This document shows positions 1-52,508 of a stretch of DNA of 52,508 nucleotides, piece by piece. Below the pieces are notes generated by a model. It made no database searches. It saw only the letters and a program-made list of their open reading frames with translations, and was not told the origin of the DNA. Each line of letters opens with the position of its first letter. Within the stretch, counting starts at the first letter, position 1. A program made the translations under genes and the position numbers. The DNA is from an uncultured Bacilli bacterium (lineage in GTDB: Bacteria; Bacillota_I; Bacilli_A; RFN20; CAG-826). The DNA is taken from NCBI GenBank assembly GCA_944363565.1, contig CALVUI010000005.1, positions 1 through 52,508 on the forward strand. The letters run 5' to 3'.

Positions 1-80
1 ACCGCATTTTCGGCATGCGAAGAAAAGAGAAAGCCCGAAAAGAGAAAAAACCAGTTGACTGGGCTTATCCTATTTTTCAT

Positions 81-103
81 AAGAAAAAACGGGCCGAAGC
101 CCG
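81..103 (-). terminator. Intrinsic terminator of tRNA-Ser
   Basis: Read on the minus strand there is a 5-bp GC stem (CGGGC/GCCCG) closed by a TTCG tetraloop and followed by six T and then CTT. It lies 12 nt past the encoded CCA end of tRNA-Ser, so it most likely ends that transcript. Confidence 0.85.
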
Positions 104-114
104 GATTAATTATC

Positions 115-205
115 TGGCGGAGGAAAAGGGAGTCGAACCCTTGCGCCCGGTTAAGAGCCTACGAGCTTTCCAAGCCCGCCCCTTCAGCCACTTGGGTATT
201 CCTCC
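115..205 (-). tRNA. tRNA-Ser (anticodon GGA)
   Basis: The reverse complement folds as a class II tRNA. The acceptor GGAGGAA pairs with TTCCTCC, the anticodon stem CGGGC/GCTCG encloses loop TTGGAAA with anticodon GGA, there is a long variable arm typical of serine tRNAs, the T-loop is GGTTCGACTCC, and CCA is encoded at 117-115. It decodes UCC/UCU. It has its own promoter and terminator and is divergent from the pseudouridine synthase gene. Confidence 0.95.
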
Positions 206-218
206 GTAGCGCCCCGCT

Positions 219-247
219 ATTATATGGGCGAGCAAGTGGCATTTCAA
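219..247 (-). promoter_or_regulatory. Promoter of tRNA-Ser
   Basis: On the minus strand TTGAAA (247-242) is followed after exactly 17 nt by TATAAT (224-219). The tRNA 5' end lies 13 nt further on. This is a near-consensus sigma-70/SigA promoter and it overlaps the promoter region of the divergent gene at 272. Confidence 0.8.
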
Positions 248-264
248 CGCCATAAATGTATAAT
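236..264 (+). promoter_or_regulatory. Leaderless-type promoter of the pseudouridine synthase gene
   Basis: GTGGCA (236-241) and TATAAT (259-264) are separated by 17 nt. The -10 ends 7 nt before the ATG at 272, and no Shine-Dalgarno sequence fits in that space. Transcription would start at or next to the ATG. Confidence 0.6.
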
Positions 265-271
265 TGCCCCG

Positions 272-1231
272 ATGGTGGAAAGAGTGATCTCCCCTCTGGA
301 AGAGGGGATGCGTATCGAAAAATTCGTCCGGAAATTCCTCTCCGAGGCGCCCTTATCTTTCCTCTACCGGGCCTTTCGGAAAAAAGACATCAAGGTCAAC
401 GGCCACTGGGTCAAGAAGGACCACGTCCTCCACGCCGGGGACACGGTCAGGATCTATGTCACCGACGAACAGCTCGAAAGCTTCAAGAAACCGCGACCGG
501 TCGTCGGCCACCCCTTTCCCTACCGCCTTGCCTATGAGGACGAAGGCGTCCTCATCGCCGATAAGCCCCAGGGCCTCCTGGTCTATGGGGACAACAAGGA
601 AAAACGGAAGACCCTGACCCAAGCGGTCCTCGACTACCTCTGCTACAAGGGGGAGTTCGATCCTTCGGCCGCCTCCTTCGTTCCCTCCCCGGCCCACCGG
701 CTTGATAGGAACACCGGGGGGCTGGTGGTCTACGGCAAGACCGACATGGCCCTCAAGGAACTCGAGGAAGCCTTCAAGGAAAGGCAGGGGATCGAGAAGA
801 CCTATTTGGCCCTCGTCAAAGGCGAGGTCGAAGGGGAGGGGAAGGTCGACTTCCCCCTCAAGAAGGACGCCGCCAGCGGATTGGTCAAGGTCACTTCGGT
901 GGCCGACGGGGGATTAAGCGCCCTGACCTACTACAAGCCGGTCCGTAAACTCAAGGGCTACACCTTGCTGGAAGTGAAACTCATGACCGGGAGGACCCAT
1001 CAGATCAGGGTCCACCTCGCCTCGATCGGCCATCCCATCGTCGGCGATCCCAAATACGGGGACTTCGACGTCAATAAGGAGATGCGGGCCCGCTTTGGCC
1101 TAAGCTACCAATGGCTCATCGCCTATCGCCTCCGGTTCCAGGACCTCAAGGGGAGCCTTGCTTCCCTAAACGACAAGGAATTCCAGGCCGAAATCCCCCA
1201 ACTGCTAAGAAACGTCTGCAATGGACTCTAG
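272..1231 (+). CDS. RluC/RluD-family 23S rRNA pseudouridine synthase
   Basis: This cytoplasmic enzyme isomerises specific uridines in large-subunit rRNA to pseudouridine. The N-terminal 75 or so residues form an S4-type RNA-binding domain (basic, RAFRKKDIKVNG then a T-V-R-I-Y-V strand). The catalytic domain carries the family motif HRLDRNTGGL with catalytic Asp at residue 145, followed by the GRTHQIRVHLASIGHPIVGD motif. The protein is 319 aa, normal for the family. An upstream in-frame ATG at 224 was rejected: it lies before the -10 box at 259-264, and the M at 272 starts the S4 domain sensibly. Which uridine is modified (RluC, RluD or RluB-like sites) cannot be told from sequence. It is followed 12 nt later by the phosphohexomutase gene. 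Confidence 0.9.
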   Translation: MVERVISPLEEGMRIEKFVRKFLSEAPLSFLYRAFRKKDIKVNGHWVKKDHVLHAGDTVRIYVTDEQLESFKKPRPVVGHPFPYRLAYEDEGVLIADKPQGLLVYGDNKEKRKTLTQAVLDYLCYKGEFDPSAASFVPSPAHRLDRNTGGLVVYGKTDMALKELEEAFKERQGIEKTYLALVKGEVEGEGKVDFPLKKDAASGLVKVTSVADGGLSALTYYKPVRKLKGYTLLEVKLMTGRTHQIRVHLASIGHPIVGDPKYGDFDVNKEMRARFGLSYQWLIAYRLRFQDLKGSLASLNDKEFQAEIPQLLRNVCNGL

Positions 1232-1243
1232 AAAGGAACACTT

Positions 1244-2950
1244 ATGGAAAGTGTGAACGAAAGGGCCGAGAAATGGCTCGCTTCCCCCTACGTCAAGGAG
1301 GAAGACAAGGAAACGATCAGGCACATGTCGAAGGAAGAGAAGGACGATGCCTTCTACCGCGACATCGAATTCGGGACGGCCGGCATGCGCGGGGTCTTGG
1401 GCCCCGGGACCAACCGCCTCAATGAATTCACCCTGCGCCGGGCTTCGGTCGCCTATGCCAGGGCGTTGCTAGAGGAATACGGGGACGAGGCCAAGAAGCG
1501 GGGGGTCGTCATCAGCCACGACAACCGCTACCATTCCCGCGACTTCAGCGAGGAAGCGGCCTCCATCTTCAACGAGATGGGAATCAAGGCCTACCTCTTC
1601 GATTCCTTACGTCCGACTCCGGAGCTGAGCTTCGCCGTCCGTTACCTCCATTGCATCGGGGGCGTCATGATCACGGCCAGCCACAATCCCAAGCAATACA
1701 ACGGCTACAAGGTCTATGACGACAAGGGCTGCCAATTGGTGCCCGAGAAGATTGCCCCGGTCCTAGAAATCATCAAGGAATACCCGGATCTTTTGGGTTT
1801 GAAGGTCCCTTCTGCCGAAGCCAAGGGCGAGACCGTGATCCTCGGACCCGAGGTCGACGACGCCTACGTCGCCGAGGTCAAGAAGGTCCAGATCAACCCC
1901 GACCTTCCCAAGCGTGGTTTCAAGATCGTCTATAGCCCCCAGCACGGGGCCTCCTACGAAAACGCGGTCCGCCTCTTCAAGGAACTCGGTTACGAGGTCC
2001 ATCCCGTTTTATCCCAATGCACCCACGACCCGGCCTTCGGGGGGACCCTATCCCCGAACCCGGAGAACCCCGATGCCTATATCGAGTCTTTGAAACTGGC
2101 CAAGGAAATCGGAGCCGACCTCGTGGTCATGACCGACCCCGACGGGGACCGGGTGGGACTGGCCTATCTATCGGGGCAAGGCGACTATCGCCTTTTGACC
2201 GGGAATGAGTCGGGGGCCCTCCTCCTCGAATACGTTCTTTCCGAGAGGAAGAGACATAACGATTTGCCCGCGGACGCGGTCATGTACGACACCGTCGTTA
2301 CCTCGGATCTGGGAAGAAAGATCGCCAAGGCCTATGGGGTCAAGAACGAGTCCTTCCTGACCGGCTTCAAGTTCATCGGGGATGCGATTGCCAGGAAGGA
2401 AGGGGCCCATATCCCCTCGACCTTCGTCTTCGGGTATGAGGAAAGCTACGGCTGCCTCTTGGCCCCCTTCGTCCGTGACAAGGACGGCCTCCAGGCCATT
2501 CTCCTCTACTGCGAAATGGTCCTGTGGCACTTGCTCGGGAACCGCCGCCTCGACGAGGCCTTCGATGATTTGATGCGCCATTACGGCTACCACGTGGCGA
2601 GAGGTTATTCCCTCGAGTTCCCGGGGAGCGAAGGTTCGCGCAAAATGCAGACGATGATGGACGAATTGCACGCAAAAGCCCCCTCAAAGATCGGAAATAC
2701 GAAAGTGATCCGGGTCGAGGACTATGAAAAGGGCACCTACCTCGAAGGTGGGAAGGAAGGGAAGTTGACCCTCCCCAAATCGGAGCTGGTCAAGCTCTTC
2801 CTCGAAGACGGAAGCTCGATCGCCGTCCGGCCCTCCGGGACCGAACCCAAGATCAAGTTCTACGTCGAAGCGGTCGCCCCCAAGGGCGATGGGTTACTGG
2901 AAAAATCCAAGGCCCTCTATAACGACATCAAGAAAGAACTCGGAGCCTAA
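1244..2950 (+). CDS. pgcA: Phosphoglucomutase/phosphomannomutase (alpha-D-phosphohexomutase)
   Basis: It interconverts hexose 1-phosphate and 6-phosphate, probably glucose, linking glycolysis to UDP-glucose and cell-envelope sugars. At 568 aa it has the size of the Bacillus PgcA class. The active-site loop TASHNP holds phosphoserine S146, the metal loop is D298-P-D-G-D302-R, the sugar-binding GYEESYG follows around residue 397, and the C-terminal phosphate-binding loop is RPSGTEPKIKFY. All four domains are complete. It shares a transcription unit with the rRNA pseudouridine synthase upstream. Its TAA overlaps the TAG of the convergent HAD gene. Substrate preference between glucose and mannose is inferred from the family. 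Confidence 0.92.
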   Translation: MESVNERAEKWLASPYVKEEDKETIRHMSKEEKDDAFYRDIEFGTAGMRGVLGPGTNRLNEFTLRRASVAYARALLEEYGDEAKKRGVVISHDNRYHSRDFSEEAASIFNEMGIKAYLFDSLRPTPELSFAVRYLHCIGGVMITASHNPKQYNGYKVYDDKGCQLVPEKIAPVLEIIKEYPDLLGLKVPSAEAKGETVILGPEVDDAYVAEVKKVQINPDLPKRGFKIVYSPQHGASYENAVRLFKELGYEVHPVLSQCTHDPAFGGTLSPNPENPDAYIESLKLAKEIGADLVVMTDPDGDRVGLAYLSGQGDYRLLTGNESGALLLEYVLSERKRHNDLPADAVMYDTVVTSDLGRKIAKAYGVKNESFLTGFKFIGDAIARKEGAHIPSTFVFGYEESYGCLLAPFVRDKDGLQAILLYCEMVLWHLLGNRRLDEAFDDLMRHYGYHVARGYSLEFPGSEGSRKMQTMMDELHAKAPSKIGNTKVIRVEDYEKGTYLEGGKEGKLTLPKSELVKLFLEDGSSIAVRPSGTEPKIKFYVEAVAPKGDGLLEKSKALYNDIKKELGA

Positions 2951-3732
2951 AGGAAGGCTTCGAGAACCAGGGCCAGACCTTCGTGGTCATTGTCCTCGGG
3001 ACTTCTCAGATAGCCCCCCTCGACGGGGGCTTTTTTGTAGTTCTTCATGAGGTAGGGATAAGAGGCATGTTCCATCATCGGGAGGTCGTTGTCGCTATCG
3101 CCGACGGCAATCGTATTCTCTTTGCTTATCCCTAGGCTATCTTGGATGTATTGGAGGGCGTGGCCCTTGTCGCTATTTAGGACATAGGCCTCGGAATAAG
3201 GGGAGTTCCGCCACCTCCGATAGCCAAAACCTTCAGCAAGCACCGCCTTTTCGAGGTTGAGGTCATCTTCCTCGTTCCTCACCTTGAAGAGGGCGGTGTA
3301 GCAGTCTTCCTTCAGGGTTTCCCTCAAAGGCCCGAAACGGTTTTCCATCCCCTTATAGGGAAAATACTTATCGAGTTCTTCATCGAGGTGGTTTCCGTAA
3401 ACCACGTCCTTGGATTCGCACATCAAAGAAAGGAGGCCTTTCCCGCATTGTTCTTCAATACGGATGAGGGACTCTTTGGAAAAGAGGTATTCCCTGACTT
3501 TGAAGGAGGGGTCGCTCGGGTTATAGACGAGGGCCCCGTTGTAGGCGACGATCGGGGTCTTGAGGCCGAGTTCTTGATATAAGGGGAGGATCGAACGGGG
3601 CGGGCGTCCGCTGGAAAGGACGACGAGATCCCCGCGCTTAGTGAGGCCTTGGATGGCTTCTTTTGTTTTGGCGGTCAAAACCAAATCGCTGGTCAGGAGG
3701 GTCCCGTCGACGTCGATGGCAAAAAGCCTCAT
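2947..3732 (-). CDS. Cof-type HAD-IIB hydrolase (sugar/nucleotide phosphatase)
   Basis: This is a 261-aa haloacid dehalogenase-superfamily phosphatase with a C2B cap. HAD motif I is FAIDVDGTLL (nucleophile Asp8 or so), motif II is VVLSSGRPPRSI, motif III includes the late Lys (NSDKGHALQYI), and motif IV is GDSDNDLPMME. Such enzymes dephosphorylate sugar phosphates, FMN or other small metabolites, and the substrate cannot be named here. The ATG overlaps the trpS stop (ATGA), so translation is probably coupled to trpS. Confidence 0.88.
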   Translation of the reverse strand: MRLFAIDVDGTLLTSDLVLTAKTKEAIQGLTKRGDLVVLSSGRPPRSILPLYQELGLKTPIVAYNGALVYNPSDPSFKVREYLFSKESLIRIEEQCGKGLLSLMCESKDVVYGNHLDEELDKYFPYKGMENRFGPLRETLKEDCYTALFKVRNEEDDLNLEKAVLAEGFGYRRWRNSPYSEAYVLNSDKGHALQYIQDSLGISKENTIAVGDSDNDLPMMEHASYPYLMKNYKKAPVEGGYLRSPEDNDHEGLALVLEAFL

Positions 3733-4712
3733 AGGACAAGAAGGCCGACGGCTTTCTGAACTTTGGTGAGGGTTTTGCGGGCGATTTTCTTGGCGTGCTC
3801 AGCCCCTTCCTTCAAGGCTTCTTCGTAAAGGCGGCCGTCTTTGATTTCCTGGTAGGACTGCTGGAAGGGTTCCAAAACCGAGACGACCTTCTCGGCCACC
3901 GCCTTCTTGAAGTCGCCGTAACGGTAACCGACAAAGACCTTCGCGGCTTCCTTGACGTCGATGTCTTCGAGGGAGGCATAGATGGTCAGGAGGTTGGAAA
4001 TCCCGGGTTTTTCGACCGGGTCATAGGTGACCTCGGATCCGCAGTCGGTGACCGCCGACATGATCTTCTTTTTGACGACGCTCATCGGGTCCTTGAGGAA
4101 GATGTCGCCCTTGGGATCGCTCTTCGACATCTTCTTGGTCGGATCGCTTAAGGACATGATCTTGGCTCCGGTGGTCGGAACCTCGGCCTTCGGCATCTTG
4201 AGGATCTCCCCGTAACGGGCGTTGAAGCGTCTGACCAGATCCCGGGTCAGTTCGACGTGTTGGCTTTGGTCGACCCCGACCGGGACGATGTCGCTATCGT
4301 AAAGGAGGATGTCGCTGCTCATCAAAACCGGATAGGCGAAGAGGCCGAGGCCGATGGCCTCGTCCTTCATCTTGCTGGCCTTGTCCTTGAACTGGGTCAT
4401 CCGCCTTAGTTCCCCCATGTAAAGGTAGTTTTGGAGGATGGCATTGAGTTCGGCGTGCTCCGAGACCGCGCTTTGGAGGAAGATGGTGGTCTTATGGGGA
4501 TCGAGTCCCGAGGCCAAATAGAAAGAAGCGATGTCGATCGAGTTTTCCCTCAGTTCCTTGGGATCGATCGGAAGGGTCAAAGCGTGGAGGTCGGCGATGA
4601 AAATGAAGGTCTCGTTGGCCTCCTGATAGTCCTTGAAACGCCTGAGGGCCCCGATGTAGTTGCCGAGGGTCAACTTACCCGTCGGCTTGATGCCGGAAAG
4701 TACGCGTGCCAT
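3729..4712 (-). CDS. trpS: Tryptophan--tRNA ligase
   Basis: A class I aminoacyl-tRNA synthetase of 327 aa that charges tRNA-Trp. The N-terminal GIKPTGKLTLGNYIGALRRF is the TrpS HIGH-type region, and the KMSKS loop reads KKMSKSDPKG after the PTTGAKIMSLSDP segment. The length matches bacterial TrpS. The start is supported by TATAAT at 4724-4719, six nt upstream of the ATG with no Shine-Dalgarno sequence. No T-box leader is possible in so short a space. The downstream HAD gene overlaps by four bases. Confidence 0.95.
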   Translation of the reverse strand: MARVLSGIKPTGKLTLGNYIGALRRFKDYQEANETFIFIADLHALTLPIDPKELRENSIDIASFYLASGLDPHKTTIFLQSAVSEHAELNAILQNYLYMGELRRMTQFKDKASKMKDEAIGLGLFAYPVLMSSDILLYDSDIVPVGVDQSQHVELTRDLVRRFNARYGEILKMPKAEVPTTGAKIMSLSDPTKKMSKSDPKGDIFLKDPMSVVKKKIMSAVTDCGSEVTYDPVEKPGISNLLTIYASLEDIDVKEAAKVFVGYRYGDFKKAVAEKVVSVLEPFQQSYQEIKDGRLYEEALKEGAEHAKKIARKTLTKVQKAVGLLVL

Positions 4713-4718
4713 GGCGTT

Positions 4719-4724
4719 ATTATA
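4719..4724 (-). promoter_or_regulatory. -10 box of trpS, leaderless type
   Basis: TATAAT read on the minus strand ends 6 nt before the trpS ATG. A convincing -35 was not seen. The box sits immediately downstream of the stop codon of the upstream protease gene. Confidence 0.6.
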
Positions 4725-4732
4725 AGTCCCTT

Positions 4733-6706
4733 TTAGGCGGCGTTCGCGTCGAATCTGAGGGTAAGACCCTGTTCGTCCATACCGACGACCCGGAAGGAGT
4801 AGTCGGGGAGGGTCCCGTCATTGAAGGTTCCGTTAGAGGGGAACATGGCCTTGAACTTGGAGTTCCCATAGGTCGAACCGCCATAGGAAGAGCCGAGACC
4901 GAAGAGGATTTCGTTGTTCCCGAACTCGCTCAGGTAATCGTCCATGTATTGGGAATAGGAAGGAGCGAAGTGGTCCTTGCCGTCGCTGGCGACGGCCTCG
5001 ATGAGGCGGATGTTCCGCGAAGCCGAATAGGAGGCGGTATTGGAAGCGGCCACCTGGAGGACGTCGCCAGAGGTCTCGTCGAAGTCGGTCGGGTCGATGT
5101 ATTCGAATTGGGATTGGAAATAGCCGCCCCGGTCGACGCCGGTCCTGGCATCGACGTGGAAGACCTGGAGGCCCGGGAGGGAGTAGATCCCGCCGGCGCC
5201 GACCCCTTGCCATTCGGGGAAGCCCTGGCTATCGATCTCGTTGAGCCCGGTCGGGGTGTAGTAGGAAAGGGTCAGGTATTCGTCAAAGGGAGTCCCGTTG
5301 AAGGGGTCTTCGCTGCTATTGCGGAGCACGATCACGTCCCCGCTTTCCTCGAAGGGACGGAGGGTGATTTCGAAGTGTTCGCTTTCGCCATTGATGACGT
5401 AGGGATCGACCCAGCCGAAGAGCATCTTGGTGTAGGCCCCGTGGTCGCCGACGTTGAGGTCCATCATGTCCGAACCCCCGGCCGGGGCTTCGTTCATGTC
5501 GTAAGAGTAGTAGTCGTCGGCCCCCAGCATATGGCCGGTTTCGTGGATGACGGTGTGGCTATCGGGGATGTTGTGATAGACGCTCATCATCGATTCGTAG
5601 GCCGAGAAGAAGAAGACGCAGGGGGCGGCCATCATTTGGCCGCTCGGGGACTTGACGGAGTCGGGGGCGTAGTCGACGAAGGTCGTGTAGTTCCACCAGA
5701 AATCACCGTCGATGGCCCGGTCCAACTTGTAGACGAAGTGGATGCCGTCGATGTAGCCGTCCTGGTCCTCGTCGTAATTATTGAAGTCGTAGTTCCGCTT
5801 GGTGGCGAATTCGCTGACGAAGTCGGTGAGGAGGGTGTTCATCGCCGAGTCACCCTTGTTCTGGAAGGCATAGGAAGTAAGGGGCATCACGAAGGGATCG
5901 GCAATCTCGATGTCGAGATCGAGTTTGCCATAGGAGGAACGGTAGTAAAATTCGTGGACCGAATAGAAGCCGCCCCGGTCCTGGAGGTCGGTCGAGAGAT
6001 AGGCGTCGTTGAGGTCGGCGAGCTCATCGGCCTGCCAGGCTTCCTCGTTCCTGAAGGAAATGGGGACGATGAGGAACTTCGGGGAGCCGACGGTGGCGGG
6101 GGCGGCATCGGCGGGTATTTGCTGCGAATAATTCCCGAATTCCGGTCCGAAGACCCCGAGGCTCTGGTCCTCGGCCAGGGTATGGGTCAACTCGACCTTC
6201 TCGTAGCCCTTATCGGTCTCGGCCTCATGGGGACGGACCGAAAGATAGACCGTCGTATTGAAGGTCTCGGAGGCGTAGGTATAGGAAATCGTCACCTTGT
6301 AGAGGCCGGCTTCGAGGAGTTCGTCCTTGGCGACTTCCTCGCCGGTTTCATCGTTGACGATCTTGACCTTGTATTGGGCGGAGGTCAGATCCCGGGCCAC
6401 GCCGTTATAACGGAAGCTGACATAGGGATCGGTGGCGTCCAAAAATGACGTCCCTTCGGAAATGTATTCCCGTCCCAGGGTCACCATGAGTCCGTTGCCC
6501 TCCAAGGGAGTGGTCGAGGAATCGGGGATTGGGAAGGGTTCGGTTTCCGAGGTCGAGGAGGTGCTCGTAACCTCGTTCGAAGTCCCGGTTTGCGAGGTCG
6601 TCTCTCCGGTCGAGGTATCGCTACAACTGGCGAAGGGCAAGGAGCAGGAGCTAAGGGCCAGGAGGGAGAGGACGGTGCCTAAAGTAAGAGTCTTGAATTT
6701 TTCCAT
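4733..6706 (-). CDS. Secreted M6-family zinc metalloprotease lipoprotein
   Basis: A 657-aa exported protein. The signal peptide ends in lipobox LSSC with lipidated Cys21, followed by a Ser/Thr-rich linker (about 28-65) that holds it off the membrane. Residues of about 70-160 look like an Ig-type beta domain. The catalytic domain carries HETGHMLGADD with zinc ligands H388 and H392, general base E389, and a third ligand candidate Asp in GADD, as in M6 (immune inhibitor A-like) peptidases. A Ca-binding loop DEDQDGYIDG lies around residue 325. It probably degrades extracellular proteins at the cell surface. The substrate is unknown. A Shine-Dalgarno-like GGAAG lies 10 nt before the ATG. Confidence 0.85.
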   Translation of the reverse strand: MEKFKTLTLGTVLSLLALSSCSLPFASCSDTSTGETTSQTGTSNEVTSTSSTSETEPFPIPDSSTTPLEGNGLMVTLGREYISEGTSFLDATDPYVSFRYNGVARDLTSAQYKVKIVNDETGEEVAKDELLEAGLYKVTISYTYASETFNTTVYLSVRPHEAETDKGYEKVELTHTLAEDQSLGVFGPEFGNYSQQIPADAAPATVGSPKFLIVPISFRNEEAWQADELADLNDAYLSTDLQDRGGFYSVHEFYYRSSYGKLDLDIEIADPFVMPLTSYAFQNKGDSAMNTLLTDFVSEFATKRNYDFNNYDEDQDGYIDGIHFVYKLDRAIDGDFWWNYTTFVDYAPDSVKSPSGQMMAAPCVFFFSAYESMMSVYHNIPDSHTVIHETGHMLGADDYYSYDMNEAPAGGSDMMDLNVGDHGAYTKMLFGWVDPYVINGESEHFEITLRPFEESGDVIVLRNSSEDPFNGTPFDEYLTLSYYTPTGLNEIDSQGFPEWQGVGAGGIYSLPGLQVFHVDARTGVDRGGYFQSQFEYIDPTDFDETSGDVLQVAASNTASYSASRNIRLIEAVASDGKDHFAPSYSQYMDDYLSEFGNNEILFGLGSSYGGSTYGNSKFKAMFPSNGTFNDGTLPDYSFRVVGMDEQGLTLRFDANAA

Positions 6707-6752
6707 GCCGGGATATCTTCCTTGATTTTGCCTTTAAGTCAAGGGAAAAGGA

Positions 6753-6767
6753 TTGCCCTTTGGGCAA
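6753..6767. promoter_or_regulatory. Inverted repeat upstream of the M6 protease
   Basis: TTGCCC and GGGCAA flank a TTT centre, a perfect 6-bp inverted repeat 47 bp upstream of the protease ATG and just behind a TTGACT -35-like hexamer (minus strand). It could be an operator. No regulator can be assigned. Confidence 0.35.
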
Positions 6768-6864
6768 AGGTCCCGAAATGGCTGACCTTTGAAAAAATTT
6801 TTCCTAAGGAAAGCAAAAAGGAAAAATATTAAAATTCCTTCTCTTTTGGGATTATTGGGCGTGC

Positions 6865-6870
6865 TATCAT
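6865..6870 (+). promoter_or_regulatory. -10 box of spx-like gene, leaderless type
   Basis: TATCAT preceded by TGC (extended -10) ends 6 nt before the GTG at 6877. There is no room for a Shine-Dalgarno sequence. Confidence 0.55.
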
Positions 6871-6876
6871 TTCGCC

Positions 6877-7329
6877 GTGATCAAGATCTACGTTAGCCAA
6901 TCGTGCGCTTCCTGCCGCAAGGTCAAGAAGTGGTTCGAAGAAAACAAAATCCCTTACGAAGCCAAGGACATCTTTTCGGGCACCTTGGACGAAAAGGACA
7001 TCATGGAAATCCTCGCCAAGTCCGAAAACGGGACCGACGACATCATTTCCACCAGGAGCAAGATCGTCTCCGAAAACAACATCGACTTCGACGACATGAA
7101 GATCTCGGAGCTCGTCTCCTTCATCAAGAAAAACCCCTCGGTTTTGAAACGGCCGATCATCGTCGACGACCACCGCCTCCAGACCGGCTACAACGAAGAG
7201 GAAATCTCGACCTTCATCCCAAGGGCCCGCTTACTGGCGGACTCGATCTGCAATCCCGAAAACTGCCCCAGTTACGGCCGCTGCCTCAAGAGCCTCGACG
7301 AACTGGGGAAGGTCAAGAAAGTCGATTGA
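6877..7329 (+). CDS. spx: Spx/ArsC-family thiol-stress regulator
   Basis: A 150-aa thioredoxin-fold protein of the ArsC/Spx family. It has the redox switch CASC (Cys10, Cys13) near the N-terminus, the conserved LKRPIIVDD segment around residue 90, and a late Cys cluster CNPENCPSYGRC. In Bacilli, Spx binds the RNA polymerase alpha C-terminal domain and redirects transcription under disulfide stress. Arsenate reductase activity is less likely because both cysteines of a CxxC are present. The start is a GTG 6 nt after an extended -10. Assignment to Spx proper rather than a paralogue such as MgsR is by family resemblance. Confidence 0.8.
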   Translation: MIKIYVSQSCASCRKVKKWFEENKIPYEAKDIFSGTLDEKDIMEILAKSENGTDDIISTRSKIVSENNIDFDDMKISELVSFIKKNPSVLKRPIIVDDHRLQTGYNEEEISTFIPRARLLADSICNPENCPSYGRCLKSLDELGKVKKVD

Positions 7330-7334
7330 GTGGT

Positions 7335-7904
7335 TTAACGACCGACCGCGGCCAAGGCCCTCGAGACCTTGGTCTTTTTGCTTAAGGTGTACTTGATGCC
7401 CTTTTCTTCGAGCAGTTCCACCAAAAGCCTTTCGGCATCGCGTTCGTTGTTGTATTCGAGCTCGACTTCGTAGTCGGTGAGCCCCGAGTAGTGGTTCTCG
7501 TCGATCGAAAGAAGCCCTTCGTGGTACTTGATGTCGATCCGGCGGGTCGTTAAGGAAGTGATGATCTTGAGGGAGGAGGGATCGATGTCGAGCATGGTGA
7601 GGAACCGCTTGAGGTCGTTTTCCGGGAAGGTCCCGTTTTCGAATTCATGGAATTCCTTCTCGCTCAGGTCCTCGTTCTTCTCGAGTAGCCCCTGGGAGAG
7701 GGGGGTCTTGAGGGTCATCTGGAGATTGCCGGCCTTCCGGCGGATCCGTAAGGAGATCCCTTCCTTCTTCAAAAGGGACTCGTCATTGTCGATGTAGTAG
7801 TTGGTTTGTTCATAGGAAACGGCCCCGGCAAAGGAAGCGACGAGTTTTTCGTATTCTTTCTTTCCGATCAGGGCCTTGGCTTCGATTTCGATGGCATTTG
7901 ACAT
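7335..7904 (-). CDS. CYTH-domain triphosphate-binding protein (YjbK type)
   Basis: A 189-aa CYTH-fold protein. The N-terminal IEIEAKALI contains the ExExK signature, followed by alternating charged strands (SLRIRRKAG, LQMTLKTP, EVELEYNN, LSKKTKVSRAL) that line the tunnel binding inorganic triphosphate or thiamine triphosphate. Family members hydrolyse polyphosphate compounds. The exact substrate is unknown. The start has a Shine-Dalgarno-like GAGGT seven nt upstream, and its -10 overlaps that of the divergent gene. Confidence 0.85.
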   Translation of the reverse strand: MSNAIEIEAKALIGKKEYEKLVASFAGAVSYEQTNYYIDNDESLLKKEGISLRIRRKAGNLQMTLKTPLSQGLLEKNEDLSEKEFHEFENGTFPENDLKRFLTMLDIDPSSLKIITSLTTRRIDIKYHEGLLSIDENHYSGLTDYEVELEYNNERDAERLLVELLEEKGIKYTLSKKTKVSRALAAVGR

Positions 7905-7922
7905 GGCTATTACCTCGCGATG

Positions 7923-7929
7923 TATTATA
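7923..7929. promoter_or_regulatory. Shared bidirectional -10 element
   Basis: TATTATA serves both strands. On plus, TATTAT (7923-7928) ends 6 nt before GTG 7935. On minus, TATAAT (7929-7924) lies 19 nt before the CYTH ATG. The two genes would therefore compete for one melting site. Confidence 0.55.
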
Positions 7930-7934
7930 GCAAA

Positions 7935-8342
7935 GTGAACTTGTTTCTTGCGGTCCTAGAAATCATTCCCGGGGTCGATGACTCCCTCTTCTATCTGATG
8001 GTCGTGGGCCTGGCCATTTTCATCGTGGCTGGTGGAATCGTCATTTATAGAACCCGAAAACCCCGCAGAAAGGGGATAAAAGAAGAAAAAACCGCGATTT
8101 CCGCGGTTTCTAGTAGCGATATCGTCAAGGCCCTAGGTGGACCCGACAACCTCCTAGGCCATAAGAGCCAGGGCTCGCGATTGTCCCTTTCCTTCAAAGA
8201 CAAGGGCAAGGTCGACGTCAAGCTCCTCGAGGAGCAGGGCCTATCTTCTTATATCCTTTACGAAGATCGGATCATCATCGTGGCCAAGGAAGGGGCCAAG
8301 GAACTGGAAAAGAAACTATTTCCCGAAGACGTGGCGGGCTAG
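7935..8342 (+). CDS. Membrane-anchored PTS EIIB-like protein without the active cysteine
   Basis: A 135-aa protein with one N-terminal membrane span (roughly residues 17-38), a short basic linker, and a C-terminal domain resembling glucose-type PTS EIIB: the pattern DIVKALGGPDNLLG then SRLSLSFKD then a closing beta strand RIIIVAK. In true EIIB the phosphorylated cysteine sits two residues before the T/S-R-L motif. Here that position is Gln, so phosphotransfer is not expected. A binding or sensory role is inferred. The GTG start follows the shared -10 by 6 nt. The upstream in-frame ATG at 7920 lies before the -10 box. The 3' end overlaps the convergent maf gene by 27 bp. Confidence 0.65.
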   Translation: MNLFLAVLEIIPGVDDSLFYLMVVGLAIFIVAGGIVIYRTRKPRRKGIKEEKTAISAVSSSDIVKALGGPDNLLGHKSQGSRLSLSFKDKGKVDVKLLEEQGLSSYILYEDRIIIVAKEGAKELEKKLFPEDVAG

Positions 8343-8861
8343 GTCCTCGGTCGGTAGGCCCATCACGTTGTCGTAGCTGCCTCTTATCTCCCTAACCGGC
8401 GTCCCTTCGTCTTGGATGCCGTAAGCCCCGGCCTTATCGAGGGGCTTTTCTTTTTGGACGTAGGCCCGGATTTCCTCCTCACTCATGTTCCGGAAGAAGA
8501 CTTCGGTGGCGACGCTGCGATTGACCTCGCGGCCCTTGCCTAGATAGCAGTAACCGGTGATGACGATCTGACGCTTGCCCTGTTCTTTCAAAAGCATCCG
8601 GACCGCGTCTTCCTCGTCCTTGGGTTTGCCTAGGACCTCATCGCCCAATAAGACGATGGTGTCGGCCGCCAAAACCTCATCATCGGGATGGAGGGCTTTG
8701 AGCTCATAGGCCTTGAGGCGGCTTAATTCGGCTGCCAGGATTTCCTTCGGAAGCCCATCTAAAAGACGTTCGTCGCAGTGGCTGGGGATAACGACGAAGT
8801 CGTCGGTTAGTTTATGAAGGAGTTCCTTCCTCCTGGGGGAGGCGGAAGCAAGGATGAACAT
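8316..8861 (-). CDS. maf: Maf-like nucleoside triphosphate pyrophosphatase
   Basis: A 181-aa Maf/HAM1-fold enzyme that hydrolyses non-canonical or free nucleotides (dTTP/UTP or m7GTP class) to monophosphates. The P-loop-like SASPRRKELL opens the protein, CDERLLDG follows, AADTIVLL carries the catalytic Asp, and KPKDEEDAVRML and KAGAYGIQ complete the Maf signature. Its ATG overlaps the stop of the RNase J gene (TGATG), so the two are translationally coupled. Confidence 0.92.
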   Translation of the reverse strand: MFILASASPRRKELLHKLTDDFVVIPSHCDERLLDGLPKEILAAELSRLKAYELKALHPDDEVLAADTIVLLGDEVLGKPKDEEDAVRMLLKEQGKRQIVITGYCYLGKGREVNRSVATEVFFRNMSEEEIRAYVQKEKPLDKAGAYGIQDEGTPVREIRGSYDNVMGLPTEDLARHVFGK

Positions 8862-10525
8862 CAGGCGTTCTCGGTCATGAAGACCGGGATGATCATCGGG
8901 GTCCGCTCGGTCTTGCGGAAGATGTATTTCCCGACCGCGTTCTTGACCTTGTTCTTGATTTCTCCAAGGCCATGCCGTTCCTTGAGGGCTTCGTTGAGCG
9001 CCTCCTGGGCATGCATCTGGGCGTGGCGGACGATATGGGTATCGAGGGAGGCCGAGAAGCCGCGGGCATAGACGATGGGCGGGATGATGACCTCACCCTT
9101 CTTGCCCAAAGTCATGAGGATGGCGACCATCCCTTCGTTTTTGAGGACCTCGCGGTCGCGGATGACCCCGGCGGAAACCCCATCGAGGTCATTGCCGTCG
9201 ATGTAGACGTCTTCGGCCGGGACGTGGCCCCCGCGGTAGACCTTGTGGTTATCGAGAGTCAAGACATCCCCATTGTTGCAGATGAAGATGTTTTCTTCCT
9301 TGACCCCGATCTCGCGGCCGATGTCCCCGTGCATCCTAAGCATCCGGTATTCCCCGTGGACCGGCATGAAGTTCTTGGGCTTGCAGAGGGAAAGCATGAG
9401 GCGGAGTTCCTGACGGCTCGGGTGGCCCGAGGAGTGGAGGGAGAAGGCGAGGCTATTCTGCTTGACGTCGGCCCCCTGCTTGACGAGGTCATTGACCAAA
9501 CGGTCGACCAAAGCCCCGTTGCCCGGGATCGGGTTGGAGGAGAAGACGATGGTATCGCCCGGCATGATCTTGACCTTGTGCTCGCCTCTGGAAATCCGGG
9601 AGAGGGCCGCCATGGCTTCCCCTTGGCTCCCGGTGCAGAGGATGCAGACCTCGGAGGCCCTTAGGGATTTGACGTGGTCATCGCTGACGATGGCGGAATC
9701 GGGGATCTTGATGTAGCCGTATTTGCGGGCAATGCCGACGACGTTTTCCATCGAGCGGCCCAGGATGCAGATCTTGCGGCCGTGTTCCAAGGCCACTTCC
9801 ACCACCTGCTGGATACGGTTGATGTTGGAAGAGAAGGTCGAGACGATGATGCGGCCGATGGCCTTTTCGAAGATTTCCTCGACGCCGGAACGGACGGCGG
9901 TTTCGCTCGGGGTATAGCCCTCGATCTCGGCGTTGGTGGAATCGGCCATCAAAAGGTCGACCCCTTCGGCCCCGAGACCGGCGAGTTTATCTAGTTCGAA
10001 CTTCGGACCGACCGGGGTGAGGTCGATCTTGAAGTCACCCGTTTCGATGATGCGGCCCTGCTTGGTGTCGATGCAGATGCCATAGGCATCGGGAATGGAG
10101 TGGGTGACCCTAAAGAAGGAGACCTTGAAGTCATCGCCGATGCTGATGTGGGAATCGCTATCGATTTCCACGATCTTGATCGGTTCCTTGATGCGGGCAT
10201 CCTCGAGCTTGTGGCGGATCAGGGCAGCCGCTAAGCGGGGGGCGTAGATGACCGGGATATAGACCGAACGGACCAGAAAGGGAATGCCCCCGATATGGTC
10301 CTCGTGGCCGTGGGTAATGAAAAGGGCCTTGAAGCGCGCCTTGTTGTTTTTGAGGTAAGAGTAGTCGGGAATGACGTAGTCGACCCCCGGGAGATTGGCT
10401 TCCGGGAAGCGGACCCCGGCATCGACCAAAATGATCGAGTTACCGGTCTCGAAGGCATAGGTATTCTTCCCGACTTCCCCGAGACCCCCGAGCGCAAAGA
10501 TATTGACAGGCGAATTCATATTCAT
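8861..10525 (-). CDS. rnjA: Ribonuclease J
   Basis: A 554-aa metallo-beta-lactamase/beta-CASP ribonuclease with 5'-3' exo- and endonuclease activity, central to mRNA turnover in Bacillota. The zinc motif is H72-G-H74-E-D76-H77, further ligands lie in VTHSIPDAY and ADSTN, the beta-CASP motif follows around SGSQGEAMAALSR-like TGSQGEAMAAL, and the C-terminal HSSGHPSRQEL and PVHGEYRM motifs are present. Full length. A GGAG sequence 12 nt upstream of ATG and a CATAAT -10 at 10555-10550 give a short leader. maf is coupled downstream. Confidence 0.95.
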   Translation of the reverse strand: MNMNSPVNIFALGGLGEVGKNTYAFETGNSIILVDAGVRFPEANLPGVDYVIPDYSYLKNNKARFKALFITHGHEDHIGGIPFLVRSVYIPVIYAPRLAAALIRHKLEDARIKEPIKIVEIDSDSHISIGDDFKVSFFRVTHSIPDAYGICIDTKQGRIIETGDFKIDLTPVGPKFELDKLAGLGAEGVDLLMADSTNAEIEGYTPSETAVRSGVEEIFEKAIGRIIVSTFSSNINRIQQVVEVALEHGRKICILGRSMENVVGIARKYGYIKIPDSAIVSDDHVKSLRASEVCILCTGSQGEAMAALSRISRGEHKVKIMPGDTIVFSSNPIPGNGALVDRLVNDLVKQGADVKQNSLAFSLHSSGHPSRQELRLMLSLCKPKNFMPVHGEYRMLRMHGDIGREIGVKEENIFICNNGDVLTLDNHKVYRGGHVPAEDVYIDGNDLDGVSAGVIRDREVLKNEGMVAILMTLGKKGEVIIPPIVYARGFSASLDTHIVRHAQMHAQEALNEALKERHGLGEIKNKVKNAVGKYIFRKTERTPMIIPVFMTENA

Positions 10526-10587
10526 GTTAAACGAAACTCCGTTGCAGGCATTATGTAGAGCCGTAGTTCGAGATAATGATAAACAAA

Positions 10588-10604
10588 TCGCGGGTGACCC
10601 GCGA
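10588..10604 (-). terminator. Probable terminator of def
   Basis: A perfect 7-bp stem TCGCGGG/CCCGCGA with a 3-nt loop. On the minus strand it is followed by TTTGTTTATC. It sits between the def stop and the RNase J promoter. Confidence 0.55.
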
Positions 10605-10615
10605 TAGGAAGTTAG

Positions 10616-10629
10616 GGAAAACGCTTTCA
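10616..10629. promoter_or_regulatory. cre-like site between def and rnjA
   Basis: TGAAAGCGTTTTCC (minus strand) matches the CcpA cre consensus TGWAARCGYTWWCW closely. It lies in the def-rnjA intergenic region just past the def stop, about 65 bp upstream of the RNase J -10. Whether CcpA exists in this genome is not shown in the window. Confidence 0.4.
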
Positions 10630-10632
10630 GTT

Positions 10633-11193
10633 TCAGACGGCGGTGCTGCCGGGCAGGACCTTGAAGGGATCGGCCTTGTCGATGCGGTCGTAGAAGAGGA
10701 TGCCCTCCAAATGGTCGATCTCGTGTTGGAGGACGATGGCATCGAAGCCCTGGGCCTGGATGGTGACGTTTTGGTCCTTCAAGAGGTCATAGGCCTCGAC
10801 CTTGATGCTTTCGTGACGGTAGACATAGCCTTCGTGGGGCTTGTCGACGGAGAGGCAGCCCTCCCCGCCCCGAAGATAGGCGAGGTTGGGGGAGGCGAAG
10901 ACGATTTTCGGATTGACCAAGGCGTATTCGGTCTTGGTCGGTTCCTTGCCTTCCTCGACCGGATTGTCGTAACTAATGACCAGCATCCGGACGTTCTTGC
11001 CGACTTGCGGAGCAGCGAGACCCACCCCTTCGCGGACCGAAGGATGGGCTTCCCGGAACTTCTCGTCCTGGGTAAGACGGAGATAGTCGAGCATCGATAA
11101 AAGCAGGGTCTTCCATTTCTCTTCTAGAGGTAAGGCTAGGGGTTTGCTCTTGCCCCTAAGACTAGTCGCGTTGTCTTTGGTAATCTTCAGCAC
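10633..11193 (-). CDS. def: Peptide deformylase
   Basis: A 186-aa type 2-like deformylase that removes the N-formyl group from new proteins. Motif 1 is GVGLAAPQVG (residues 56-65), motif 2 is EGCLS with metal ligand Cys113, and motif 3 is QHEIDHLEG with His157, Glu158 and His161. The open frame extends upstream to 11316, but the extension has no deformylase-like sequence. A GTG at 11193 lies 7 nt after TACAAT (11206-11201) and gives the usual protein length, so that start is preferred. Confidence 0.93.
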   Translation of the reverse strand: MLKITKDNATSLRGKSKPLALPLEEKWKTLLLSMLDYLRLTQDEKFREAHPSVREGVGLAAPQVGKNVRMLVISYDNPVEEGKEPTKTEYALVNPKIVFASPNLAYLRGGEGCLSVDKPHEGYVYRHESIKVEAYDLLKDQNVTIQAQGFDAIVLQHEIDHLEGILFYDRIDKADPFKVLPGSTAV

Positions 11194-11200
11194 GGCTAGA

Positions 11201-11206
11201 ATTGTA
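11201..11206 (-). promoter_or_regulatory. -10 box of def, leaderless type
   Basis: TACAAT on the minus strand ends 7 nt before the GTG start of def. No Shine-Dalgarno sequence precedes the GTG. Confidence 0.55.
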
Positions 11207-11233
11207 GCATGCCTAGCGGAGAGGTCATAAAAT

Positions 11234-11524
11234 ATGCTGGTGCTACAAAAGACACGGGAAGAGATCTTCGCCCTCAGAGAGGCCCTATATAAGGACCAAC
11301 GGTATTTGGAATACAAGGAAGAAGAGGAGCGTTTGGCTAGTGATCCCGAGATAAAGAAATTCCTTGAAAAAGAAGGGGTTTCTGCGGGGATCGTTTATCA
11401 AAATGACCGCAGAAAGGTCATGGATTCACCGGAATTCCAGAGGTACCACGCCGCCTACATGCGATACAAGGAATTGCTCGAGGAAATCGATCGGATCCTC
11501 TTTTCCGACTTCCAGGGACTCTAG
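11234..11524 (+). CDS. ylbF: YlbF/YmcA-family protein
   Basis: A 96-aa, highly charged, all-helical protein of the YlbF/YmcA family. In Bacillus these proteins join YaaT in the Y-complex, which assists RNase Y-dependent mRNA maturation and affects competence and sporulation. The helix pair around residues 8-45 and 50-92 with EFQRYHAAYMRYKELLEEID fits the family. A GGAGAGG Shine-Dalgarno sequence lies 9 nt before the ATG. rsmD follows directly (TAG then ATG). Confidence 0.75.
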   Translation: MLVLQKTREEIFALREALYKDQRYLEYKEEEERLASDPEIKKFLEKEGVSAGIVYQNDRRKVMDSPEFQRYHAAYMRYKELLEEIDRILFSDFQGL

Positions 11525-12064
11525 ATGCTTAGAATCATCGGCGGTAAGTACCGCGGCAAGAAACTCCAGGTCAACGAAGAGACGACGGTCCCGACCAAGA
11601 ACCGGGTCCGGGAAGCGATTTTCGATATTTTGGGGCCCGGCCATGAGGGGGAATCCTTTTTGGATTTGTTCGCCGGCTCCGGGGCCGTCGGCCTCGAGGC
11701 CTTGAGCCGCGGCTTTGCCTCCGCCCATCTGGTCGAGAATAGTCCTAAGGCCCTGAAGCTTCTAAATGACAATGCCAAGACATTCCCTGGAAGCCACGTC
11801 TATCCTCTTACTTATATAGAGGCCTTGAAAAGGTTCAAAGGGGAGGGTTTATCCTTCGACGTCGTCTTCTTGGATCCCCCTTACGCCAAACGGGAGTATT
11901 ACGAGGAAGCCGCCCATCTCCTCATCGGTGAAGGCCTCCTCAAGGACGGGGCCCTCATGATTTTGGAATTCGAGGGGGAGTGGCCCTTACCGACCCCTCC
12001 TTCCCGTCTCTATTCCTACGGACGGACATCGCTCGGGCTTTTGGCCTATAATAAAAAGGTATGA
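11525..12064 (+). CDS. rsmD: 16S rRNA (guanine966-N2)-methyltransferase RsmD
   Basis: A 179-aa SAM-dependent methyltransferase acting on the small ribosomal subunit. The N-terminal RIIGGKYRGKKLQ and PTKNRVREAIFDIL are RsmD hallmarks. SAM motif I is FLDLFAGSGAVGLEALSRG and the catalytic motif is FLDPPYA. The start follows the ylbF stop immediately and the end overlaps coaD by ATGA. This rsmD-coaD order is common in Bacillota. Confidence 0.95.
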   Translation: MLRIIGGKYRGKKLQVNEETTVPTKNRVREAIFDILGPGHEGESFLDLFAGSGAVGLEALSRGFASAHLVENSPKALKLLNDNAKTFPGSHVYPLTYIEALKRFKGEGLSFDVVFLDPPYAKREYYEEAAHLLIGEGLLKDGALMILEFEGEWPLPTPPSRLYSYGRTSLGLLAYNKKV

Positions 12065-12543
12065 GCAAGGCCATCGGCGTTTACCCCGGATCCTTCGATC
12101 CGATTACCAACGGTCACCTGGAAGTTCTCAAGCGTTCCCTCACCGTTTTCGATGAGGTCGTCCTTCTCCTCGCCGTCAATCCCGACAAGAAGTCCCACTT
12201 CAGTGTCGAGGAAAGGCTGGAGATGATGAAGGAATCGGTCAAGGACCTTCCCGGAGTCAAAGTGGACTTCACCTCCGGCCTCACGGTCGAGTACTGCAAG
12301 AAGGTCGGAGGCCGCCACATCATCAGGGGTCTCCGCGCCGTCTCGGACTTCGAATATGAATTTCAACTCGCGGCCAGCAATGAATTCATCGATCCCGAGG
12401 TCGACATGGTCTTCTTCATGGCGAGGCAAAAGGACACATTCATTTCCTCTTCGACCGTGGTTTCCCTCTTCTCCCAAGGGGTCGACATCGGGGGGCTGGT
12501 CCCGCCCGTCGTCATCGAGCACCTAAAAAGAAAAGGCCTCTAG
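12061..12543 (+). CDS. coaD: Phosphopantetheine adenylyltransferase
   Basis: A 160-aa nucleotidyltransferase performing the fourth step of coenzyme A synthesis: ATP plus 4'-phosphopantetheine gives dephospho-CoA. It carries YPGSFDPITNGH (the T/HxGH motif), GLRAVSDFEYEFQLA and FISSSTVVSLFSQG. Full length. It overlaps rsmD by four bases. TATAAT (12047-12052) lies 8 nt upstream inside rsmD and could give an extra leaderless transcript. Confidence 0.95.
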   Translation: MSKAIGVYPGSFDPITNGHLEVLKRSLTVFDEVVLLLAVNPDKKSHFSVEERLEMMKESVKDLPGVKVDFTSGLTVEYCKKVGGRHIIRGLRAVSDFEYEFQLAASNEFIDPEVDMVFFMARQKDTFISSSTVVSLFSQGVDIGGLVPPVVIEHLKRKGL

Positions 12544-12566
12544 GGCCCTTTCCTTTGCTATTTCCC

Positions 12567-13106
12567 TTAACGCCTTTCCAAGCTGAAGGCGTTTTTCTTT
12601 TCCTCACCATCGCGGTAGAGGATGTCACCATACTCGGCGACGTCGACCGGGAGGATGATGATGTTCTTCATCTTCACGCCGAGACGCCTAAGGCTTAGAA
12701 GGGCCAGGACCGGGAGGTCGACGTAATTGACCCCACCGGTGATCTTCCCGGCTTCGAGTAAGCCGATGGCCTCGAGTTTCTCGTAGTCGCCTTCCCTCTT
12801 TTCAAGGTGGGCGAAGGTCTTGCCGGCGAAGACGACGGCTTCGAGGTCTTCGGGATTCTGGTCGCTTTCCTTTATAAAGGCTTGGAGGTCTTGTCCGATC
12901 TTGCCGTCCAGCCCTTGGTCGAGGCTATAGGCACCTCCCCCTAGGGCCTTGGGCCCTCCGAGGAGGACGACCACTTCTTCCTGGGCACCGATCGCAACCT
13001 TGTCCTTAGAGACAAGAAAAGCCCCCGAAAGGTCGGACCCCGTGGGCTTGCCAGTGACCTGGAAGAGGAAGTGGGGGAGGACCGTTTCAAAAGGGCTCTT
13101 GTTCAT
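12567..13106 (-). CDS. Protein of unknown function, 179 aa
   Basis: Not recognised. It is a soluble alpha/beta-looking protein without signal peptide or membrane span and with no cysteines, with strands such as EEVVVLLGG, LEAVVFAG and KNIIILPVDVAEYGDIL. The glycine-rich GGPKALGGGAYSLDQG segment (about 50-65) is the most distinctive part. The start at 13106 is chosen because the longer frame to 13166 runs into the upstream gene, and the ATG lies 7 nt past that gene's stop. It probably forms an operon with the membrane-anchored thioredoxin-like gene. Its last codons contribute to the coaD terminator hairpin. Confidence 0.6.
   Translation of the reverse strand: MNKSPFETVLPHFLFQVTGKPTGSDLSGAFLVSKDKVAIGAQEEVVVLLGGPKALGGGAYSLDQGLDGKIGQDLQAFIKESDQNPEDLEAVVFAGKTFAHLEKREGDYEKLEAIGLLEAGKITGGVNYVDLPVLALLSLRRLGVKMKNIIILPVDVAEYGDILYRDGEEKKNAFSLERR
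12570..12601 (+). terminator. Terminator of the ylbF-rsmD-coaD operon
   Basis: ACGCCTT pairs with AAGGCGT around a short loop and is followed by TTTTCTTTT. The hairpin lies inside the 3' end of the convergent gene. Confidence 0.75.
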
Positions 13107-13113
13107 TTTTGGA

Positions 13114-13989
13114 TCAAGCGTTGGACGAGGTCCAATAACCGGCCGAGAAGGGATTCTGGCGGTCATCGTCGAGGTGGTTCCACATATTGGTCAGGAAGTT
13201 GGCCTTTTCGATGTTGGTGGAACCGGTCAAAGAGGTGAGGACTCCTTCAACGATCCGGCCTTCCTCGAGGGCTTCAGCCGAGAAGTCGAAGAGGATGGTG
13301 ACCGGGACGGTGAAGGTGTTCTCGCCGGTGATGGCGGCATCGCCGAAGTACTGGTAGGTTTCGTCGCTGATATCGGCGTTGTAGTGGTAGTTGGTTTCGT
13401 AGAGGAGGTCGGAGAGGGGTTGGAAGAAGCTATCGGCGTAGTTCATGAGGTAACGCCGGAAAGCGGTATTCCAATCGCGGTTGCTATATTCCTCGTCATT
13501 GGTCGAGGTCTGGTCGCTGTCGATGGTGTAGAGCCGGAGGTCGGCATCGTCACTGGGATGGAAGTTCTTCTTCCAGTCCGAGCTGAGGGTCTGGAAACCG
13601 CCTTCGTCATCGAGGCAGGCCGTGCATTCGTTCCCGACATAAAGGAGGAAGAACTTTTCCCCGTAGGTCGAGGCGACCTTGCTGACGGCATCTTGGTCAT
13701 CGGGGTTGGCGATGGCGGCCGCTAAGTCGGCGGTCATGCGGTCGGCGGCGGTCAAAGTCTCGCCACCCTCTTCGTGGAGGACTTCCCCTTCGAGGGTCTG
13801 GATGTAGCGTTCGTAGAAGGTCCCATCGCCCGATCCGGCCCAGGAATCAACGAGGTTGGTGAGGGACGGGATCGAGAAGATGACGGCGAAGACCGCCCCG
13901 ACGATGAGTAGGGGCTGGACCCAAGCCGTTTCCTTTATCCAGCGCCAGATCCTTACGAAGAAGGCGCCGATTGACTTAAGAATTAGCAT
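13114..13989 (-). CDS. Membrane-anchored extracytoplasmic thioredoxin-like protein
   Basis: A 291-aa protein with one membrane span at residues 24-44, so the rest probably faces outside. A thioredoxin-like strand-plus-motif FFLLYVGNECTAC gives a CxxC pair, Cys122 and Cys125, the only cysteines. The remainder is acidic, Asp/Thr/Tyr-rich and not recognised. A role in surface disulfide exchange is inferred, and a purely structural domain is possible. GGAGG lies 7 nt upstream of the ATG. It is followed by the unknown 179-aa gene in the same direction. Confidence 0.55.
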   Translation of the reverse strand: MLILKSIGAFFVRIWRWIKETAWVQPLLIVGAVFAVIFSIPSLTNLVDSWAGSGDGTFYERYIQTLEGEVLHEEGGETLTAADRMTADLAAAIANPDDQDAVSKVASTYGEKFFLLYVGNECTACLDDEGGFQTLSSDWKKNFHPSDDADLRLYTIDSDQTSTNDEEYSNRDWNTAFRRYLMNYADSFFQPLSDLLYETNYHYNADISDETYQYFGDAAITGENTFTVPVTILFDFSAEALEEGRIVEGVLTSLTGSTNIEKANFLTNMWNHLDDDRQNPFSAGYWTSSNA

Positions 13990-14087
13990 GCATTTCCTCC
14001 GGAAAAGTAGCCTGTTTGCAAAAACAGCGTGGTAATAATAGCACCGGCCACCATAGGTGGCAACAAGACATAATCGGAACTTTTTAA

Positions 14088-14119
14088 CCCTTTGCGGCCT
14101 TAAGGCCGAAGGGTATAAT
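14088..14119 (+). promoter_or_regulatory. Promoter and inverted repeat of yitT-like gene
   Basis: An imperfect inverted repeat, CCCTT-TGCGGCC-TTAA-GGCCG-AAGGG (14088-14113), abuts TATAAT (14114-14119). The -10 ends 11 nt before the ATG, with no clear Shine-Dalgarno sequence. The repeat fills the -35/-10 spacer and could be an operator. Confidence 0.5.
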
Positions 14120-14130
14120 CGCCACGTAAA

Positions 14131-15165
14131 ATGAAGAGAAAACTGAGCTATCGGGAACGCTCGGAAAAGTGGCTACGGGGCCACCCCTATGTTTCCTTGG
14201 TTCTCGACCACGGCTATACTTTTTTGATGTCGACCATTTCCGCCCTCTGCTTCGCCTTCGGCTTTGTCGTCTTCCTCGACCCCACGGTCCAGCTGGCGAC
14301 AGGCGAAACCCTCCACCGCATCGCCTCGGGCGGGATGTCGGGCGTCTCCCAGGTTTTGACCCTGGCCTTTGAATTGCTCTTCCCTAGCCTCGAGATCAAC
14401 GAATCATTGGCCTTCTCGATCCTCTATTTCGTCCTCAACGTCCCGATCATCATCCTGGCCTGGTTTGGGATCGGCAAACGCTTCACGGTCTATACCCTCC
14501 TCAACGTCGCTTCGGTATCCCTATTTACTTCCCTTCTGGGGATGCTCCCGACCGACTGGCTCGTCTCCCTCATCACCATGATGAACGCGAATGGGGGAAT
14601 GCTGGGCCGGGCCCTCTTCGCCGGGGTCTGCACCGGCCTATCGACCGCCCTTGCCTTCAAGGCCGATCTTTCGCCCGGTGGCCTCGACGTCATTGCCTAT
14701 TACATTGCCCTAAGGAAATCGACTCTGGCCGGCAAGTACTCGATGATCCTCAACGCCGTCGTCGCCCTCTGCTTCTTCTTATTGACCTCGGCCCAGGCCA
14801 ACTGGGTGCCCGACGACGTCCTCAATGCCTTTGGCTCGATGTTCTTCACCGCCCTCTACATCCTGGTCACCAAACTGGTGGTGGACGCCATCAACGTCCG
14901 GAACCGCAAATACAAGATCGAGGTCGTGACCGACATCGCCGACCTTTCGACCGTCCTCATCGATTCCCTTCCCCACGCCGCCACCGTCGTGACCGGCAAG
15001 GGGGCCTTCTCGGGCAAGGAGAAGTACATCATCACCATGGTGGTCTCTTCCTTCGAGGTCAAGGAGACGGTGGAAGTCATCCGCAACAACGACCCCAAAT
15101 CCTTCGTCCAGGTGACCCCGCTTTTACAGGTCTATGGACGCTTCTTCGTCAAGCCCGTAAAATGA
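14131..15165 (+). CDS. YitT-family membrane protein (DUF161/DUF2179)
   Basis: A 344-aa integral membrane protein. About five to six hydrophobic segments (near 28-50, 77-125, 125-145, 155-180, 200-220 and 230-250) are followed by a cytoplasmic C-terminal DUF2179 domain (about 265-344) with the typical VVTGKGAFSGKEKYIITMVV. The family's transport function is not established. It is monocistronic, followed by the cre-like and Rex sites that precede rex. Confidence 0.85.
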   Translation: MKRKLSYRERSEKWLRGHPYVSLVLDHGYTFLMSTISALCFAFGFVVFLDPTVQLATGETLHRIASGGMSGVSQVLTLAFELLFPSLEINESLAFSILYFVLNVPIIILAWFGIGKRFTVYTLLNVASVSLFTSLLGMLPTDWLVSLITMMNANGGMLGRALFAGVCTGLSTALAFKADLSPGGLDVIAYYIALRKSTLAGKYSMILNAVVALCFFLLTSAQANWVPDDVLNAFGSMFFTALYILVTKLVVDAINVRNRKYKIEVVTDIADLSTVLIDSLPHAATVVTGKGAFSGKEKYIITMVVSSFEVKETVEVIRNNDPKSFVQVTPLLQVYGRFFVKPVK

Positions 15166-15176
15166 GGTGTGAATAT

Positions 15177-15190
15177 TGAAAGCGCTTTCG
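15177..15190. promoter_or_regulatory. cre-like (CcpA) site upstream of rex
   Basis: TGAAAGCGCTTTCG is a near-perfect cre palindrome, 45 bp upstream of the rex -10 region. It suggests carbon catabolite control of the fermentation genes. Confidence 0.55.
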
Positions 15191-15212
15191 GGAAAATTAT
15201 CCCGAGTTCTTG

Positions 15213-15242
15213 TTGTGCGGCCCCTAAGGGAGTGTTATATTT
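15213..15242 (+). promoter_or_regulatory. Promoter of rex-adhE
   Basis: TTGTGC (15213-15218) and TTATAT (15235-15240) are 16 nt apart (TATATT at 15237-15242 gives 18 nt). The -10 lies inside the Rex-box-like sequence. Confidence 0.5.
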
Positions 15243-15247
15243 CACTC
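15230..15247. promoter_or_regulatory. Rex-box-like operator
   Basis: GAGTGTTATATTTCACTC shares GTG, then ATATTTCAC, with the known Rex consensus TTGTGAAATATTTCACAA (12 of 18 positions). It overlaps the -10 of rex, which fits autorepression relieved by high NADH. Confidence 0.6.
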
Positions 15248-15262
15248 GGTAATTAATTACCG
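15247..15262. promoter_or_regulatory. 16-bp palindrome before the rex start
   Basis: CGGTAATTAATTACCG is a perfect palindrome directly after the Rex box and 8 nt before the ATG. It may be a second operator or a hairpin masking translation initiation. Confidence 0.45.
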
Positions 15263-15270
15263 AATTCCCC

Positions 15271-15906
15271 ATGAAGTCCTATAGCAAGAACCAGCTGTCC
15301 CGTTACCCGGTCTATCTCCGGGTCCTCCAGCACCTTCAAAAAGAAGGGGTTTCCTATGTGACTTCGAAGGCCCTCTCAAAGGAAGTGGGGAATTCCGAGG
15401 AGCAAGTGAAGAAGGACCTGGCCGCCGTCAGCCTTTCCAATGGGATGCCGGGCCGGGGGAGGGAAGTGGCTTCCCTCATCGATGATCTCGAAACCTTCCT
15501 GGGCTACCGCGAATCGACCAAGGCCGTCCTCATCGGGGTCGGGCGTCTAGGGCAAGCGCTTCTGGACTATCCCGGTTTCCGGGAAACGGGCTTATCGATC
15601 GTCGGGGCCTTCGATAGCGATCCCGAAAAGATCGGGTCCAACATCGGGGGACTGAAGGTCCTGCCCGCCAAGGACATCGCCACCTTGCTTCCTCCCCTCA
15701 AGGCGAAGATCGCCATCCTCTGCATCCCGGCCGCCCAGGCCCAGGAAGCCTGCGAGGAAGCGGTGAAGGCCGGTTGCATCGGCATCTGGAACTTCGCACC
15801 CGTCCCCCTCGACGTTGGGGATTCCGCCATCGCGGAAAACGTCAACCTAGCAAGTTCTCTCGCGGTCCTCAAACACCGCATGAAAAGCATTCTTAAGGAG
15901 GAATGA
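15271..15906 (+). CDS. rex: Redox-sensing transcriptional repressor Rex
   Basis: A 211-aa repressor that reads the NADH/NAD+ ratio. The N-terminal winged helix (SRYPVYLRVLQHLQKEG through KKDLAAV, residues 8-55) binds DNA. The C-terminal Rossmann domain starts with GVGRLGQALL and holds the dinucleotide. In Bacillota it represses adhE and hydrogenase-type genes when NADH is low. Those genes lie directly downstream here. There is no good Shine-Dalgarno sequence before the ATG. adhE follows after one base with a strong Shine-Dalgarno sequence. Confidence 0.93.
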   Translation: MKSYSKNQLSRYPVYLRVLQHLQKEGVSYVTSKALSKEVGNSEEQVKKDLAAVSLSNGMPGRGREVASLIDDLETFLGYRESTKAVLIGVGRLGQALLDYPGFRETGLSIVGAFDSDPEKIGSNIGGLKVLPAKDIATLLPPLKAKIAILCIPAAQAQEACEEAVKAGCIGIWNFAPVPLDVGDSAIAENVNLASSLAVLKHRMKSILKEE

Positions 15907-15907
15907 A

Positions 15908-18529
15908 ATGGCAGAAGAGAAGAAAACCCCGGCTGAATTAGCCGCTGAGGAAGTCGACGGACTCGTGAAGAAAGGCCTCAAGGCCCTCGACGAGTTCGCG
16001 TCCTACGACCAGGAGAAGATCGACTACATCGTCGCGAAGATGTCGGTCGCCGGTTTGGACCACCACGGCATCTTGGCCCGCAAGGCCATCGAGGAGACCA
16101 AGCGCGGCGTCTTCGAAGACAAGGCGACCAAGAACCTGTTCGCCTGCGAGTATGTCGTCAACAACATGAGGCATACCAAGACGGTCGGCATCATCGATAC
16201 CAACCCCGTGACCGGGATCACCCGGATCGCCGAGCCGGTCGGTGTCATCTGCGGGATCACCCCGGTCACCAACCCGACCTCGACCGTGATCTTCAAGTCC
16301 TTGATCTCCATCAAGACCCGCAACCCCATCGTCTTCGCCTTCCACCCGAAGGCCCAGCAGTGCTCGAAGGCCGCCGCCATCGTCATGCGCGATGCCGCCG
16401 TCGCGGCCGGGGCCCCGAAGGACTGCATCCAGTGGATCGAACATCCTTCGATGGAAGCCACCAGTGCGCTTATGAACCATCCTGGCATTGCCACGATCCT
16501 TGCCACCGGCGGGAACTCGATGGTCAAGGCCGCCTATAGCTGCGGGAAACCGGCCCTCGGCGTCGGGGCCGGCAACGTCCCCTGCTACGTCGACCGCAGT
16601 GCCGATATCGACGAGGCCGTCAATGACATCGTTTTGTCCAAGAGCTTCGACAACGGCATGATCTGCGCTTCCGAATCGGCCATCTTCGTCGATGAGCCGA
16701 TCTACAAGGAAGTGGTCGAAAAGCTCAAGCGTTTCCGCTGCTATTTCGCCACCGCCGAGGAAACCCGGAAGCTCGAAAAGTACATCTTCGGCTTTGCCAA
16801 GGGCGAGCCGGGCTATGAAAACGGCCGCCTCAACGCCGACGTCGCCGGCATGAGCGCCGTCAAGATCGCCGAGAACAGCGGCTTCAAGGTTCCGGAAGGC
16901 ACCTCCATCATCTGTGCCGAGCTCAAGGAAGTGGGACCGAAGGAACCCCTTTCCCGCGAGAAGCTTTCCCCGGTCCTCGGGGTCTACAAGGTCAAGGGCT
17001 TCGACGAGGGCGTTTCGCTTTGCCAAAAGATGCTCGAATTCGGGGGCCTCGGCCACACCGCCGCCATCCATTGCCACGACCAGGAGATGAGCGACCGCTT
17101 CGGCGACATCTGTAAGGCCATCCGCATCGTCTGGAATTCCCCCTCGACCTTCGGCGGCATCGGAAACGTCTATAACTCCTTCCTTCCCTCGTTGACCCTT
17201 GGTTGCGGTTCCTATGGCCGCAACTCGGTGGCCGGCAACATCTCGGCCGTCAACCTTCTGAACATCAAGCAAGTCGGGAAAAGGAGAAATACCATGCAGT
17301 GGTTCAAAGTGCCGCAGAAAATCTACTTCGAAAGGAATTCGATCCAATACCTCCGTTCCTGCAAGGAAGTCGGCAAGGTCTTCATCGTCACCGACCGTTC
17401 GATGGTCGAACTCGGGTTCCTCAACAAAATCATCGATGAACTCAATCAGCGCCGGAACCCGGTGACCTATCAGCTCTTCAGCGAGGTCGAACCCGATCCG
17501 GACATCACCACCGTCAAGCGTGGCGTCGCCCTCATGGACCAGTTCCAGCCCGACACCATCATCGCCCTCGGTGGCGGTTCCCCGATGGACGCGGCCAAGG
17601 GGATGTGGCTCTTCTACGAACATCCGGAAGTCAACTTCGACGACCTCAAGCAGAAGTTCATGGACATCCGTAAGCGGGCCTTCAAGTATCCGGAACTCGG
17701 CCGCAAGTCCAAGCTCATCTGCATCCCGACCACCTCGGGCACCGGCTCGGAAGTCACCCCCTTCGCCGTCATCAGCGACAAGGCCAACGCCAAGAAGTAT
17801 CCGCTTACCGACTACTCCCTGACCCCGACCATCGCCATCGTCGACCCCGAATTCACGACCAACCTCCCGGCCCGGAGCACCGCCGAAACCGGGATGGACG
17901 TCTTGACCCACGCCATCGAGGCCTACACCTCGGTCATGGCCAGCGACTTCACCGACGGGCTCGCCCTCGAGGCCATCAAGTTGGTCTTCGAGTTCCTCCC
18001 GCGGGCCGTCAAGGATGGCAAGCACGACCTCAAGTCGCGCGAGAAGATGCACAATGCCGCCACCATCGCCGGCATGGCCTTCGCCAACGCCTTCCTCGGG
18101 ATCACCCACTCTCTGGCCCACAAGATCGGGGCCGAATTCCACACCGTCCACGGGCGGACCTGCGGCATCCTCTTGCCCCACGTCATCCGTTATAACGGCA
18201 CCGTCCCGACCAAGCTCTCGGTCTGGCCGAAGTACGAAGAGTACTGCGCCGACAAAAAGTTCCAGCATATCGCCAAGACTTTGGGCCTCCCGGCTTCCAC
18301 CCCGGAAGAAGGGACCAAGTCCCTGGCCGATGCCGTCCTCAACCTCGGCAAGGAAATCGGGATCGACATGAACCTCTGCTCGATCATCCCCGACGAGAAG
18401 AAGTTCGAAAGCAAGCTCGAGGAAATCGCCTACCTGGCCTACGAAGACCAGTGCACCCCGGCCAACCCCCGCGAACCCCTCATCACCGAACTCATGGACA
18501 TCATGAGGAAGGCTTACAAGGGCAACTAA
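15908..18529 (+). CDS. adhE: Bifunctional aldehyde/alcohol dehydrogenase AdhE
   Basis: An 873-aa fused enzyme that reduces acetyl-CoA to acetaldehyde and then ethanol, oxidising two NADH. Residues 1 to about 440 are the acetylating aldehyde dehydrogenase with catalytic Cys253 in NGMICASE. A linker leads to the iron-dependent alcohol dehydrogenase (about 465-873) with GGGSPMDAAK, DVLTHAIEAYTS and ITHSLAHKIGAEFHTVHG supplying the Fe ligands. AdhE forms spirosomes in other species. A strong AAGGAGG lies in the rex/adhE junction. It is expected to be derepressed through Rex when NADH accumulates. Confidence 0.96.
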   Translation: MAEEKKTPAELAAEEVDGLVKKGLKALDEFASYDQEKIDYIVAKMSVAGLDHHGILARKAIEETKRGVFEDKATKNLFACEYVVNNMRHTKTVGIIDTNPVTGITRIAEPVGVICGITPVTNPTSTVIFKSLISIKTRNPIVFAFHPKAQQCSKAAAIVMRDAAVAAGAPKDCIQWIEHPSMEATSALMNHPGIATILATGGNSMVKAAYSCGKPALGVGAGNVPCYVDRSADIDEAVNDIVLSKSFDNGMICASESAIFVDEPIYKEVVEKLKRFRCYFATAEETRKLEKYIFGFAKGEPGYENGRLNADVAGMSAVKIAENSGFKVPEGTSIICAELKEVGPKEPLSREKLSPVLGVYKVKGFDEGVSLCQKMLEFGGLGHTAAIHCHDQEMSDRFGDICKAIRIVWNSPSTFGGIGNVYNSFLPSLTLGCGSYGRNSVAGNISAVNLLNIKQVGKRRNTMQWFKVPQKIYFERNSIQYLRSCKEVGKVFIVTDRSMVELGFLNKIIDELNQRRNPVTYQLFSEVEPDPDITTVKRGVALMDQFQPDTIIALGGGSPMDAAKGMWLFYEHPEVNFDDLKQKFMDIRKRAFKYPELGRKSKLICIPTTSGTGSEVTPFAVISDKANAKKYPLTDYSLTPTIAIVDPEFTTNLPARSTAETGMDVLTHAIEAYTSVMASDFTDGLALEAIKLVFEFLPRAVKDGKHDLKSREKMHNAATIAGMAFANAFLGITHSLAHKIGAEFHTVHGRTCGILLPHVIRYNGTVPTKLSVWPKYEEYCADKKFQHIAKTLGLPASTPEEGTKSLADAVLNLGKEIGIDMNLCSIIPDEKKFESKLEEIAYLAYEDQCTPANPREPLITELMDIMRKAYKGN

Positions 18530-18530
18530 C

Positions 18531-18785
18531 ATGGTCTCCGTCGCCATCTGTGTGGGTTCGAGTTGCCACCTCAAGGACAGCTACGACGTCATCTCCGGTT
18601 TCCAAAGGGAAATCGAGAAGCGGAATCTCGCCGATTCCGTCAAGCTCCAAGCCGCGTTTTGCCTAGGCAAATGCGGCTTCGCCGGAGTTTCCATCAAGGT
18701 CGACGACAAGATCATCACCGGGGTGACCACCTCCAACCTCACCGAAGTCTTCGATCGCGAAGTCGTGCCTCTGCTAAACAAGTGA
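18531..18785 (+). CDS. [2Fe-2S] thioredoxin-like ferredoxin
   Basis: An 84-aa protein with the thioredoxin-fold ferredoxin pattern: Cys7-x4-Cys12 (CVGSSC) and Cys44-x3-Cys48 (CLGKC), the ligands of a [2Fe-2S] cluster as in NuoE/HydA-partner subunits. It begins one base after the adhE stop and precedes the sensory hydrogenase by seven nt. It probably passes electrons to or from that protein. Sequence alone does not show its redox partner. Confidence 0.8.
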   Translation: MVSVAICVGSSCHLKDSYDVISGFQREIEKRNLADSVKLQAAFCLGKCGFAGVSIKVDDKIITGVTTSNLTEVFDREVVPLLNK

Positions 18786-18792
18786 GTCAACC

Positions 18793-20475
18793 ATGGCCTT
18801 CCCTTTAGTCAGCGATACCCATGACTGCCGCAGCTGCTACAAGTGCATCCGCGTCTGTCCGACGAAGTCGATCTCCTTCCAGGAAGGAAGGGCCCGCATC
18901 GTCCCCGACGGCTGCATTCTCTGCGGCGCCTGCTACCTTGCTTGCCCCCAAGAGGCCAAGAAGGTCCGCGATGACAAGGCCAAGGCCCTCTCGCTTATCC
19001 AAGAGGGCAATGCCTATTGCTCCCTTGCCCCCTCTTATCTCAGCGCCTTCCCGGGGACCGGTTATCCGGCCCTCCGGGAGGCTTTGCTGTCTATCGGCTT
19101 CAAGGACGTCGAAGAGACGGCCGTCGGAGCCACCATCGTCAAACGCCTCTACGACAAGGAAACGGAGAAGGGGGAGAGGGACGTCATCATCTCGACCTGC
19201 TGCCACTCGATCTGCCTGCTGGTCGAAAAGCATTATCCCGAATTGCTGGATTGCCTCGCCCCCTACCTTTCCCCGATGCTGGCCCACGCCAAGGACCTCA
19301 AGGAAAGGCATAAGGAGGCCAAGGTCATCTTCGTCGGGCCCTGCATCTCCAAGAAGGACGAGGCCGATACCTACGGCATCGTCGACTGCGTCTTGACCTT
19401 CGAGGAACTGAAGGACATCTTCGCAGAGCGGAATATCCACCCGACCCCGAAGATGGAAGAAATAGTCCCCGAGGAATCGAAGGCCCGCCTTTTTCCCACC
19501 GACGGTGGGATTTTGGGCACGATGGAGAAATCCTCGCAGAATTACGTTTATTTCCCCGTTTCCGGGACCGAGGAGGCCATCGCCGCCCTCGAATCGATCA
19601 AGCGCGGGGAGATCCACAAGACCTTCATCGAACTGAGCGCCTGCCGCGGTTCCTGCATCAACGGGCCGGCCCTCGGCGACAACAGCGCCTCCTTCAGGGC
19701 CTTCCTCGATACCGTCCGTTCGGCTGGCAAGAAAGACTTCGAAGCCAAGGTCTACAAAGGCGAGGAAATCGCCAAGAAATTCACCCCCAACCGGGTTTTC
19801 GAAGCCATCCCGAGCGACGAGGAAATCGCAGAAGTCCTAAGGAAAATCGGCAAGACCAAGAAGAGTGACGAGCTCAACTGCGGCTCCTGCGGCTATTCGA
19901 CCTGCCGCGAGAAGGCCATGGCCGTCATCCGGGGCAAGGCCTCGCTGGAGATGTGCCTGCCCTATCTCATGGAAAAGGCCAGGAGTTTTTCCAACAACAT
20001 CGTGAAATCCTCGCAAAACGGCATCATCGTCTGCAATGAGGACTTTTCGATCCAGCTCATCAACCCGGCCATGGGGAAGATTTTGGGCTTAAGGGATCCT
20101 TCCACCCTCATCGGGTCTAGCGTCAGCACCATCCTCCCGCCGGAGAGCTATGCCATCGCCTTGGGTGGTACCCCCTTGGTCAATAAACCCGAGTATCTGG
20201 CCGACTACGGGAAGTATCTCGAAACCACCATTACCTACGATCCCCAATACCACATCCTGATCGGGGTCTACCGTGACGTCACGGAAGCCAGGGAACGCCG
20301 GCTCAGCGAAGAACGCAAGGCCGCCGAAACCGTCGACATCGCCGACCAGGTGGTGGCGAAAAACATGAAAGCGGTCCAGGAAATCGCCCTATTGCTAGGG
20401 GAATCAGCGGCCGAAACCAAGGTCGCCCTCAACCGGCTCAAGGACGCCCTCAAGAAGGACGCAAGCGATGAATGA
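18793..20475 (+). CDS. Sensory-type [FeFe] hydrogenase with Fe-S and PAS domains
   Basis: 560 aa. It has two [4Fe-4S] ferredoxin motifs (Cys12/15/18/22 and 41/44/47/51), a small H-cluster domain with L1 Cys136-Cys137 (STCCHS instead of TSCCP), L2 PC184xxKK, and L3 C284RGSC288 (instead of CMACxGGC). An extra Fe-S domain follows (Cys363/366/371/388), then a PAS domain (about 398-490) and a short coiled tail. This order matches group C, putatively H2-sensing, hydrogenases, which are typically encoded next to phosphatases or kinases. All H-cluster ligands are kept, while surrounding residues differ from catalytic enzymes. Its end overlaps the PP2C gene by 8 nt. HydEFG maturases are not in the window. 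Confidence 0.85.
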   Translation: MAFPLVSDTHDCRSCYKCIRVCPTKSISFQEGRARIVPDGCILCGACYLACPQEAKKVRDDKAKALSLIQEGNAYCSLAPSYLSAFPGTGYPALREALLSIGFKDVEETAVGATIVKRLYDKETEKGERDVIISTCCHSICLLVEKHYPELLDCLAPYLSPMLAHAKDLKERHKEAKVIFVGPCISKKDEADTYGIVDCVLTFEELKDIFAERNIHPTPKMEEIVPEESKARLFPTDGGILGTMEKSSQNYVYFPVSGTEEAIAALESIKRGEIHKTFIELSACRGSCINGPALGDNSASFRAFLDTVRSAGKKDFEAKVYKGEEIAKKFTPNRVFEAIPSDEEIAEVLRKIGKTKKSDELNCGSCGYSTCREKAMAVIRGKASLEMCLPYLMEKARSFSNNIVKSSQNGIIVCNEDFSIQLINPAMGKILGLRDPSTLIGSSVSTILPPESYAIALGGTPLVNKPEYLADYGKYLETTITYDPQYHILIGVYRDVTEARERRLSEERKAAETVDIADQVVAKNMKAVQEIALLLGESAAETKVALNRLKDALKKDASDE

Positions 20476-21646
20476 AGGCTACGTCTTCGAATCGGGCTAT
20501 CTGAGCCTCAACAAGAAAGGCGAGGAGCTCTGCGGGGACCATATCCAATATCTCGACGCCGTCGATGGGACCAAGGCCCTTGTTCTGGCCGATGGCCTCG
20601 GCTCCGGGGTCAAGGCCTCGATCCTTTCGACTTTGGCCTCCACCATCCTCTGCACGATGATGGAGTCGGGTCTCTCGATCGAGCAGGCCGTCTCGTCTCT
20701 CGCGGCCTCCCTCCCGGTGGCCCGCGACCGCGGGAACATCGCCTATTCGACCTTCACCGTCATCCTGGTCAAGGACGGGGAGCGGGTCCTGATCTACAAC
20801 TACGATAACCCCCTTCCCATCTATCTAAGAAACGGCAAGGAACTCCACCTCAGCTACTCCGAGGAGAAGATCGAGGGGAAACCCATCATGAAGGCCGAGA
20901 CCGACATCCGCCTCGGGGACTGCATCTTGGCCTTAAGCGACGGTTGCATCTACGCCGGGGTCGGGGAGACCCTGAACTTCGGCTGGACCCGGAAGGAAAT
21001 CGTCAATTACCTCGAGGGTTTGTATGATCCTTCCTTCTCCGCCAAGAACATCGCCACCTTGGTCGTGAGCCGCTGCAAGGACCTCTATAACGGCCACCCG
21101 GGTGACGATACCTCGGCGGCCTGTCTGAGGCTCCGTAGTCGGAGCCAATGCAACGTCGTGATCGGACCGCCCACCAACAAGGAAGACGACGCCAAGATGC
21201 TCAATCTCTTCTTCGCCAAGCGGGGACGGCACATCTCCTGCGGGGGCACGACCGCCAAGATCGTCTCCAATTTCCTCGGGAGTCCGGTCATCCCCTCCCT
21301 CACCTACGAGGATCGGGAGATCCCGCCCACCAGCGAGATCAAGGGGATGGACCTCGTGACCGAAGGGGTCATTACCCTGAACCGGGTCCTGAGCCTGGCC
21401 GACGACTACCTCGGGTCCAACGAGAAATACTTTGACTGGGCCTACCGCCAGGACGGGGCCAGCCGCATTGCCAAGATGCTCTTCGAAGAAGCGACCGACA
21501 TCGACTTCTTCGTCGGGTGCGCCGTCAACGCCGCCCACCAGGACCCCCGTTACAACATCGGAATCAACATGAAGATGCAGATCGTCGAGCGTTTGGGAGA
21601 GAAACTAAAAGCAATGGGAAAACGCGTGAAAATCGCATATTTCTGA
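20468..21646 (+). CDS. SpoIIE/PP2C-type serine phosphatase of the hydrogenase operon
   Basis: 392 aa. Residues 1 to about 222 are a PP2C/SpoIIE domain with metal aspartates in VLADGLGSGVKAS, LALSDGCIYAG and GHPGDDTSAACL. The last 165 or so residues (VVIGPPTNKEDDAKML to the end) form a separate domain that I do not recognise, with a GGTTAKIVSNFLG segment. Translational overlap with the PAS-hydrogenase gene suggests that the hydrogenase senses H2 or redox state and controls dephosphorylation of a target protein. The target is not visible here. Confidence 0.82.
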   Translation: MNEGYVFESGYLSLNKKGEELCGDHIQYLDAVDGTKALVLADGLGSGVKASILSTLASTILCTMMESGLSIEQAVSSLAASLPVARDRGNIAYSTFTVILVKDGERVLIYNYDNPLPIYLRNGKELHLSYSEEKIEGKPIMKAETDIRLGDCILALSDGCIYAGVGETLNFGWTRKEIVNYLEGLYDPSFSAKNIATLVVSRCKDLYNGHPGDDTSAACLRLRSRSQCNVVIGPPTNKEDDAKMLNLFFAKRGRHISCGGTTAKIVSNFLGSPVIPSLTYEDREIPPTSEIKGMDLVTEGVITLNRVLSLADDYLGSNEKYFDWAYRQDGASRIAKMLFEEATDIDFFVGCAVNAAHQDPRYNIGINMKMQIVERLGEKLKAMGKRVKIAYF

Positions 21647-21652
21647 TAAAAT
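21644..21652 (+). promoter_or_regulatory. Extended -10 before the second hydrogenase gene
   Basis: TGA-TAAAAT, the TGA being the phosphatase stop codon, forms an extended -10. The start lies 27 nt on, with AAGGAG ahead of it. This may allow expression of the downstream hydrogenase independent of rex. Confidence 0.4.
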
Positions 21653-21679
21653 CTACCACCGTGATATAAGGAGAAAGAA

Positions 21680-23137
21680 ATGGCAGGCATATTGAAGTTC
21701 GATACCAAAGTTCAGGAACTGAAGTACAAGGTCTTGAAGGAAGTGGCCAAGTCTTACATGGCCGGGACCTTGGAGCAAGACATCCCCGACATCCCCAAGC
21801 GCATCGCCCCGGGGCCCAAACCGACGATGCGGTGCTGCGTCTACAAGGAAAGGGCCATCGCCGGGGAGCGGGTCAAGCTGGCCATGGGCGGGGATCCCAA
21901 CAATCCCAACATGCTCGAAATCATCGACGCCGCCTGCGACCAGTGCCCGATCGGCGGGATGGAAGTGACCGACGCCTGCAGGGGGTGTCTGGCCCACCGC
22001 TGCGCCCAGGCCTGCCCCAAGAAGTGCATCAGTTTCAAGGACGGCGACCTCCACGCCCATATCGATAAGAGCGCCTGCATCCAGTGCGGGATGTGCTCCA
22101 GGGCCTGCCCCTACGGGGCCATCATCAAGCGGGTTCGGCCTTGCGAAGCCTCCTGCAAGATCAAGGCCATCCACGCCCGCAAGGAAGACAACATCGCCGA
22201 GATCGACGAGGAGAAGTGCACCCGCTGCGGGGCCTGCTCCTACGCCTGCCCCTTCGGCGCCATCGTCGACAAGTCCTATATTTTGAAGGCCCTAGAGTTC
22301 CTGAAGGAAGCCGAAAAGGGCGGACCCAAGGTCTACATGATCATTGCCCCTTCGATTTCCTCCCAGTTCCACTATGCGCGTCTGGGCCAGGTCGTGACCG
22401 GGATCAAGGAACTCGGCTTCCACGAAGTGGTGGAAGCGGCCCTCGGGGCCGACATGACGGCCTATAGCGAAGCCAAGGAACTCTCCGAGAAGGGAGTCCT
22501 CACTTCCTCCTGCTGCCCGGCCTTCGTCCGTTACATCGAAACCTCCTTCCCCGAACTGAAGGACAAGATTTCCCATAACCTTTCCCCGATGGCCCGGATC
22601 GCCCAATACCTCAAGAGCATCGATCCGGAAGGGAAGACCGTCTTCTGCGGCCCCTGCATCGCCAAGAAGATGGAGCAGTTCGAACCCAACAAGAACGCCC
22701 CCTATGTCGACTGCGTCATCACCTTCGAGGAACTCCAGGCCTTGATCGACGCCAAGGGCATCGACCTCACCACCCTCGAGGACAAGCCCCTCGATAACGC
22801 CTCCTACTTCGGTCGTATCTTCGCCCGTAGCGGCGGCCTCCGTGACGCCGTGGCCGAAGCGCTCAAGGAGCGGGGCCTCGACAAGGACTTCGACTACAAG
22901 CCGATTTCGGTCAGCGGCTTAGACGGCTGCCGGACCGCCCTCAACCAGCTCAAGGCCGGGACCCTGCCTGGTAACTTCATCGAAGGGATGGCTTGCACCG
23001 GCGGCTGCATCGGCGGCCCCTGCTGCTTGACCCACGAGGTCAGGGATGCCGCCAGCGTCGACAAGTACGGCCACGAATCGAAGGAAACGACGATTGAGGG
23101 GGCGATTCGCTCGGTCATGATGCCGGAGAAGCTATGA
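21680..23137 (+). CDS. [FeFe] hydrogenase (group B-like)
   Basis: A 485-aa enzyme expected to interconvert H+ and H2 with ferredoxin. The N-terminal part is Cys-rich: CDQCP, a CRGCLAHRC...C motif and two [4Fe-4S] ferredoxin motifs around 133-143 and 180-190. The H-cluster domain has canonical motifs: L1 TSSCCPA with Cys278-Cys279, L2 FCGPC326IAKK and L3 MAC439TGGC443IGGP. Domain order and length fit group B monomeric hydrogenases of anaerobic Bacillota. It is preceded by AAGGAG and overlaps the DUF362 gene by ATGA. It is a hydrogen-evolving electron sink complementing AdhE. Confidence 0.9.
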   Translation: MAGILKFDTKVQELKYKVLKEVAKSYMAGTLEQDIPDIPKRIAPGPKPTMRCCVYKERAIAGERVKLAMGGDPNNPNMLEIIDAACDQCPIGGMEVTDACRGCLAHRCAQACPKKCISFKDGDLHAHIDKSACIQCGMCSRACPYGAIIKRVRPCEASCKIKAIHARKEDNIAEIDEEKCTRCGACSYACPFGAIVDKSYILKALEFLKEAEKGGPKVYMIIAPSISSQFHYARLGQVVTGIKELGFHEVVEAALGADMTAYSEAKELSEKGVLTSSCCPAFVRYIETSFPELKDKISHNLSPMARIAQYLKSIDPEGKTVFCGPCIAKKMEQFEPNKNAPYVDCVITFEELQALIDAKGIDLTTLEDKPLDNASYFGRIFARSGGLRDAVAEALKERGLDKDFDYKPISVSGLDGCRTALNQLKAGTLPGNFIEGMACTGGCIGGPCCLTHEVRDAASVDKYGHESKETTIEGAIRSVMMPEKL

Positions 23138-24252
23138 GCAAGGTCTATTTCACCGATTTCCGCACCAAGGTCGGGATCTCGATCCCCGAAAAGCTCAAAC
23201 GCCTGATGAAGGAGGCGGGTTTCGAAACCCTCCCCCTCGACCACAAGTACGTGGTCATCAAGATGCACTTCGGGGAGTTCGGTAACCTCACCTACCTCCG
23301 TCCCCAATATCCCAGGGCCGTCGGCGAGTACGTAAAAAAGCTCGGCGGTTTCCCTTTCTTAAGCGACTGCAACACCCTTTATCCGGGCTTTCGGAAGAAC
23401 GCCCTCGATCATTTGCAGTGCGCCGCCATGGACGGCTTCACCCGCGATTCGACCGGGATGGAAATCCTCATCGGCGACGGTCTCAAGGGGACCGACGAGG
23501 TCGACGTGCCGGTCGAAGGGGCCAAGTATTGCCCGGTCGCCCACATCGGGCGCGCCATCATGGACGCCGACGTCTACATCTCCCTCGCCCACTTCAAGGG
23601 CCACGAGGAAGCCGGCTTCGGCGGGGCCCTCAAGAACACGGGGATGGGCTGCGGTTCCAGAGCCGGGAAGATGGACCAGCATAGTTCCGGCAAACCCCGG
23701 GTCGATCTCGATAAATGCCGGGGCTGCCATATGTGCGCCAAAGAATGCGGTAGCGACGCCATCACCTATCCCGACGATGGCAAGGCCCACATCGACCTCG
23801 AGGCCTGCAAGGGCTGCGGCCGTTGCATCGGGGCCTGCCCGTTCGATGCCATTTCACCACTAAGTTACTTGGCCAACGAAATCCTCGGTTGCAAGATCGC
23901 CGAGTATAGCAAGGCGGTTGTCTCCGGCCGCCCCTGCTTCTACATCAACATCATCAACAACGTTTCCCCCAACTGCGACTGCCACGCCGAAAACGACGCC
24001 GCCATCATCCCCGATGTCGGAATGGCCGCTTCCTTCGATCCTGTCGCCCTCGACCAGGCCTGCCTTGATCTTTGCAACGCGGCGGAGTCCTTCCGCAACT
24101 CCCAGGTCGGGGACCGCTACGCCAAAGGAGCTGAACACACCGGTAACCTCTTCAAGGACAACAATCCCGAGGTCGATGACGATTCGGCTCTTAGGCACGG
24201 CGAGGAGATCGGCCTAGGCTCCCGGAAGTACGAACTGATCAGGATCAAATGA
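23134..24252 (+). CDS. DUF362 protein with two [4Fe-4S] clusters
   Basis: 372 aa. The DUF362 domain (about 1-185) has HFGEFGNLTYLRP and SLAHFKGHEEAGFGGALKNTGMGC. It is followed by two ferredoxin motifs, CRGCHMCAKEC (about 196-206) and CKGCGRCIGAC (about 226-236), and a C-terminal part with CDCHAEND. Such proteins accompany ferredoxin-dependent systems but lack a defined reaction. The ATGA overlap with the hydrogenase gene suggests an electron-carrier or cluster-handling role in hydrogen metabolism. Confidence 0.82.
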   Translation: MSKVYFTDFRTKVGISIPEKLKRLMKEAGFETLPLDHKYVVIKMHFGEFGNLTYLRPQYPRAVGEYVKKLGGFPFLSDCNTLYPGFRKNALDHLQCAAMDGFTRDSTGMEILIGDGLKGTDEVDVPVEGAKYCPVAHIGRAIMDADVYISLAHFKGHEEAGFGGALKNTGMGCGSRAGKMDQHSSGKPRVDLDKCRGCHMCAKECGSDAITYPDDGKAHIDLEACKGCGRCIGACPFDAISPLSYLANEILGCKIAEYSKAVVSGRPCFYINIINNVSPNCDCHAENDAAIIPDVGMAASFDPVALDQACLDLCNAAESFRNSQVGDRYAKGAEHTGNLFKDNNPEVDDDSALRHGEEIGLGSRKYELIRIK

Positions 24253-24965
24253 GGATCGCCCGTTACCATGATTTCGATCCCCTCTTCTTTAGGGGGATCG
24301 CCCATCGGGGACTCCATGACTCGTTAATCAGCGAGAATTCCCTCGAGGCTTTTAGCAAGGCCATCGAGGAAGGCTATTGCTTTGAATGTGACGTCCATCT
24401 CAGCCGGGATGGGCGTCTTTTCGTCTTCCATGATCATGATCTAGCCCGGATGACGGGGGAGAAGGGTCTTATCGAAGACCTCGATAGCGAGGCCCTCTCC
24501 AAGCTCCGTCTTACCCACGGGGAGAAGATCCCGACCTTCGAGGAACTCTTGGAACTCAACAAAGACTACAAGGTCCCGATGGTGGTGGAGATCAAGGCCA
24601 CCTCCAAGAACTACCGGCAGGTGGCAAGGGCCCTTAAGAAGGCCCTTAGTGAACACCAGGTCCCTTATAAGAAGGTCGTGGTCATCTCCTTCGACCCGAG
24701 AGCCCTCCTTTTCTTCGGCTCGAAGGGTTATGTCCGGCAGCTTCTGGTCGAGAAGCACCACGTCCAGTTCCTGAAGCTGGTTCCTTTATTCGGTTCTTTG
24801 GATATCGAGAAGTGCCTTTTAAATCAAAAATCGGTGCAGAAGTTCCGTAAAAGAGGCGGAATCGTCAATTCCTGGACCTATGAATCGCTTGAAGAGGTGA
24901 ACGAAAACAGGGCGCTCAGCGACGCCTTTACCTTCCAGCATTTCGATATCCGCGCCCTCCTATAG
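24249..24965 (+). CDS. Glycerophosphodiester phosphodiesterase
   Basis: A 238-aa TIM-barrel GDPD enzyme that hydrolyses glycerophosphodiesters to glycerol 3-phosphate and an alcohol. The signature HRGLHDSLISENSLEAF holds the catalytic His and the Glu-Asn pair, ECDVHLSRDG binds the metal, and FHDHDLARMTG carries the second His. No signal peptide is seen, so it is cytoplasmic. It overlaps the DUF362 stop (ATGA) but is functionally unrelated and probably shares only the transcript. Confidence 0.9.
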   Translation: MRIARYHDFDPLFFRGIAHRGLHDSLISENSLEAFSKAIEEGYCFECDVHLSRDGRLFVFHDHDLARMTGEKGLIEDLDSEALSKLRLTHGEKIPTFEELLELNKDYKVPMVVEIKATSKNYRQVARALKKALSEHQVPYKKVVVISFDPRALLFFGSKGYVRQLLVEKHHVQFLKLVPLFGSLDIEKCLLNQKSVQKFRKRGGIVNSWTYESLEEVNENRALSDAFTFQHFDIRALL

Positions 24966-26594
24966 GGCGTCCTTGTGTTTCTTGCAAAGATAGACCGTCT
25001 TGCCATTGCTTAAGGTGACGATCTTCGAAGGAGTCCCGGTATGGGACTTTTTCTTTCCGCAGATGTAGCAGTGCCAATAGCGCGGAGTTTCCTCCTCCTC
25101 TTCCTCATAGGGGAGATAGGGGCTATCTAGGCTCGGGCTTTCCTCTTCTTCGTCCTCGTCATCGAGGAAGGGGTAGAGGTCGAGGTCCTCGAGGTAGTCC
25201 TCACTATAGGCGCTTTCTTCCTTGGGGGCGGTGAAGGAGGCCCGTTTGTCTTTGACGAAGGTCGTTCCTTGCTCTTCGTCTTCGTCTCCTTTGGCGGGTT
25301 TGACGATGATGGCGAAGTCGGGTTTCCCTTTGCTGAGATCATCGGTGTAATAGACCTTGCCGGGGTAATGGGATTCCAGGATGTCCGCGGTTTCCTCTTC
25401 GACCGAAGTAGCCAAAAGGATGAGCCAACGGCCCTTCATGGATTTCAGCCCGTTTTTCCTGATACGGGAATCGATCTTCTTGAAGGCTTCGTCGAGATTA
25501 CGGTAGGTGACCGTTTCTTCCTTCTCCGCCAGGGTGACGTGGTTCAAGGGTTTGGCCCTAGCGACCTGGCTATATTTCTGGACCTGTTCGCGGTAGGCCT
25601 CCGCCAAAGATTGGAGGATGGCTCTTTCGAGCGCTGCCGCGTCGATCTTGCGTTTGGGCAGTCTTCTTTTGGGCTCTTCTTTCTTGGGGGCCGGAGGCGG
25701 GGTACCGGGTCGCGGTTTCTTGACTTCGATCTCAGGCGGCAGGAAGTCCTTGACCTTGCTTTTGACGAAGCGGGTTTGGGGTTCCCGTCTTTTCCTTTCC
25801 CATTTCTTTTCTTCGGGATGAGGCGCGGGTTTTTCCTCGATTTGTTTGGCTTCTGCGGTGGTTTCGGGGAGTTGTTCCTTCGGTTCTTCGGTTTCCTCGA
25901 TTTCCTTTTCCTCGGCCTTGCTGACCTCGACTTCTTCGACCGGGGCCTCGGGGAGGGGTTCTTCTTCGCTGATGGCCTCGGCGAGGATCTCGCACTTTTC
26001 CTTTTCCGGTTCTTCCTCTTCGAGACGGCTCAAAGCCCGGGCCAAGGCGTCTTCCTTCCTTTCGATCCCGAGGCGGGCGAGGGTCTGGCTGAAGATCCTT
26101 CTGGTTTCTCCTTTGGCCCTTTCGAAGTCGACCGTGGTCCTGGGTAGCCTCTTGCTACCGCCTAAATAGTCCCGGGTTTCCTGATCGAGACGATCGAGGA
26201 ACATGCAGAAAGCCGGGGAGAAGCCGCTTTGGAGGAGGAGGGTCAGGAAGTCGTCTTGTTTGGTGGGGGAGAAGGAAAGGATCAGTTCGCTGAGGTTGGC
26301 GGTGATCTTCGGTTCTTCCTTTAACTTACTTTGGTAAAACGAAGGATCGATGGTCTCTTCCTTGTCCTTGAAGTCGAGGAGACGTCGCTCCTCGGGATCG
26401 TCGCTCATGATGAGCATTTCACCGGCTCCCCCGGTGAAGGTTTCGATGCCTCCGGAGTAGCTCCGCCGGCCCCGGTCATAACCCGGGAGCAGGAAGAGGG
26501 TCTTGTAGGCATCGAAAAGGATCTTCCTTCTTTTCGAGAAAGAAGGCGTCTGCACCAAAGAATCGAAGAAAGCTTTATCAATGGAAATTTTCAT
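24960..26594 (-). CDS. Large acidic protein with C-terminal zinc-finger-like motif
   Basis: 544 aa, function not recognised. Residues 1 to about 180 look globular and helical. About 180-330 is a low-complexity Glu/Pro/Lys-rich linker likely to be disordered. About 315-430 is a second globular region with a Rossmann-like KGRWLILLATSVEEETADIL and VYYTDDLSKGKPDFAIIVKP. A very acidic stretch then leads to a zinc-finger-like end with Cys509-x2-Cys512 and Cys537-x2-His540. The C-terminal motif recalls small treble-clef fingers. It is co-transcribed with a small membrane protein upstream (ATGA overlap). The end abuts the convergent GDPD stop (CTATAG). Confidence 0.5.
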   Translation of the reverse strand: MKISIDKAFFDSLVQTPSFSKRRKILFDAYKTLFLLPGYDRGRRSYSGGIETFTGGAGEMLIMSDDPEERRLLDFKDKEETIDPSFYQSKLKEEPKITANLSELILSFSPTKQDDFLTLLLQSGFSPAFCMFLDRLDQETRDYLGGSKRLPRTTVDFERAKGETRRIFSQTLARLGIERKEDALARALSRLEEEEPEKEKCEILAEAISEEEPLPEAPVEEVEVSKAEEKEIEETEEPKEQLPETTAEAKQIEEKPAPHPEEKKWERKRREPQTRFVKSKVKDFLPPEIEVKKPRPGTPPPAPKKEEPKRRLPKRKIDAAALERAILQSLAEAYREQVQKYSQVARAKPLNHVTLAEKEETVTYRNLDEAFKKIDSRIRKNGLKSMKGRWLILLATSVEEETADILESHYPGKVYYTDDLSKGKPDFAIIVKPAKGDEDEEQGTTFVKDKRASFTAPKEESAYSEDYLEDLDLYPFLDDEDEEEESPSLDSPYLPYEEEEEETPRYWHCYICGKKKSHTGTPSKIVTLSNGKTVYLCKKHKDAL

Positions 26595-27070
26595 GCAATG
26601 AGGTAGGGAATATAGGGCAAGAGATAGACGAAGACGACGAACAATAAAGTAATGGCGAGGCCCATGAAGAGGACCGAGAAGAAGATGACACCCTTCTTAT
26701 AGGAGGTAACGGCCACTAAGGAGGTGATGAAGGCTAGTATGGCAAAGACGCCGGCGACGACCCCGAGCCAAGCGATGACGGTCGGGGCATTCCCGCCTAG
26801 TAAAGCCACCACGGCCGAACCAGGAGCGGCCAAAGGATTATTCCCGTAAAGGACCCAGATGTTTGAAAACTGCGCAAAACCCCATTCTTCGCCTTGGGAA
26901 ACGATGATTTTGACCGAATTGGCGTCTAGTAAAGACGGACTTAAGAATACGATTCCCAAAAGGATGAAGACGAAGGAAAGGAAGCAAGTTGCCCGGCGTT
27001 TGAGCCGGATCTTGACCCTTTCATAACCCTTGCGATCGAGGATGTCATAGCGGCGGGGCTCATTTTTCAT
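26591..27070 (-). CDS. Small four-helix membrane protein, unknown
   Basis: 159 aa with a basic N-terminus (RVKIRLKRRAT) and four membrane spans, near residues 29-47, 80-100 (partly), 100-122 and 126-155. Function not recognised. The ATG lies 6 nt after extended -10 TGG-TAGAAT with no Shine-Dalgarno sequence. It overlaps the next gene by ATGA, so it probably works with the zinc-finger protein. Confidence 0.6.
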   Translation of the reverse strand: MKNEPRRYDILDRKGYERVKIRLKRRATCFLSFVFILLGIVFLSPSLLDANSVKIIVSQGEEWGFAQFSNIWVLYGNNPLAAPGSAVVALLGGNAPTVIAWLGVVAGVFAILAFITSLVAVTSYKKGVIFFSVLFMGLAITLLFVVFVYLLPYIPYLIA

Positions 27071-27076
27071 GGGCCC

Positions 27077-27082
27077 ATTCTA
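27077..27082 (-). promoter_or_regulatory. -10 box, leaderless type
   Basis: TAGAAT preceded by TGG ends 6 nt before the ATG at 27070 on the minus strand, shortly after the stop of the AMP ligase gene. Confidence 0.5.
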
Positions 27083-27100
27083 CCATAGGGATATAGTTCC

Positions 27101-28684
27101 CTATTCGGGGAATTTGCTGGAATCGATTTTCCCGACCGCCGTCCGGGGCAAGGCTTCGAGGAAATAAAGTTTCTTCGGACGATAGTAGACGGGAAGGTTC
27201 TTGGCGATTTCCTTGAGGATCTTCTCCTCGATTTCCTTCTCGCCCATCTGGCTCTGTTTCCTCTTCACCAGGGCCAGTTCCAAGACCGAACCGAGACGCT
27301 CGTCCTTGACCGGATAGGCATAGGCTTCGTAGATGTTGGGGTCTTCGAGGGCCAGCTTCTCGAGGTCGCTCGGACAAACCGGGACTCCGTTGACCTTGGC
27401 CACCCTCCTAAGCCGTTGCCGGAAGTGGAGGTAGCCGTCTTCGTCGAGGAAGCCGAGATCCTTGGTCCGGACGTATTTCTCCCCGTCGATGACCTTGAAG
27501 GTCTGTTCCGTCAGTTCCGGATCCATGAAGTAGCCTTCCATCAGGGTGGGTCCGCTGATGGCGACTTCCCCTTCTTCGTTGGGTCCAAGAACATGGCCAT
27601 CATCCAGCGAGAGGATGACTTCCTTGATGCCCCTCAGGGGTCGGCCGACCGTCCCTTCCTTGCATTCTTTCCAGCGGTTGACGTTGGATACCGTTACCGT
27701 TTCGGTTAAGCCATAGCCTTCGAAGAGCTTGGCCTTCCCGCCTTCCTTTTCGATGAAGGAATTGAAGGAATCGATGAGGGTCTTGGTGACGTTGTCCCCA
27801 CCGACGTAGGCCACGAAAAGATTGCGGCAGGCTTCTTCCTTGAAGTAGGGGGAGGAGAGGAGGGCATTGTAGAGGGCCGGGACCCCGATGATGGTGTTGG
27901 CCCTATTCTTGGAAAGCAAAGCGCAGGCTTCCTTGCTATGGAACTTGGTCATGAGGACGGTGGTGGCCCCGTTCGATAAAGGAGCGACCACCCCCATGGC
28001 CAGGCCGAAGCCATGGAACATCGGGATGACGGTCAGCATCTTGACGGTGGTCGGATCCTCGACCCCGATGATGGCGAGGCCTTCCAAACCCAAATATCCG
28101 ATGGCCTCATTGGAGAGCATGATGACCTTGGGTTCCCCGTTCGTGCCACCAGAGTTCAAATAGACACAGGGCTCATGGTCCTTGAATTCGTTTTTGACTT
28201 CCTGGTCGTGGCCCTTGAGCCTTTCATAAGAAAGGACCCCTTCGGGAAGCTTCCCGGACATGGCCCTCACGGCGAGGGCCTTGAAGAAGGAGACCCCGTG
28301 GTAGAGGTTGACGGCGATGATCTTGGCTTCCTTTATTTCCAGGGCATAGTCTTTCGCGTTGAGGGAAAGGCAGAAGAAATAACGGCAGTCGGTCTTCTTG
28401 AGGAAGGTGGCGAGCTGGGCCGCCGGGGTCAGCGGATGGATGAGATAGGCAATGGCCCCGATGGCGTTGATGGCGTAGAAAATGGTGACCGCCTGGGGGC
28501 AATTGGGGAGGTTGAGGGCGACGATGTCGCCTTTTTTCACGCCCAAGGAGCGGAGTTTTGCAACGGTTTTGAGGATTTCCGCGTTGAGTCTAAGGTAAGT
28601 CCAGTCGAGGGACTCGTAGGAAAGGGCGGTGGCCCCGGGATAACGGTCCATCTGTTTTAGGAAGAGTTCGTAGAGATTTTTCAT
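27101..28684 (-). CDS. Acyl-CoA synthetase/AMP-forming ligase
   Basis: A 527-aa member of the ANL adenylating family that activates a carboxylic acid with ATP and usually transfers it to CoA. The P-loop-like motif is YLNSGGTNGEPKVIMLSN, followed by GYGLTETV, then TKDLGFLDEDGYLHFRQR (hinge region) and the C-terminal catalytic Lys in RTAVGKIDSSKF. The ATG at 28684 is chosen: it overlaps the upstream stop by ATGA, and the longer frame adds sequence without family resemblance. It is coupled to a DUF1624 acyltransferase, so activated acyl groups may feed an envelope modification. Confidence 0.85.
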   Translation of the reverse strand: MKNLYELFLKQMDRYPGATALSYESLDWTYLRLNAEILKTVAKLRSLGVKKGDIVALNLPNCPQAVTIFYAINAIGAIAYLIHPLTPAAQLATFLKKTDCRYFFCLSLNAKDYALEIKEAKIIAVNLYHGVSFFKALAVRAMSGKLPEGVLSYERLKGHDQEVKNEFKDHEPCVYLNSGGTNGEPKVIMLSNEAIGYLGLEGLAIIGVEDPTTVKMLTVIPMFHGFGLAMGVVAPLSNGATTVLMTKFHSKEACALLSKNRANTIIGVPALYNALLSSPYFKEEACRNLFVAYVGGDNVTKTLIDSFNSFIEKEGGKAKLFEGYGLTETVTVSNVNRWKECKEGTVGRPLRGIKEVILSLDDGHVLGPNEEGEVAISGPTLMEGYFMDPELTEQTFKVIDGEKYVRTKDLGFLDEDGYLHFRQRLRRVAKVNGVPVCPSDLEKLALEDPNIYEAYAYPVKDERLGSVLELALVKRKQSQMGEKEIEEKILKEIAKNLPVYYRPKKLYFLEALPRTAVGKIDSSKFPE

Positions 28685-29541
28685 AGATTGGGAATGAAGC
28701 CTAAGGCCAAGGTTACGACGGCTAGGATAAAGACCAAGAGGACCTGGTGCAAGACGTAGACCCAAAGGCAATGCCGCCCGAAGAAGACGAAGGGCTCGGC
28801 CTTTTCGAGGAAGGGAAGATAGGACTTCCGGGTCTTATAGAAAGTCTTACCGATGAAGGCCCCGAGGAACAGGATGGCGATGCAAGGCAAGGGCCTTATG
28901 TAGTCCATACCCCCGGCCATCTGGCCGATGAAGAGAGCCCCGTAGTTGGCAAACCATTCGGTGATGGTCTTGCCCGGATATGGGGGTTCGGGCGAGGTAA
29001 GGGCGATGGTCAAGACCAAGAAGACGAAGAAGAGATAGAGGTCGGTCCAACGGTCCTTGGTGATAGCGGACTTGAGGCTATAGATGAGATGGGCCAGGGT
29101 CATGGTGTTGAGGAGGCCCATGAAGATATTGAGGGTGACATCCTGGAAGTAGGTCGAAAAGGCGGTGAGGACGGCGGTGAGGCCAAAGCCGAGGACCGTG
29201 ATCTCGAGGGCCCGCTTGAGGTGGTTGCGCGAGAAGGTGGTGCTGATGCCGGAAAGTAAGAAGAAGATACCGACGAAGATGCAGTGGAGGACCAGCCTCC
29301 AAGTCGCACTTTCGATGTATTGGCCCAGTTGGACGAAGGGTCTTATGGCGTTGAGGACGTCATAGAGGTTTTCCCCACCGACGCCAACGAGGACCGAGTC
29401 CCAAAGGGAAAGGTCGTAGCAAAGGTGATCGAGGACCATGAGGAAAACCGCGAAGCCCCTTAGGAAGTCGATCTCCGCCACCCGGGCGGGCCTAGTAGGC
29501 TTATCGCGGCTGACCCGATAAAGGGCCCTTTCGATGCTCAT
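28681..29541 (-). CDS. DUF1624/HGSNAT-like membrane acyltransferase
   Basis: 286 aa with about seven membrane spans. The N-terminal EIDFLRGFAVFLMVLDHLCYDL is typical of the heparan-alpha-glucosaminide N-acetyltransferase-like (DUF1624) family, including the D-x-x-R-G and late H. Members move acyl groups from CoA across the membrane to sugars. Position between an eight-to-nine-span membrane protein and an AMP ligase suggests an acyl-transfer pathway for an envelope polymer. The acceptor is unknown. Confidence 0.8.
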   Translation of the reverse strand: MSIERALYRVSRDKPTRPARVAEIDFLRGFAVFLMVLDHLCYDLSLWDSVLVGVGGENLYDVLNAIRPFVQLGQYIESATWRLVLHCIFVGIFFLLSGISTTFSRNHLKRALEITVLGFGLTAVLTAFSTYFQDVTLNIFMGLLNTMTLAHLIYSLKSAITKDRWTDLYLFFVFLVLTIALTSPEPPYPGKTITEWFANYGALFIGQMAGGMDYIRPLPCIAILFLGAFIGKTFYKTRKSYLPFLEKAEPFVFFGRHCLWVYVLHQVLLVFILAVVTLALGFIPNL

Positions 29542-29544
29542 GGG

Positions 29545-30420
29545 TTATTTTTTCTTGTAAGCGGTCAGATAAGAGACGCCGACGTAGGTCAGGCTCGTGA
29601 AGGTTCCGCTGATTAGTAAACCCATCCCGATGTCGGATAGATAGGCCCGGCCTCCAAGGAGGAGAAGGATGGTGACGATGAGGGCGAGGACAAGGGGAAA
29701 GAGGAAACTTAGGCGCTTGAGCCAGGAGAGCTTCCCCTCCAGCTTGAAGAAACCCAAAAGCAAAGGCAAAAGACCGATGAGGCCTAGGGAGATCGAGGCG
29801 GAAGAGGGGAAGGAAGAGGATTCCTGAATCAAAGCTTCCGGATAGTCGGCGAGGATGGCCCGGCCGTCTAAATACCACGGGACGAAGGCGAGGCCGTTAT
29901 CGATGGACAAACTCGGGGTCGGGCGGGAGGAAATGAGAGGCAGGAAATAACCTAGAAGCAAGAGGACGAGGGCCAGGGGCAGGATGAGGGAAGCGGCCTT
30001 GATGAGTTTTCCCCTTTCCGCGTCCTTGAGGAGGAAGAAGGAGGCGACGCTTAAGCCGAAGACGATGATGGCCCCGATGATGAGGCCGGCGGTGTATCCG
30101 ATGTCGGGGGCTAAGACCAAGGCCCCGTAGATCAAGCCGAAGCCAAGGGATAGGACGATGCAGCCATAGGAGAGGACCTTGAGGACCAAACGGCTTTCCC
30201 GATAGGTGACGGCGTAGACCAAGGCCAAAGCCAGGGCCACCATCGCATAAAGGACCAAATGTCCAAGCCAAGAGCCGAGGATTCCGACGAAGGGGGAGAT
30301 GACGTAAAGGGCACTCCCGATCCCCTCGTCGGCCAGGCTTCCGATCAGCAAAAACAAAGCCCCTAAGACCGGGATGGCGAGAAAGTCCGCGAGAGAGAAA
30401 TCGTCGAGAATCTTTTTCAT
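29545..30420 (-). CDS. Polytopic membrane protein, unknown
   Basis: 291 aa with about eight to nine hydrophobic segments and one loop (about 175-205, Ser/Pro-rich) probably outside. No motif recognised. The ATG at 30420 is preferred over an in-frame ATG at 30483 because the latter would put the -10 region inside the gene. TATTAT (30437-30432) lies 11 nt upstream. It is followed three nt later by the DUF1624 gene, so the three form an operon. Confidence 0.6.
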   Translation of the reverse strand: MKKILDDFSLADFLAIPVLGALFLLIGSLADEGIGSALYVISPFVGILGSWLGHLVLYAMVALALALVYAVTYRESRLVLKVLSYGCIVLSLGFGLIYGALVLAPDIGYTAGLIIGAIIVFGLSVASFFLLKDAERGKLIKAASLILPLALVLLLLGYFLPLISSRPTPSLSIDNGLAFVPWYLDGRAILADYPEALIQESSSFPSSASISLGLIGLLPLLLGFFKLEGKLSWLKRLSFLFPLVLALIVTILLLLGGRAYLSDIGMGLLISGTFTSLTYVGVSYLTAYKKK

Positions 30421-30431
30421 GGGCGTAACAA

Positions 30432-30441
30432 ATAATATAGT
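30432..30441. promoter_or_regulatory. Overlapping divergent -10 elements
   Basis: Minus-strand TATTAT (30437-30432, 11 nt from its ATG) and plus-strand TATAGT (30436-30441, 8 nt from ATG 30450) overlap by two bases. Both starts lack a clear Shine-Dalgarno sequence. Confidence 0.5.
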
Positions 30442-30449
30442 AATCAAGG

Positions 30450-31082
30450 ATGAAAGCATTAGGGGAAAGTAGGGCCGCTGCACTCTTCTATCTTTTGGGT
30501 GTCGTTTTGGGCTTGGCCGTCGGAATCGTAAATTTGGCCCTCCCCGTTCCCTCGATGGGTTCCTACTTCGGAGCGGTCGCTTCCTTCCTCATCGCCCTCC
30601 TCTCCCTCATCCGCTTCCTCTGCCTTTTCCTTGGGAAAGGGGTTCTTCTCTCTTCCCTGATCCTCAGGGGTGGTTTGAACGTCCTTTTGGTCTTGCCACT
30701 GGCCTTCATTTCCTTCAAGTACCAAGGGATCAACGAGTTGACCTACTTCCTTTCCCTCTTGGTGATGGCATTCGGCATCACCGTCCTTGGTTTCAAGGAA
30801 AGCCATGACAAAGACGGAAAAACCCCGCAGTCCTGGCGTCTCCTCCTCGATATTCCCTTCGTTATCCTTGCCTTTTTCCTCTTCCTCGATTCGATTTTCG
30901 TTGGGATCGACCATGGGTTCCAAGGGGCCGCTTCGCTTTGCGTTATTCCTCTCGCGGTCATGCTTACGGCCTATATCCTGCCCGGTTATTTGAAAAGGAC
31001 CGCCCCGACCATCTCGATCGCCCTTTCTTTGGCCTATCCGGTTATCTTAGGGCTATGCCCTATCGTCTTTTTATTTCTCTAA
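30450..31082 (+). CDS. Polytopic membrane protein, unknown
   Basis: 210 aa with six hydrophobic segments spaced over the whole length and a single larger hydrophilic loop (KESHDKDGKTPQSWR, about 116-130). No family recognised. Divergent from the membrane operon on the minus strand, and followed after 27 nt by the Sel1 gene. Confidence 0.6.
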   Translation: MKALGESRAAALFYLLGVVLGLAVGIVNLALPVPSMGSYFGAVASFLIALLSLIRFLCLFLGKGVLLSSLILRGGLNVLLVLPLAFISFKYQGINELTYFLSLLVMAFGITVLGFKESHDKDGKTPQSWRLLLDIPFVILAFFLFLDSIFVGIDHGFQGAASLCVIPLAVMLTAYILPGYLKRTAPTISIALSLAYPVILGLCPIVFLFL

Positions 31083-31109
31083 GAGGCTGATAAAATCGCC
31101 TCTCGCAAG

Positions 31110-32501
31110 ATGGATAAGAAAACCGCCGCCCTCTACAAACGCCACACCCTCAACAACGAAATCGAAATAGTCAACTCCAAGGAGGCCGTCTGCCTCTTTT
31201 GCGGAACCCGCCTTTCGGCTCGGAAAATCGTCGATTGGGAGAATGACAAGAAAGGGGTCAGGGCCCTTTGCCCCGAATGCGGGATGACCGCGGTGGTCGG
31301 CGACGCCTCGGGCCTCGACCTCAGTCCCGAAACGGTCGAAGAAGCCCGGCGCCTCCTTTACGGCCCGAATTATACCCGCCACCATCCTGACATCCTCTAC
31401 AAGTACATTTCTCGCTATGAGGAAGGGAAGGTTACCAGAAACAAGGAAAACGAGGCCCTCTACCTCCATTACCTCAAGAAAATCGCCGATGACGGGCATG
31501 ACAATGCCTGTTTTACCTTGGGTTGCCTTTATTCGGGCGAACTCCAATTCCATCGCAAGGACCTAAGGAAGGCGGCCGAGTACTTCCATGAAGCACCTCT
31601 AAGGACCGACCCCGGGGCCCTCACCCATCTAGGTTATATCCATATGTCTTGGATCAATCCCCGCGATCCAGAAGACGACAATGCGGTCCGGGCGATGCAA
31701 TACTTCACCAAGGCCCAGGCCCTCGGGGACCAGATGGCCAGTCTCTTCCTTTCCGACCTTTACATCCATGGGCTCGGGGTCTATGAGGATGTCGCCCTCG
31801 GGGCCAAGATCCTCGAGTTCCTCTATCCCGAAAACTATTCATCCTTCTATTTCAGCGAGGGCAACATCTACAACGTCTTCCCCCATCTTTGCTATCGCCT
31901 CGGGTATCTGCACGCCAAGGGGATCCATTACGAAAAGAACAACTACAATGCCCTCCATTACCTCCTTTTGGCGGAGCTGGCCTTCAAGACCCAGAAGAAC
32001 CTCGCCGATAGCGACGCCCGCTCCCTCTACCACGAAGAAGAGAAGGTCGAGGCTTTGATCGAAGAAATCGCCAAAGAAGAAAACTTCGTAAGGGGCGAAC
32101 CTTATTTCGATTCCTATACCTTCGACGATTCCCTCGAGGAAGACGGGGAGATGTCCTTGGCCCACGTCCGGGGTTCGACTCCCTTCCTCAATCCGGCCTA
32201 TGATCCCGACCGCAAGATCTTCAGCTTCGATTTGGGGGAGACCCGCTTCCCGATGCTCTTGGTGGATACCAATAATCTCTATGCCGGCTTCCAGTCCGGG
32301 ACCACCCATTGGGAATTTGAAAACGTCTCCAAGGTCGAACTGAGTGAAGCCGACCATTACGACTACGTGAGGATCGCCTGGGGAAAGATCGTCTTCATGG
32401 CCTTCGGGCCCAGAGGGAACAACCGGCCCGTCTGCACCATCACCTTCGAATCGAAGGAAGAAGAGACCCCGTTCCCGAAAACGAAAGGATCGAAAGCCTG
32501 A
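31110..32501 (+). CDS. Sel1-repeat protein with N-terminal zinc ribbon
   Basis: 463 aa, cytoplasmic. A zinc ribbon is formed by Cys28-x2-Cys31 and Cys54-x2-Cys57. About 115-300 contains Sel1-type tetratricopeptide-like repeats (ACFTLGCLYSGE, ALTHLGYIHMSW, ASLFLSDLYIHGLG, LCYRLGYLHAKGI). The C-terminal 140 or so residues are not recognised. Such proteins scaffold protein complexes. The TGATG junction couples it to the ABC exporter genes, so it may act with them. Confidence 0.7.
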   Translation: MDKKTAALYKRHTLNNEIEIVNSKEAVCLFCGTRLSARKIVDWENDKKGVRALCPECGMTAVVGDASGLDLSPETVEEARRLLYGPNYTRHHPDILYKYISRYEEGKVTRNKENEALYLHYLKKIADDGHDNACFTLGCLYSGELQFHRKDLRKAAEYFHEAPLRTDPGALTHLGYIHMSWINPRDPEDDNAVRAMQYFTKAQALGDQMASLFLSDLYIHGLGVYEDVALGAKILEFLYPENYSSFYFSEGNIYNVFPHLCYRLGYLHAKGIHYEKNNYNALHYLLLAELAFKTQKNLADSDARSLYHEEEKVEALIEEIAKEENFVRGEPYFDSYTFDDSLEEDGEMSLAHVRGSTPFLNPAYDPDRKIFSFDLGETRFPMLLVDTNNLYAGFQSGTTHWEFENVSKVELSEADHYDYVRIAWGKIVFMAFGPRGNNRPVCTITFESKEEETPFPKTKGSKA

Positions 32502-34207
32502 TGTCGTCCCCGTCTTTGTCTTATCTTCGCCCCTACCGTTTCAAGACCATCATCGCCCCCTTCATGAAGGCCTTCGAATGCGCCTTCGAATTAGCGACCC
32601 CCTTCTTGGTCCGTTACATCATCGACGAGGGGATCGGGAAGAACAACGCCCCCTTGGCCTATGGCCTAGCCGGCCTCCTTTTTCTCTTCGCGGTCCTCGG
32701 TTTCCTTACCACCATGGTGACCCAGTATCTGGCCAGCCGCGTTTCCGCCGACTTCGGCTTGGCCCTTAGAAAAGGCCTCTACCAAAAGACCGAGGAACTC
32801 GGGGAAAGGGAACTCGAAAACTACGGCAAGGACAAGATCCTCACTTTGTTTGGAAGCGACGCCCAAAACCTCCAGACCGGGGTGGCGATGTTCATGCGCT
32901 TACTGGTCCGTTCACCCCTCATCACCTTCGGCTCCCTCGTCTTGTCCTTCGCCATCTCCTGGCAAGCCGGGGTCATCTTCCTCATCTCCCTCGGCCTCTC
33001 CTGCGCGATCTTGCTGCTGGTGATTTTCCTTAGTCCCAAGAGATACGCCGCCGTCCAAGGGGGATTGGACGACATGGCCCTTTATTCCGGCGATGCCCTA
33101 AGCGGCATCCGTTCGGTGAGGGCCTATGAAAAGACCTCGACCGAGGTCAAGAAGTACGAGGATGCCGCCCTCAGTTACAAGAAACGCAACGTCTCCCTCG
33201 GCAACCTCAATTCCATCGTCAACCCCTTGACCTTTGCCTTCATCTACCTCGCCCTTTGTCTGGTCGTCTACCTCGGGGGTTTCTATGAGGCCGAAGGATT
33301 ATTAACGACCGGGGAGATCGTCTCCTTGGTCGGCTACCTCACCGCTTCCTTGGCCTCCCTCAACATGTTCACCCGCCTCATCTCCTCCCTCAACAAGGCC
33401 GGGGGTAGCATGAAGCGCCTCGATGCCTTCCTTTCGAGCCAGCCGGCCTTCAGACCCGAAGGCGAGGAAAAGGGGAAGGGGGATATCGCCCTCAAGGTCG
33501 ATCACCTATCCTTCAGCTTCGGCGGTGAGAACGCGGTCGACGATGTCTCCTTCGAACTCAAGGCCGGGGAGCAATTAGGTATCATCGGCGGCACCGGGTC
33601 CGGCAAATCGACCTTGGCCCGCCTCCTTTGTCGGCTCCTATTACCCACCGAAGGCTCGATCCAACTATTCGGCCTACCCCTCGAGAAATGGGGCGAGAAG
33701 CCCCTTAGGGACGAGGTTTCGATTGTCTTACAAAAACCCGCTCTCTACGAAGGGACGATCCGCGATAACTTGATGTTAGGCGTTTCCGATAAAACCGACG
33801 AGGAACTTTGGGAAGCCCTCAAGATGAGCCTGGCCTATGAGTTCGCCAGGGAATACAAGGACGGCCTCGACCACAAGATCGAAGAAGGTGGGGCCAATCT
33901 AAGCGGGGGGCAACGCCAACGCTTGGTCTTAGCCCGCGCCTTCTTGGCGAAACCGCGTCTACTGATACTCGACGACTGCTTGTCCGCCCTCGACTACCTA
34001 AGCGAAAAGAAGGTCAGGGAAAACTTCTCGACCCTAAAGGGCGTGAGTGTGATTACCATCAGCCAACGGACCTCGTCTCTAGCCAATGCCGATGAGATTC
34101 TTGTCATGGCGGCCGGTAGAATCATCGGACGGGGCAAACATCAAGAATTACTGCAAACCTGCCCTCTTTACGAGGAAATCGACAAAACCCAGAAGGAGGC
34201 CAGATGA
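32501..34207 (+). CDS. ABC exporter half-transporter, degenerate-site subunit
   Basis: 568 aa with a six-span membrane domain (about 1-310) and a nucleotide-binding domain with Walker A GGTGSGKST (about 362-370), signature LSGGQ (467-471) and Walker B LLILDD. Asp492 replaces the catalytic Glu. Together with the next gene this makes a heterodimeric exporter in which one ATP site is inactive, as in TM287/288 and BmrCD. The cargo, a drug or lipid-like molecule, cannot be read. It overlaps the partner by ATGA. Confidence 0.9.
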   Translation: MSSPSLSYLRPYRFKTIIAPFMKAFECAFELATPFLVRYIIDEGIGKNNAPLAYGLAGLLFLFAVLGFLTTMVTQYLASRVSADFGLALRKGLYQKTEELGERELENYGKDKILTLFGSDAQNLQTGVAMFMRLLVRSPLITFGSLVLSFAISWQAGVIFLISLGLSCAILLLVIFLSPKRYAAVQGGLDDMALYSGDALSGIRSVRAYEKTSTEVKKYEDAALSYKKRNVSLGNLNSIVNPLTFAFIYLALCLVVYLGGFYEAEGLLTTGEIVSLVGYLTASLASLNMFTRLISSLNKAGGSMKRLDAFLSSQPAFRPEGEEKGKGDIALKVDHLSFSFGGENAVDDVSFELKAGEQLGIIGGTGSGKSTLARLLCRLLLPTEGSIQLFGLPLEKWGEKPLRDEVSIVLQKPALYEGTIRDNLMLGVSDKTDEELWEALKMSLAYEFAREYKDGLDHKIEEGGANLSGGQRQRLVLARAFLAKPRLLILDDCLSALDYLSEKKVRENFSTLKGVSVITISQRTSSLANADEILVMAAGRIIGRGKHQELLQTCPLYEEIDKTQKEAR

Positions 34208-35931
34208 AGTCTTTGCGTCTCATTTTCCCTCTACTGAAGGGCCATAAGAAGGAAGTCGTCCTTTCCCTCATCTTCGCCTTCTTCTCGGCCGGGAGCCGTC
34301 TTTCGGTCCCCTTTTTGGCCGGCAAGGCCATCGACCTCATGCTCCAAGAGGGCTTCGAACCGACAACGCTTGTCCCTTACATCCTCCTCATGGTGGGCCT
34401 CGTTTTGATTGGCTCCCTCTTCCGCTTCTTCTATGAACAGGTGACGATGAGGCTCGGGGAAGCCGTGGTCTATGAACTCAGGAAGAAGACCTACGCCCAC
34501 CTGATGGAGGCTCCCATCAAGTCCTTGGACCTATTAGAGAAGGGCAAGGTCGTCCATACCCTCAACGTCGACATCGAAAACGTCAAAACTGGTCTCGTGG
34601 TCGGGGCCGTCACCATCTACGACGGGGCAGTCAGCCTATTGTTCACCTTTGCCTTCATGGCCTCGGTCAACTACGCCCTCGCTCTCTTGGTCGTGGTTTT
34701 GACTCCCTTGTCCTTATTCGTTTCCCGGGCCATTTCCAAGGGCAACGCCAAGTACTTCAAGGCCCAGGCCCAGGCCTCCTCCAACCTCACCGGCTTCATG
34801 AAGGAGGAACTCACCAATAGCGAGTCCATCATCAGTCTCGGCGCGAAAGAAGGCCGCGGAGAGAAGTTCGAGGCCATTGCCGATAGGCAGAGGGAATCGG
34901 GCTACAAGGCTATGCTCATGGCTTCCCTCATCAACCCGGCCACCCGGGTCGTCAACAATGTCATCTACGGGACCCTGGTCATCGCCGGGGCGGCCATGTT
35001 GCTGACCGGGTTTGACTTCGGTACCGCCTTCACGGTCGGGGGACTTTCTTCTTTCCTGACTTACGCCAACAACTTCATGACCCCCTTCAACGAAATCGCC
35101 GACGTCTCCAGCGAGCTCTCGGGGGCGGAAGCCTCCTTCAAACGGGTCGAGGCCCTCTTGGCCTTGCCCCTTGATGTAGATGAGGGGCAGAAGGAACTCC
35201 GTGGGGAAATCGAATCCCTGACCTTCGACCACGTTGACTTTGGCTATACCGAGGGTCAAACCGTCATCGACGACTTCGACCTCGAGGTCTATCCTCGCCA
35301 CAAGATCGCCCTCGTCGGGCCGACCGGTTGTGGGAAGACCACCCTCATCAACCTCTTGCTCCGCTTCTATGATCCCCGCAGAGGCAAGATCCTCATCAAC
35401 GACATCGACACCGGGGAGATCGAAAAGAAGAAGCTGAGGCAGAGGGTCTCGGCCGTCTTGCAGGATCCCTGGATCTTCAAGGGGACGGTCAAAGAAAACA
35501 TCGCCTATGGGCGGCCCGACGCCAGCGACGAGGACATCAAGAAGGCCGCCGATCTGGCCATGGCCTCCTCTTTCATCATGCGCTTAGAAAAGGGCTTCGA
35601 CACCATGATCGGGGGCGCTTCCTCCCTCTCGATCGGGGAGAAGCAGCTGATTTGTTTGGCCAGGGCGATGTTAGTGAGTCCCGACATCGTCATTTTGGAC
35701 GAGGCCACCAGCAACATCGACCTCCATACCGAGTCCCTCCTCAAGAAGGGCTTCGATGCCTTCATGGAAGGAAGGACCTCGGTGGTGGTGGCCCACCGCC
35801 TCTCGACCATTGTCTCTAGTGATCTCATCGTCGTCATGAAAAAAGGCCACATCGTCGAGATGGGCAACCACAAAGAATTAATGGCCAATGGTGGCTTCTA
35901 CAAGGAGCTTTACGAAGCCCAGTTTGCCTAG
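34204..35931 (+). CDS. ABC exporter half-transporter, catalytic-site subunit
   Basis: 575 aa with a six-span exporter domain and an ATPase domain. Walker A is GPTGCGKTT, Walker B is IVILDEATSNID with catalytic Glu500, and the signature is the non-canonical L475-S-I-G-E479. The canonical Walker B pairs with the partner's LSGGQ, while this LSIGE faces the partner's Asp492. That complementary pattern supports a true heterodimer. The stop shares CTAG with the convergent GNAT gene. Confidence 0.9.
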   Translation: MKSLRLIFPLLKGHKKEVVLSLIFAFFSAGSRLSVPFLAGKAIDLMLQEGFEPTTLVPYILLMVGLVLIGSLFRFFYEQVTMRLGEAVVYELRKKTYAHLMEAPIKSLDLLEKGKVVHTLNVDIENVKTGLVVGAVTIYDGAVSLLFTFAFMASVNYALALLVVVLTPLSLFVSRAISKGNAKYFKAQAQASSNLTGFMKEELTNSESIISLGAKEGRGEKFEAIADRQRESGYKAMLMASLINPATRVVNNVIYGTLVIAGAAMLLTGFDFGTAFTVGGLSSFLTYANNFMTPFNEIADVSSELSGAEASFKRVEALLALPLDVDEGQKELRGEIESLTFDHVDFGYTEGQTVIDDFDLEVYPRHKIALVGPTGCGKTTLINLLLRFYDPRRGKILINDIDTGEIEKKKLRQRVSAVLQDPWIFKGTVKENIAYGRPDASDEDIKKAADLAMASSFIMRLEKGFDTMIGGASSLSIGEKQLICLARAMLVSPDIVILDEATSNIDLHTESLLKKGFDAFMEGRTSVVVAHRLSTIVSSDLIVVMKKGHIVEMGNHKELMANGGFYKELYEAQFA

Positions 35932-36467
35932 AGGTATTTGGTGACCAGGTATTCGTGGCCCGGGTAGTCGGGCCCGTAGTCGAAGGGATAGATCCCGTGG
36001 TTCTTGAAGTGGAGAGCCTTGTAGAAGTAAAGGGCGCCCCTGGATTTTTCATAGACACACAAAAGGAGCAGCTGGCCTTTGAACTTGCTCATGAAGTGAC
36101 TAAGGATCATCTTGCCATAGCCTTTCCCTTGATAGGCCGGATCGACCATGAGGCGGTGGAGGACCAGATATCCTTCCCCCGCGTAGTTGCAGTCCTCCAA
36201 GAGCTGATAGACCTTCTCTTCGCCTTCCGCGCCAGGGAAGAAGGAGCCCTTGAGGTCGCGATCATAGGATAGATAAGCCAGGACCCTGGATCCGTCTTTG
36301 AGGATATAGGCCCGACCCTGACTTAGATCGTCGATGAAGTGCTGGTCGGTGGGATAGCCGTAGGAATAGACGTCATTGCCTTCCCTCTCCAAGGAATCCT
36401 TGACCCTTCTACAAAGCTTGAGGACGCTCTCTAAATCCTTAATCGTGCCTTTCTTGATCGATACCAT
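35928..36467 (-). CDS. GNAT-family N-acetyltransferase
   Basis: A 179-aa acetyl-CoA-dependent acetyltransferase. Motif A is LMVDPAYQGKGYGKMIL, with the usual R/Q-x-x-G-x-G/A pattern, and the late FYKALHFKNHG motif is present. Substrate unknown. The ATG at 36467 is preferred to the one at 36476, because CATAAT (36480-36475) lies 7 nt before it and overlaps the longer start. Confidence 0.83.
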   Translation of the reverse strand: MVSIKKGTIKDLESVLKLCRRVKDSLEREGNDVYSYGYPTDQHFIDDLSQGRAYILKDGSRVLAYLSYDRDLKGSFFPGAEGEEKVYQLLEDCNYAGEGYLVLHRLMVDPAYQGKGYGKMILSHFMSKFKGQLLLLCVYEKSRGALYFYKALHFKNHGIYPFDYGPDYPGHEYLVTKYL

Positions 36468-36474
36468 GGAGGGC

Positions 36475-36498
36475 ATTATGGACCACTTAAGGTAAAAT
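36475..36498. promoter_or_regulatory. Divergent leaderless-type -10 pair of GNAT and Vsr genes
   Basis: Minus-strand CATAAT (36480-36475) is 7 nt before ATG 36467, with GCGACA 17 nt further upstream. Plus-strand TAAAAT (36493-36498) is 7 nt before ATG 36506. Neither gene has a Shine-Dalgarno sequence. Confidence 0.55.
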
Positions 36499-36505
36499 GT
36501 CGCGG

Positions 36506-36961
36506 ATGAACCACCTCGATCCTGCTTCCATCCATAAGACGATGTCGCGTATCAAGGGCAAGGATACCGGCCTGGAACTTAAGCTCAGGAAAGCTCTTCG
36601 GGAAGCCGGCCTTCCCTATCGCCTTTACTCCAAGAAACTCCCGGGCCATCCCGATCTCAGTTGCCAAAAGTACAGGATCGCCATCTTCTGCGACTCGGAG
36701 TTTTGGCATGGCTATCTCTTCGAGGTCAACGAGAAGAAGCTGAAGTGGAACCGCGACTTCTGGCTAGCAAAGATCAAACGGAACATGGAAAGGGACCTCG
36801 AGGTCGATAAGGCCCTCAAGGGGAGGGGCTACACCGTCCTCCGCTTCTGGGGCCGGATGATCGAAAAGGACCTCGAGACCTGCGTGAAGGAAATCAAGAA
36901 GGCCTATGAGGCCAACGGCTTCATAGGCAAAAAGAAAACCCCCGAAGGGGTTATTGATTAA
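36506..36961 (+). CDS. Vsr-family DNA mismatch endonuclease-like protein
   Basis: 151 aa. MSRIKGKDTGLELKLRKAL, LPGHPDLSCQKYRIAIFCDSEFWHG and a YTVLRFWG strand follow the Vsr fold. In Escherichia coli, Vsr nicks next to T:G mismatches made by deamination of 5-methylcytosine. The catalytic Asp (HPDLS) and the His of FWHG are kept. No partner methyltransferase is adjacent. The only m5C enzyme in view is in the AT-rich island 9.6 kb away. Start chosen from the -10 at 36493-36498. It is normal in host composition. Confidence 0.85.
   Translation: MNHLDPASIHKTMSRIKGKDTGLELKLRKALREAGLPYRLYSKKLPGHPDLSCQKYRIAIFCDSEFWHGYLFEVNEKKLKWNRDFWLAKIKRNMERDLEVDKALKGRGYTVLRFWGRMIEKDLETCVKEIKKAYEANGFIGKKKTPEGVID
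36929..36952 (-). terminator. Terminator of the 151-aa membrane protein gene
   Basis: Minus strand: stem AACCCC/GGGGTT with TTCG loop followed by TTCTTTTT. It overlaps the 3' end of the convergent Vsr gene. Confidence 0.75.
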
Positions 36962-36972
36962 GCCTTGAGGCC

Positions 36973-37428
36973 TTAGTCCTGCTTCCGAGCAAGATTGAGG
37001 GTGGCAAGGACGAAGATGGCGGCGAGGAAGGCGAAGACCGCCGAGGTGATGGTCCCAGAGCCTAGACCGAAGGAGGAATAGACTTCCCCATAGGGGTTGA
37101 CGGCCAGGAAGAAGGACTTGACCAGGAGGGTCATGATGCCACCGCCGAGTAAGCAGAGGAAGGAGAGGCCGCCGACGACCAGGGCCCCGGTCTTCCGGAA
37201 GTAGGGGACGATGGCCCCGAGCAATGAGCCGATGATGAGGATGACGAAGGCGATGACCAAGGTCCAAACGGTCGGATAGCCGTGGTCTTCGATGGCGAAG
37301 GCCGTTTGCATGAGATTATAGGGGTGGCCGACATTGTCGAAGGCCGGGCCGAACCAGAAGCAGATGGCGACGATCCCTAGGACCAAGGCCAAGAGCCCGA
37401 GAATTTTAGCGCTATTGCGGGATTTCAT
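36973..37428 (-). CDS. Small four-helix membrane protein, unknown
   Basis: 151 aa with four membrane spans (about 8-28, 53-76, 82-105 and 125-147) and short loops. No family recognised. GAGG lies about 12 nt before the ATG and a TATTAT -10 sits further upstream. Monocistronic, with its own terminator. Confidence 0.6.
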   Translation of the reverse strand: MKSRNSAKILGLLALVLGIVAICFWFGPAFDNVGHPYNLMQTAFAIEDHGYPTVWTLVIAFVILIIGSLLGAIVPYFRKTGALVVGGLSFLCLLGGGIMTLLVKSFFLAVNPYGEVYSSFGLGSGTITSAVFAFLAAIFVLATLNLARKQD

Positions 37429-37542
37429 AGATGCAGTTCCTCTTTTCGCTCACATAATATACGCCACGCGCCTAGGTGTCGCAATGAGCCTTTTCGTAGA
37501 AAAGGGTTGCACCGAAGGCGCAAGAAGGGAAACAATTAGGCC

Positions 37543-39714
37543 ATGCAAAAAAAGAAAGCCTCTTTTCTTTCGGCCTTGGCCCTCACGGCCGGTCTCTTCT
37601 TAAGCAGCTGCGGGGCCCCGAGCGAAGCCACGGAGTTCGCCACCGTCAACTACTACGACAATGCCCCGATGCCTTCTTTGGTCGGGGTCGACTACGTCGT
37701 CAAGGGACGGGCCACCTCTTACCGCGGCTACACCAATGCCGAAGGGGAAAGCGTGACCTACGACTTCCTCGACCGCAGCGGCGTCATCCCCGCGGTTGGG
37801 ACCTACCGGACCTTCAAGGAATGGGACTACGGCATCTATCTCCCGAGTGAAGAAGTCGTTTTGGATTCTTCCAGCGAGGAAGAAAGCATCATCGGCCAAA
37901 GGGTCGATCCCAAGAACATCCTCGGGGATTGCGATGCCCATCCGGTCTTCGAGAATACCTACTATAACTTTTCCATCGTCTACAAGGACGGGGCCAACTT
38001 CCTGAGAAGACCGGTCAGCGAAGAACCCGATGCCAAACGCGAGATCATCGGGAAAGAAGGCATCACCTTCCTCGACCTTCAGAAAATCGCCGCCTCCAAT
38101 GGCTCCTTGACCCTCGATTATCCCGGCAAGGAAGCGGGGGACGACCTCCCGAAAGCCCCGCAGAAAGAGGGTTATGTTTCCGAATTCCTCGGTTATGGCT
38201 CTCCCTTGGACCTGCGGGAAAAGAAGGGTTATGCCCTCCCCGAAGACCTTGGACAGGTCTTGACCGTCGGGGAAGGGGACCCCACCTACGCAAACACCCA
38301 TGCCTCGGGTGAGTTCTACGTCGATGAGGAATATGACCCCCTGAACCAAAAGACCGGTTGGCCCCTTTGGGTCTACCTCGATAACGGGGACGATGTCCAA
38401 GACGACTGGATCAAACTGGGCGACCTTGGCAGCGAAGGCCAGTTCGTCTTCGAGACCGTCTATACGGAGCCGGAACGGGCCCGTTATGACTTGACCTATA
38501 CCCTCCCCGGTCAGACCGAAGCCAAGACTGTAAATGAAGTCATTCCCTACGCTTATCCTTTGAAGGCCGTCTTCTCCCCGGAATCGACCTCGGGGGAAGA
38601 AGAAGTGACCGTCTCCTTTTACGTCACCGACGGGAACGACCAGGAGGCTCTTATCCACGAGGACACCTTTACGAGTACCATCCCCGAAGTCGGCCACCAC
38701 TTCGTCTATTCCCTCGAAGTCGATCCGGCCTCGAGCCAAACCGACCTCAATAGCGTCCGTGGACCGATTTCGGTCCTCGTCAAGGCCACGAGTGAGCTCG
38801 ATACCCTCAAGATCGACGTCCATGGTGCGGTGGATGTCGTCACCCACGAGGTGACCTATGGCGGGACCTACGTCCCGGCCGCCCCGGCTGCCCCCGCCGG
38901 GCAGACCTTCGTCTCCTTCGCGGTCCTAGAAGCCGATGGCTCCTACCGCTACATCGACGATTCCTATTTCACCAATATCGTGAGGGACCTCGAGGTCTAC
39001 GCCGTCTATGCCGACCTCAGCTACGTCGCTGAAGTCGGGACCGACAAGGTGACCTATAGCTACGACAACGCCAAAGGAAACTACGCGATTAGCGATGTGG
39101 AGATCCTTAGTGGCGCCACCTCGATCACCGAGGACTACTTCCTAGCGAATATCCCGACCAACCTCGAAGGCCTGACCCTTCCCGTCACCCGCCTCGGAGG
39201 GGCCTTTGCCTCCCTGAAATCCAGCGTGACTTCGATCGTCGTCCCTAGTTATGTCACGTCCTTCGTGACCTCGACCTTCCAAGGCTTCACCACTCTTCAA
39301 GAAGTCACCTTCAAGGGGCCGATCGCCGAGATCGCCAACAACGCGTTGGAGAACAATGCCGCTTTGGTTAGCGTCGACTTCCAAGGCAATGCCGGCGTCA
39401 ACATGAAGATTGGCAATACCGCTTTCCGGAACTGCCCGTCCCTTACTGCCGTCAAGGGAATCGAAGACAATGCCGCCCTTAGTCTGGGCTACCGGGTCTT
39501 CAATGCCTGCCCGAAACTGGTTGAGGGTCTTGAGACCTTCGTCCTCCCGGGCGGGGAGGCCGTTACCTACATCGGCACCAACTGCTTCGATGGGTCGGGC
39601 CTTACTTACGTTCCCTTTATGGGGAGTGTCCCCTCGGATGCCACCATCCAGGGCTATGCCGAAAACTGGAACCTCAACGGAATGGATCTATTGAACGCTC
39701 AGGCCTTGTCCTGA
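37543..39714 (+). CDS. Surface lipoprotein with BspA-type leucine-rich repeats
   Basis: 723 aa. The signal peptide ends in LFLSSC with lipidated Cys23. Residues 24 to about 440 are not recognised and are acidic and beta-rich. Residues 445-490 look like a small InlB/Listeria-Bacteroides-type repeat (TYGGTYVPAAPAAPAGQTFVSF), and about 535-700 carries LRR_5 repeats (FQGFTTLQEVTFKG, LENNAALVSVDFQG, FRNCPSLTAV, FNACPKLV). It is probably exposed on the cell surface for adhesion or binding. The partner is unknown. The terminator hairpin contains the stop codon. Confidence 0.75.
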   Translation: MQKKKASFLSALALTAGLFLSSCGAPSEATEFATVNYYDNAPMPSLVGVDYVVKGRATSYRGYTNAEGESVTYDFLDRSGVIPAVGTYRTFKEWDYGIYLPSEEVVLDSSSEEESIIGQRVDPKNILGDCDAHPVFENTYYNFSIVYKDGANFLRRPVSEEPDAKREIIGKEGITFLDLQKIAASNGSLTLDYPGKEAGDDLPKAPQKEGYVSEFLGYGSPLDLREKKGYALPEDLGQVLTVGEGDPTYANTHASGEFYVDEEYDPLNQKTGWPLWVYLDNGDDVQDDWIKLGDLGSEGQFVFETVYTEPERARYDLTYTLPGQTEAKTVNEVIPYAYPLKAVFSPESTSGEEEVTVSFYVTDGNDQEALIHEDTFTSTIPEVGHHFVYSLEVDPASSQTDLNSVRGPISVLVKATSELDTLKIDVHGAVDVVTHEVTYGGTYVPAAPAAPAGQTFVSFAVLEADGSYRYIDDSYFTNIVRDLEVYAVYADLSYVAEVGTDKVTYSYDNAKGNYAISDVEILSGATSITEDYFLANIPTNLEGLTLPVTRLGGAFASLKSSVTSIVVPSYVTSFVTSTFQGFTTLQEVTFKGPIAEIANNALENNAALVSVDFQGNAGVNMKIGNTAFRNCPSLTAVKGIEDNAALSLGYRVFNACPKLVEGLETFVLPGGEAVTYIGTNCFDGSGLTYVPFMGSVPSDATIQGYAENWNLNGMDLLNAQALS

Positions 39715-39730
39715 GCGTTTTCCTTTTGTT
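39694..39730 (+). terminator. Terminator of the LRR lipoprotein gene
   Basis: A perfect 10-bp stem AACGCTCAGG/CCTGAGCGTT with loop CCTTGT is followed by TTCCTTTTGTT. The stem includes the last codons of this gene and of the convergent MFS gene. Confidence 0.85.
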
Positions 39731-41108
39731 TGGCTTCTAGGTCCTTCTCCTTTTTCCTTTGCCTCAAGAGGAAGACGATCGGAAGGGCCGATAGGAGGGC
39801 AAAGCCGAAGGAGACTAGGAACATGAAGTTATTGGGGGCCGGTTGGCCGGTTTGGCCATAGGAGTCGACGTAGCCGGCGGTCACGCTGAAGGTCGATTGG
39901 GCCACCGCCGGGCCGATGATCATCGGAATGAGGACGGCGAAGACCATCCTGACCCCTTGGAAGGCCCCGACCCTATCTTTGGGTGTGAGATCGCGGATTT
40001 CCGCCCCCAAGACGGCGGTGGAAAGCAAATACCCGAGCATCATGATGGTGCCGCTGATGGCGTAGGCCCAAGGGGCCTTCGAGAAGAAGACGGCGAGGAA
40101 GCCGATGCAGGTAAGGCCGAGGGCGGGTAATAGCAACTTGAGACGGCCGATCTTGTCCATGAAGAGGCCGCCGATGACGGCGAGGATGCTGGAAACGACC
40201 AGGATGATCCCGACCGTCAGATAGAAGTCGAGGCCGTTGCCGAGTCCCGCCCCGCCGACCTCGGTCGGGTTTTGGAAGTAGATCATCCAGTAGGGCATGA
40301 AGGAATTGACCGCGGAGTTGTAGGTCAGGAAGGAGAGGAGGGCCAGATAAAGGCTCTTGTTGCCTTTCACGGTCGAGGGCATGAAGCCATAGCCCAAAGA
40401 TCTTAAGTAAGTGGTTTCCCTATTGGGGTTGACCTTTTCCTTGGGAAGGAGGAAGAAGGAGGCGATTCCCATCACGAAGATGATGGCCCCGAAGATGAGG
40501 AAGAAGTAGAACCAGGGCTGCTCTAGTTTGAGGGCGTTTTCCTCTAAGCCCAGGGATTCACCCGGAGTGACGGCCCCGCAGCCCATGAGGCCGGCCACCA
40601 AGACGATGACGATGTTGCCGATTAAAGGCAAAACCGCGTTGACCGACTCGACTTTGCCGCGATTTTGGGGGTTGGTGGAGTCGGTGAGGTAGGAATTGAA
40701 GGCGGCATCGTTGGCGGTCGAGCCAAAGAAGGTCATGAGGACATCGGCGAGGACCATGAAGGTCCCGACCATGGTGGTCGCCATCGCGGGTCCCACCAAA
40801 GACATCATGTTCCGGTAATTGATGAGGCCGAAGAGGAAGACCGAGATCCCCCAGGCCACGTAGCCCCCGGCGATGAAGACCTTGCGACGGCCCAAGCGGT
40901 CGCTGAGGGAACCCATCAAAAGGGTGGTCAAGGTGGCGGCCACCGCGCTGAAGACGGTCATGAGGGTGACGTAGAGGGTGTCGTAGGTCTGGGAGTAGAC
41001 CCAGAGGTTGATGTAGTTGTTCTCGATCGACCAACTCAGTTGGCCGACCAAGCCGATGAGGATGAGGGAGGCCCAGTTCCGGGCCCCGAATTTCTTCTTC
41101 TCTTCCAT
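39699..41108 (-). CDS. Major facilitator superfamily transporter
   Basis: 469 aa with twelve hydrophobic segments. The loop 2-3 motif A reads GSLSDRLGRRKVFIAGG, repeated as GLFMDKIGRLKLLLP between helices 8 and 9. Overall shape recalls sugar/cation or glycoside MFS carriers, but no substrate can be fixed. GGGGGA lies 5 nt before the ATG. It is downstream of the rdgB gene in the same direction. Confidence 0.85.
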   Translation of the reverse strand: MEEKKKFGARNWASLILIGLVGQLSWSIENNYINLWVYSQTYDTLYVTLMTVFSAVAATLTTLLMGSLSDRLGRRKVFIAGGYVAWGISVFLFGLINYRNMMSLVGPAMATTMVGTFMVLADVLMTFFGSTANDAAFNSYLTDSTNPQNRGKVESVNAVLPLIGNIVIVLVAGLMGCGAVTPGESLGLEENALKLEQPWFYFFLIFGAIIFVMGIASFFLLPKEKVNPNRETTYLRSLGYGFMPSTVKGNKSLYLALLSFLTYNSAVNSFMPYWMIYFQNPTEVGGAGLGNGLDFYLTVGIILVVSSILAVIGGLFMDKIGRLKLLLPALGLTCIGFLAVFFSKAPWAYAISGTIMMLGYLLSTAVLGAEIRDLTPKDRVGAFQGVRMVFAVLIPMIIGPAVAQSTFSVTAGYVDSYGQTGQPAPNNFMFLVSFGFALLSALPIVFLLRQRKKEKDLEAKQKENAQDKA

Positions 41109-41126
41109 ATGTCCCCCTTTGTTAAT

Positions 41127-41717
41127 TTATATGGATAGGTAAAAGGCTAAACGGTAAAGGGCCTTGCCCCGATGGCTGACCCGGTCCTTTTCGGCCTTCC
41201 GGGCCGTTCCGAAGTCCAAATCCTTTTCGTAGCTATGGAAGATGGGGTCATAGCCAAAGCCGTTTTCGCCCTTTTCTTCCTTCAAGAGATAACCCGGGCA
41301 TGCCCCTTCGAAGTAAAGGGGCTTGTCCTTGCCTTTTTCAAGTAAGCAAAGGCAGCAATGGAAGGTGGCCTCCCTCTTGCTATCCTTGGGGAGTCTTCTA
41401 TCGAGATCTTCGAGGACGGCCTTCAGGGAGCCTTGCTCCTTGAGGTAACGGGCGGTGTGTAAGCCCGGGAAGTTCCCGAGGTCCTTGATCTCGAGACCCG
41501 AATCATCGGATATGACGTCGAACTTGACCTTGTCGAAGAGGTCCTTGGCCTTGATGTAGGCATTCTCCCGGTAGTCCTTCCCGTCTTCGATGGGATCGAA
41601 GTCGATGTTGAGGTCCTTGGGGGAGTAGACGACATAGCCTAGAGGCGAGAGGATGTCGCGGAATTCCAAAAGCTTGCCCTCGTTGTTGCTGGCTAGGCAG
41701 ATTTCTTTTTTCATCAT
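41127..41717 (-). CDS. rdgB: RdgB/HAM1 non-canonical purine NTP pyrophosphatase
   Basis: A 196-aa enzyme removing ITP, dITP and XTP from the nucleotide pool. CLASNNEGKLLEFRDIL is the substrate-binding start, SDDSGLEI carries the catalytic Asp, and FGYDPIF and SHRGKAL complete the family pattern. Two ATG codons in tandem (41717 and 41714) follow TAAAAT by 5 and 8 nt without a Shine-Dalgarno sequence, so either may be used. Confidence 0.93.
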   Translation of the reverse strand: MMKKEICLASNNEGKLLEFRDILSPLGYVVYSPKDLNIDFDPIEDGKDYRENAYIKAKDLFDKVKFDVISDDSGLEIKDLGNFPGLHTARYLKEQGSLKAVLEDLDRRLPKDSKREATFHCCLCLLEKGKDKPLYFEGACPGYLLKEEKGENGFGYDPIFHSYEKDLDFGTARKAEKDRVSHRGKALYRLAFYLSI

Positions 41718-41722
41718 CTACG

Positions 41723-41728
41723 ATTTTA
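41723..41728 (-). promoter_or_regulatory. -10 box of rdgB, leaderless type
   Basis: TAAAAT on the minus strand ends 5 nt before the first ATG and 8 nt before the second. Confidence 0.45.
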
Positions 41729-41752
41729 GGAGGCTTTGCCTATCGAGGAAAC

Positions 41753-41773
41753 AAAAAACCGGCCTCGGGCCGG
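41753..41773 (-). terminator. Terminator of tRNA-Gly
   Basis: Minus strand: CCGGCC, loop CGA, GGCCGG, then TTTTTTG. It lies just past the tRNA-Gly CCA end. Confidence 0.85.
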
Positions 41774-41785
41774 CTAGTTGCATGC

Positions 41786-41859
41786 TGGAGCAGGTGACGG
41801 GAATCGGACCCGCGTATTTACCTTGGCAAGGTAATGTTCTACCATTGAACTACACCTGC
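41786..41859 (-). tRNA. tRNA-Gly (anticodon GCC)
   Basis: 74 nt on the minus strand. The acceptor GCAGGTG pairs with CACCTGC, discriminator T, CCA encoded. The anticodon stem TTACC/GGTAA holds loop TTGCCAA with anticodon GCC. The T arm GCGGGTCCGATTCCCGT is canonical. Confidence 0.95.
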
Positions 41860-41880
41860 ATACCCTTTTCGGGCTTGCAC

Positions 41881-41909
41881 ATTATAAGTAGGGCAAAACC
41901 CCTAATCAA
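41881..41909 (-). promoter_or_regulatory. Promoter of tRNA-Gly
   Basis: TTGATT (41909-41904), 17-nt spacer, TATAAT (41886-41881) on the minus strand. The tRNA begins 21 nt beyond the -10. Confidence 0.8.
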
Positions 41910-41954
41910 GTGGAAACATCTCCTCTCTTCCCTTATCATATCGCCGGAATAATT

Positions 41955-43604
41955 ATGCCGAGCTTATTAGATATCGCGGAGTTGGTCCTGCCCGGAGTGG
42001 ACCCTAGCCTCGAACACCTCGAGGCCATTTACCCGAAACGCACCCTCGAAGCGGGCGCGGAAGTCACGCGCTTCGCCCCTTCTCCGACCGGCTTCCTCCA
42101 TACGGGGAGTCTTTTTACCGCCCTCATCGGCTACGTACTAGCGAAGCAATCGAAGGGCGTCTTCATCTTCCGGGTCGAGGATACCGATACCAAACGGACC
42201 ATCAAGGGAAGCGACGTCGAATTGCTCGAACAACTCATAAAGTTCGGGATCGTCCCCGACGAAGGCTGGTTCCCGGAAGGGGATAAGGGCAATTATGGGC
42301 CTTACCGTCAGTCCCTAAGGGCCGATATCTACAAGAGGGCCGTCAAGCACCTTCTTATCGAAGGCAAGGCCTACGTCGACTTCGCCACCCCCGAGGATCT
42401 CCTCAAGATCAAGGAAGCCCAGGAGGCCAGCAAGGTTTTGCCGGGATACTACGGAGTTTATGCGAGGGACCGCAATCTTCCCTTGGACGAGGTCGAAAGG
42501 CGGGTCAAGAATGGCGAGAGCTACGTCATCCGTTACAAATCGATGGGTGACCACAACCTCAAGACCTCCTTCGACGATTTGATCCGGGGCCACATCGAAC
42601 TCCAGGACAACGACATGGACATCGTCATTTTGAAGAGGGATGGCCTTCCGACCTACCACTTTGCCCACGTCGTCGATGACCACCTGATGGGGACCACCAT
42701 CGTCAACCGCGGGGAGGAGTGGATCCCCTCGACCCCGGTCCACCTCCAGCTCTTCCGCGACATGGGCTGGGAAGCCCCGAGGTACGCCCATCTCCCGGTC
42801 ATCATGAAGCTCGATCACGGGAACAAGCGGAAACTGAGCAAACGCAAGGACCCGGAGGCCTCGGTGGGTTACTTCCAGGAAATGGGCTATCCACCGGAGG
42901 CCGTCAAGGTCTATCTGATGTCGGTCGCCAATAGCAACTTCGAGGAATGGTCGATCGAGAACCAGAGCCTCGATCTATCGAAGTTCACCTTCTCGTTTGG
43001 CAAGATGAGCCTCGACGGGGCCCTCTTCGATATCGATAAGCTCAATTACTTCTCCCGGGAAGTCCTAAGCCAGATGAAGGGCCTGCCTTTGGTCGAGGAG
43101 ATCAAGGACTGGGCCAAGACCTATTCCCCGAGTTTATTAGAAAAGATCGAACGGGATCCGGCCTACTTCTCGAAGGCCATCGACATCGAGAAGGAAAGGT
43201 CCAATCCCCGGAAGGACTACGCCAAATTCAGCGACATCGAAGCCTCCGTCGCCTTCTTCTACGACGACGAATTCGCCAAGATGAAGGCCAAGGGCCTGCC
43301 CTTTGATGGGAAATACGACCGGGCCTTCATCAAGGACTTCCTCTTGGATCTATCCAAGAACATGGACTACGGACCCGACGAAGGGGCCTGGTGGAACTCG
43401 GTCAAGGAAGTGGCGGGGAAACACGGCTTCTGCCTCGTGAACAAAGAGTACAAGGCCGATCCTGCAGCCTACAAGGGGAATGCCGCCGATGCGGCCGGCA
43501 TCCTCCGGGTCGCCCTTACCGGTTCGAAGAATTCCCCGAACCTCCATGAGGTGATCGGAATCCTCGGCCACGACCGGGTGGTCGCTCGTCTCACTCTTGA
43601 TTAG
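41955..43604 (+). CDS. gltX: Glutamate--tRNA ligase
   Basis: A 549-aa class I synthetase charging tRNA-Glu. The HIGH region is FAPSPTGFLHTGSLFTALIGYVLA, and the KMSKS-type loop is KLSKRKDPEA. The anticodon-binding C-terminal domain is complete. ATG 41955 is chosen. The longer frame to 41910 adds residues unlike the family and overlaps the tRNA-Gly promoter. An N-terminal extension of about 35 residues before the Rossmann domain is longer than in most GluRS. A tRNA-Glu gene lies 29 bp downstream. Confidence 0.92.
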   Translation: MPSLLDIAELVLPGVDPSLEHLEAIYPKRTLEAGAEVTRFAPSPTGFLHTGSLFTALIGYVLAKQSKGVFIFRVEDTDTKRTIKGSDVELLEQLIKFGIVPDEGWFPEGDKGNYGPYRQSLRADIYKRAVKHLLIEGKAYVDFATPEDLLKIKEAQEASKVLPGYYGVYARDRNLPLDEVERRVKNGESYVIRYKSMGDHNLKTSFDDLIRGHIELQDNDMDIVILKRDGLPTYHFAHVVDDHLMGTTIVNRGEEWIPSTPVHLQLFRDMGWEAPRYAHLPVIMKLDHGNKRKLSKRKDPEASVGYFQEMGYPPEAVKVYLMSVANSNFEEWSIENQSLDLSKFTFSFGKMSLDGALFDIDKLNYFSREVLSQMKGLPLVEEIKDWAKTYSPSLLEKIERDPAYFSKAIDIEKERSNPRKDYAKFSDIEASVAFFYDDEFAKMKAKGLPFDGKYDRAFIKDFLLDLSKNMDYGPDEGAWWNSVKEVAGKHGFCLVNKEYKADPAAYKGNAADAAGILRVALTGSKNSPNLHEVIGILGHDRVVARLTLD

Positions 43605-43625
43605 AGGCCTCTAGGGTGGTTTAAT
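43597..43625 (+). promoter_or_regulatory. Promoter of tRNA-Glu overlapping the gltX stop
   Basis: TTGATT (43597-43602), 17-nt spacer, TTTAAT (43620-43625), with the tRNA 5' end 8 nt after the -10. The -35 overlaps the gltX stop codon. Confidence 0.7.
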
Positions 43626-43633
43626 ACCACCGC

Positions 43634-43708
43634 GGCCCTGTGGTCAAGCGGCTAAGACGCAACCCTCTCAAGGTTGAATCCCGGGTTCGATTCCCGGCTG
43701 GGTCACCA
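43634..43708 (+). tRNA. tRNA-Glu (anticodon CTC)
   Basis: 75 nt. The acceptor GGCCCTG pairs with CTGGGTC (one T-T mismatch, one G-T), the anticodon stem CAACC/GGTTG holds loop CTCTCAA with anticodon CTC, the T arm is CCGGGTTCGATTCCCGG, and CCA is encoded. It decodes GAG. It marks the host/island boundary. Confidence 0.93.
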
Positions 43709-43721
43709 TATCGAAAGCATA

Positions 43722-43760
43722 GGTTTGATACGCTAGAAATAGCTAATCAAGCCTTTTTTT
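43722..43760 (+). terminator. Terminator downstream of tRNA-Glu
   Basis: GGTTTGAT pairs with ATCAAGCC, an inner GCTA/TAGC stem is closed by a GAAA tetraloop, and seven T follow. A second copy lies at 52079-52116. Confidence 0.85.
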
Positions 43761-43842
43761 GAGCCAAAATTAGCAAAACTTAGCAGTTATTTCACATAAA
43801 CTGAGCATAAGCAGCTTAACATCCTATCTTCTACCAGTGAAG

Positions 43843-43850
43843 TTTTAGTT
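43843..43850 (+). repeat. Target-site duplication, left
   Basis: TTTTAGTT, identical to 45226-45233, flanks the IS256-family element. An 8-bp duplication is typical for this family. Confidence 0.85.
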
Positions 43851-45225
43851 GGGACCACGGATGAATCTTGTGTAAGAAAGAAAACCGGCCATCACCACCC
43901 CTAGGGGTGGCCGGCCGGGCTTGAACCAAACGAGGTAGCCTTCTATCCTTGCGATTGTGACCAAAAGGAGAAAGCTACATGGACGATTTTAATGCAACCA
44001 AGCCCATCGGGGAAGGCCTTTCCCCCGCCATCGAGCTGATGAGGAGGGCCACGGAGGAGGCCGTCAACGAGGCGATGGAGGACCAGTTCCTCTCCTTCCT
44101 CGAGGACTGCCTTTCCGACGCGGAAACGCCTAGGAACGGCTATTACGCAAGAAAGGTGCTGACCACCGTCGGCGAGATAACCGTCCGGGTGCCGAGGGAC
44201 CGCCTCGGCCTCTTCAGGGAACGGGTCATAGGGAGATACAGGAGGAGGATCGACGGCCTCGATTGGGAGATCGGGAGGCTCTATTCCCAGGGGATGTCGG
44301 CCTCCGACATAAGCCAGTACCTATCCGCGAAGTCCGGCGTGGAGGTATCCGAAAAGCTCGTCCTCGCCATCGTGAGGGGAAGCTATGGGGAAGCCGAGAA
44401 ATTCAATTCGAGGGCGTTGCCGAGGTGCCCATTCGTCTACCTCGACGGCACGTGGCTCCCGGTGAGGAGGAGGTACGAAGGAGGGGACCGTTACGAGAAG
44501 GAATGCGTCATGGTGGCCCTCGGGGTCACCGAATCGGGGAGGAAGGAGGTCCTCGGCTTCTGGATGGTGCCGGAGGAATCATCGGCCGCATGGGAAAAAT
44601 GCCTGCGGAGCCTTAGGGAAAGAGGGGTCGGGGATCCCCTCCTGTTCGTCACCGACGGCCTCCAGGGGATGCCCGAGGCCATAAGGCGGGCATTCCCCGA
44701 TTCCCGCCACCAGAGGTGCCTCGTTCACGTCGGGAGGAACATGTCCTCGGGGGCGAGGAAGAAGGACCGGCAGGGGATATTGGACGACTTCAAGGAAGTG
44801 TATTCGGCCGAATCGGAAGCCGAAGCCAGGGCTCGGCTGGGCCTGTTCGTGGCCAAGTGGGCCAAGACGTACCCATCGTTCAGGAGATACCTCTCCGAGC
44901 CGGGGCTGTTCTCTTTCTATAGGTTCCCAAGGCCGATCAGGAAGGCTTTGTACACATCCAACGCGGTGGAGGCCTTCCACGCCTGCTTGAAGAGGAAGCT
45001 CAGGTCCAGGCTGGGCATGCATTCGATCAGGAACGGCTATTACCTCATATCCGTCGAGGCCGAGAGGTACAACCGATCCAGGCATTGCAAGGCGATAGCG
45101 GGCTTCGATGAGCTATCCGACGAAGAGCTGAAACAGGTTGGCATGTCGAGGTGAAAGGAGTTAAATGATGTGGCAAGGCGGAAGGCGCCTCGTCTTGGCG
45201 ATACACAAGATTCATCCGTGGTCTC
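43851..45225 (+). mobile_element. Complete IS256-family insertion sequence
   Basis: 1375 bp bounded by 24-bp terminal inverted repeats (43851-43874 and 45202-45225, one mismatch, core ACCACGGATGAATCTTGTGT) and an 8-bp target duplication. It holds one transposase gene. Its GC content matches the host chromosome and contrasts with the AT-rich DNA on its right. A palindrome CCACCCCTAGGGGTGG lies inside the left end. Confidence 0.92.
43979..45154 (+). CDS. IS256-family (mutator-type) transposase
   Basis: A 391-aa DDE transposase catalysing cut-and-paste or copy-out movement of the element. The catalytic triad reads as Asp156 (YLDGTW), Asp226 (FVTDGLQG) and Glu331 (SNAVEAFH). The conserved RCLVHVGRN lies between the second and third. 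The helix-turn-helix at the N-terminal third (MSASDISQYLSAKSG) binds the ends. Full length, so possibly active. AAAGGAG precedes the ATG. Confidence 0.95.
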   Translation: MDDFNATKPIGEGLSPAIELMRRATEEAVNEAMEDQFLSFLEDCLSDAETPRNGYYARKVLTTVGEITVRVPRDRLGLFRERVIGRYRRRIDGLDWEIGRLYSQGMSASDISQYLSAKSGVEVSEKLVLAIVRGSYGEAEKFNSRALPRCPFVYLDGTWLPVRRRYEGGDRYEKECVMVALGVTESGRKEVLGFWMVPEESSAAWEKCLRSLRERGVGDPLLFVTDGLQGMPEAIRRAFPDSRHQRCLVHVGRNMSSGARKKDRQGILDDFKEVYSAESEAEARARLGLFVAKWAKTYPSFRRYLSEPGLFSFYRFPRPIRKALYTSNAVEAFHACLKRKLRSRLGMHSIRNGYYLISVEAERYNRSRHCKAIAGFDELSDEELKQVGMSR

Positions 45226-45233
45226 TTTTAGTT
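45226..45233 (+). repeat. Target-site duplication, right
   Basis: TTTTAGTT, the right copy of the 8-bp duplication made by the IS insertion. Confidence 0.85.
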
Positions 45234-45323
45234 CGTGATTTTGCACAAAAAACTTTTTATAGCACAATAAACTTTTTGTCCCACAAAAAATTTTTATCCT
45301 TTTTGACAAAAAATCCCGTCAAA
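45234..45323 (+). repeat. Left flanking direct repeat, part 2
   Basis: Continues the repeat interrupted at 43850 and matches 52206-52297 with few differences. It holds three tandem iterons. Confidence 0.8.
45244..45299 (+). repeat. Three tandem iterons (left array)
   Basis: Units 45244-45262, 45263-45281 and 45282-45299 share CACAAWAAACTTTTT followed by RTMB-type ends. They lie upstream of the XRE regulator promoter and could bind a regulator or recombinase. Confidence 0.65.
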
Positions 45324-45364
45324 TTCCTAAAGGAATAGTCAAAACTATATAAAAGTGATATACT
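45323..45364 (+). promoter_or_regulatory. Palindromic operator and promoter of the defence operon
   Basis: ATTCCTAAAGGAAT (45323-45336) is a perfect inverted repeat. TGA-TATACT (45356-45364) is an extended -10. The arrangement resembles control-protein operators of restriction-modification systems, where the XRE regulator binds at its own promoter. Confidence 0.5.
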
Positions 45365-45386
45365 ACTGTAAAAGTGAGGTATTCCT

Positions 45387-45578
45387 ATGACATATGCAGA
45401 AGGGATAAAACTTTTAAGAAAGAAGATGTTGATTTCCCAAAAAGAGTTAGCTGAAAAACTTGGAGTTTCTTTTGTAAGCGTAAATCGTTGGGAAAATAAT
45501 AAATATCAGCCGACCATAAAAGTTAAAAGAAAACTTAAAAAGTATTTTGTCATGGTTGGCATAGTCGTGGAGGATTGA
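45387..45578 (+). CDS. XRE-family transcriptional regulator (C-protein-like)
   Basis: A 63-aa helix-turn-helix protein: ISQKELAEKLGVSFVSVNRWENNKYQPT is a typical Cro/C1 HTH covering residues 17-44. Size and position at the head of a methyltransferase operon resemble the controller proteins that time restriction-modification expression. GTGAGGT lies 7 nt before the ATG. The palindrome at 45323-45336 is a candidate binding site. Confidence 0.85.
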   Translation: MTYAEGIKLLRKKMLISQKELAEKLGVSFVSVNRWENNKYQPTIKVKRKLKKYFVMVGIVVED

Positions 45579-45583
45579 ATGTT

Positions 45584-46114
45584 ATGGGTGAAAGAACAAA
45601 ATCTGAAAATACTTTATCTAAATTCAATCTCTTGGTACTTTTTGAGCAATTAATTTCTAAAAGTGGTTTTTTATTGGTCAATTATAAAGACATTAATGAC
45701 AAACTAGAGAATTTCCATTCTTTAGTAATAGAGAAAGACAAAAGGCGATTCGAAATAATCTTCAACATTAGAAATATTAGTGATGCTTATTTACCTAATA
45801 GACCTGAGATTAAACGAAGGCAGGTAGGAAGATTGGTTTTTGATGAGTTGCCTTCGAATCAAAAGAATCGCGCAGTAATGCTCCTCGGATTAAAAATTAT
45901 TAATGGTGAACCTGTACTTGTTTGTTGGAATCCGTTTTATTTTGTTGGTCACGCCACTAACAGGTCTTGTTATGTTGCACAATCCAGCATGGAAAAAGCC
46001 TTACAGTGTGGGCTTTATGTAGGAGATGATTGCAAAACAAGAGTCTATGCTTGTTTTGGCTCAAACTTTAATAGACTTTTACAACTATTCGTTGAAGAAA
46101 ACGCTTTGGAGTAA
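45584..46114 (+). CDS. Unrecognised protein of the GHKL/Z1 restriction-like operon
   Basis: 176 aa, function unknown. No signal peptide or membrane span. The middle has a dense run, RPEIKRRQVGRLVFDELP then AVMLLGLKIINGEPVLVCWNPF, HATNRSCYVAQSSMEKAL and a C-terminal TRVYACFGSNFNRLLQLFVEEN. It reads as a compact beta-rich domain. No PD-(D/E)XK, HNH or GIY-YIG motif is visible. Position between regulator and methyltransferase suggests DNA recognition or a second nuclease. ATG 45584 is chosen because GGAGG lies 10 nt upstream. A TTG at 45575 is too close to it. Confidence 0.6.
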   Translation: MGERTKSENTLSKFNLLVLFEQLISKSGFLLVNYKDINDKLENFHSLVIEKDKRRFEIIFNIRNISDAYLPNRPEIKRRQVGRLVFDELPSNQKNRAVMLLGLKIINGEPVLVCWNPFYFVGHATNRSCYVAQSSMEKALQCGLYVGDDCKTRVYACFGSNFNRLLQLFVEENALE

Positions 46115-46115
46115 T

Positions 46116-47345
46116 ATGAGTAAAATATTAAGTAAGAAATATACATACATTGATTTATTCGCAGGTATAGGTGGCTTTAGACTTGCTATGGATGAGTATT
46201 CTGATCATAACGCAGTTTGTCTATATGCTTCTGAGATTGATGAAGCGGCTCAAAAAACTTATGAATTGAACTTTAATCAAAAGCCACTTGGCGATATTAG
46301 AAAAATCAATCCAATCGAAATGGGTTATGACGCGCCAGATGTTGTTTGTGGTGGGTTCCCGTGTCAAACATTTTCTAAAGGCGGATATCAAGCTGGATTT
46401 AAAGACTCTAGAGGAACGCTTTTTAGAGAAATAATTAGAATAATCGAATCTTATCAAGAAAATTATAGGCCTAAAATTTTAATTTTAGAAAATGTTCAAA
46501 ACTTAGTCAGTCATGATAACGGAGAAACTTGGAAGACCATTCATCATGAAATATCGGAAGCAGGTTACAATGTAGTTCCAAAACCTATTGTATTAGCTCC
46601 AAAAGATGTCGGAATACCGCAACTTAGAAATAGGGCCATAATTTTGGCTGTTAGAAAAGATATTTATTCAAAACCGATTGATTTATCTTTTGATAGAGTA
46701 AAGCAAAACACATTGTCTATCAAAAGCATTATAGATGACACAATCACACCAAATCAGAAGAAACAATATAAAATTAGTAAGGAACAATTTGACATATTAA
46801 AATGTTGGGATGAATTCATTCATATCATTCCAAAGGATAAAAGAATTATTGGTTTTCCAATATGGACTGACGAATTTGGAAGGAGATATAACATCTCACA
46901 TTTTCCGGTGTGGAAACAATATATCATAAATAAAAACAGAGATTTGTATAAGACATACAAATTGGACATTGATGAGTGGATGAAAAAATGGAAGATTAGA
47001 GAATCCATGACAGCAACTAATAGAAAATTTGAATGGCAAGCTGGTAAAGATATTAACAGTGTTTTTGATGGGATTATTCAATTTAGAACAAGTGGCGTAA
47101 GAGTCAAAAGACCAACTGAGTCACCGGCCTTAGTCGCTATGGATCATCGCCCGATTTATGGTCCTGAAAAACGATTCTTTACTCCTTCTGAGGCTCTAAA
47201 ATTGCAGAGCTTTCCAGCGGATTATAAATTTGATGAAAAAGAAAAAGAAATATTTAAACAGTTAGGAAATGCAGTGAATGCAAAGGTAATCAAAGTTGCG
47301 TTTGAGTCATTTATTAATTATTTAAAAAAAAGGGTGAGGGAATAG
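46116..47345 (+). CDS. DNA (cytosine-5) methyltransferase
   Basis: A 409-aa SAM-dependent enzyme making 5-methylcytosine in a specific DNA site. Motif I is FAGIGGF (15-21), the catalytic motif IV is P82-C83-Q84, motif VI is E125-N126-V127, motif VIII is QLRNRAIILAV, and motifs IX-X end with LGNAVN. The target-recognition region (about 240-340) does not reveal the site. The start at 46116 follows the previous stop by one base with GGAG upstream. The longer frame to 46026 overlaps that gene. It is the modification partner of the downstream nuclease/ATPase genes. Confidence 0.94.
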   Translation: MSKILSKKYTYIDLFAGIGGFRLAMDEYSDHNAVCLYASEIDEAAQKTYELNFNQKPLGDIRKINPIEMGYDAPDVVCGGFPCQTFSKGGYQAGFKDSRGTLFREIIRIIESYQENYRPKILILENVQNLVSHDNGETWKTIHHEISEAGYNVVPKPIVLAPKDVGIPQLRNRAIILAVRKDIYSKPIDLSFDRVKQNTLSIKSIIDDTITPNQKKQYKISKEQFDILKCWDEFIHIIPKDKRIIGFPIWTDEFGRRYNISHFPVWKQYIINKNRDLYKTYKLDIDEWMKKWKIRESMTATNRKFEWQAGKDINSVFDGIIQFRTSGVRVKRPTESPALVAMDHRPIYGPEKRFFTPSEALKLQSFPADYKFDEKEKEIFKQLGNAVNAKVIKVAFESFINYLKKRVRE

Positions 47346-47348
47346 GAT

Positions 47349-48905
47349 ATGGAAAAAACAACTAAAGCGTTTGATGTAACTGCTGAATCTGGAATCATCG
47401 CTATTTGGCAGAGAGAAAAATTCAAGTTAGACCGCGTCTTTTCAGAATTTGTAGATAATTCTTTGCAGAGTTATCTCGATCATAAAGATACTTTAGATAG
47501 GCTTCCAGATGGTAAAAAGTGTTTTGTTCAAATTATTTGGAATGCAGATAAAATTGTTATCACAGATAACGCTTTTGGCATGAATGAGGAGGAATTTGCT
47601 AGAGCTTTAAAGCCTAAAGCCACAAATCCTAACGCACTTAGAAACAATCAATTAAGTGTATATGGACTTGGACTCAAATATGCATCTGTTTATCTAGGCA
47701 ATCATTATTCAATTTCTTCTACTAGATATGGTTCGACAATTCATTATTATGCTGAGGTAGACGTTCCTGAATTCGAAAAAAACAATCCAAAGAATGTAGA
47801 TGCAATTGTTTCTGATACTTTCCCTGAAAAGCATGAAACAATTTTGGAAATTACTTCTATAAGAATTAAAAGAACTCCAGACAAAGAAAGAGATCTTCGA
47901 GAGAAACTTGGCATTATTTACAATCACTACATTAATAGTGGCGACTTGTCAATTTCTATAAATGGTATACCAGTTTCATATGTTAGGCCGCAATTAAGAC
48001 CAAAAGAAGAGGGTGGCGTGTATTTTGAAAAGTTCGAAGATAGTTTTACTGTAGGTGATAAAAAATATGAATTTAGTGGCTGGATGGGGCTTCTTAACAG
48101 AGGTAATCAAGCTATCACTGGTATCAATTTGATGCAAGCAAAACGTTGTATAGAACTTGGTTATAAGCCAAAAAAGTTTTTTGGTACTGGCAACTCATTT
48201 GAAAATTCAAGAGTTGTCGGCGAAATAGTCTTTAATGGCGAAAACTATGTTCTTTCTTTCAATAAAGATGGATTTGTTTGGGCAGATGATGGCGCAGAAG
48301 ATGTTTTTATTGAAAAATTAATTAATATTCCGCAAGTTAAATATATTAAGAGAATGGCTCATGAGTTAACTTACACAGACGACGATGACAAAACAAAGAA
48401 GAAAACTCAAAACATTTTCAAAAACAACTCTTCAATTGTATTGACGCCTCCGACTGTTACAAAGGAGAAGAAAGAAAAAAAGGTTGAAAAACCAAACGAT
48501 ACAAAGATTGAGTCAGAAGAGCCAAAACAAACCACAATTGAAGTTCATAAAAAAGAGCAAATTGAGGTCGAAACAAAAAAAGATGGCTATGACAGATATT
48601 CTGTTATGGTTAATGGTAAAAACGCCACTCTTTGTGTTGAAATTCAACAAGGAAATGGAACTGAAGATTGGATTAAGCTTGAAAAATACGAAGATGGTTA
48701 TCTTTTAAAGATAAATACAGGTAATAATTTTATCGGCGAGAATTTTAATACTCAAACTTCAAAAGCAGCTTCAAATGCAATCGCTATTGTTTTGGCGACC
48801 AGCATGCTAAAAGCACAAAATTCTGGTCTTAAATTAAGTGAAGCAATGCTTCTATTAAATTCTATGAACGAGATTATGGGAAAACCGAAAGATGGAGATC
48901 AATAA
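47349..48905 (+). CDS. MutL/MORC-like GHKL ATPase
   Basis: 518 aa. The N-terminal Bergerat-fold ATPase has the N box Glu33-F-V-Asp36-Asn37, G1 box D73-N-A-F-G77-M and G2 box Y105-G-L-G-L-K110. A transducer-like domain follows (about 180-330), then a Lys/Glu-rich linker (about 355-410) and a C-terminal domain (about 410-518). Related S5/GHKL ATPases in restriction-like operons were linked to the origin of eukaryotic MORC proteins by Iyer, Abhiman and Aravind. It probably forms an ATP-dependent clamp on DNA. Its end overlaps the Z1 gene by 14 bp. Confidence 0.85.
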   Translation: MEKTTKAFDVTAESGIIAIWQREKFKLDRVFSEFVDNSLQSYLDHKDTLDRLPDGKKCFVQIIWNADKIVITDNAFGMNEEEFARALKPKATNPNALRNNQLSVYGLGLKYASVYLGNHYSISSTRYGSTIHYYAEVDVPEFEKNNPKNVDAIVSDTFPEKHETILEITSIRIKRTPDKERDLREKLGIIYNHYINSGDLSISINGIPVSYVRPQLRPKEEGGVYFEKFEDSFTVGDKKYEFSGWMGLLNRGNQAITGINLMQAKRCIELGYKPKKFFGTGNSFENSRVVGEIVFNGENYVLSFNKDGFVWADDGAEDVFIEKLINIPQVKYIKRMAHELTYTDDDDKTKKKTQNIFKNNSSIVLTPPTVTKEKKEKKVEKPNDTKIESEEPKQTTIEVHKKEQIEVETKKDGYDRYSVMVNGKNATLCVEIQQGNGTEDWIKLEKYEDGYLLKINTGNNFIGENFNTQTSKAASNAIAIVLATSMLKAQNSGLKLSEAMLLLNSMNEIMGKPKDGDQ

Positions 48906-51075
48906 CAAATTAATTGTAACCGAAAGTAGATCGACTGAAGTTTTGGATTCTATAGACAATCCAAATTTTAGTGGTTTTTTCATACAAAAATTTAGAGAAA
49001 AAATGCTAGAAGAAGAGCCAGCCGATACTGTTGATCATATACTTGCAAATTCATATCAATCGATTGGGCTATTTAAAAATCCAAAAAGCGATATCGTTCA
49101 AAAGCCACTAAAAATGCTCTGCTTAGGTAAGGTCCAATGTGGTAAAACATCTTTCTTTTTAGGATCTATCGCACTTGCTTTTGATAATGGATATGACATC
49201 GCTTACGTTTTAGGCGGAACCAAACTTAAATTAAAGAAACAAAACCTAGGACGTATTATTGAATCATTTGATAATAACGAGCGAATCAAAATTTTTGATG
49301 TAAATAGTGGGTTTGACGAAGACATTCGCAAGTTAATAAGCCAGAATTATAAAATAATTTTAGTCATCCTTAAAAATGCAGCCGAAAACACTAATTTGGG
49401 TAAATTAAAGGAGTTTTCTGAAACTTATAGAGACATACCTTCTGTCATTGTTGATGATGAAGGAGATGAGTTCACTCCAGGAGCCGAAAAGGCAAAAAAG
49501 AAGAACAATAAAGCTGGAAGAACTCATGACAAAATTGTCGATATTATTTCTTCATTTAATATCTGCACATTTCTTTCGGTTACTGCCACACCTCAAGCCA
49601 ATTTGCTAATATCTACCTTTGATGGAGTTTCGCCGGATAGGCTTGTTTTGGTAAGACCAGGCAATGGATATACTGGAGGCCACGCATTTTTTGATACTTC
49701 TGACAACCCTCATGTAGTTGAAATTGAAGATAAAGACGATTTTATTGACTCAATTCCTTCTTCATTCAAAGAAGCACTTTATTTCTTTATTTTTTCTTGT
49801 GCTTTAAAAAGATGCGGTGGTGATATTAAGCCCTTTTCCATGCTTGTTCATCCATCATCATTTAACACAATTCAAGATATTGTCGCTGACAGAGTCAAAA
49901 AGTTTATTAATTTCACCATAAAGCCTTCAATTGAAGATAAAAATAGCATCGCTTTTGATGACTTATGCGAAAGTATTAAGAACTCATATGAGACATATAT
50001 TAAAGACAACAGAAAATGTAATTATTCTCTGAAAGAGATTAATGAACAATTATCTGATGTAGTTGCGAACCTTGATATACAAACAATAAATTATAGCAAC
50101 CCTGATTTAGGTTCCGAGGAGGATCTGCCTTTATATAAAATTAAGGTAGGCGGTAACATGCTTGGAAGGGGCTTAACAATCGATAGATTGATTGTGAGTT
50201 ACATTTATAGAGATTCAAAAGAAGCGCAAGTTGATACGATGTATCAAAGATGCAGATGGTTTGGCTATAAATCAAGATACTTCGATGTTTGCAAGGTATA
50301 TATGACAAAAGAATTAAGAGACAAGTTTATTTCTATTGTTTCTAATGAAGATCATATGTGGGGCGCTCTTGAAGCATTTTTGAAATCAAATATAAATATT
50401 AAGAAGTTTAAGAGAGTGTTTTTGCTTGAAAACGATCATTTAGTTTTAACAAGAAGAACCGTAGCTAATACTGTTGTATTGAAAGTTATTTCTTCTGGCA
50501 ACAAACCTGATGAATGTATTGATATCGGCAAAAACGAAAGAGAAAACAACAGGAAAGTGTATATTTCTTTTGCCAAAAAGCATGAGAAAGATGGAACATA
50601 TGTTGATTTTGATAATTCTGTGAATCATAGACAAAGACATTTACTTGTTAATATGAAATTTACTGAAGCATATGATGAGTTCCTTTCTCAATTGCATTAT
50701 GGCTATGGAAGTCCATTTTCTGTGTCCGTATTTCAGACATTGGTAGAAAAAATCAAAAATAATGAACGAGAGGATAAAATACTCATTATGTTCATGAGAT
50801 ATGGAGTAGGTGAACACCGTTCTTCAAATGATGGAGTAACGATATCCAGATTATTTCAAGGTCGTAATGATGGTACAAATTTCAAGGGAGATAGATACCC
50901 TGAAGATGTGAATGGAAATACTTACCAAAACATCCCATTTATTCAAATTCACATGGTTGATCCAGATAATGATCTGCCTCTTTTAGATAACTCTATACCT
51001 TTGATTTCTTACAATAGTCCATATACTGCATCTGTCATAAAGATGGTAACAGGAGATAATATTTATGAAGACTGA
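48892..51075 (+). CDS. Z1-domain superfamily II ATPase
   Basis: 727 aa. Walker A is G79-KVQC-GKT-S87, Walker B VIVD188-D189-E190, motif III TATP (231-234). The Z1-type second lobe has GGNMLGRGLTIDRLIVSY (from about 420) and YQRCRWFGYKSRY (from about 454) with arginine-finger-like residues. Z1 proteins are found beside GHKL ATPases and DNA methylases, and are thought to act as DNA motors or remodellers in defence. Full length with no frameshift. It overlaps both neighbours. Confidence 0.9.
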   Translation: MEINNKLIVTESRSTEVLDSIDNPNFSGFFIQKFREKMLEEEPADTVDHILANSYQSIGLFKNPKSDIVQKPLKMLCLGKVQCGKTSFFLGSIALAFDNGYDIAYVLGGTKLKLKKQNLGRIIESFDNNERIKIFDVNSGFDEDIRKLISQNYKIILVILKNAAENTNLGKLKEFSETYRDIPSVIVDDEGDEFTPGAEKAKKKNNKAGRTHDKIVDIISSFNICTFLSVTATPQANLLISTFDGVSPDRLVLVRPGNGYTGGHAFFDTSDNPHVVEIEDKDDFIDSIPSSFKEALYFFIFSCALKRCGGDIKPFSMLVHPSSFNTIQDIVADRVKKFINFTIKPSIEDKNSIAFDDLCESIKNSYETYIKDNRKCNYSLKEINEQLSDVVANLDIQTINYSNPDLGSEEDLPLYKIKVGGNMLGRGLTIDRLIVSYIYRDSKEAQVDTMYQRCRWFGYKSRYFDVCKVYMTKELRDKFISIVSNEDHMWGALEAFLKSNINIKKFKRVFLLENDHLVLTRRTVANTVVLKVISSGNKPDECIDIGKNERENNRKVYISFAKKHEKDGTYVDFDNSVNHRQRHLLVNMKFTEAYDEFLSQLHYGYGSPFSVSVFQTLVEKIKNNEREDKILIMFMRYGVGEHRSSNDGVTISRLFQGRNDGTNFKGDRYPEDVNGNTYQNIPFIQIHMVDPDNDLPLLDNSIPLISYNSPYTASVIKMVTGDNIYED

Positions 51076-52003
51076 ATTTAAGTACATTGCTGAACTCAAA
51101 GAAGAAGAGTTTGAAACACAAACAGTTCTTCCATTCACAAATGAAGAAGGCAGACCATGTGTTTTAATTAGAAATGCTATCGAAAAACAAAACGTTTTGA
51201 GTGGAGCAACTGATAATCTAGAATACAGATTAAATACCGTAGTAACACATAACGAAAAAATGTATTTTTTCCATATTGTGTCTTGCACTAAAGATGATGG
51301 CTATTCGAAAGAACAATTTAGTATTGCTTACACATATTTGTTCAAATCCATCAAGGAGCCAAAATCTGATTTTGAGATTGGCTCTCTAATAAATTCACTT
51401 GAACAATTATTTAAAATTACTCCTGAAAAAGATAGATTTAAGTTGCATCTTGGAGTTTATGGGGAGCTGTTGTTTCTTAACTATATGCTCGAACACGGTT
51501 GTTCAGATATCATTTCGAGCTATCACTCAAATTTCTTTTCTAAACACGATATCGAAATCGATAGATTAAATAGAATTGAGATTAAAACAACCGTAGGGGG
51601 AAAAAGGATACATCATTTTTCGCACGATCAAATATTTAGAAAAGACGTAAATGTTTATGTTGTGTCCAATATTTTAGAAGAATCTGAAGAAGGCGTTTCC
51701 CTTAACGAATTGTTTGAAAAAGTAATATCAAAAATAATTAATGCAAAAGCGTTATTGTGGTTCGGGCAACTAAAAGGTTTTTGTGGAATCTCGTCATCAA
51801 ATCCTGGACCATCCTTCTCTTACGGTAAAGCTATAAGTGATTTGCGCGTTTTTAACTCAAAAGCACTCCCACATTTAGAAGTAGAAGATACAAAAGGCAT
51901 TTCAAACATATCCTATGATGTTGATTGTGCTACTGCAGAGGAAGAAAACACCGATGATTTTGTAGCCTTTATAAATAAGTTGATAGAGCCAAAACGCGAA
52001 TAA
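51065..52003 (+). CDS. DUF4420 PD-(D/E)XK-type nuclease
   Basis: 312 aa. The core reads GVYGE134LLFL, KHD162IEI and IE172IK174TT, the PD-(D/E)XK metal site with an accessory Glu, as in the DUF4420 family. The N-terminal 120 residues and C-terminal part (VFNSKALPHLEV) are not assigned. It is likely the DNA-cutting subunit of the operon. It overlaps the Z1 gene by 11 bp. The terminator at 52079 probably ends the operon. Confidence 0.82.
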   Translation: MKTEFKYIAELKEEEFETQTVLPFTNEEGRPCVLIRNAIEKQNVLSGATDNLEYRLNTVVTHNEKMYFFHIVSCTKDDGYSKEQFSIAYTYLFKSIKEPKSDFEIGSLINSLEQLFKITPEKDRFKLHLGVYGELLFLNYMLEHGCSDIISSYHSNFFSKHDIEIDRLNRIEIKTTVGGKRIHHFSHDQIFRKDVNVYVVSNILEESEEGVSLNELFEKVISKIINAKALLWFGQLKGFCGISSSNPGPSFSYGKAISDLRVFNSKALPHLEVEDTKGISNISYDVDCATAEEENTDDFVAFINKLIEPKRE

Positions 52004-52078
52004 TTGAGTGTTTGAATCACAATAAATTTGATTTGTTAAGGCGTTTAAGGCGTACAGTAAGGACATATTGAAAGCAAT

Positions 52079-52116
52079 GGTTTGATACGCTAGAAATAGC
52101 TAATCAAGCCTTTTTT
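52079..52116 (+). terminator. Terminator of the defence operon
   Basis: The same hairpin as at 43722: GGTTTGAT/ATCAAGCC, inner GCTA-GAAA-TAGC, followed by six T. Confidence 0.85.
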
Positions 52117-52216
52117 GTGCCAAAATTAGCCAAATTTAGCATTTTTTTAACATTAATTGAGCATAATTCTATTAACGTCCTATTCTCTAACAACGAAGTT
52201 TTACCTCGTGATTTTG

Positions 52217-52273
52217 CACTAAAAACTTTTTATAGCACAATAAACTTTTTGTCTCACAAAAAACTTTTTATCC
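52217..52273 (+). repeat. Three tandem iterons (right array)
   Basis: Units 52217-52235, 52236-52254 and 52255-52273, each 19 bp, sharing the AAACTTTTT core with the left array. Confidence 0.65.
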
Positions 52274-52431
52274 TTTTTGAGAAAAAATCTCGTCAAAGTT
52301 CTACGAAAATATCGAATTTAACCTTGTTTATGTTAAAGTGCTGATAACCATTTGAGGTGTTAATCACGGAATTAATTTTGCATATGTAAATGACAAGTTC
52401 ATACGGAAGTTTTTGTCTGCACTCCATTTCC

Positions 52432-52508
52432 GGGAGTAACCACAATCTTGTGTAAATGACGACGGAGGGGTCATTCCCTCCTCAGACCCCTAGGGGTCGG
52501 CCGGCCGC
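52432..52508 (+). mobile_element. Left end of a second IS256-like element, cut by the window
   Basis: AATCTTGTGTAA and the downstream CCCCTAGGGGT plus GGCCGGCCG match the left end of the complete IS at 43851. The sequence between differs, so this is a related but distinct element. Composition returns to GC-rich. The boundary at GGGAGTAACC is approximate. Confidence 0.6.

What the first reader, a model, noticed from the sequence alone, without database searches (positions are those of the whole stretch)
45387..52003. Six-gene AT-rich defence-like operon: XRE, unknown, m5C methylase, GHKL ATPase, Z1 ATPase, DUF4420 nuclease
All genes overlap or abut and are co-directional. Motifs are intact: PCQ methylase, Bergerat ATPase, Walker A/B with TATP, and PD-(D/E)XK. 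The combination matches the GHKL/MutL-Z1 restriction-like systems described by comparative genomics (Iyer, Abhiman and Aravind). Coupling of a MORC-like clamp and a Z1 motor with a modification methylase implies ATP-driven, modification-sensitive DNA attack rather than a simple type II enzyme. The unknown second gene replaces or supplements partners such as AIPR.
Basis: partly seen in the sequence, partly recalled or inferred. Interest (0 to 1): 0.85.

Follow-up and report, generated by a model that had tools for sequence, protein, structure and literature searches.

The report
MORC–Z1 ATP-dependent restriction-modification operon
A small-genome bacterium carries a horizontally acquired six-gene cassette that very probably marks its own DNA with methyl groups and uses two ATP-burning machines plus a nuclease to destroy unmarked DNA; the kind was predicted in 2008, and the supposedly unknown second gene belongs to a named family that elsewhere is fused to restriction nucleases.

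Summary
In detail: six intact, co-directional ORFs (45387-52003), 33% GC in a 56.5% GC contig. They are HTH_3, MTaX1 (PF20296), m5C methylase, MORC-type GHKL ATPase, Z1-type SF2 ATPase and DUF4420 PD-(D/E)XK nuclease. Dcm-MORC-Z1-DUF4420 recurs across Bacilli and on an actinobacterial plasmid. It matches the third MORC operon type of Iyer, Abhiman and Aravind (2008), including the MORC motif and, but for one residue, the Z1 motif.

Two corrections. Gene 2 is not unknown: it is a stand-alone MTaX1 domain, found elsewhere as the N-terminus of PD-(D/E)XK-like proteins beside Dcm and of a GmrSD-type protein. Its model resembles PD-(D/E)XK folds but lacks conserved catalytic residues, so it is probably a DNA reader. 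It does not replace AIPR: three relatives have AIPR directly upstream of it, while this locus has an HTH gene there.

The system is not MZA (it fails the NCBIfam Mza cut-offs); MZA-like operons with a long Z1 protein form a separate class in the same phylum. Best reading: an ATP-dependent, methylation-controlled restriction system working like CglI/NgoAVII. Defence is inferred. New member of a known kind.

The parts
45387..45578 (+). Gene 1: 63-aa Cro/C1-type HTH protein, probable autoregulator; TAGTCA-17-TATACT promoter-like site at 45336-45364 (extended TG) lies just upstream
   Evidence: HTH_3 47.9 bits against cut-off 23; an HTH gene is in the same place in L041 and L010; promoter-like sites are no more frequent than in shuffles
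45575..46114 (+). Gene 2: stand-alone MTaX1 (methylase-associated X1), proposed DNA reader
   Evidence: PF20296 35.7 bits against 25; orthologous position before Dcm in 6 other loci; invariant R81, Q83, N129 in 12 sequences; model nearest to PD-(D/E)XK folds
46026..47345 (+). Gene 3: m5C DNA methyltransferase (likely start ATG 46116); motifs I 46152-46181, IV FPCQ 46356-46376, VI ENV 46482-46502, VIII 46620-46640, X 47259-47279
   Evidence: PF00145 244 bits, TIGR00675 219 bits against 100.65; motifs
47349..48905 (+). Gene 4: MORC-family GHKL-S5 ATPase; Bergerat motifs 47445-47471, 47565-47582, 47661-47684; MORC motif GINLMQAKRCI 48120-48152; candidate S5 lysine K306
   Evidence: HATPase_c_3 48.4 bits; MORC motif conserved in 15 homologues, K306 invariant; profile finds Topo VI-B, human MORC4 and MutL
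48892..51075 (+). Gene 5: SF2 ATPase with C-terminal Z1 domain; Walker A 49126-49155, Walker B 49444-49470, TATP 49576-49596, DTMYQRCRWFG 50233-50265
   Evidence: Z1 154 bits; motifs invariant in 14 homologues; homologous to the Z1 protein of an N. gonorrhoeae record, E 8e-23
51065..52003 (+). Gene 6: DUF4420 nuclease with PD-(D/E)XK C-domain (E134, D162, E172-x-K174, Q189)
   Evidence: PF14390 52.5 bits; catalytic residues invariant in 12 homologues; residues 121-306 of the model match DpnI, SPARDA effector, Hjc and EcoRV
43707..45329 (+). Left flanking repeat (43707-43847 and 45226-45329) starting at the 3' end of tRNA-Glu, split by an IS256-family element (about 43848-45225)
   Evidence: 84% and 91% identity to the right copy; 22-nt perfect inverted repeats 43853-43874 / 45202-45223; 8-bp target duplication TTTTAGTT; IS256 transposase
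52064..52303 (+). Right flanking repeat, uninterrupted copy

Best explanation
A mobile, ATP-dependent, 5-methylcytosine restriction-modification operon of the MORC + Z1 + RE-fold type. The Dcm enzyme methylates a sequence in the host DNA. MTaX1 (gene 2) reads target DNA and its methylation state and recruits the effector. The MORC dimer closes as an ATP-driven clamp around the DNA, the Z1 ATPase moves along it or remodels it, and the DUF4420 PD-(D/E)XK nuclease cuts, so that unmethylated incoming DNA is destroyed. The HTH protein probably regulates the operon. Shown here by sequence: the six families, intact catalytic motifs, conserved gene order, foreign composition. Inferred: complex formation, the order of steps, methyl-sensitivity, the role of MTaX1, and defence.
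For: Families and motifs. Dcm-MORC-Z1 in a row with a nuclease gene in other genomes and phyla. Match to the third MORC operon type, for which the authors proposed DNA looping and cutting tied to methylation. Z1 homology to the ATPases of CglI/NgoAVII-type systems, where the ATPase acts on unmethylated sites and is needed for cleavage (PMC4267653). X1 is fused to PD-(D/E)XK-like and GmrSD_N domains elsewhere and has no conserved catalytic centre of its own. Independent published prediction that MTaX1 discriminates modified DNA (PMC10853773). GC 33% against 56.5%, flanking repeats and IS.
Against: No experiment on any member of this short-Z1 class was found. X1 is absent (or undetected) in 10 of 17 short-Z1 loci, so it cannot be the only source of specificity in the class. 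Interaction between the proteins was not modelled. Fold assignments rest on models from three sequences and Z-scores below 8. The contig end hides what follows.
Confidence: 0.6

Rival explanations
1. Modification-dependent (type IV-like) or mixed system: X1 recognises a base modification on foreign DNA and licenses the MORC-Z1-DUF4420 effector, while Dcm marks self or regulates the operon.
For: [quoted passage not shown] in L105 X1 is fused to GmrSD_N, a domain of a modification-dependent enzyme family; the DUF4420 model's best match is DpnI, a methyl-dependent nuclease (Z 6.0).
Against: In all seven X1-bearing short-Z1 loci and in the two-gene pairs X1 lies directly beside a Dcm, as expected of a partner of self-methylation; the fold match to DpnI is tied with many ordinary type II enzymes.
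Confidence: 0.2
2. Silencing or exclusion without cutting as the main output: MORC and Z1 condense or strip foreign DNA (as eukaryotic MORCs compact DNA) and the nuclease is accessory.
For: Eukaryotic MORCs entrap and condense DNA (general knowledge, and the abstract of PMC8277788 listed); five of 17 short-Z1 loci lack an adjacent DUF4420.
Against: The nuclease residues are invariant in 12 homologues; HNH genes appear in the operon or next to it in several loci that lack DUF4420; nucleases are typical of the class.
Confidence: 0.08
3. Selfish addiction cassette: kept by post-segregational killing on loss of the methylase, with little value against phages.
For: Patchy distribution (Z1 in 8 of 61 close relatives); a degraded relative exists in L049; flanking IS and repeats.
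Against: Compatible with defence and not separable from it by sequence; the operon has more ATPase parts than addiction requires (judgement).
Confidence: 0.07

Closest known systems
Third MORC operon type of Iyer, Abhiman and Aravind 2008 (PMC2292703)
   Same: MORC GHKL-S5 protein with GhXhhpXXRhl, SFII/Z1 helicase with the DThhQXuRhFG-type motif, RE-fold neighbour, cytosine methylase
   Different: The window adds a stand-alone MTaX1 and an HTH gene; whether that exact set is drawn in their figure could not be seen (only legends are held; X1 is named there as an uncharacterised domain)
Putative defence system of Miller et al. 2022, type II (PMC9523054)
   Same: Core of Z1 protein, PD-(D/E)XK DUF protein and cytosine methylase; associated MORC and regulator
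   Different: Their type II includes AIPR and a Z1 protein of 925 aa; the window has 727 aa and no AIPR
MZA (MzaABCDE)
   Same: GHKL ATPase, Z1 protein, PD-(D/E)XK protein in one operon
   Different: Scores far below the NCBIfam Mza cut-offs: MzaB 20 of 850 bits, MzaC 128 of 1500, MzaD none; no AIPR
CglI / NgoAVII (m5C methylase, PLD-B3 nuclease, DEAD-Z1 ATPase; PMC4267653)
   Same: m5C methylase plus Z1-type ATPase plus separate nuclease; homologous Z1 ATPase
   Different: No MORC; the nuclease is of PLD type with a B3 recognition domain instead of DUF4420 and MTaX1
MTaX1-nuclease + Dcm two-gene pairs (L090, L091, L093, L094, L096, L098, L100)
   Same: MTaX1 next to an m5C methylase; homologous X1 domain
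   Different: X1 fused to its own PD-(D/E)XK-like domain; no ATPase genes in the pair

Membership tests
Third MORC operon type (Iyer 2008) | MORC S5 motif GhXhhpXXRhl | tested here: met
   GINLMQAKRCI at residues 258-268; conserved in homologues
Third MORC operon type (Iyer 2008) | SFII helicase with C-terminal DThhQXuRhFG motif | tested here: met
   DTMYQRCRWFG; one departure (C where a tiny residue is written; homologues have A)
Third MORC operon type (Iyer 2008) | Neighbouring RE-fold protein with E-D-ExK | tested here: met
   E134, D162, E172-x-K174 invariant in 12 sequences; fold matches
Third MORC operon type (Iyer 2008) | Frequent cytosine methylase neighbour | tested here: met
   Dcm-family enzyme with intact motifs
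MZA (MzaABCDE) | NCBIfam equivalog cut-offs for MzaB, MzaC, MzaD | tested here: not met
   20.4 of 850, 127.8 of 1500, no hit
MZA (MzaABCDE) | AIPR protein MzaE | tested here: not met
   No AIPR in the genome at E 0.001; genome 95% complete and the contig ends 505 bp downstream
Miller 2022 type II | Core genes Z1, PD-(D/E)XK DUF protein, cytosine methylase | tested here: met
   definition
Miller 2022 type II | AIPR protein | tested here: not met
   but present in the relatives L044, L045, L046
CglI / NgoAVII systems | Z1-type ATPase homologous to the N-protein | tested here: met
   tblastn E 8e-23 to the only Z1 place of an N. gonorrhoeae record; that this gene is N.NgoAVII is from general knowledge, the stretch is not annotated
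CglI / NgoAVII systems | PLD-type nuclease with B3 domain | tested here: not met
   The nuclease is DUF4420; no PLD or B3 match in any gene
MTaX1 (PF20296), gene 2 | Pfam gathering score | tested here: met
   35.7 bits against 25
PD-(D/E)XK nucleases, gene 2 | PD-(D/E)XK fold | tested here: inconclusive
   Most of the top ten second-look matches are of this class, Z up to 7.6; Foldseek alone gave no confident match
PD-(D/E)XK nucleases, gene 2 | Conserved catalytic D and (D/E)xK | tested here: not met
   Invariant residues among 12 X1 sequences are R81, Q83, N129 only
Anti-phage defence system | Protection against phage or foreign DNA | not testable with these tools
   needs the bench tests listed

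The most novel reading that the evidence does not exclude
MTaX1 is a catalytically dead PD-(D/E)XK-fold DNA reader shared, by fusion or as a separate subunit, among simple type II enzymes, GmrSD-type enzymes and the MORC-Z1 effector. In this operon it is the detachable subunit that couples Dcm methylation to a MORC clamp, so that a prokaryotic MORC is gated by DNA methylation through a separate reader, in parallel to eukaryotic MORCs and their chromatin readers.
Probability: 0.3. Interest if true: 0.65.

Novelty: new member of a known kind. Interest (0 to 1): 0.42.

Why it matters
Prokaryotic MORC-Z1 systems have been predicted since 2008, but no experimental study of one turned up in the papers held here. 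This operon supplies a compact set of parts in 6.6 kb, with a homologue at 58-68% identity in another family of the order (Dcm, MORC, Z1 and DUF4420; X1 45%). It also gives a testable assignment for the second gene, a detachable DNA reader. Resolving it would show how an ATP clamp of the MORC type is told which DNA to attack, a question that also bears on eukaryotic MORC proteins.

Tried and rejected
(1) Similar DNA on plasmids and relatives of X1 or of X1-nuclease proteins on plasmids: none. (2) Viral contigs for DUF4420, X1 and X1-nuclease proteins: no confirmed relative, so nothing shows the cassette to be phage-borne. (3) HNH proteins between Dcm and MORC in L067, L069, L070 and L071 looked X1-like (KNSG..NKRxQ), but the profile comparison gave probability 0.2% and an X1 HMM found nothing significant: not claimed. 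(4) The N-terminal extension of the L048 MORC looks X1-like (RIQVG), but several of 1000 shuffles score higher: a lead only. (5) A catalytic role for gene 2: no conserved acidic/lysine residues. (6) Sequence relatives of gene 2, its nuclease fusions or DUF4420 among solved structures: none significant. Foldseek alone found no confident match for either model; the fold statements rest on the second-look aligner with Z below 8. (7) RNA elements in the operon: none in Rfam. (8) Promoter and terminator scans gave counts no higher than shuffles. (9) Laying the whole genome in the Python box was not available. (10) Gao et al. 2020 and Krishnan et al. 2020 are not in the paper library, so statements on MZA rest on NCBIfam models and PMC9523054, those on MTaX1 on PMC10853773.
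Full report
Observation. The six ORFs are real and intact. Their domains exceed Pfam's curated cut-offs: HTH_3, MTaX1, DNA_methylase, HATPase_c_3, Z1 and DUF4420. Junctions overlap by 4, 14 and 11 nt or leave 1-3 nt, taking the methylase start at the ATG at 46116, which follows a GGAG and lies one base after the gene-2 stop. The island has 33% GC against 56.5% for window 1-43000. The window is a whole contig of a 1.26-Mb genome that is 95% complete, and it ends 505 bp after the last gene.

Which ATPases. Iyer, Abhiman and Aravind defined three MORC operon types. The third has an SFII helicase with a C-terminal DThhQXuRhFG motif and a neighbouring RE-fold protein, often with cytosine methylases; MORC proteins proper carry GhXhhpXXRhl in the S5 domain. 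The window has DTMYQRCRWFG and GINLMQAKRCI, and both regions are conserved across homologues. The profile of this MORC set finds topoisomerase VI-B, human MORC4 and MutL among solved structures. By the paper's own motif the protein is a MORC, not a paraMORC.

Gene order. Z1 was found in 49 of 392 genomes of the phylum and in 8 of 61 close relatives. Loci fall into two classes. Those with a Z1 protein of about 700-745 aa have a MORC gene immediately upstream in all 17 loci examined: window, L010, L041-L048, L067, L069-L072, the Rathayibacter plasmid L104 and the Hymenobacter plasmid L105 (Z1 protein 550 aa). DUF4420 adjoins Z1 in 12 of them. Those with a Z1 protein of about 840-940 aa are a different class; the one examined in detail, L052, reads MzaB-, MzaC-, MzaD-, MzaE-like plus Dcm with 350, 506, 96 and 323 bits, below NCBI's cut-offs. 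The window scores 20 and 128 bits for MzaB and MzaC and has no MzaD hit. It is therefore not MZA.

Gene 2. It belongs to PF20296, methylase-associated X1. X1 genes lie directly before Dcm in seven short-Z1 loci including the window. The family occurs in 17 of 392 genomes of the phylum. Most of the others are proteins of about 400 aa directly beside a Dcm, in which X1 is N-terminal and the C-terminal part carries invariant D270 and D278-L-K280, a PD-(D/E)XK-like signature. On the Hymenobacter plasmid X1 is N-terminal to GmrSD_N, a few genes from a Dcm-MORC-Z1 operon. The AlphaFold2 model of the window protein (pLDDT 78.6, pTM 0.77, three sequences) has PD-(D/E)XK-type nucleases as nearest neighbours: SPARDA effector Z 7.6, I-Ssp6803I 7.1, Hjc 6.3, EcoRV 4.0 (that the SPARDA effector is of this class is general knowledge). 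Z below 8 is not proof, but the ranking is consistent. The invariant residues of twelve X1 sequences are R81, Q83 and N129, not an acidic/lysine centre. The reading, an inference, is a non-catalytic DNA reader; [quoted passage not shown]

AIPR. None was found in this genome. In L044, L045 and L046 an AIPR protein of 698-722 aa (E 3e-27 to 1e-31) lies immediately upstream of X1, giving AIPR-X1-Dcm-MORC-Z1-DUF4420. In the window, L041 and L010 an HTH gene holds that place. X1 therefore coexists with AIPR and does not replace it.

Nuclease. DUF4420 has GE134-L, D162, E172-x-K174 and Q189 invariant in 12 sequences. In its model (pLDDT 79.2, pTM 0.61) residues about 121-306 match DpnI (Z 6.0), the SPARDA effector, Hjc and EcoRV, and the top 25 matches are all PD-(D/E)XK enzymes. 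The N-terminal part of about 110 residues has no assigned fold.

Mechanism. The closest biochemistry is CglI/NgoAVII: an m5C methylase, a DEAD-Z1 ATPase and a separate nuclease; the ATPase is triggered by unmethylated sites, and cleavage requires nucleotide hydrolysis (PMC4267653). The window Z1 protein is homologous to the only Z1 place in an N. gonorrhoeae record (E 8e-23) and to those of Dcm + PLD-nuclease + Z1 trios on plasmids. From this I infer: Dcm marks self; X1 reads the site; MORC clamps; Z1 moves; DUF4420 cuts. The parts are shown; their interaction, order and purpose are not.

Mobility. The island lies between two copies of a repeat of about 240 nt. The left one begins at the end of tRNA-Glu and is split by an IS256-family element with 22-nt inverted repeats and an 8-bp target duplication, TTTTAGTT. 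Related repeats follow tRNA-Leu, tRNA-Lys and tRNA-Gly genes in other genomes of the genus. The two copies differ from each other about as much as from those in relatives, so recombination between tRNA-associated repeats is a plausible route of entry, not shown.

Verdict. It is a new member of a kind predicted in 2008 and met again by Miller et al. in 2022. The added value is the identity and probable role of gene 2, its relation to AIPR, and the separation from MZA.

Noticed in passing
window 43707-43847 + 45226-45329 and 52064-52303; L125 3103-3348, L126 2796-2936, L128 1391-1469, L129 2264-2343: A ~240-nt element starting with a terminator-like hairpin (GGTTTGAT...ATCAAGCCTTTTTT) directly follows several tRNA genes in this genus; two imperfect copies flank the operon island. 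No Rfam match.
   Followed up: partly
window 43848-45225: IS256-family element inserted in the left copy of that repeat, with 22-nt inverted repeats and an 8-bp target duplication TTTTAGTT; another copy at 79% identity on contig C6.
   Followed up: yes
window 52435-52508: The contig end resembles the terminus of another IS256-like element (CAATCTTGTGTAA... CCCCTAGGGG.CGGCCGG), so the assembly probably broke inside an IS.
   Followed up: no
L067 12556-13620, L069 5813-6883, L070 6039-7118, L071 12670-13770: MORC-Z1 operons in TGA-recoded mycoplasma-like genomes have an HNH protein of 355-367 aa between Dcm and MORC and, in some, a second HNH gene after Z1, in place of DUF4420.
   Followed up: partly
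L105 9555-11117: MTaX1 (E 1.6e-28) fused to GmrSD_N on a Hymenobacter plasmid, a few genes from a Dcm-MORC-Z1 operon.
   Followed up: partly
L048 6552-8609: A MORC with an N-terminal extension that looks weakly MTaX1-like (RIQVG); a possible X1-MORC fusion, statistically inconclusive.
   Followed up: partly
L049 (G329:C8:1-13000): A stop-interrupted Z1 gene with a DUF4420 neighbour in the same family: an apparently decaying relative of the operon.
   Followed up: no
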